23,153 nucleotides of DNA from a virus. A program made the position numbers and the translations under genes. The stretch is taken from positions 1 through 23,153 of the IMG/VR virus record IMGVR_UViG_3300029448_000375. One strand, 5' to 3'. Under the pieces are notes generated by a model. That model saw only the letters and a list, made by a program, of their open reading frames with translations. It was not told where the DNA came from and did no database searches. Positions 1 to 23,153 of this stretch are shown here, piece by piece. Each line of letters begins with the position of its first letter. Positions within the stretch are counted from its first letter, which is position 1.

Positions 1-1
1 G

Positions 2-58
2 AATATTCCGGCAAGTATGTTGAAAGAGCAAGAAACCGTTACTCTCAAGGGAGGGTAA
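2..58 (+). CDS. 3' end of an upstream gene (partial)
   Basis: Frame 2 is open from the window edge to a TAA at 56-58 and would encode the last 18 residues of a protein ending ETVTLKGG. Its stop lies just after a strong Shine-Dalgarno stretch (AAGGGAGGG) that serves the next gene, which fits the tight spacing elsewhere in the window. The fragment is too short to identify. Frame 1 is also open here, so the call rests on the Shine-Dalgarno placement. Confidence 0.35.
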   Translation, partial: NIPASMLKEQETVTLKGG

Positions 59-63
59 CAAAA

Positions 64-492
64 ATGGTTGTTCTCGTTACTGGTTCTGGAAAGAACAAAA
101 GAGCTCTAGTAGAAGAAGCTGCGTTCTTTTTCAAGAACCAGTTAATGCCACGAATGAAGAACCTTTGGATTGACATTAAGCTTCGTCCAAACTATGAAGA
201 CGATGGTGACTGTATTTGGACTGACAGTTACTATCGTCCACGCGAGTTTCACATCAATTTAAAGTCCACTAATGATGAAGATCACATGATAAAAACTCTA
301 GCACATGAGATGGTTCATGTCAAACAATGGGCTAGAGAAGAGATCAAAGACGGCCGTGATGTTACTCGAGCACTATGGAAAAAGACTAGACTCGTTGATT
401 GCCAGAAAACGGCGTATGAAGATTTACCTTGGGAGAAAGAGGCCAACAAGCTAGAAGAGATACTGTTTGAGAGGTGGAAAATGTATAAATAG
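64..492 (+). CDS. SprT-like / gluzincin-type metalloprotease-like protein
   Basis: This 142-residue protein carries a zinc-metalloprotease signature, HEMVH at residues 81-85, within TLAHEMVHVKQWA. A downstream LPWEKEA at 121-127 could supply a third, glutamate ligand (E124 or E126), as in gluzincins. Short phage proteins with this HExxH plus PWE-x-EA pattern are common in T4-like marine phages and are often annotated SprT-like. The substrate is unknown; a role in virion maturation or in attacking host proteins is only a guess. The start is set by AAGGGAGGG eight bases upstream. The gene ends MYK-stop, and that codon string forms a perfect late-promoter octamer for the next gene. Frame 1 is also open upstream to the window edge, so a longer N-terminus cannot be excluded. 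Confidence 0.7.
   Translation: MVVLVTGSGKNKRALVEEAAFFFKNQLMPRMKNLWIDIKLRPNYEDDGDCIWTDSYYRPREFHINLKSTNDEDHMIKTLAHEMVHVKQWAREEIKDGRDVTRALWKKTRLVDCQKTAYEDLPWEKEANKLEEILFERWKMYK
484..491 (+). promoter_or_regulatory. T4-type late promoter TATAAATA
   Basis: An exact TATAAATA octamer is formed by the last codons and stop of the metalloprotease-like gene. In T4 the octamer spans about -13 to -6, which puts the start of transcription at about 497, the A of the HAD gene's ATG. A TGAGAGGT (468-475) / ACCTATCA (501-508) pair, 7 of 8 matched, brackets the octamer. Confidence 0.6.
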
Positions 493-496
493 CAAC

Positions 497-1528
497 ATGA
501 ACCTATCATTCTTCGACATAGACGAAACAGTATTTAATACTTTTGCTAACGTCTTGGTTCGTAAAAAGTTGACAGGTAAACTTGTAACCAAGCTCGATAA
601 TCAAACATTCAACTCATACGAGCTCAAAGATGATGAGGAATACGACTTCTCTGAATTTAAGGACGCTAAACTTTTTAGAGGCTCCTCTAAAGTAATCAAA
701 GGTACAATGAAAGAAGTGAAACGCCAGTTTCGCGATCGTAATACAATGATTATCTTTCTTACCGCTCGCCAAAAGATGGATGATAACGCAACGTTTAAAG
801 ACGCGTTCAGAGACCAAGGGCTCAGAGTAAACGACAAAAGAATCCGTTTCGAGTTGGTTGGTAATCTAAAGTCTGGCACTATTCCCGATAAAAAAGAATA
901 TGTAATTAGAAAATTTTTAAAGAAGTTCAAACAAATTGAAAGAGTAAGTATCTATGACGATCATAGAGAGAACGTTGATATACTAAATAAGGTTTCGCGT
1001 GACTATCCCGATATCCAGTTTCGTAAATTTCTAGTCACAAACGGTGTTATAAAGTCTGCTGGTCAACTCAATTTTAAAGAGTGGTTTACCGAAGAGAAGA
1101 ACCCGCGAATCCCTCGTAAGAAAGGGCAACCAGCAAAGAGTAAGAAACACTCTGATCTATATACCGATGAAGACCCAAGAGGCACAATCCACGGCCTAGG
1201 ATTTAAAGATGTAGAGACTGCCAAGAAGTCTGTTTCTAAGATTAAAGACTCTGGACGTTCGCATGCTCATAAGATTCAAGCTGCAATTGCAATGGAACAA
1301 AGAGCAAGAGTAATGGGTAAGACCGCTGAAGCTGCCGTGTATCGTAAGTACATAAACCAGATGAAAAAGAAGACCAAAGAGAAAAATGAGTCCGCCCCAA
1401 ACACAGCGGATGCAATGAAAAGATATAGAGCTGGTAAAGCCGGATTTACAGACGTCGCACATCTAAAGGCAAAAGGGCTAATTAAGAGGTCTGACGGAAC
1501 AAAAAGAAAGTCTGATAAATATAAATGA
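497..1528 (+). CDS. HAD-superfamily phosphatase fused to phage C-terminal modules
   Basis: This is a 343-residue protein. The N-terminal ~200 residues look like a HAD hydrolase: motif I FFDIDETVF (D7, D9), motif II FLTAR (T89) and motif IV YDDHREN (D154, D155). The HAD fold normally uses an aspartyl-phosphate intermediate; the substrate here is unknown. A basic linker (about 203-218) leads to a module LYTDEDPRGTIHGLGF with SHAHKIQAAIAMEQRARVMG (about 221-290). A final module, from N302 to the C-terminus, contains NTADAMKRYRAGKAGF. Both C-terminal modules recur in other phage proteins as I recall them; their function is unknown. I chose the ATG at 497, not the upstream in-frame ATG at 467, because it directly opens the HAD motif and sits 13 bases after a late-promoter start. 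The gene ends in an ATGA overlap with the next. Confidence 0.85.
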   Translation: MNLSFFDIDETVFNTFANVLVRKKLTGKLVTKLDNQTFNSYELKDDEEYDFSEFKDAKLFRGSSKVIKGTMKEVKRQFRDRNTMIIFLTARQKMDDNATFKDAFRDQGLRVNDKRIRFELVGNLKSGTIPDKKEYVIRKFLKKFKQIERVSIYDDHRENVDILNKVSRDYPDIQFRKFLVTNGVIKSAGQLNFKEWFTEEKNPRIPRKKGQPAKSKKHSDLYTDEDPRGTIHGLGFKDVETAKKSVSKIKDSGRSHAHKIQAAIAMEQRARVMGKTAEAAVYRKYINQMKKKTKEKNESAPNTADAMKRYRAGKAGFTDVAHLKAKGLIKRSDGTKRKSDKYK

Positions 1529-2769
1529 TGTCAAGTTTTAAAGATTATGTTGAAGTCATGGAAGCCACAAAGGCTGGTAAAAACGTGCACATGACTCATA
1601 TTGAGGATCGCGTATTGTACGGTGGAGTCACAGGTGCTAGGGAAGCCATACTTGCTCTTAGGTCTATGAGAGATATGTTGGCTGGTAACTCAAAAACAGG
1701 TACAAACGTAACAGTTAAATGGGATGGCGCACCTGCCGTCTTCGCTGGTATTGACCCCTCTGACGGAGAGTTCTTTGTGGCGAAGAAGGGTATCTTCAAT
1801 AAGAATCCAAAGGTCTATAAGTCCGTGGCAGAGGTACGCGCTGACACATCTGGTGATCTGGCTGAAAAACTATCAACCGCCTATGAAGAGTTAAAAGACT
1901 TGGGAATCCAAGGTGTGATTCAAGGCGACATTATGTTTACTAACGATCTTTCTACAGAGAGCATCGATGGAGAAACCTACATCACTTTCCAACCAAACAC
2001 TATTGTATATGCTGTACCGAAGAACTCTAAGCTTGGTAAGACAATATCGAAGGCTAAGTTAGGAGTGGTTTTTCATACCACATATACTGGTTCTGATTTT
2101 GAATCGATGAAAGCCAGTTATGGTGTCGATCTAAACAAACTTAAAAAGAAAAAGTCTGTATGGTATCAAGATGCTGATCTACGAGATTTATCAGGAACTG
2201 CAACCTTCACAGAGGCAGATACCAAAGAAGTAACCGAGGCACTATCAAAAGCCGGTAAGATTTTCAGTAAGATTTCTAGTACAACTCTAAAAGAACTTGA
2301 GACAAACCTAGAACTTGCCACAAAGATTGAATCATTTAATAATACTCTTGTAAGGAGAGGTGCTAAAATAACTAATACTAAGAAGCATGTCGATGATTTG
2401 ATTAAGTACTTCGATGAAAGATTCGGAAAAGAACTTGAAAAAAGAAAAAGTGAAAAGGGTAAGGCAGCTGTTACTAAGAAACAACAGGAAATGATGTCGT
2501 TTTTCTCGCCTAAGAACAAGAAAAACCTAGATTTAATGTTTCAATTGATGAATGCTATCGTTGATGCAAAGTTAATTATTATAAATAGATTAGACAGACT
2601 TAAAAAAATAGACACTTTTATACGGACAAAAAATGGATTTAAGGTGACTGGCTCAGAAGGTTTTGTAGCGATTGACAAAACCAAAGGGGGCGCAGTCAAG
2701 TTAGTCGATAGGTTGGAATTTTCGATGAACAACTTCTCGTCTGACGTTATTAAGGGATGGGAACGATGA
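1525..2769 (+). CDS. KxDG nucleotidyltransferase-like phage protein with capsid-targeting-type N-terminus
   Basis: This 414-residue protein starts MMSSFKDYVEVMEA, resembling the T4 internal-protein leader (MKTYQEFIAEA), with a possible cleavage after VME. The core contains VKWDGAPAVF (K65, D67, G68), which matches motif I of covalent nucleotidyltransferases (ATP-dependent DNA/RNA ligases and capping enzymes). FVAKKGIF (84-91) and GVIQGDIMF (130-138) follow, in positions resembling later ligase motifs, and then KLGVVFHTTYTGS (178-190). The second half is helical and charged. I recall similar phage proteins annotated as DUF6267, without a proven activity. The ligase-type reaction is therefore an inference; a clear KxK motif V is not obvious. 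ATGATG gives two starts, 1525 (ATGA overlap with the HAD gene) and 1528; the second better matches the M-x-SFK leader. Confidence 0.75.
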   Translation: MMSSFKDYVEVMEATKAGKNVHMTHIEDRVLYGGVTGAREAILALRSMRDMLAGNSKTGTNVTVKWDGAPAVFAGIDPSDGEFFVAKKGIFNKNPKVYKSVAEVRADTSGDLAEKLSTAYEELKDLGIQGVIQGDIMFTNDLSTESIDGETYITFQPNTIVYAVPKNSKLGKTISKAKLGVVFHTTYTGSDFESMKASYGVDLNKLKKKKSVWYQDADLRDLSGTATFTEADTKEVTEALSKAGKIFSKISSTTLKELETNLELATKIESFNNTLVRRGAKITNTKKHVDDLIKYFDERFGKELEKRKSEKGKAAVTKKQQEMMSFFSPKNKKNLDLMFQLMNAIVDAKLIIINRLDRLKKIDTFIRTKNGFKVTGSEGFVAIDKTKGGAVKLVDRLEFSMNNFSSDVIKGWER

Positions 2770-3098
2770 GATCATTTAAAGATCACTGTTGTAGAGATTG
2801 TGAAAGTCTCTACGAACAAACAATCGAAGAAGCTGAATACAAGGGTAGAAAAGTAGAGCTCAATAATCCCACTCGCTCGTCAGACGGCAAAAAGAAGTTT
2901 TACGTTTACGTAAAGAACGAAAAGGGAAACGTTATTAAGTTAGGATTTGGCGATCCTAATATGGAAATCAAACGTGACGATCCCCAACGTAGAAAAAATT
3001 TCAGAGCCCGTCATAATTGTGACGATCCCGGCCCCAAATGGAAAGCAAGATACTGGTCTTGTTATCAATGGAGAGCTGGAGCGAAAGTGGATAACTAA
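2766..3098 (+). CDS. Conserved phage protein with CTS-like leader
   Basis: This is a 110-residue protein. The N-terminus MRSFKDHC is the same M-x-SFK-[DE] leader seen in its neighbours. It is followed by TIEEAEYKGRK, a good match to a prohead-protease site I-x-E/A. The rest is a single conserved module: YKGRKVELNNPTR, FYVYVKNEKGN, FGDPNMEIKRDDPQRRKNF and RARHNCDDPGP, ending in YWSCYQW. I recall this module as a stand-alone or C-terminal domain in many T4-like marine phages, with unknown function. It is basic, with several Cys and His residues. The start was set at the ATG overlapping the upstream TGA (ATGA), not the in-frame ATG at 2757. The gene ends one base before the next ATG. Confidence 0.8.
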   Translation: MRSFKDHCCRDCESLYEQTIEEAEYKGRKVELNNPTRSSDGKKKFYVYVKNEKGNVIKLGFGDPNMEIKRDDPQRRKNFRARHNCDDPGPKWKARYWSCYQWRAGAKVDN

Positions 3099-3099
3099 T

Positions 3100-5028
3100 A
3101 TGAGCATAAAATCCTTCAAGACATTCAGTGAAGATAAATCAAAGGAAGTGGTCTTTACCTTTGGCCGTTTCAACCCGCCAACAACCGGCCACGAAAAACT
3201 TATTAAAAAAGTGATTGCACAGGCAGTCGGTAACAATTTTAGAATCTACGTTTCAAAGTCAAATGATCCAAAACGTAATCCTCTTGAATACAAAGAAAAA
3301 GTTCAACTCATGCGGAAGATGTTTCCGAAGTATGGTAGAAACATTGTATTCAATAATAAGATAACAAACGTCTTTGACATTCTTGTTGACCTGTACGATC
3401 AAGGCTTCCAGAAAGTCACGATGGTAGTTGGTTCAGACCGTGTGCCAGAGTTTAGAAAGCTAATGTCGAAGTACAATGGTGTAAAAGCTCGTCATGGTTT
3501 CTATAACTTTGATACAATCAATACAGTTTCTGCCGGTGATCGCGATCCCGACGCAGAAGATGTATCTGGTATGTCAGCATCTAAGATGAGAGCCGCTGCA
3601 GCTGCAGGTGATTTAGATTCATTTAGTAAAGGTCTTCCAAAGGGATTTGGCGATAAGGTGGGTGTATTTAATCTGATTCGTAAGAGAATGGGATTGAAAG
3701 AGATGACCAACTTCCGTAAACACATCGACCTTGGCCCTCAATCAATTTTAAGAGAGAAGTACGTAAGAGGTGAAATCTTCAACGAAGGTGATACAGTTTG
3801 TTGTGTTCGTACTGGAACTAAATTTATTATCGAAGAAAGAAAGTCTAGCTTTGTGGTTGGTGAAGACGGTAATAAGTACTGGATTCGTGATCTAATCGAA
3901 GTAAAACAAGACCCCGATATCAAAAAGAAAAAGGGAACACAACCCGCTAAGTATTACAAAGGTCTTTCAAAGTCTACTAAAGACAAACGAGATGCACACT
4001 TTAAGAAGGGTGCAGACATGGATGACGATAACCCTAAAGCATATAAACCAGCTCCAGGCGACAAGAGTGCGAAAACTAAACCATCTAAACACACGAAGAA
4101 GTTCAAACAGATGTACGGTGAAAATGAGATGGGTACAGATGCATTAACTAAAAAGTATAAAAAAGCAACTCCGATGGAAGAACAGTTTGAACAACTAGAC
4201 GAAAAACTTATTACCTTTGCAAAGAAAGCATATCCGAAGTCTGGTAATATCCTTATCCTTGCAGGTGGTGCTGGGTCTGGTAAAGGATTCATACTTGATA
4301 ACTTAGTTGGTATGGAAGGTAAAGTATTTGACGTAGACGCTCTCAAGAGTTTAGCCACTAGAACACCAGTTATTGTCAAGAAGGTTAGAGATGAATTGGA
4401 TATCGATCTTTCTAAGTTTGATAGCAAAAAGAATAAAGATGTTCTTAGAAATCCAGCAAACGTAACTAAACTTCACGAAATTATCGGTGACTTTCTAGAT
4501 TTACCTAGTAAGCAACAGAAGACATTCTTTGCTAACGTTATTGCTCAAGCACCTAATGCTAAACCAAACGTCATTTTCGATGTGACACTCAAGGATTTAA
4601 GAAAACTAGAAAAGATTACTCGTCTTGCAGATTCTATTGGATATGATAAAAAGAATATCCATATCGTATGGGTTATCAACGACATTGAAATTGCTAAGGT
4701 TCAGAACGTACAAAGACCAAGAAATGTTCCTGTCGAGATTCTAGTCAATACACACAGAGGTGCTTCTCAAACCATGCTTGATATTATGAAGATGGGTAAC
4801 TCGTTGAAGAAATACATGGATGGTGATATTGTATTTGCTTTCAATAAGATTGGTGTAGACAGTGATCTAAAAACAAGTGGTCGCGGTGGACAATACATTA
4901 AAAAGTCTGACTACTTCTATGCTAAAAGATCAGGTTCGGCACCTCTTAAGTTTTCACAAATCGGCGATAATATCTTAAAGAAAATTAAATCGTATGTCCC
5001 AAACGCTAATACATGGAGTCTCGACTAA
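3100..5028 (+). CDS. Cytidylyltransferase-like / P-loop kinase fusion protein
   Basis: This is a 642-residue fusion. Residues 1-12 (MSIKSFKTFSED) repeat the leader seen in neighbouring genes. Residues 17-200 form a nucleotidyltransferase domain: FTFGRFNPPTTGHEKL holds the HxGH-type motif (TTGH, 28-31), and MSASKMR (158-164) stands in for the ISSTxxR motif. A small domain at about 225-270 is followed by a linker module (PAKYYKGL, KPAPGDKSAKTKPSKHTKK) that I recall from other phages. The C-terminus (from about 370) is a P-loop kinase: GGAGSGKGF (389-397) resembles Walker A of adenylate kinases (GKG) and zeta-toxin-like kinases. NVIFDVT and HIVWVINDIEIA follow. A nucleotidyltransferase joined to a P-loop kinase recalls NadR, but the order, linker and sequence differ, so NAD metabolism is only one option. 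The ATG at 3100 follows the upstream stop by one base; an in-frame ATG at 2947 lies inside the previous gene and was rejected. Confidence 0.85.
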   Translation: MSIKSFKTFSEDKSKEVVFTFGRFNPPTTGHEKLIKKVIAQAVGNNFRIYVSKSNDPKRNPLEYKEKVQLMRKMFPKYGRNIVFNNKITNVFDILVDLYDQGFQKVTMVVGSDRVPEFRKLMSKYNGVKARHGFYNFDTINTVSAGDRDPDAEDVSGMSASKMRAAAAAGDLDSFSKGLPKGFGDKVGVFNLIRKRMGLKEMTNFRKHIDLGPQSILREKYVRGEIFNEGDTVCCVRTGTKFIIEERKSSFVVGEDGNKYWIRDLIEVKQDPDIKKKKGTQPAKYYKGLSKSTKDKRDAHFKKGADMDDDNPKAYKPAPGDKSAKTKPSKHTKKFKQMYGENEMGTDALTKKYKKATPMEEQFEQLDEKLITFAKKAYPKSGNILILAGGAGSGKGFILDNLVGMEGKVFDVDALKSLATRTPVIVKKVRDELDIDLSKFDSKKNKDVLRNPANVTKLHEIIGDFLDLPSKQQKTFFANVIAQAPNAKPNVIFDVTLKDLRKLEKITRLADSIGYDKKNIHIVWVINDIEIAKVQNVQRPRNVPVEILVNTHRGASQTMLDIMKMGNSLKKYMDGDIVFAFNKIGVDSDLKTSGRGGQYIKKSDYFYAKRSGSAPLKFSQIGDNILKKIKSYVPNANTWSLD

Positions 5029-5282
5029 TGAAAAGTTTCAAAGAAGCAATGTATGAGGATGTAACGGCAGCTCTCAAAAAGAAATCAGAAAAATCCGGCG
5101 TGGACATGGGGACACTCCGAAAAATTTATAACCGCGGTGTAGCAGCTTGGAGAACAGGACACAGACCCGGCACAACTCCAACGCAGTGGGGATTGGCTAG
5201 AGTTAATTCAGTTCTTACAGGAGGGCCAGCACGAAAATCAGATGCAGACATTTGGTCTAAGAGAAAAAAGGTTAAAAAATGA
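5028..5282 (+). CDS. Small DUF5824-like phage protein with CTS-like leader
   Basis: This is an 84-residue basic protein. It starts MKSFKEAMYED, the recurring leader of this cluster. The remainder is one conserved module: GTLRKIYNRGVAAWRTGHRPG, then TPTQWGLARVNSVLTGG, and a K-rich tail. I recall this RGV-AW-x-TGHRPGT pattern as DUF5824, widespread in phages and without known function. The start is the ATG that overlaps the upstream stop by one base (TAATG); the in-frame ATG at 5013 would add five residues before the leader and was rejected. The end overlaps the next gene in an ATGA. Confidence 0.8.
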   Translation: MKSFKEAMYEDVTAALKKKSEKSGVDMGTLRKIYNRGVAAWRTGHRPGTTPTQWGLARVNSVLTGGPARKSDADIWSKRKKVKK

Positions 5283-5848
5283 TTTCATTTAACGATTATC
5301 TTTTAGTAGAGCTAGCTATGGGTGGTAAAAAACTCTCATCAAAACAGATTGTTAAGAAGATTAAAAAGCAGGGTAGAAGTAGCACACTTAGAGATTGGGA
5401 AAAGATTTTTAAGAAGTTTTCTCCAAAGGAACTACACTCCAAAGATCAGTTAAGAGGTATGCTCCCTCAGACAGTAAAGACTGATGACATTGTTGCATTG
5501 TTTGCAGAGGATGTTGACTTGGTTGAAAAACTTGATCCTCGTAAGCACGACATTGGTGATTACATCGATGACTTTATGAAGTCAGACGCACCACAGTTTA
5601 AAGGTAAATCGAAAGAGAAGATTCGTGATATGGCTTTAGCAGCATATAGAGCTGCAAGAAGAGAAGCTGGATTAGATGAAGGTCTTAGTACTAAAGATAG
5701 AGCAGAACTTTATCGATTGACTACTCTGGCCATGAAAGCAGTGCCTGGCTCTGGAAAACAAAAAAATATAATTCAAAAACTAAATGCTATTCGAGTAAAG
5801 AATAAAATGAAGCCTATCCAAGAAGATGATAACGAAAAAACAACTTGA
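5279..5848 (+). CDS. Conserved phage protein, possible internal head protein
   Basis: This is a 189-residue lysine-rich, mostly helical protein. It begins MISFNDYLLVELA, a variant of the M-x-SFK-[DE] leader with a possible cleavage after LVE. Residues 13-80 are basic and helical (KQIVKKIKKQGRSS). A second module, KHDIGDYIDDFMKSDAPQFK with KIRDMALAAYRAARREAGLDE, matches a pattern I recall from several T4-like phage proteins (D-F-x-x-SDAPQFKGK). It ends with LDEG, which fits a prohead-protease site. No enzymatic motif is visible. It overlaps the upstream gene by ATGA and the downstream gene by 23 bases. Confidence 0.75.
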   Translation: MISFNDYLLVELAMGGKKLSSKQIVKKIKKQGRSSTLRDWEKIFKKFSPKELHSKDQLRGMLPQTVKTDDIVALFAEDVDLVEKLDPRKHDIGDYIDDFMKSDAPQFKGKSKEKIRDMALAAYRAARREAGLDEGLSTKDRAELYRLTTLAMKAVPGSGKQKNIIQKLNAIRVKNKMKPIQEDDNEKTT

Positions 5849-6569
5849 TGCGGTTGAAAAATATGCAGATAAATTATTTGCTAAAGTGGGATTGGATATC
5901 GAGTTTACTCGGCACTTTCTCGATCGCGTTAATGATGCTCGTAATAAGAAACAGATCAACTCAGCAGAACTACAAAGACTTTTTAGACAATCGTATAAGA
6001 AACATGGTAGAAAAATATCATCACTGGATAAAGGGGCTCAAGCTGTCATTAAGGATATGCAGACAGACATTAACATGCCATTCGTTATTCAACCCGATAG
6101 TAACGGAGAGCTAGACTTAGTAGCTAAAACAGTTATGAGAAAGAAAAATTTTAAAACATCCAACAGAACATTCTCTGTAGAAAGTTTTCAGACGTGGCTT
6201 GAAGAGTCATCAGAACACAATGAAAGTCTCTGGGCTAACATCCATAAGAAAAGACAAAGAATCAAACGTGGTTCTGGTGAGAGAATGAGAAAGAAAGGTG
6301 AAAAGGGTGCACCTACTCCAGCTCAAATGAAAAGAGCTAAAGGTGAGAATGTAGAAGAGAAAAAGGGTGGTAAGCCAGAATCGTTTGAGTCACAGTTTAA
6401 GAGAAGAGTTGTTAAGACCACCAAGCCAGAACATAAAGAAAAAGGTTATAACTGGCGTATCAAGGGTAAGGATAGACCCGAAATTTCAATCAAGTTGTAT
6501 AAGAATAAGCCTGGGTTTGAAGAATTTAAAAAACAATTACGAAGAGTTGCGGGCCACGAATTCGGATAA
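5826..6569 (+). CDS. Three-module phage protein
   Basis: This 247-residue protein is built from three short modules. Residues 1-115 (FTRHFLDRVNDARNKKQI, DMQTDINMPFVIQ, ELDLVAKTVMRKKNF) form a compact conserved domain. Its H...R spacing loosely recalls DUF4258/BrnT-type small toxin folds; this is a weak similarity. A WLEESSEHNESLW junction (about 122-134) contains a prohead-protease-like L-E-E-S. The second module, NIHKKRQRIKRGSGERMRKK, is very basic and recurs in other phage proteins. The third (ESFESQFKRRVVKTTKPEHK, NWRIKGKDRPEISIKLY, RRVAGHEFG) is another recurrent module. The high positive charge fits DNA contact. The ATG at 5826 is the only reasonable start; no alternative in-frame start lies near the upstream stop. 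The gene is followed directly by a late promoter. Confidence 0.75.
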   Translation: MITKKQLDAVEKYADKLFAKVGLDIEFTRHFLDRVNDARNKKQINSAELQRLFRQSYKKHGRKISSLDKGAQAVIKDMQTDINMPFVIQPDSNGELDLVAKTVMRKKNFKTSNRTFSVESFQTWLEESSEHNESLWANIHKKRQRIKRGSGERMRKKGEKGAPTPAQMKRAKGENVEEKKGGKPESFESQFKRRVVKTTKPEHKEKGYNWRIKGKDRPEISIKLYKNKPGFEEFKKQLRRVAGHEFG

Positions 6570-6570
6570 T

Positions 6571-6578
6571 TATAAATA
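6571..6578 (+). promoter_or_regulatory. T4-type late promoter TATAAATA
   Basis: Exact octamer in the short gap between two genes. The predicted transcription start is about 6584, leaving a leader of about 20 bases before the ATG at 6604. GGGG at about 6589-6592 is a weak Shine-Dalgarno candidate. Unlike other sites in this window, no clear inverted repeat brackets it. Confidence 0.75.
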
Positions 6579-6603
6579 GAGTTTTAATGGGGACACTGTA
6601 AAG

Positions 6604-7047
6604 ATGAAAAGACCAAAGTTTGTACCAGAATCAATCAAGGATGAAGACGTTTCTCAGTTTGTAGCAGCCGCAGCGTGTGCTAAACGAGAAGGTAAAAAGG
6701 ACTTCATATTCGCCGGTAAGAAGTATAAGGTGACTATGAAAGCTAAAGTTGAAGACCAGAAGCTTGATCCTGTTAATCCAAAAGCCGCAGATAAGTTCAA
6801 GAACCGTAAAGACAAAGACATCGACAATGATGGCGATGTAGACGATTCTGACGAATACCTACACAAAAGACGTAAAGCCATTGGTAAGGCAATGAAGAAA
6901 GAGTCTTTTAGTCGAGTAGATGCTATAGTAGAAAGAGTATCCGGTGCTAGTGAAGATACACGACAGACTTTCATTAAAGAATATAACATTACAGAAGAAA
7001 GTAAGTATTCTGAAATTGTTAAATCATGGAAGGTATTTTCAAGATGA
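6604..7047 (+). CDS. Phage protein with a dockerin/EF-hand-type calcium loop
   Basis: This is a 147-residue protein. Residues 15-45 (FVAAAACAKREGKKDFIFAG) form a small module I recall from marine phages. Residues 72-83 (DIDNDGDVDDSD) fit a 12-residue EF-hand calcium loop: D at 1, 3 and 5, G at 6, V at 8, D at 12, the dockerin-like variant. It is followed by EYLHKRRKAIG. The C-terminal part (SFSRVDAIVERVSGASEDTR) may be a further module. Calcium-stabilised virion proteins are plausible, but the role is unknown. It is the first gene after a late promoter and overlaps the next gene by ATGA. Confidence 0.75.
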   Translation: MKRPKFVPESIKDEDVSQFVAAAACAKREGKKDFIFAGKKYKVTMKAKVEDQKLDPVNPKAADKFKNRKDKDIDNDGDVDDSDEYLHKRRKAIGKAMKKESFSRVDAIVERVSGASEDTRQTFIKEYNITEESKYSEIVKSWKVFSR

Positions 7048-7337
7048 CAGGCCCCGAAAAACAAAGACTTGACCGTATCGAAGACAAGATTGATAAGTTA
7101 GCCGATGCAGTCGTAGCCATTGCTCGGGCAGAAGAAAAACTTCTTGGATTAGAACAGCTTTCGATGGATTTACATCGCAAAATTACAGATATAGAGGAAC
7201 GTCTCAGAGTTGTAGAAGAGTCCTCAAGTAGTTCAGCTAAAGAGTTGAACATAATTAATAGAGTTCTTTGGATTGCCATCTCGGCCCTTCTCACTGGTGG
7301 AATCCTTGTTTATTTGTGGGGCCCTGCAGCGTTATAA
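7044..7337 (+). CDS. Coiled-coil membrane protein, XhlA/holin-like
   Basis: This is a 97-residue protein. Residues 1-65 form a heptad-rich coiled coil (RLDRIEDKIDKLADAVVAIA, KITDIEERLRVVEE). A short Ser linker precedes one C-terminal transmembrane helix, about VLWIAISALLTGGILVYLWG. This layout, an N-terminal coiled coil and C-terminal anchor, is that of haemolysin XhlA-type phage proteins that assist holins, and of some small membrane-anchored phage proteins. A lysis role is possible but not shown. I chose the ATG at 7044, which overlaps the upstream TGA (ATGA), over 7026. Confidence 0.7.
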   Translation: MTGPEKQRLDRIEDKIDKLADAVVAIARAEEKLLGLEQLSMDLHRKITDIEERLRVVEESSSSSAKELNIINRVLWIAISALLTGGILVYLWGPAAL

Positions 7338-7346
7338 GGAGAAAAA

Positions 7347-7643
7347 ATGTATAAAGATGACCTAACAAAAGAGTTGGCTGAGATTGCTAAAAAGATTATG
7401 CAGAAAGAAGTCGAAGAACCCCGTGCAAAGGGTGAGAAAGATTTCAAAGCAATGCATTCAGTAGATGTCAAAGATGATCCCGAACAAAAGCAACAGCTTA
7501 AGATGAGTGAAGGTAAGATGAAAGAACTTCATTCTTTGGTTGACAAGGGTATTAAAGACCCCAAGAAGATTGCACAATCATTGAAACTACCTAATACTCC
7601 CGAAGTTCACAAAGCAATTGCAGCATTAGTAAAAGGAATGTAA
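7347..7643 (+). CDS. Small charged phage protein, unknown
   Basis: This is a 98-residue, highly charged, helical protein. It has a good Shine-Dalgarno sequence (AGGAG at 7337-7341) and directly precedes the large modular gene. The middle section, EKDFKAMHSVDVKDDPEQKQ, looks like a short module. The C-terminal half (ELHSLVDKGIKDPKKIAQSL) resembles a small helix-turn-helix-like helical bundle (LVDKGIKDPKKIAQSLKLP), similar in tone to DNA-binding domains that recognise successive helices. I do not recognise a family and infer no function. Confidence 0.65.
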   Translation: MYKDDLTKELAEIAKKIMQKEVEEPRAKGEKDFKAMHSVDVKDDPEQKQQLKMSEGKMKELHSLVDKGIKDPKKIAQSLKLPNTPEVHKAIAALVKGM

Positions 7644-7645
7644 CA

Positions 7646-9106
7646 ATGGACGATCCTGTAAAGAAGGCTATGGAGAAGAGACGTGCAGACCGTGAGAAAC
7701 TCCAACGGGCACGTGAACGTGTAAGAGCCGCAAAAGACGCCAAGAGAGCCGATCTTGAAAGGGAACGTAAAGCACGAGATGCCGAAAGAAAAGCCGAACG
7801 TGAAAAAGAAACTCAAGCCGAAGCTGTAGACGCGTCTGATACAGGTGGCGCAGAAGAAGTATCAATGGCTATGACACAAATCAGAGCTATGAGACATTAC
7901 TTAGACGGAATTGAAACACGAATCCAGTCCGAGGGCGACATGGAAGAGTGGTATCAGAACAAACTCACCAAAGCAAATGACTATTTAAAAACACTCTACG
8001 GTTATGGTACAGGTAAAAGTGTAAAAGAGTCACTAGAAGAAGCCAAGTTGTATCACAAAGACTTTTCAAGTGCTATGGCTCAGGCCTATGACCACGCGAA
8101 AAAGAAACTAGGTGTTACGATTGATCCAAAAGAGATTGATTCAAAAGTCGCACAAGGGGCAAAGAAACCAAGTAAAGGTAAGACAAATAGATATCAATTA
8201 AAAGGAAAAGGCGGAACAGTTCAAGTACAAGTTTATAATACTGGTAAGAGCTATGAATTGAACGTTTATAAGGAAGACATGAACGAAGCATCTTATACTA
8301 AGAACACAAAAGATTCCCAACTAAAGTGGGGAAGAAACTACATTTTAAATACAGACTCTAACAACAGCGTAATTTCAATGTTGACTCAAATGAAAGCTGC
8401 AATGAAAAGAGCCAGCATGAGACATCCTAAGTTGGGTGCCGGAACCGAAGTTAAAACTAAGAAAGGTTCTCTATTGATTGTGCCAGAAACAGCTGAGTTG
8501 TATTTAAAATCAAGAGATAGATTGCCTGGCCCCTTACAAAAGAATATGGATAAAATGGCTGAAAGAAGTCCCGATGGTTTATTTACTGTACTTCAAGCTG
8601 CACTAAATGATTTGAGATCGGGATTAATAGAAAATATGACAGAAGTTTTAGAAAATATAAATGAGGCCAAAATGCACTATGTTATCTATGATAAGAAGAC
8701 AAAAGAAGTTTACGCGTCTAGTTCAAAACCATTTGACAAGTTCAAAATGGATGATGTTGCCGACGATATGAAAGTCAAGAAGTCTGACTTAGTTATGAAG
8801 AAAATGAGAAAAAGCCAAAAGGCTGGTGAGCGTCTTAAAGAAGCCAGTGAAACAATTACAGAAGCAGATTCTCTTTATCTCATCTATAAAGACAAAATGA
8901 AAGCCAAGAAAGTTGCAGCTCACATCAAAGCAAGATTCAAAAAGATGGATGTAAACTTAGCACCTATGGACGCAAGAAACATGGGTATTACAATTTTCGG
9001 TGCGGGTGCAGAAAAAGTTAAAGCTGATATTATGAAGAAGTTTGGTAAACCAGATGACTTTATGATGGAGGAATTTTCCGACTTTCAAGTCGACGAAATT
9101 TTATAA
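7646..9106 (+). CDS. Modular head polyprotein candidate with prohead-protease-like sites
   Basis: This 486-residue protein looks like beads on a string. Residues 1-60 are a long charged helix rich in Arg, Glu and Ala. Residues 72-125 form a helical module (QIRAMRHYLDGIETRIQ, EEWYQNKLTKANDYLKTLYG). Residues 133-214 form another (AQAYDHAKKKLGVTIDPKEI, KTNRYQLKG, TVQVQVYNTG, YELNVYKED), recalled from cyanophage proteins. Further segments span 215-340, 341-399 (MHYVIYDKKTKEVYASS) and 407-486 (LYLIYKDKMKAKKVAAHIKA). The junctions carry LEE/A (130-133), MNE/A (212-215), INE/A (338-341), LKE/A (397-400) and ITE/A (404-407). These match the T4 gp21 consensus [LI]-x-E/[AGS], except that the second has Met. 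I infer a packaged polyprotein cut during head maturation; function of the parts is unknown. The stop codon lies inside a hairpin and late promoter. Confidence 0.75.
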   Translation: MDDPVKKAMEKRRADREKLQRARERVRAAKDAKRADLERERKARDAERKAEREKETQAEAVDASDTGGAEEVSMAMTQIRAMRHYLDGIETRIQSEGDMEEWYQNKLTKANDYLKTLYGYGTGKSVKESLEEAKLYHKDFSSAMAQAYDHAKKKLGVTIDPKEIDSKVAQGAKKPSKGKTNRYQLKGKGGTVQVQVYNTGKSYELNVYKEDMNEASYTKNTKDSQLKWGRNYILNTDSNNSVISMLTQMKAAMKRASMRHPKLGAGTEVKTKKGSLLIVPETAELYLKSRDRLPGPLQKNMDKMAERSPDGLFTVLQAALNDLRSGLIENMTEVLENINEAKMHYVIYDKKTKEVYASSSKPFDKFKMDDVADDMKVKKSDLVMKKMRKSQKAGERLKEASETITEADSLYLIYKDKMKAKKVAAHIKARFKKMDVNLAPMDARNMGITIFGAGAEKVKADIMKKFGKPDDFMMEEFSDFQVDEIL

Positions 9107-9115
9107 ATAATTTCG
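9094..9115 (+). promoter_or_regulatory. Hairpin with late promoter in its loop
   Basis: CGAAATT (9094-9100) and AATTTCG (9109-9115) form a perfect 7-bp stem with an 8-base loop. TATAAATA (9102-9109) lies across the loop and the first base of the right arm. In read-through RNA the hairpin ends two bases before the ATG at 9118 and could block initiation. RNA started at about 9115 would lack it. Confidence 0.55.
9102..9109 (+). promoter_or_regulatory. T4-type late promoter TATAAATA
   Basis: Exact octamer overlapping the stop codon of the modular gene. The predicted transcription start, about 9115, is only three bases before the next ATG, so the mRNA would be almost leaderless. Confidence 0.65.
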
Positions 9116-9117
9116 GT

Positions 9118-9486
9118 ATGAAGTTATTTGAAGATTTAAATAATGAGAATTTTAAACTCTATGCAGCGAAGTATTACGACAATCCTTCTTGTCTAGATGT
9201 TCAAGATTTTTATGATGATTTAGCTAAGTTTAAATATATTATTAGACTACTAAGAAAGTATAGAGAAACAGGTATTATTCAAGAAAGACTTGTTCTCAAT
9301 CACATAATTAGTATATATAATGTGTTTGATATTTACGCTGCGAATAGAATGATGTTTTATCGGATAGAGTCAGATTTATGGCCTCAGATTAAAACATTTT
9401 TAGTATATCTAAATTATGTTCCAGAGAATATGTATCAAGATATATCAATAGATGTAAAAATAGCAAAGAAACTACAAGCAATATAA
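9118..9486 (+). CDS. Conserved T4-like phage protein (DUF7207-like)
   Basis: This is a 122-residue protein, MKLFEDLNNENFKLYAAKYY followed by DNPSCLDVQDFYDDLAKFKY, then RLVLNHIISIYNVFDIYAAN and FLVYLNYVPEN. I recall this pattern, with the invariant LNH...YNVF core, as a well-conserved T4-like phage family (DUF7207 as I remember it) of unknown function. It is all-helical with no transmembrane segment. The leader MKLFEDLNNEN is a weak variant of the cluster's M-x-SFK leader. The gene sits directly after the nested late promoter, and its stop overlaps the next start in TAATG. Confidence 0.8.
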   Translation: MKLFEDLNNENFKLYAAKYYDNPSCLDVQDFYDDLAKFKYIIRLLRKYRETGIIQERLVLNHIISIYNVFDIYAANRMMFYRIESDLWPQIKTFLVYLNYVPENMYQDISIDVKIAKKLQAI

Positions 9487-10073
9487 TGAGTGTACTAAGA
9501 GGCCCAGATTTTTTCTATTCGTTGAGATTCCTTCGTTTACTAACGATGCCGTACGAAAAAACGTCTGCATTTAAAGAAGGTATCATCGACAAGAATGGAA
9601 AGAAATTAAAGAAACCTCAAACACCAAGTGAAAAAGCTGCATACAACACATTTCACAAACTCGTATTCAACATTAGGCGTCTCATAGCAAAAGCTCCTGG
9701 CGGGTCTTCGGCAATAGCAAAATATGCAACTGCTCTGTTCTTAATTAAAGATCATTTGCAAATTTCTGATAAGTCATTGTCAAAAGTACTCAAGGAGATA
9801 ACAGACATAGATTTCATGGAAGCGAAACTCCATGAACGGACAAACGCCTGGTATCTGACCGAGGACAGGAAAAAAATACAAGCATCAAAATATGCATTGA
9901 ACCGTGACATTGCATTACCTAAGACAGGCGATCTGCTGGCAAAAAAGAACTCTTGGGTTGAAATTACGGAACACGCACCTGTCGGAGATATCTTCGGCAT
10001 ACCTGTATTCGAAGCACTTCACCTAAAAACTAATCAAAAGATATATGTTATTCAAGAGGATATTATCCGATGA
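9486..10073 (+). CDS. Conserved T4-like phage protein, unknown function
   Basis: This is a 195-residue protein. The N-terminal part (FFYSLRFLRLLTMPYEKTSA, then FKEGIIDKNGKKLKK) and the following NTFHKLVFNIRRLIAKAPGG match a family I recall next to the LNH...YNVF protein in marine T4-like phages. The helical core SAIAKYATALFLIKDH is conserved in those proteins. The C-terminal third (VEITEHAPVGDIFGIPVFEA, KIYVIQEDI) looks like a beta-rich cap. No catalytic motif is seen. It overlaps both neighbours, by TAATG upstream and ATGA downstream, so the three genes 9118-10414 form one translational unit. Confidence 0.75.
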   Translation: MSVLRGPDFFYSLRFLRLLTMPYEKTSAFKEGIIDKNGKKLKKPQTPSEKAAYNTFHKLVFNIRRLIAKAPGGSSAIAKYATALFLIKDHLQISDKSLSKVLKEITDIDFMEAKLHERTNAWYLTEDRKKIQASKYALNRDIALPKTGDLLAKKNSWVEITEHAPVGDIFGIPVFEALHLKTNQKIYVIQEDIIR

Positions 10074-10414
10074 AGAGTTTTAAGGAAATGACAGCCACAG
10101 TTGGTGGAGGTAATGTTGGTGTACCAACCGATGCCTCTGGCCCTGGGCAATCTTTTGATCCCCTCTTATTTGGTAAGAAGAAAAAACCATTAAGAAGATA
10201 TAAAGAGTTTAATGTTCCTACCGAAGTGTTTAGAAAGTTTCAAACAGGAAGAAATAAGTTTGAAAGATGGTCAAAGTATCTTAATCTTGAAGACGCAAAT
10301 CAGAAGTCAATCTATGATTTTGCTAAAAAGAACAGAGGTACACACATCATTTTGAGAGACGAAGAGACTGGTGCGATGAGAGCAATCCGTAGACGTTCAT
10401 CAAATAATTTGTAA
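10070..10414 (+). CDS. Small conserved phage protein with CTS-like leader
   Basis: This is a 114-residue protein. It starts MKSFKEMTATVGGGNVGVPT; the MKSFKE leader matches the cluster pattern, and the Gly/Pro-rich stretch after it recalls a phage family with a GGG-x-x-G-x-P segment. The middle is basic (GKKKKPLRRYKEFNVP). The C-terminal part (FRKFQTGRNKFERWSKYLN) and THIILRDEETGAMRAIRR resemble a small alpha/beta domain. Function is unknown. It is the last gene of the cluster; the next 64 bases hold a sigma70-like promoter. Confidence 0.7.
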   Translation: MKSFKEMTATVGGGNVGVPTDASGPGQSFDPLLFGKKKKPLRRYKEFNVPTEVFRKFQTGRNKFERWSKYLNLEDANQKSIYDFAKKNRGTHIILRDEETGAMRAIRRRSSNNL

Positions 10415-10420
10415 TTTTTC

Positions 10421-10449
10421 TTTACATTTTGATGAATATCATCTAATAT
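10421..10449 (+). promoter_or_regulatory. Sigma70-like promoter of nrdBA with palindromic spacer
   Basis: TTTACA (10421-10426) and TAATAT (10444-10449) are separated by 17 bases and lie upstream of nrdB. The spacer holds the dyad GATGA-ATA-TCATC (10431-10443), a possible operator or a chance palindrome. AGGA at 10466-10469 is the ribosome-binding site for the ATG at 10479. No TATAAATA is present, which fits early or middle expression of nucleotide-synthesis genes. Confidence 0.55.
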
Positions 10450-10478
10450 ATAAACTTATAACCGTAGGAAAAAAATAA

Positions 10479-11462
10479 ATGTCAGCAGTCTCAATCTTTG
10501 AAGAACAAGTTTCGCGTAAACCAGATCGTTACCCTTGGACGGAAGAATTCATGGAAGCTATGCACAATGGATTCTGGACGGACAAAGAGTTCAGCTTTTC
10601 GTCTGATGTTCAAGACTTTAAAGTAAGCCTTACAGATGAAGAACGTGAAATGGTTACTAGATGTCTATCAGCCATTTCACAAATCGAAGTCGCCGTAAAG
10701 ACTTTCTGGGCTAACGTTGGTCAGAATTTACCACACCCATCTATTACTGATCTTGGCTATGTGATGGCTAACGTGGAAGTAATCCATAACAATGCTTATG
10801 AAAGATTACTAGAGATTTTAGAAATGGAAGATGTGTTTGAGGAAAACCTTAAACTTGACATTATTCAGAACAGAGTAAAATATCTTCGTAAGTATAACCA
10901 TAGATATTATAGCGATTCTAAAAAACAATTTGTTTACAGCTTAATTCTGTTTACATTGTATGTTGAAAATGTCTCATTGTTTAGTCAGTTCTATACAATC
11001 AACTACTTCAACCGTTTTAAAAATGTACTAAAAGATGTGTCTCAACAAGTTGCATACACTTCTCGTGAAGAGATGATTCACGCACAAGTTGGGATTAAAC
11101 TTATCAATACCATCCGTGAAGAACACCCCGAATTATTTGATGAAGAGTTGAAAGAAAGAATTAAAGACTCTTGCTTGAAAGCTTACAAAGCTGAATCAAG
11201 GATTATTGAGTGGTCTGTAAATGGTTATGATTCTGAGCACCTTAGCTCATCTATTATGAAAAACTTCATTAAGAATCGCCTTAACGAATCTTTAAAGGCA
11301 ATTGGATTTGAAGAATGTTTCGATGTTGATGCTGAGTCACTTAAGAAAACACAGTGGTTTGATGAAGACGTACTTGGTAATACTGCTACAGACTTCTTCT
11401 TCAAGAGACCAACTGAATATTCAAAAAAAGATAAATCTTATGATGTAGAGGACTTGTTTTAA
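10479..11462 (+). CDS. nrdB: Class I ribonucleotide reductase small (beta) subunit
   Basis: This 327-residue protein generates and holds the radical used by the large subunit to reduce ribonucleotides, feeding phage DNA synthesis. The di-metal ligands can be placed: E70 (QIEVAVKTFW), E100 and H103 (ANVEVIHNNAY), E163 (YVENVSLFSQF), and E198 and H201 (REEMIHAQ). Y107, four residues after H103, is in the radical-tyrosine position. The first ligand is Glu where E. coli NrdB has Asp84; a Glu with a retained Tyr recalls the QIEVAVKTFW-type NrdB found, as I remember, in Bacteroidetes and several phages. It is a little shorter than E. coli NrdB (about 375). Order is nrdB-nrdA with six bases between. 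Confidence 0.93.
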   Translation: MSAVSIFEEQVSRKPDRYPWTEEFMEAMHNGFWTDKEFSFSSDVQDFKVSLTDEEREMVTRCLSAISQIEVAVKTFWANVGQNLPHPSITDLGYVMANVEVIHNNAYERLLEILEMEDVFEENLKLDIIQNRVKYLRKYNHRYYSDSKKQFVYSLILFTLYVENVSLFSQFYTINYFNRFKNVLKDVSQQVAYTSREEMIHAQVGIKLINTIREEHPELFDEELKERIKDSCLKAYKAESRIIEWSVNGYDSEHLSSSIMKNFIKNRLNESLKAIGFEECFDVDAESLKKTQWFDEDVLGNTATDFFFKRPTEYSKKDKSYDVEDLF

Positions 11463-11468
11463 TTTATT

Positions 11469-13115
11469 ATGGAAAAATATTATTGGCTTAACAGTAAGTC
11501 ACGCACTTTTTTAGAACGTGGTTACTTACAAAACGGTGTGTCTCCCGAAGACAGAATCAAAGAAATTGCAAAAGCTGCAGAGAAACGTCTATGCATAGAA
11601 GGATTCGCAGAAAAGTTTGAAGACTATATGTCGCGAGGTTGGTATTCACTTGCCTCACCGATCTGGGCAAACTTTGGTTTAGAAAGGGGTCTTCCTATTT
11701 CGTGCTATGGTTCATACATAGGCGATAAGATGGAGTCTATTCTAAACGGAGTTGCAGAGGTTGGAATGATGTCAAAGGTTGGAGGTGGAACATCCGCTTA
11801 CTTTGGAGACCTTCGCGGACGTGGAGCACCGATTAGTTCTGGTGGTGAATCAACTGGTTCAGTTCACTTCATGGAGTTATACGAAACAGTTGCTAACGTT
11901 GTATCTCAATCAAATGTTCGTAGAGGATCATTTGCTGGATACATGAACATTGACCATCCAGATATCCTTGAGTTTCTTGCTATTCGTAACGATGGTCATG
12001 CAATTCAGAATATGTCAATCGGTGTTACAGTATCAAATGAATGGATGACTTCTATGGTTGACGGCGATACTGAAAAAAGAAAGATATGGGCTAAGGTTAT
12101 TCAGAAGCGTTTTGAGTCTGGTTATCCCTATATCTTTTGGTCAGATAACGTAAACGACGACGCACCTAAAATATACAAGAAGAAAAAGAAACGTATCCAT
12201 GCTTCTAATCTTTGTTCAGAGATTGCACTATCGACTGATGAAGACGAATCGTTTGTTTGTTGTCTTTCGTCTATGAATCTTCTACACTATGATGAGTGGA
12301 AAGATACAGATGCTGTTGAAGTATTGACTTATTTTCTAGATGCAGTAATTAGTGAATTTGTTGATAAAGCTTTTCATATTCCGTTTATGCGTAAAGCTGT
12401 ACGATTTGCTGAACAACAAAGAGCAGTAGGTGTGGGAGTTCTAGGCTGGCACTCTTATCTACAATCTTGTAATATTGCCTTTGAGTCATTCGAGGCTAAG
12501 AATCTTTCAGCAGAGATATTCAAAAACATGAGAGAAAAGTGTGATGGGGCAACAAAGTTCCTAGCTAGTTGGCTCGGAGAACCAAAGTTGCTTCAGGGTA
12601 CTGGAAGGCGTAATGTAACTACTATGGCCATTGCACCAACTACATCATCTAGCTTTATTCTTGGCCAAGTGTCACCTAGTGTAGAACCCTTGAATAGTAA
12701 TTACTTTGTAAAGGACTTAGCTAAAGGTAAGTTCACATATAAGAATCCATACCTAAGAGAAGTTCTTAAATCGTATGATCGGAATACACCAGAAGTCTGG
12801 CAGTCGATTCTAGTGAGTGGTGGTTCTGTACAACACTTACACTTTCTTACGGATCACGAACGAAATGTATTTAAAACGTTTGGAGAAATACCGCAGCTTG
12901 AGATTATTAATCAGACTGTAATTCGCCAGAAGTATATCGATCAATCACAAAGTATTAACTTGATGATCCATCCCAAAACGTCAGTAAAAGAAGTAAATAA
13001 ACTTCTAATACACGCTTGGGAACATGGTGTCAAAACACTTTACTATCATCGCGGGACAAATCCCTCGCAGGAGTTGTCTAGAAACTTACTCAACTGCTCA
13101 TCTTGTGAGGCATAA
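11469..13115 (+). CDS. nrdA: Class I ribonucleotide reductase large (alpha) subunit, short form
   Basis: This 548-residue protein is the catalytic subunit that reduces ribonucleotides to deoxyribonucleotides. The active-site set is complete: C79 (PISCYGSYI), N247/C249/E251 (SNLCSEIALS), the second thiol C264 or C265 (FVCCLSSMN), the radical-transfer tyrosines Y525-Y526 (KTLYYHRG), and a C-terminal thiol pair C543-C546 (NCSSC) for re-reduction. It is much shorter than E. coli NrdA (about 760) and lacks the N-terminal ATP-cone, so allosteric overall activity control is probably absent, as in many phage enzymes. The C-terminal pair is C-x2-C, not C-x4-C. No clear Shine-Dalgarno is seen in the six-base gap, so translation may be coupled to nrdB. 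The stop overlaps the next ATG (TAATG). Confidence 0.95.
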   Translation: MEKYYWLNSKSRTFLERGYLQNGVSPEDRIKEIAKAAEKRLCIEGFAEKFEDYMSRGWYSLASPIWANFGLERGLPISCYGSYIGDKMESILNGVAEVGMMSKVGGGTSAYFGDLRGRGAPISSGGESTGSVHFMELYETVANVVSQSNVRRGSFAGYMNIDHPDILEFLAIRNDGHAIQNMSIGVTVSNEWMTSMVDGDTEKRKIWAKVIQKRFESGYPYIFWSDNVNDDAPKIYKKKKKRIHASNLCSEIALSTDEDESFVCCLSSMNLLHYDEWKDTDAVEVLTYFLDAVISEFVDKAFHIPFMRKAVRFAEQQRAVGVGVLGWHSYLQSCNIAFESFEAKNLSAEIFKNMREKCDGATKFLASWLGEPKLLQGTGRRNVTTMAIAPTTSSSFILGQVSPSVEPLNSNYFVKDLAKGKFTYKNPYLREVLKSYDRNTPEVWQSILVSGGSVQHLHFLTDHERNVFKTFGEIPQLEIINQTVIRQKYIDQSQSINLMIHPKTSVKEVNKLLIHAWEHGVKTLYYHRGTNPSQELSRNLLNCSSCEA

Positions 13116-13273
13116 TGGATACAGAAACTTTATATTGCAATAGTTGTCATACAACCTTTACTATACTTTGGCATCAAGAAGATGATGAATATATGATGAC
13201 ACCTTCTTTTTGTCCTAATTGCGGAGCACCACTAACAGGTGACGAAGAATCTTATACCGAAGAATATGAATAA
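13115..13273 (+). CDS. Zinc-ribbon microprotein coupled to nrdA
   Basis: This is a 52-residue protein. Two C-x2-C pairs (C8/C11 in LYCNSCHTTF and C33/C36 in SFCPNCGAPL) would make one zinc ribbon. The tail is acidic (TGDEESYTEEYE). It starts in a TAATG overlap with nrdA, so it is translated from the same mRNA. It could be a regulator or a thiol partner, but CPNCG is typical of structural zinc ribbons rather than of redoxins. Confidence 0.65.
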   Translation: MDTETLYCNSCHTTFTILWHQEDDEYMMTPSFCPNCGAPLTGDEESYTEEYE

Positions 13274-13281
13274 ATAAATGT

Positions 13282-13473
13282 ATGAGTGTGGTAATCAGAA
13301 GGAGAAGAGGTTTCAGTAAAAGTTATACTGTCATTACTTTTGATAAAGACAATATACACGAATGGCCTACGTCTGAACATGAACATCACGAGATTATGAA
13401 AATCTTCAAGCAAGATAAACCCTATGATGGTATAATAAATGATTATACACGATACAAAAAATTATTGAAATGA
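13282..13473 (+). CDS. Small protein, unknown
   Basis: This is a 63-residue protein with a very basic N-terminus (VVIRRRRGFSKSYTVITF) and a His/Glu-rich middle (WPTSEHEHHEIMKIF). I recognise no family. It is supported by its position between two coding genes and the ATGA overlap with the next gene. An overlapping ATG at 13278 is in another frame and closes quickly. Confidence 0.5.
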   Translation: MSVVIRRRRGFSKSYTVITFDKDNIHEWPTSEHEHHEIMKIFKQDKPYDGIINDYTRYKKLLK

Positions 13474-13901
13474 GTGAGTGGAAGTATAATAATAAGCCAT
13501 TTGATTCAGAAATGATCGGTGACTATATTGGCTTTGTTTATGAAATTACTGATACTGAAAATGGTATGAAGTATATCGGTAAGAAAAAGTTTTGGTCTAA
13601 AGTTACTCGCCCTCCACTCAAAGGTAAAACCCGAAAACGTAGATCAGTAAAAGAATCCGATTGGCAAAAGTACTACGGTTCAAGCGAGGAAGTTAAGGAG
13701 TTAGTAGAAAACACTGGTGAGTGGAGATTCAAACGTAAGATACTTCGTTTGTGTAAATCACTTGGTGAAATGACTTATTTTGAAATGAAAGAACAAATTG
13801 ATCGTGAAGTTCTTTTTAAACCCGATGAATATTACAATGCCTTTATTGGTGGTAAGATTCATCGTAAGCATGTTATTAATATTGGAAAGAAGGAAAGATA
13901 G
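13470..13901 (+). CDS. GIY-YIG-like endonuclease
   Basis: This is a 143-residue protein. GFVYEITDTENGMKYIGKKK (about 22-41) fits a GIY-YIG nuclease core (G-[FI]-VY ... YIG). Downstream are ESDWQKYYGSSEEVKELVEN and a C-terminal FIGGKIHRKHV. This ESDW-x-x-Y-x-GSS pattern is familiar from small phage nuclease-like proteins. GIY-YIG enzymes cut DNA; a free-standing homing nuclease or a host-DNA degrading nuclease would both fit. I do not see a separate DNA-binding domain. The usual catalytic Arg and Glu are not certain, so activity is inferred. It lies between ribonucleotide reductase and an oxygenase, and overlaps the upstream gene by ATGA. Confidence 0.65.
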   Translation: MSEWKYNNKPFDSEMIGDYIGFVYEITDTENGMKYIGKKKFWSKVTRPPLKGKTRKRRSVKESDWQKYYGSSEEVKELVENTGEWRFKRKILRLCKSLGEMTYFEMKEQIDREVLFKPDEYYNAFIGGKIHRKHVINIGKKER

Positions 13902-13904
13902 ATT

Positions 13905-14477
13905 ATGGCAAGAGAAAAACTAAAAGATTATGTAAGATACTATGACAACATTTTACCCGATGATATGTGTCGTAAGTTATGTGAGAAGTTCGATGAAGTA
14001 AAAGAAAAAGACCGAATCTTTCGCAGAAGTGATAAGTTTAACTTTATCGAGTTGAACATGCATGACATGATGGGTAAAGATACTAAATGGAAAGCTATTA
14101 CTAAAGAGATGCATGGTTATATGCAAAAAGCATTGTCTTTGTATAGAGCAGATACAGGTCATTGGGTGCCGGAGACTAGAAGATTCGAAGCACCTAGAAT
14201 CAAAAGATATGATCCTGATTTCGGAAACTTCGACTGGCACTTAGATTCATGCGATCAAAGATCAGCACAGAGAATGTTGGTTATGTTTTGGTATCTAAAC
14301 GATGTACCAGAAGGTGGCGAAACCATTTTTGACTTGGGTGCAGACAAACCATACAAGATTAAGCCAGTAAAAGGTAGAGTGGCTTGTTTCCCGCCGAACT
14401 TCCTATTCCCCCATCGCGGTGAGCCACCAAAGGACATATTCAAGTATGTGGTTTCATCCTATGCTTGCTATAATTAA
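13905..14477 (+). CDS. 2-oxoglutarate/Fe(II) oxygenase, prolyl-4-hydroxylase-like
   Basis: This is a 190-residue protein with the iron-binding triad H112-x-D114 (FDWHLDSCD) and H170 (FPHRGEPP). K180, ten residues after H170, would bind the 2-oxoglutarate carboxylate. MFWYLNDVPEGGETIF (about 127-142) is the typical strand pair between them. The family couples oxidative decarboxylation of 2-oxoglutarate to hydroxylation of a substrate; phage members may act on proteins or nucleic acid bases, and the target here is unknown. It has a purine-rich ribosome-binding site (AAGGAAAG) before the ATG. A second, divergent oxygenase lies at 15874. The gene ends just before a sigma70-like promoter. Confidence 0.87.
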   Translation: MAREKLKDYVRYYDNILPDDMCRKLCEKFDEVKEKDRIFRRSDKFNFIELNMHDMMGKDTKWKAITKEMHGYMQKALSLYRADTGHWVPETRRFEAPRIKRYDPDFGNFDWHLDSCDQRSAQRMLVMFWYLNDVPEGGETIFDLGADKPYKIKPVKGRVACFPPNFLFPHRGEPPKDIFKYVVSSYACYN

Positions 14478-14480
14478 TAC

Positions 14481-14508
14481 TTGACAAATTCTCATTATTT
14501 GATACTAT
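14481..14508 (+). promoter_or_regulatory. Sigma70-like promoter of RNase H gene
   Basis: A perfect TTGACA (14481-14486) is followed, 16 bases on, by TACTAT (14503-14508). The transcription start would lie at about 14515, which is the A of the RNase H ATG; no Shine-Dalgarno is visible, so a leaderless mRNA is possible. TATATA at 14506 is an alternative -10 with a longer spacer. Confidence 0.6.
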
Positions 14509-14514
14509 ATACGT

Positions 14515-15369
14515 ATGATTATTTTAGATTATAGCGCAATATGTATGTCTTCCTTCTTTGCCCGCGGGTCGAGTGCGGAAGAAGGTCTTCTTCGTCACTT
14601 CATTCTTAATTCTATTCGTATGAATAATCTTAGGTTTAGGGACAAGTATGGAGAAATGGTAATCGCGTGTGATGGTCGTTCTTGGCGGAAAGATTATTTT
14701 GCCGAATACAAAGCAAAACGTAAGAAGAATCGCGAAGCTTCTGATATTGATTGGGAACAAGTATTTACTGTTTTCTCAAAGGTTAAAGATGAACTTGAAG
14801 AATACATGCCATACAAAGTGATTCGTCATCCTAATGCAGAGGCAGATGATGTCATAGGTGCTTTGGTAAAAGAAACACAAAACTTTGGTAAACATCAAAA
14901 GATTATGATTGTTTCTTCTGATAAAGACTTTGTACAATTACAGAAGTATAATAATGTTGAACAGTGGTCTCCAATTACAAAGAAGTTTCTTATTGAAAAG
15001 AATCCTTACAACTATCTCTATGAGCATATATTTAAGGGTGATAGTGGTGATGGTGTTCCAAACGTTCTAAGTGACGATGATACATTTGTAACTGAAAAAA
15101 GACAAACCCCGTTATCAAAAGTAAAGATTGCATTTTGGATGAATAATCTAAACGATCTAGAATCTGCCATGACTACAAAAGAGTTGAGAAACTTCCATCG
15201 TAATCAAAAGATGATTGATCTTGACAAAATGCCAGAAAACATATATGATGAAATCATTCAAAATTATGAAAACCAACCCAAGAAAACAAATATGAAAATA
15301 CTTAATTATTTGGTTACACGGAGATGTAATCAATTGATTGAATCAGTAGGAGACTTTACAAATGAGTGA
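14515..15369 (+). CDS. rnh: T4-type RNase H (FEN1-family 5'-3' exonuclease)
   Basis: This is a 284-residue protein. It removes RNA primers and flaps from lagging-strand fragments during phage replication. The acidic metal site is intact: D5 (ILDYSAICMS), D53 (ACDGRSWRKDYF), E109/D111/D112 (AEADDVIG), D136/D138 (SSDKDFVQLQ) and D176/D179 (KGDSGDGVPN). KAKRKKNRE (67-75) is the conserved basic stretch after RSWRKDYF. The size is close to T4 RNase H (305). The start coincides with the predicted start of transcription from a sigma70-like promoter. The end overlaps a small membrane protein gene by eight bases. Confidence 0.93.
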   Translation: MIILDYSAICMSSFFARGSSAEEGLLRHFILNSIRMNNLRFRDKYGEMVIACDGRSWRKDYFAEYKAKRKKNREASDIDWEQVFTVFSKVKDELEEYMPYKVIRHPNAEADDVIGALVKETQNFGKHQKIMIVSSDKDFVQLQKYNNVEQWSPITKKFLIEKNPYNYLYEHIFKGDSGDGVPNVLSDDDTFVTEKRQTPLSKVKIAFWMNNLNDLESAMTTKELRNFHRNQKMIDLDKMPENIYDEIIQNYENQPKKTNMKILNYLVTRRCNQLIESVGDFTNE

Positions 15370-15439
15370 AGAAGCAATGATCTTTTTTGCAATAGTTATC
15401 TTAACATTTGTGTCTTATTTGTGTATTAAATTGTTCTAA
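15362..15439 (+). CDS. 25-residue single-pass membrane peptide
   Basis: MSEEAMIFFAIVILTFVSYL followed by CIKLF. The short acidic N-terminus and long hydrophobic run suggest one transmembrane helix. The ATG overlaps the end of rnh by eight bases. It could be real given the dense packing, but no homologue is known to me and chance cannot be excluded. Confidence 0.45.
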   Translation: MSEEAMIFFAIVILTFVSYLCIKLF

Positions 15440-15451
15440 TTAGGAGAAATT

Positions 15452-15877
15452 ATGCCAGTAAAATATCTATTACCCCATGAAGTTTGCGAAGAGTTAGATA
15501 GACTCAAAACACAAAAAGAGAAAGTTGATTTTCTTCAAAGATATCAAAGTTTTGCCTTGAAGACTATTTTACAACTTAACTTTAATGACAATATTAAGCT
15601 TGATTTACCAGAAGGTAAACCACCTTTCCGAGCTGATGTGTGTCCGCCTGGTGTTCAGATTTCTGTTACAAAAAATGCTATTCAACCTATTGGTAAATTA
15701 GTAGAAGGTAGTCCAGTTTCAAAGTTGAAAAAAGAAACCATGTTTCTAAAGATGTTAGAGTCAATTAACGAAAAAGATGCCGAAATGTTGTGGAGAGCAA
15801 AAGATGGTATTCTTGAAGACCTTTATCCTAAAATGACTAAGAAACTTGTCGAAAAAGCATTTCCGGGCATACTATGA
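15452..15877 (+). CDS. Conserved T4-like phage protein (DUF6433-like)
   Basis: This is a 141-residue protein. It has a clear Shine-Dalgarno (AGGAG before the ATG). The C-terminal half (MFLKMLESINEKDAEMLWRA, then LYPKMTKKLVEKAFPGIL) matches a small family I recall from cyanophages as DUF6433, in which the K-x-L-V-x-x-AFPG-[IL]-[IL] ending is conserved. The N-terminal half is helical (EVCEELDRLKTQKEKVDFLQ). Function is unknown; its place directly after rnh suggests a replication or transcription accessory. It overlaps the next gene by ATGA. Confidence 0.75.
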   Translation: MPVKYLLPHEVCEELDRLKTQKEKVDFLQRYQSFALKTILQLNFNDNIKLDLPEGKPPFRADVCPPGVQISVTKNAIQPIGKLVEGSPVSKLKKETMFLKMLESINEKDAEMLWRAKDGILEDLYPKMTKKLVEKAFPGIL

Positions 15878-16479
15878 ATTACGAGATCGATGATACAGGC
15901 ATAGGAGTATTTGACGGATATTTTACTCCGCAAGAATGTGATTATTACATTCAATTTTGGAAAATGGCAAAAGAGTGTAATCTCACGCATGTGCACAGTA
16001 CTGCAGCAAAACAACATCAATTAATTGCAGATGATGAAAGGGCATGGGTAATACCATTTCCCACAATGGGACACGATATTACATACAATACTGGCGTTTT
16101 TCTTAACAGATTTTGGGACACAATTTATCCGATATACAGTGAAAAGTTTCGATTGAATGGTTATCGAATGACAATAAACATGATAAAGGTACAAAAAACA
16201 TTGCCCGGTGAAGGATATCATGTTTGGCATGCAGAAAAATCTCCAAGAGACAAAGAGAGATTATGGGTTGCAATGATGTATTTAAATGACGTTGAAGAAG
16301 GTGGAGAAACAGAATTTCTTGTTCAAAAAAGACGAATAAAACCTGTAACGGGCCGAGTTGTAATCTTCCCAGCAACTTATACTCATATTCATAGAGGCAA
16401 TCCACCATTAAGCGGAGAAAAGTATATTATAACTACGTGGGGAGAATACGCGTCCTATGACGATGTAGAAAATTTATAG
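15874..16479 (+). CDS. 2-oxoglutarate/Fe(II) oxygenase with HxE metal motif
   Basis: This is a 201-residue protein. The fold signature is the same as that of the oxygenase at 13905: VAMMYLNDVEEGGETEF (about 132-148), GRVVIFPATYTHIHRGNPP, and K183 ten residues after H173. The first pair of metal ligands is H119-x-E121 (GYHVWHAEKSP) rather than the usual HxD. HxE is known in some hydroxylases of this superfamily (for example asparagine hydroxylase AsnO), so activity is plausible. The substrate is unknown. The two oxygenases are divergent in their N-terminal halves, so they probably act on different targets. The start overlaps the previous TGA and the stop overlaps the next GTG (TAGTG). Confidence 0.83.
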   Translation: MNYEIDDTGIGVFDGYFTPQECDYYIQFWKMAKECNLTHVHSTAAKQHQLIADDERAWVIPFPTMGHDITYNTGVFLNRFWDTIYPIYSEKFRLNGYRMTINMIKVQKTLPGEGYHVWHAEKSPRDKERLWVAMMYLNDVEEGGETEFLVQKRRIKPVTGRVVIFPATYTHIHRGNPPLSGEKYIITTWGEYASYDDVENL

Positions 16480-17021
16480 TGAACATTTTTGTACTAGATG
16501 ATAATCCTATAACTGCAGCAAAACAACATTGCGATAAGCATGTCTGCAAAATGATTATTGAGTCTGCACAGATGTTATCTACTGCACATCGAATGCTTGA
16601 TGGTAAAGAAACAAGAAGACCTTCAAATTCTGGTAAAAGAATAGTACAGTATTGGGAGATGGATTCCGAAAGAATGGAAAAAAGCTTGTATAAAGCTGTC
16701 CACATGAAGCACCCTTGTACCATTTGGACTATGGAATCATCGGCTAACTATAGATGGCACTGGAAATTATTTAATCAATTGTGTGATGAATACACCCATC
16801 GATACAAAAAAGTACACGAAACAGATATTAAACTTAGACGAATACTTTGGTCTTTTCCTAATAATATTCCATACGGCCCTATGACTCCTTTCAGACAGGC
16901 CATGTTTGAGGATTGTAAAATGTCTGATACAGTTAAGGCGTATCGAAAGTTTTACCACAAAAAACCATTCAAAATGGTATGGACTAGAAGAGATACTCCA
17001 AGCTGGTACTCATATAAATAG
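16479..17021 (+). CDS. Conserved marine-phage protein, His-rich
   Basis: This is a 180-residue protein starting with GTG in a TAGTG overlap. MNIFVLDDNPITAAKQHCDK followed by HVCKMIIESAQMLSTAHRML is a strongly conserved opening I recall from many T4-like marine phages. The middle (HMKHPCTIWTMESSANYRWH) and the tail (YGPMTPFRQAMFED, TRRDTPSWY) are also conserved in that family. Many His, Trp and Asp residues suggest an enzyme, possibly a nucleic-acid enzyme, but I know of no proven activity. A distant relation to small pyrimidine-dimer glycosylases is a speculation I cannot test. It ends YK-stop, which forms the next late promoter. Confidence 0.75.
   Translation: MNIFVLDDNPITAAKQHCDKHVCKMIIESAQMLSTAHRMLDGKETRRPSNSGKRIVQYWEMDSERMEKSLYKAVHMKHPCTIWTMESSANYRWHWKLFNQLCDEYTHRYKKVHETDIKLRRILWSFPNNIPYGPMTPFRQAMFEDCKMSDTVKAYRKFYHKKPFKMVWTRRDTPSWYSYK
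17013..17020 (+). promoter_or_regulatory. T4-type late promoter TATAAATA
   Basis: Exact octamer formed by the last codons of the upstream gene. The predicted transcription start is about 17026, giving a leader of about 73 bases before the YRG-repeat gene. TGGTACT (17004-17010) and AGTACCA (17051-17057) bracket it with a 40-base loop. Confidence 0.7.
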
Positions 17022-17054
17022 TTTTGATAACGTTCACCCAAAAGGGCGGAAGTA

Positions 17055-17067
17055 CCACATAGTGTGG
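17055..17067 (+). other. Small hairpin in the leader of the YRG-repeat gene
   Basis: CCACA-TAG-TGTGG is a perfect 5-bp stem with a 3-base loop. The wider leader (17022-17098) is a non-coding stretch also containing CGTTC/GAACG pairing. It may stabilise the mRNA; I see no known riboswitch pattern. Confidence 0.35.
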
Positions 17068-17098
17068 GAAGGAACGCACCGTAAATAGGAGAATAACA

Positions 17099-17269
17099 AT
17101 GGCTACTCTACAATATAGAGGGTCTAAAGTTGTTGCTTCTGAAAAAGCGGTGGCAAAACCCAGCATCGCTTCTTACAGAGGTTTCACATACGACCCAAGC
17201 AAGACGCACTATCACGCTAAGTACATTGCTAAGACATTGAACTATCGTGGTTCAACATTCAAAGCATAA
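17099..17269 (+). CDS. YRG-repeat small protein (DUF4278-like)
   Basis: This is a 56-residue basic protein. It contains three Y-R-G units: LQYRGSKV (4-11), SYRGFTYDPSK (25-35) and LNYRGSTFKA (48-end). The L-x-YRG-x-x-Y pattern is that of DUF4278, known from cyanobacteria and marine phages, function unknown. AGGAG at 17087-17091 sets the start. It has its own late promoter and leader and is followed ten bases later by a strong inverted repeat, so it may be a highly expressed monocistronic unit. Confidence 0.75.
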   Translation: MATLQYRGSKVVASEKAVAKPSIASYRGFTYDPSKTHYHAKYIAKTLNYRGSTFKA

Positions 17270-17278
17270 GTTAATATA

Positions 17279-17330
17279 ATAACGTAACCTCAAATACTCA
17301 GGCATATAAATACGTTTGAGGTTACGTTAT
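17279..17330 (+). promoter_or_regulatory. 16-bp perfect inverted repeat enclosing a late promoter and covering the RBS
   Basis: The left arm (17279-17294) and right arm (17315-17330) are perfect reverse complements over 16 bp with a 20-base loop. The loop contains TATAAATA (17305-17312). The right arm contains GAGG (17318-17321), the ribosome-binding site of the gene that starts at 17331, immediately after the arm. RNA reading through from upstream would fold and hide this site. RNA initiated at about 17318 lacks the left arm and stays open. T4 uses this arrangement for genes such as e and soc. The hairpin lacks a T-run, so it is not a classic terminator, though it could protect the 3' end of the upstream mRNA. 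Confidence 0.85.
17305..17312 (+). promoter_or_regulatory. T4-type late promoter TATAAATA
   Basis: Exact octamer in the hairpin loop. The predicted transcription start is about 17318, leaving a 13-base leader with GAGG at its 5' end before the ATG at 17331. It drives the envelope module 17331-20602. Confidence 0.8.
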
Positions 17331-18578
17331 ATGTCAAAGCAAGATTCTGCGGATAGCCCGCAAATACAAGAATTAGATTTAGAGACAGCAAAGAAAATCG
17401 CTTCTACTCTTTGTGCTCCTGGCGCACTCGATGAACAACAGAAACTTTTCATTGAGGCTGTTAGGGTCATCTTAAGAGAAGAACACGGATTTGAATTTGA
17501 AGAAGAAGAGTTCGACAGTGAAGAAGGAGACAAAGGTAATAATAATAACCAGTCTTCCACTGAATCGAATCCCGCAATAGAAGCAATTCTACAACAGTCA
17601 GCAACTACCGCAGCAGCCACGACAGCTGCTGTGTCAAGTGCATCTGCAACCACCGCTAGTACAGTTAGTACTGCTATAGCACAACTCCAATCACTCGGAA
17701 CAGCCGGTGTGATTGCGATGTCATCTGCCGTTTATTTCCAAGGTGGTGCAGTTTACGATAATGCCGAGACTATTGTAGATATGACCGTACCGATGGTCGA
17801 AGAACTTTTTGAGACAGGAACTATCACTCCCCCACCTGAATCTTCTTATTATGAAAGAGAAGTTCCAGTAACAGAAACCTTCCTTGGCAAACAAGTCGGT
17901 GCCGGTCGTCCACAACCAGAACCCTCGGAGGATAATGAAGGCGACGACAAGGAAAAAGATACGAAAGATGAAGGAGAGAGCAAGGGAGAAGCTGTTTCTG
18001 ACGGAGATAAAGATAAAAAGAGCATTGGAGAACCAAAGAAAAAAGAATCAGTTTTAAAGAAACTTTTCGGCAAGGATGAGAAAAAGTCGGAGCAGAAAAA
18101 AGAAGACTCCAAACCTGAAGCCGAATCTAAACCCAAACCAGAAAGTACTAAGAATGACTCGGTATCAAAAAGCGAAGATGGAAAAGAGACTGAAGGCGAA
18201 CAAGAATCCAAAGAATCTAAAAGTCTGTTTGGATACGTTAAACAACTTGTCCAACCAAAACCCGAATCGACACCGAACGAGCCAGTAAAACCCGAAGTTG
18301 ATGTTGCTGCAGCATCAGCCTCTGTTTCCGATGAAGAACTTAAGGAAGCAGGAATATCAAGGAAGGGGTTTGAACAATGGGTTGCAGATGGTGGGCCCTC
18401 TGACCGAACACCATATATAGAAATGGAAGACACACCACCCGAACCGCCGCCAGAACCAATGATGATGGACATGCCAGAAATGGAACAAGAAGACTTTGAA
18501 GCCTTTCAAGAGTCAGTACAAGAAGCCTTTAACATATTCGACTCTGGCAGATTAGAACAGGACGCGACACCAATATGA
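17331..18578 (+). CDS. Low-complexity acidic protein with Ala/Thr/Ser-rich segment
   Basis: This is a 415-residue protein I do not recognise. Residues 1-60 are ordered and helical (LDLETAKKIASTLCAPGALD, EAVRVILREEHGFEFEEEEF). About residues 88-140 are rich in Ala, Thr and Ser (TTAAATTAAVSSASATTAST) and then mildly hydrophobic (LGTAGVIAMSSAVYFQ), perhaps one membrane segment or a long helix. Residues about 185-320 are highly charged Lys/Glu/Ser/Pro repeats, likely disordered. The C-terminus has a Pro/Met stretch (EPPPEPMMMDMPEMEQED) and a final acidic helix. No signal peptide is seen. I chose the ATG at 17331 because an upstream in-frame ATG (17316) lies before the predicted late mRNA start. 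It heads the late envelope operon; a tether or scaffold role is a guess. Confidence 0.8.
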   Translation: MSKQDSADSPQIQELDLETAKKIASTLCAPGALDEQQKLFIEAVRVILREEHGFEFEEEEFDSEEGDKGNNNNQSSTESNPAIEAILQQSATTAAATTAAVSSASATTASTVSTAIAQLQSLGTAGVIAMSSAVYFQGGAVYDNAETIVDMTVPMVEELFETGTITPPPESSYYEREVPVTETFLGKQVGAGRPQPEPSEDNEGDDKEKDTKDEGESKGEAVSDGDKDKKSIGEPKKKESVLKKLFGKDEKKSEQKKEDSKPEAESKPKPESTKNDSVSKSEDGKETEGEQESKESKSLFGYVKQLVQPKPESTPNEPVKPEVDVAAASASVSDEELKEAGISRKGFEQWVADGGPSDRTPYIEMEDTPPEPPPEPMMMDMPEMEQEDFEAFQESVQEAFNIFDSGRLEQDATPI

Positions 18579-18760
18579 TCTATTTACAAATAATTTTTGA
18601 TTTGATTAAAGAAAACTTAGTAGACTTCGGCATTGCCGTAGTTGGATTGATGGCTACATTATCGATGTTTATACCAGAGGATTCTCCACTCGGTAAATTC
18701 TTTGGTATATTTGGAGCAATACTTAACTTCATTAAAGGATTATTTTCAAGGAGAAAATGA
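18575..18760 (+). CDS. Holin-like small membrane protein
   Basis: This is a 61-residue protein. A hydrophobic helix (LVDFGIAVVGLMATLSMFIP, about 15-34) is followed by a short polar turn and a second amphipathic or membrane helix (FFGIFGAILNFIKGLF), ending in a basic tail (SRRK). Size, topology and tail charge resemble small holins. No endolysin gene is recognisable nearby, so a lysis role is uncertain; a membrane anchor for the neighbouring envelope proteins is an alternative. It overlaps both neighbours by ATGA. Confidence 0.65.
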   Translation: MIYLQIIFDLIKENLVDFGIAVVGLMATLSMFIPEDSPLGKFFGIFGAILNFIKGLFSRRK

Positions 18761-19443
18761 AAAAATTAATAGCACTATTAACAGCAACAACATTTATATC
18801 TGCTTTTGCGGATATTGTTACCTTTACAGCTGGCACAGTATATATGGCAGATGACACTACCGCTATAACAGATGGTACTCAACTGTATGGCAATGTCTCA
18901 TCTTACCAAGAAGGAGACTTTTATTTGCAATACAACAGTCCTTCGCTGGATAGCCAGTATATAGGTACTTACTACGACCAAGGCAATGATGTTATTCACG
19001 GGCACTGGGATGGTGGTTTGGACAGCATTGAGATTGCTCGTAATGATAACGGACTGTTTACACTTAAGTATTTCTCATTGACCTCTAACACAGAGATAGG
19101 TGGAGGTGCAGCAACTGGTAACGAGAACATCTTCATTCAAGGATTTACAAATGGAGTAGCCATTACTGATAGCTACCGCATTCCTTCTGATGATTGGGGT
19201 GGCACATTTAACGATGTAATACTACCCAACGCATTCACTAATGTTGACAAAGTTTTAATTAGTGGTGAAGGTGCATACTGTTTTGGAATGGATAGCTTCG
19301 CGTTTAATGAAGCAAGCTTTGAAGAACTATTGACAGGAAACGAAGTAGAACTTAATCCAGTTGTACCAGAACCTGCTACGGTTGGTCTCATTGGTGTAGC
19401 TGCAGGTACACTAATGTTGACAAGGAAACGGCGTGGTCTATAG
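18757..19443 (+). CDS. Secreted protein with PEP-CTERM/exosortase sorting signal
   Basis: This is a 228-residue protein. The N-terminus MKKLIALLTATTFISAFA is a signal peptide. The body (about 19-200) is beta-rich with many Gly, Asn, Asp and Thr residues and resembles a secreted surface domain. The C-terminus is a complete PEP-CTERM signal: VPEPAT (203-208), a hydrophobic helix (VGLIGVAAGTLML, about 209-221), and a basic tail RKRRGL. In known systems a membrane exosortase cleaves at this signal and the product joins the envelope or exopolysaccharide matrix. No exosortase gene is in the window, so the host must supply it. AAGGAG (18748-18753) is a strong ribosome-binding site, and the start also overlaps the previous stop. 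The gene overlaps the next, a beta-barrel, by 11 bases. This combination looks acquired from a host of the exosortase-bearing type. Confidence 0.88.
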   Translation: MKKLIALLTATTFISAFADIVTFTAGTVYMADDTTAITDGTQLYGNVSSYQEGDFYLQYNSPSLDSQYIGTYYDQGNDVIHGHWDGGLDSIEIARNDNGLFTLKYFSLTSNTEIGGGAATGNENIFIQGFTNGVAITDSYRIPSDDWGGTFNDVILPNAFTNVDKVLISGEGAYCFGMDSFAFNEASFEELLTGNEVELNPVVPEPATVGLIGVAAGTLMLTRKRRGL

Positions 19444-20602
19444 ACTTCTTATTCTATTACTTCTTTTAGCGAATACGGCATTCGGTCTTTTGGCCGATGC
19501 CGTTATTCTTCGTACACATACGAGATTCGTACAAGATAGTAACATATACAATAGAACAGAAGGTAATGAAACTCAATCATTAATTGTATCCCAAATTGCA
19601 TCTCTTCAGCTAAATGTACTTCAAGACGAAAGAACACGGTTTAAGATTTTATACACACCAAAGATAGATAAAAGATTTTTTGACAATGAAGAGCTTGTCT
19701 ATCATACATTTAAAACAGATTTTCAAAGAGCACTAAATCGAAAAGTCCAAGTAAAAAGCTCATACTCGTATATGTTGACGGAAAGAGAACCAACTTCGGA
19801 CATTGATACCAATGTAGATATTACTGCAACTACAAAAAAAGCAACAGCTCAAATATCTTATACACCAAAAAGAGAGCACTCTTTCGTAATTAAATATGAA
19901 AACAAACAAAAGGAATGGAGCGAAAATCTTGAAACTACTTTCGGACTCACTAATGGAGACTACGATCAGCACAACGCGAGTGTTCAGTATGTTCACGAAC
20001 TTTGGAAAGGGAGATTATTTTCAACACAAAGTGCCGACTATTCATATCACACGTTCATCGGAGACCGCGGAGGATATGAGAAAGCAGGAATATCTGAACA
20101 ACTAATGTATGTTCTAAATCCGAAAACATATATCACACTTAAAGGTGGTTATGAACAAGTACTTGTTACGGATGAAAATGAACACGTTAAAGAATTTTAC
20201 GAACCTTATGCTTCAGGTGGTATTAATTCACAATTATTTAAAAACTTAACACTTGGTCTTAATGTCAAGTACGCAGTGGTGGAGTCTGGTATCTCTACGT
20301 TTAACGTAGCTAAAAAGATTACTGTAATTGGTCAGATGAAATACGATATTACAGGAAAGACTAAATTCATATTTTCAACAGTTGGTATGAGATCAGCATT
20401 TGACGCGGACTACGCAAGAAACTCTAGAACCATTGCTGAAGAAAAAGTAGATTACCTTTTAATTAACACGGCATCTCTAGCATACGATATCAATAGAAAT
20501 CAAGCACTTGAACTTGGTTATCAAGGCCCCCTCGTAAATCCAGAGGCAGATACGGCCATTATTAGACACAAAACTTACTTCGGATATAGGTTGACATTCT
20601 AG
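19433..20602 (+). CDS. Outer-membrane beta-barrel protein
   Basis: This is a 389-residue protein starting with GTG. The signal peptide is VYRLLILLLLLANTAFG (about 2-18). The body consists of alternating polar/hydrophobic strands (VQVKSSYSYMLTERE, TAQISYTPKREHSFVIKYEN, TYITLKGGYEQVLV, LTLGLNVKYAVVE). The C-terminus, KTYFGYRLTF, ends in Phe after alternating aromatic residues, which is the BAM-complex recognition pattern for outer-membrane barrels. Similar barrels (BBP2-type, as I recall) occur beside exopolysaccharide and PEP-CTERM loci in Verrucomicrobiota-type bacteria. The 11-base overlap with the PEP-CTERM gene implies coupled translation. Likely roles include exporting or anchoring the PEP-CTERM product, masking a receptor, or perturbing the outer membrane. 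A pore role is not excluded. Confidence 0.8.
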   Translation: MVYRLLILLLLLANTAFGLLADAVILRTHTRFVQDSNIYNRTEGNETQSLIVSQIASLQLNVLQDERTRFKILYTPKIDKRFFDNEELVYHTFKTDFQRALNRKVQVKSSYSYMLTEREPTSDIDTNVDITATTKKATAQISYTPKREHSFVIKYENKQKEWSENLETTFGLTNGDYDQHNASVQYVHELWKGRLFSTQSADYSYHTFIGDRGGYEKAGISEQLMYVLNPKTYITLKGGYEQVLVTDENEHVKEFYEPYASGGINSQLFKNLTLGLNVKYAVVESGISTFNVAKKITVIGQMKYDITGKTKFIFSTVGMRSAFDADYARNSRTIAEEKVDYLLINTASLAYDINRNQALELGYQGPLVNPEADTAIIRHKTYFGYRLTF

Positions 20603-20616
20603 TCAGCTTTTGGTAG

Positions 20617-20624
20617 TATAAATA
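20617..20624 (+). promoter_or_regulatory. T4-type late promoter TATAAATA in a short dyad
   Basis: Exact octamer. The predicted transcription start (20617+13) is base 20630, the A of the next ATG. TGGTA (20611-20615) and TACCA (20623-20627) form a 5-bp dyad around it. Confidence 0.65.
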
Positions 20625-20629
20625 CCATA

Positions 20630-20731
20630 ATGAGTGAGATTGAATTAGCTTTGTCGTTGTTAGATGTGCCTTGGTGGTCTATTGGACTTTTTATAGTCGG
20701 GGCAGCATTCTTTCTCTTTATGGATGAATAA
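20630..20731 (+). CDS. 33-residue membrane peptide
   Basis: MSEIELALSLLDVPWWSIGL followed by FIVGAAFFLFMDE. One transmembrane helix is expected (about 17-30) with acidic residues at both ends. It is placed exactly at the predicted start of a late transcript, so its mRNA may be leaderless. No family is recognised. Confidence 0.55.
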   Translation: MSEIELALSLLDVPWWSIGLFIVGAAFFLFMDE

Positions 20732-20742
20732 TAAGGAATATT

Positions 20743-20994
20743 ATGCCAACGTATGATATACAGAATAAAAAAACTGGTGAAGTAAAAGAACTCTTTTGTA
20801 GTATTAGTGAGAAAGAAGAGGCCATAAAAAAAGAAGGCCCCGATTGGGAATACTGTTTTGCTGCTCCTAGCTTTAGCACGATAGGAACAAAGTCGATATC
20901 AAGAACTGGACAAGCTGGGTCGAACTGGAATGATCTTCTTGGCCGAATAAAGGAAGGCTCGGGAAAACACAACACCATTAACGTGGACAATTAA
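20743..20994 (+). CDS. FmdB-like small phage protein
   Basis: This is an 83-residue protein. MPTYDIQNKKTGEVKELFCS followed by ISEKEEA resembles the N-terminus of FmdB-type proteins (MPTYDY-x-C), but the zinc-binding Cys pairs are missing. The rest (WNDLLGRIKEGSGKHNTINV) matches a T4-like phage family ending in D-[FL]-L-x-x-I/V-K-x-x ... N-x-I-N. It has a ribosome-binding site AAGGAA. Function is unknown. Confidence 0.7.
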   Translation: MPTYDIQNKKTGEVKELFCSISEKEEAIKKEGPDWEYCFAAPSFSTIGTKSISRTGQAGSNWNDLLGRIKEGSGKHNTINVDN

Positions 20995-20996
20995 TT

Positions 20997-21671
20997 ATGA
21001 ACTTTAAACATGAACCGATTGAAGTAAATTATGATCTTGAGGCAGAAACATCTGAAACAGGTCGCGTTTATAAAACACCAGATGGTGAAGCTTATCCATC
21101 TATAACAACAGTACTTGGAAAACGAACCAAGAAAGCTATCCTTGAATGGAGAAAACGCGTTGGCGAAGAAGAAGCCAATCGTGTATCACGAATTGCAACT
21201 GGAAAAGGAACTAAGGTTCACCAGATGGCCGAGGACTTTCTTAATAATGATCCTGTCTATACGCAAGGTTTTCAAGAGATGCCCCATATTGTAGAAAGTT
21301 GGGAAGCACTCAAACCACTACTAACAGAAAACGTTGGAGTTATTCGAGCACAGGAAATACCTCTGTATTCAGATGAACTAAAGGTAGCGGGTCGAGTTGA
21401 CTTGATTGCCGAATGGGATGGAGAACTTTCTGTAGTTGATTTTAAAACATCAAAACGTATTAAAGATAGAAGTGAAATATCAAACTACTTTATGCAAGCG
21501 TGTGCTTATGCTTTAATGTTAGAAGAACGAACTGGAATCTGTATAAATAAATTAGTTATCGCGATGGTCGCTGACGGAGGCTTTACTAAAGTATTCGTAG
21601 AAAATCGTGAGGACTGGATAGACAAATTGATTGAGGAAATTACTTATTATTATGAACACCGATATGATTGA
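20997..21671 (+). CDS. RecB/MGME1-like PD-(D/E)xK exonuclease
   Basis: This is a 224-residue protein. The nuclease core is visible: GTKVHQMAEDFL (H75), an AQEIPL Glu (E120), GRVDLIAEW (D135), VVDFKTSKR (D148, K150), and the RecB-type motif FMQACAYAL (Q167, Y171). PSITTVLG (34-41) is the typical N-terminal motif of the MGME1/Cas4-like branch. These enzymes degrade single-stranded DNA ends; in a phage it could act in recombination, host-DNA breakdown or genome-end processing. The size is typical for phage members. It overlaps the start of the next gene. Confidence 0.87.
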   Translation: MNFKHEPIEVNYDLEAETSETGRVYKTPDGEAYPSITTVLGKRTKKAILEWRKRVGEEEANRVSRIATGKGTKVHQMAEDFLNNDPVYTQGFQEMPHIVESWEALKPLLTENVGVIRAQEIPLYSDELKVAGRVDLIAEWDGELSVVDFKTSKRIKDRSEISNYFMQACAYALMLEERTGICINKLVIAMVADGGFTKVFVENREDWIDKLIEEITYYYEHRYD

Positions 21672-21933
21672 AACAATACTTGGAATTACATATAATGCTT
21701 GTTTTATCAGTTGTTACTGGCCACAAATCATCAAGAGTATCCGAACTAAGTCCGTCGAGGATGTAAGTATTCATCTTTTCACACTTTCAATCGTAGGATA
21801 TACCTCTGCAATTTTTTACACGCTTCTTCGTGTTGGATTTGATTTCTTTTGGCTTTTTAACTACGTTGTTTCTGGTATCAGTGCAATTATAATGACAATC
21901 GTTTATTTTATGTATAGGGAAAAATCTGTATGA
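21652..21933 (+). CDS. PQ-loop membrane protein, SemiSWEET-like
   Basis: This is a 93-residue protein (89 if the ATG at 21664 is used). Three transmembrane helices are evident: about ILGITYNACFISCYWPQII, then LFTLSIVGYTSAIFYTLL, then WLFNYVVSGISAIIMTIVYF. The first ends with the PQ-loop signature CYWPQIIKSIRTKSVEDVS. This length and three-helix layout match SemiSWEET sugar transporters, which work as dimers and move small sugars by facilitated diffusion. The substrate is not predictable. The start is ambiguous between 21652 and 21664; both lie within the end of the nuclease gene. The next gene overlaps by ATGA. Confidence 0.75.
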   Translation: MNTDMIETILGITYNACFISCYWPQIIKSIRTKSVEDVSIHLFTLSIVGYTSAIFYTLLRVGFDFFWLFNYVVSGISAIIMTIVYFMYREKSV

Positions 21934-22397
21934 AAATATGTAAATCACAATTCCATGACCAAGGATATTGGGAGCATGGGAGAAATAAGTATCAGCTAAG
22001 AACTCTTCCAATTGATAAACTTTGGGCTTCTGTACCTATTGCAAAAGTCCATCACGGAATTGTTTTTTATGATACCGTAAAAAAAGACATTGCAAAAAAT
22101 GGAATGAAGTTTCCTCTACTTGTTGTTACGTCAACGCGACGTGAACTTTTGATACAGAAACATATATGGGGAACTAATATCAAAGAACTACCATTTAAAC
22201 AAACAGAAAAGTGGGAAGACTTAAACAAGTTACAATACACTGTTTGGGGTGGTTCAAATCGTCTTATCGCAGTTAAAGAGCTTGGATATACTCACATTGA
22301 CTGTGCTATGATGTTAGGATTTGAACATGCACGATCACATCAAAAAGTACAAAGAAAACCATACACCGGATACCTTTATAAAAATGGCAGCGACTAA
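21930..22397 (+). CDS. ParB-like domain protein
   Basis: This is a 155-residue protein. FYDTVKKDIAKNGMKFPLLV (about 46-65) and YTVWGGSNRLIAVKELGYTH (about 103-122) match the two halves of the ParB/sulfiredoxin-type N-terminal domain (D-x-x-KxI-x-x-GhxxPhhV ... GxxRhxAhxxLG). The usual helix-turn-helix of chromosomal ParB is absent. Phage proteins with only this domain are common and may bind nucleotides or DNA; some ParB-fold proteins act as nucleases. Activity here is unknown. The ATGA overlap couples it to the PQ-loop gene. Confidence 0.7.
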   Translation: MKICKSQFHDQGYWEHGRNKYQLRTLPIDKLWASVPIAKVHHGIVFYDTVKKDIAKNGMKFPLLVVTSTRRELLIQKHIWGTNIKELPFKQTEKWEDLNKLQYTVWGGSNRLIAVKELGYTHIDCAMMLGFEHARSHQKVQRKPYTGYLYKNGSD

Positions 22398-22509
22398 AAG
22401 ACTCATATATCAAGTTAACACTATTGATCCACTCGTAGGAAAACGATCTAAACTTTACGAATGGTGTATAGAATCTGTAAAAAAATATTGTGAAAAGATT
22501 AATATATGA
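22384..22509 (+). CDS. 41-residue protein, unknown
   Basis: MAATKRLIYQVNTIDPLVGK followed by RSKLYEWCIESVKKYCEKIN. It begins 14 bases before the end of the ParB-like gene and overlaps the next gene by ATGA. An in-frame ATG at 22321 lies deep in the ParB-like gene and was not used. The opening resembles starts of some glycosyltransferase-type proteins (RLIYQV), so it could be the remnant of a larger gene, but no frameshift joins it convincingly to the next gene. Confidence 0.5.
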   Translation: MAATKRLIYQVNTIDPLVGKRSKLYEWCIESVKKYCEKINI

Positions 22510-23153
22510 ATTTAGTTTATCAATATTATTTACCATACCCCGGCGAGATTGGAAAACCAGATTGGGTTGAAATTGGTAAAAAATCAGCAGAAAAATACTC
22601 TAAAGAAATCGGCGCTGAATATATCTATTCAGAAGAAAAATATATGAACTCAGTCTTAAATGTATTTGAGTCATTTAGATTATTTTTTGATGAGTCATTT
22701 GATTGTTACGATAAAATTTTATTACTAGACATAGATACAATTGTTAACACAAAGGATAATATTTTTGATATTGAAATAGAAGACGTTGGAATGGTGCATG
22801 AATTAGGTGTATATAATAGATCAGCCGTACCTGGCGCTTCCTTTACACCAAAATTTTGGGATAATTATTTTAATAATCCACATACTGGAATTTTTAGTTA
22901 TGCTAAAAAGTTTTTAGACGAAAAATTTAAATGGAAAAAAAGTAAACTACATCCAAACGAAAAGTTTGCTTTATACAACGGAGGTGTACAAGTGTGGTCA
23001 AAAGAAGGCAGGATAAAAGCACGATCACTGTTTGATTCTAAAAAGCACGATCATTTTCACAAAGAGACGGGAAAAGGCGAAACCGCGTATTTAAATATGA
23101 TGCTTTTTCACCATGGATTTAAAATAACGGAATTGGAAAACGATTGGAACCGT
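22506..23153 (+). CDS. GT-A/GT8-like glycosyltransferase (3' end cut by window)
   Basis: 216 codons are open to the window edge. KILLLDIDTIV (70-80) carries the D-x-D motif (D75, D77) that binds the metal and nucleotide sugar in GT-A enzymes. FALYNGGVQVWSKE (about 154-167) matches the N-x-G-V/F acceptor-side segment of GT8-like enzymes. GETAYLNMMLFHHG (191-204) and the closing NDWN are also typical. The likely role is transfer of a sugar onto a protein, lipid or DNA base; with the PQ-loop protein nearby a sugar-related function cluster is possible. The start overlaps the previous TGA. The C-terminus is missing. Confidence 0.8.
   Translation, partial: MNLVYQYYLPYPGEIGKPDWVEIGKKSAEKYSKEIGAEYIYSEEKYMNSVLNVFESFRLFFDESFDCYDKILLLDIDTIVNTKDNIFDIEIEDVGMVHELGVYNRSAVPGASFTPKFWDNYFNNPHTGIFSYAKKFLDEKFKWKKSKLHPNEKFALYNGGVQVWSKEGRIKARSLFDSKKHDHFHKETGKGETAYLNMMLFHHGFKITELENDWNR

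Follow-up and report, generated by a model that had tools for sequence, protein, structure and literature searches.

A PEP-CTERM protein in a late phage cassette, a candidate module for remodelling the host envelope

Introduction

The closest described counterpart of the locus analysed here is the PEP-CTERM/exosortase (EpsH) system (PMC1569441), with which it shares a signal peptide, PEP motif, helix and basic cluster, as well as tailed bacterial relatives in exosortase-bearing genomes. In contrast to that system, the protein studied here is encoded by a phage, as part of a fixed late cassette that also specifies two proteins of unknown family; some phage tails, such as VPEANS and IPEAS, deviate from the model, and exosortase is missing from the phage records. 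A second comparison is with translocons of the EpsX/WzpX type, 18-strand barrels that are paired with short OPX proteins and have AlgE as their closest structural relative (PMC9601211, PMC9603273). The barrel of the present locus likewise has 18 modelled strands, AlgE as nearest fold and bacterial relatives located beside a short Poly_export-SLBB protein; unlike those barrels (PMC9601211, PMC9603273), however, the phage copy follows a PEP-CTERM gene and has neither OPX nor synthesis genes with it. A third comparison concerns regulation. In phage T4, early synthesis from the genes for lysozyme (gene e), soc and I-TevI is prevented by a hairpin that contains the late promoter and masks the Shine-Dalgarno sequence (PMC3014915, PMC2988022). 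The same arrangement of late promoter and Shine-Dalgarno-hiding hairpin occurs here, but it controls an envelope cassette instead of lysozyme, and its sequence is unrelated to the gene e lock (PMC3014915).

Results and discussion

A late operon encoding a PEP-CTERM protein

The window, that is, the whole stretch of 23,153 nucleotides that was analysed, belongs to a 25.9-kb viral record with T4-like genes (ribonucleotide reductase, exonucleases and a late-transcription regulator family), and its T4-like core genes match those of Methylophilales, Synechococcus and other phages at <60%. The operon and its flanking elements comprise the following features.

17279-17330, plus strand: hairpin (arms 17279-17295 and 17314-17330; dG -22.0, z -6.6)
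17305-17312, plus strand: T4-type late promoter TATAAATA, exact match, in the hairpin loop and before the operon
17331-18578, plus strand: c1 open reading frame, first cassette gene, 415 aa (the listed frame starts at TTG 17316)
18575-18760, plus strand: c2 open reading frame, second cassette gene, 61 aa, its start overlapping the c1 stop
18757-19443, plus strand: PEP-CTERM protein, type A, 228 aa, ATG start
19363-19434, plus strand: PEP-CTERM sorting signal, VPEPAT - helix - RKRR (TIGR02595; helix modelled)
19433-20602, plus strand: outer-membrane barrel, 389 aa, GTG start, 18 strands in the model
20617-20624, plus strand: next late promoter TATAAATA, exact match, opening the following unit and bounding the operon

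The initial annotation had described a phage-encoded PEP-CTERM protein with a signal peptide, overlapping by 11 bases a gene for an outer-membrane barrel, both under a late promoter. The 228-aa protein has the open reading frame described and scores 23.8 bits against TIGR02595 of NCBIfam (cut-off 16) over residues 203-226, within which the helix is modelled at residues 208-226. For PF07589, scores lay around the cut-off of 20.7, reaching 23.2 bits in the genome search and falling just below it, at 19.8 bits, on the whole protein. The PEP motif and hydrophobic helix are accompanied by a C-terminal basic cluster (RKRR) and by an N-terminal hydrophobic signal, MKKLIALLTATTFISAFA; the N-terminus reads MKK-LIALLTATTFISAFA-D, and a signal peptide is predicted from its sequence and hydropathy. 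In a wider set, 7 of 30 records pass the PEP-CTERM model and the remainder have PE[AI]-type tails. The domain preceding the tail (type A) is a predicted sandwich resembling carbohydrate-binding modules, with many invariant residues kept from bacteria to phages. As the fold search matched the common carbohydrate-binding sandwich only (Foldseek E about 1e-3, Z at most 10.9), no ligand is claimed.

The overlap of the PEP-CTERM and barrel genes is exactly 11 bases, and the late promoter is likewise an exact TATAAATA, though one lying before the operon and not directly before the PEP gene. Eight exact sites occur in the window, all on the plus strand, against 2.1 expected.

A hairpin lock on translation

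As in T4 gene e, a hairpin encloses the late promoter and covers the ribosome site. The stem is a perfect 17 bp, and its 3' arm contains the c1 Shine-Dalgarno sequence GAGG (17318-17321); the remaining seven copies of the promoter lack such a hairpin (z -1.9 to +2.0). The same promoter-in-hairpin arrangement occurs in four related contigs (L073, L075, L076 and L077; z -5.4 to -6.3); in L006, L074, L024, L094 and L096 it is weak or missing, L006 and L074 being among the weak cases. In a comparison of seven T4-like leaders, both sides had changed in 6 of the 14 pairs, a count that none of 500 shuffles reached and that the relatedness of the leaders can inflate. By analogy with T4 gene e, read-through RNA would fold the hairpin and hide the ribosome site, such that only RNA from the late promoter would be translated. 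Since T4 uses this lock for soc and homing endonucleases as well, and not for lysis genes alone (PMC3014915, PMC2988022), the hairpin speaks to lateness, not to purpose.

The conserved unit is c1-c2-PEP-CTERM

Relatives of the PEP protein are encoded in 43 viral contigs, and a scan with c1 added 24 more, so that the cassette, a feature of many marine phages, is present in 67 viral contigs besides the window, of T4-like, T7-like and siphovirus type. Neighbour clustering placed c1 and c2 before the PEP gene almost everywhere, and the order c1-c2-PEP tail holds in 52 of the 52 contigs long enough to judge (the window and 51 others), as counted by hand from the cassette listings, the remaining contigs being cut by their ends. 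The pairing of PEP gene and barrel, initially taken as the basic unit, was rejected: the barrel is absent from L003, the siphovirus group, the L004 group and L024, being restricted to T4-like contigs, and the constant partners are the upstream c1 and c2. The real unit is the c1-c2-PEP-CTERM cassette, with the barrel an addition of T4-like versions. The genes around it vary, from a T7-like portal (L003) and lambda-like tail genes (L009 group) to T4-like genes in the window, L006 and the L004 group, the last also with tail fibre and ClpA-like genes. As neighbouring genes differ around the same cassette, the cassette travels between phage types.

This recurrence, found in the search of other phages that the initial annotation had proposed, also bears on whether the window might hold a host gene owing to misassembly or a prophage border. 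The PEP protein does have relatives in bacterial chromosomes, but the same cassette stands among differing phage neighbours in 67 other viral contigs, and c1 and c2 are missing from the bacterial loci. The recurring gene order is not a matter of chance or assembly error and refutes a misassembly or prophage border, leaving a host gene of this kind extremely improbable.

Among 50,697 deposited phage records, tblastn detected no relative of c1, of the PEP protein or of the barrel, and the literature searched held no link between phages and exosortase substrates of their own. The proteins c1 and c2 are outside known families, the other parts come from known families, and the system as a whole is without a known counterpart. 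The c1 protein is acidic and of low complexity (22% acidic residues; maximum hydropathy 1.23) and holds a conserved GTAGVxAxSSAxYFQ segment whose hydropathy (about 1.0-1.3) is weak, which leaves c1 a mere candidate for membrane insertion. Relatives of c2 are 49-64 aa long, with one strong hydrophobic helix (hydropathy 2.12 in the window copy) and a cationic tail, and c2 is, judged by these properties, holin-like in shape; no holin family matched it, with no PHROG match for the copies in the window and L017 and no Pfam family above cut-off.

The shape of c2 raises the alternative of a lysis cassette, in which c2 would be a holin-like pore former, c1 its regulator, and the PEP protein and barrel accessories that break the envelope. 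The lysozyme-type lock would suit such a role, as would the T7-like contig L087, in which a 61-aa holin-like frame and a PF00959 lysozyme come after the cassette. Yet the holin-like gene of L087 is separate from c2, c2 itself matches no holin family, and the constant presence of an exosortase tail would go unexplained; we consider this alternative unlikely. Other lysis-type genes also lie nearby in some cassette phages, and the cassette is therefore not the sole lysis system.

Two further small genes adjoin the cassette. In the siphovirus group, a lipoprotein-like gene (SCGGSSS; L016:1378-1668, minus strand) lies directly downstream on the opposite strand, and its product is a possible cassette partner. 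In the L011/L004 group, the gene facing the cassette (L011:1533-1862, minus strand) encodes a protein of 110 aa that has several hydrophobic segments and a holin-like shape but no Pfam or PHROG match.

A constant tail behind exchangeable domains

In the 24 contigs found via c1, c1 and c2 are followed by a PEP-CTERM protein with a different front sandwich domain (type B), and a profile comparison of types A and B aligned 58 columns, all C-terminal. The PEP tail is the constant part, with the preceding domain swapped between two unrelated types. Four T7-like contigs (L084, L086, L087 and L089) lack a separate PEP gene; in these, an overprinted PEP-CTERM tail frame runs through the last part of c1 and all of c2, at the following positions.

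L084:3341-3607, overprinted PEP-CTERM tail frame
L086:3340-3610, overprinted PEP-CTERM tail frame
L087:3332-3628, overprinted PEP-CTERM tail frame
L089:3380-3640, overprinted PEP-CTERM tail frame

The frame contains no stops in these four, as against 1-9 stops in the 24 contigs with a separate PEP gene. Under synonymous recoding, the chance of an open frame is 0.03-0.04 for each contig, values that are not fully independent as the four contigs are related. Because the overprinted frame lacks its own signal peptide, its translation may involve an internal start or a +1 shift at the c1 stop (ATATGA).

The exchange of domains before an unchanging tail, and the carbohydrate-binding-like sandwich, would both fit surface masking or superinfection exclusion, whereby an exosortase-displayed PEP protein hides receptors or stops progeny from re-adsorbing to debris and neighbouring cells, the swaps reflecting different receptors. 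Phage superinfection-exclusion lipoproteins such as Llp (entry 8a60) are alike in being phage proteins sent to the host envelope, but differ from the present protein, which has an exosortase tail instead of a lipid anchor and is expressed late. Superinfection blocking, as initially proposed, is possible; it fits less well with the lysozyme-type late lock and with the holin-like gene and lysozyme beside the cassette in L087. Classical exclusion genes act early, whereas this cassette has both a late promoter and a late lock, and masking accounts for neither c1, c2 nor the barrel; we regard it as the next most likely reading, though a doubtful one.

A constant tail with all else swapped would also be expected of a decoy, a PEP protein that saturates the host exosortase or polysaccharide exporter and thereby keeps host coat proteins from display, and the overprinted forms are indeed little more than a tail. 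The many invariant residues of the type A domain, from bacteria to phages, would be unexpected in a mere decoy, which makes such a role quite improbable.

The barrel and the probable host of the T4-like group

The second gene of the initial pair proved to encode an outer-membrane barrel, as predicted: the protein has a signal sequence and a C-terminal Phe, and its AlphaFold model has 18 strands (pLDDT 80, pTM 0.71). It was found only in the window, L002, L006, L008, L073-L076 and L094-L096, and accompanies PEP proteins of either type. Among solved structures, the alginate exporter AlgE is closest in fold (Z 22.6, rmsd 4.0, 321 aligned residues), followed by OprD-type porins (Z 20-21). A bacterial relative matches the Pfam family BBP2_2 (33.5 bits, cut-off 23.7); the window barrel does not, and two relatives reach at best E 0.0021. 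Direct membership of TIGR03016, the PEP-CTERM-associated outer-membrane proteins, was rejected, the L073 relative scoring 22.4 bits against a cut-off of 90.85, and the match of the phage barrel to this family is only a hint.

Of 289 sampled Verrucomicrobiota genomes, 41 encode a relative of the barrel (best E 7e-34); the 289 and 284 genomes sampled from the phyla of Rheinheimera and Phycisphaerales encode none. In the Verrucomicrobiota genomes examined, these relatives lie in polysaccharide-export operons, next to a Wzz/kinase gene and the gene for a short lipoprotein of the Poly_export/SLBB kind; the OPX partner present beside the bacterial relatives is missing from the phage operon, in which the PEP gene precedes the barrel. 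These relatives point to the Verrucomicrobiota as the source of the barrel and the probable host of the T4-like group, a phylum among those that the initial annotation had named for a search of the gene pair. The T7-like and siphovirus contigs have no barrel, and the host call covers the T4-like group only. The PEP protein itself was uninformative for calling the host, being found in 1 of 388 Verrucomicrobiota genomes, and a search for c1 prophages in 338 Verrucomicrobiota genomes, run without a positive control, found nothing.

Exosortase and a late envelope-remodelling module

No exosortase was found in the 31 viral records examined. Exosortase (PF09721) is present in 15 of the 18 bacterial genomes in which the PEP protein has a relative, including every genome in which the chromosomal relative has a tail (15/15), and in 14 of 14 barrel-bearing Verrucomicrobiota tested versus 145 of 195 in the phylum sample, all counts being from sampled bacterial genomes. 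The three exosortase-free genomes are one Flavobacteriaceae MAG and two actinobacterial MAGs. In actinobacterial genomes without exosortase, the type A domain stands at the end of proteins that lack the tail (L041:6001-6507 and L042:3-617), and two contigs of the Flavobacteriaceae MAG (L033 and L034) carry the whole phage cassette and are therefore probably misbinned phage DNA. Since exosortase is missing from all 31 viral records and present in every sampled bacterium with a tailed relative, we infer that the phage protein uses the exosortase of its host, which is the hijack the initial annotation had proposed.

Taken together, the cassette may be a late, host-exosortase-dependent envelope-remodelling module for phage release in exosortase-bearing hosts (Verrucomicrobiota for the T4-like group), a reading to which we give about an even chance. 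The lysozyme-type lock and the lysis genes beside the cassette in L087 also count in its favour. The parts of this module are well supported, and its purpose we infer from them. Through the gene overlaps, coupled translation would yield c1, c2 and the PEP-CTERM protein, together with the barrel in T4-like phages. Given its signals, the PEP protein would pass through Sec, remain anchored by its C-terminal helix and undergo processing by the host exosortase. The barrel, by its fold and relatives, would insert into the outer membrane and add a channel of the polysaccharide-export type, and c1 and c2 would act inside the cell or at the inner membrane. As a net effect, the exosortase/exopolysaccharide coat would change or open as infection ends, letting progeny out and away. 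More tentatively, virion release could require exosortase display as a late step, the tail being the conserved working part, the fronts swappable or, in some T7-like phages, replaced by an overprinted frame, and the barrel borrowed in T4-like phages.

That three phage morphotypes share the cassette suggests that phages have to deal with an exosortase-dependent coat, as a barrier or as a tool. The cassette also provides sequence handles for Verrucomicrobiota phages, and its short phage-made substrates would allow direct tests of exosortase processing and outer-membrane polysaccharide export.

Other genes lie near the cassette in the window. A PQ-loop membrane protein (PF04193, 45.5 bits) is encoded at 21631-21933, overlapping the end of an exonuclease gene, and two related proteins (cluster c14) are encoded close to the cassette at 13905-14477 and 15874-16479, the latter matching the 2OG-Fe(II) oxygenase family.
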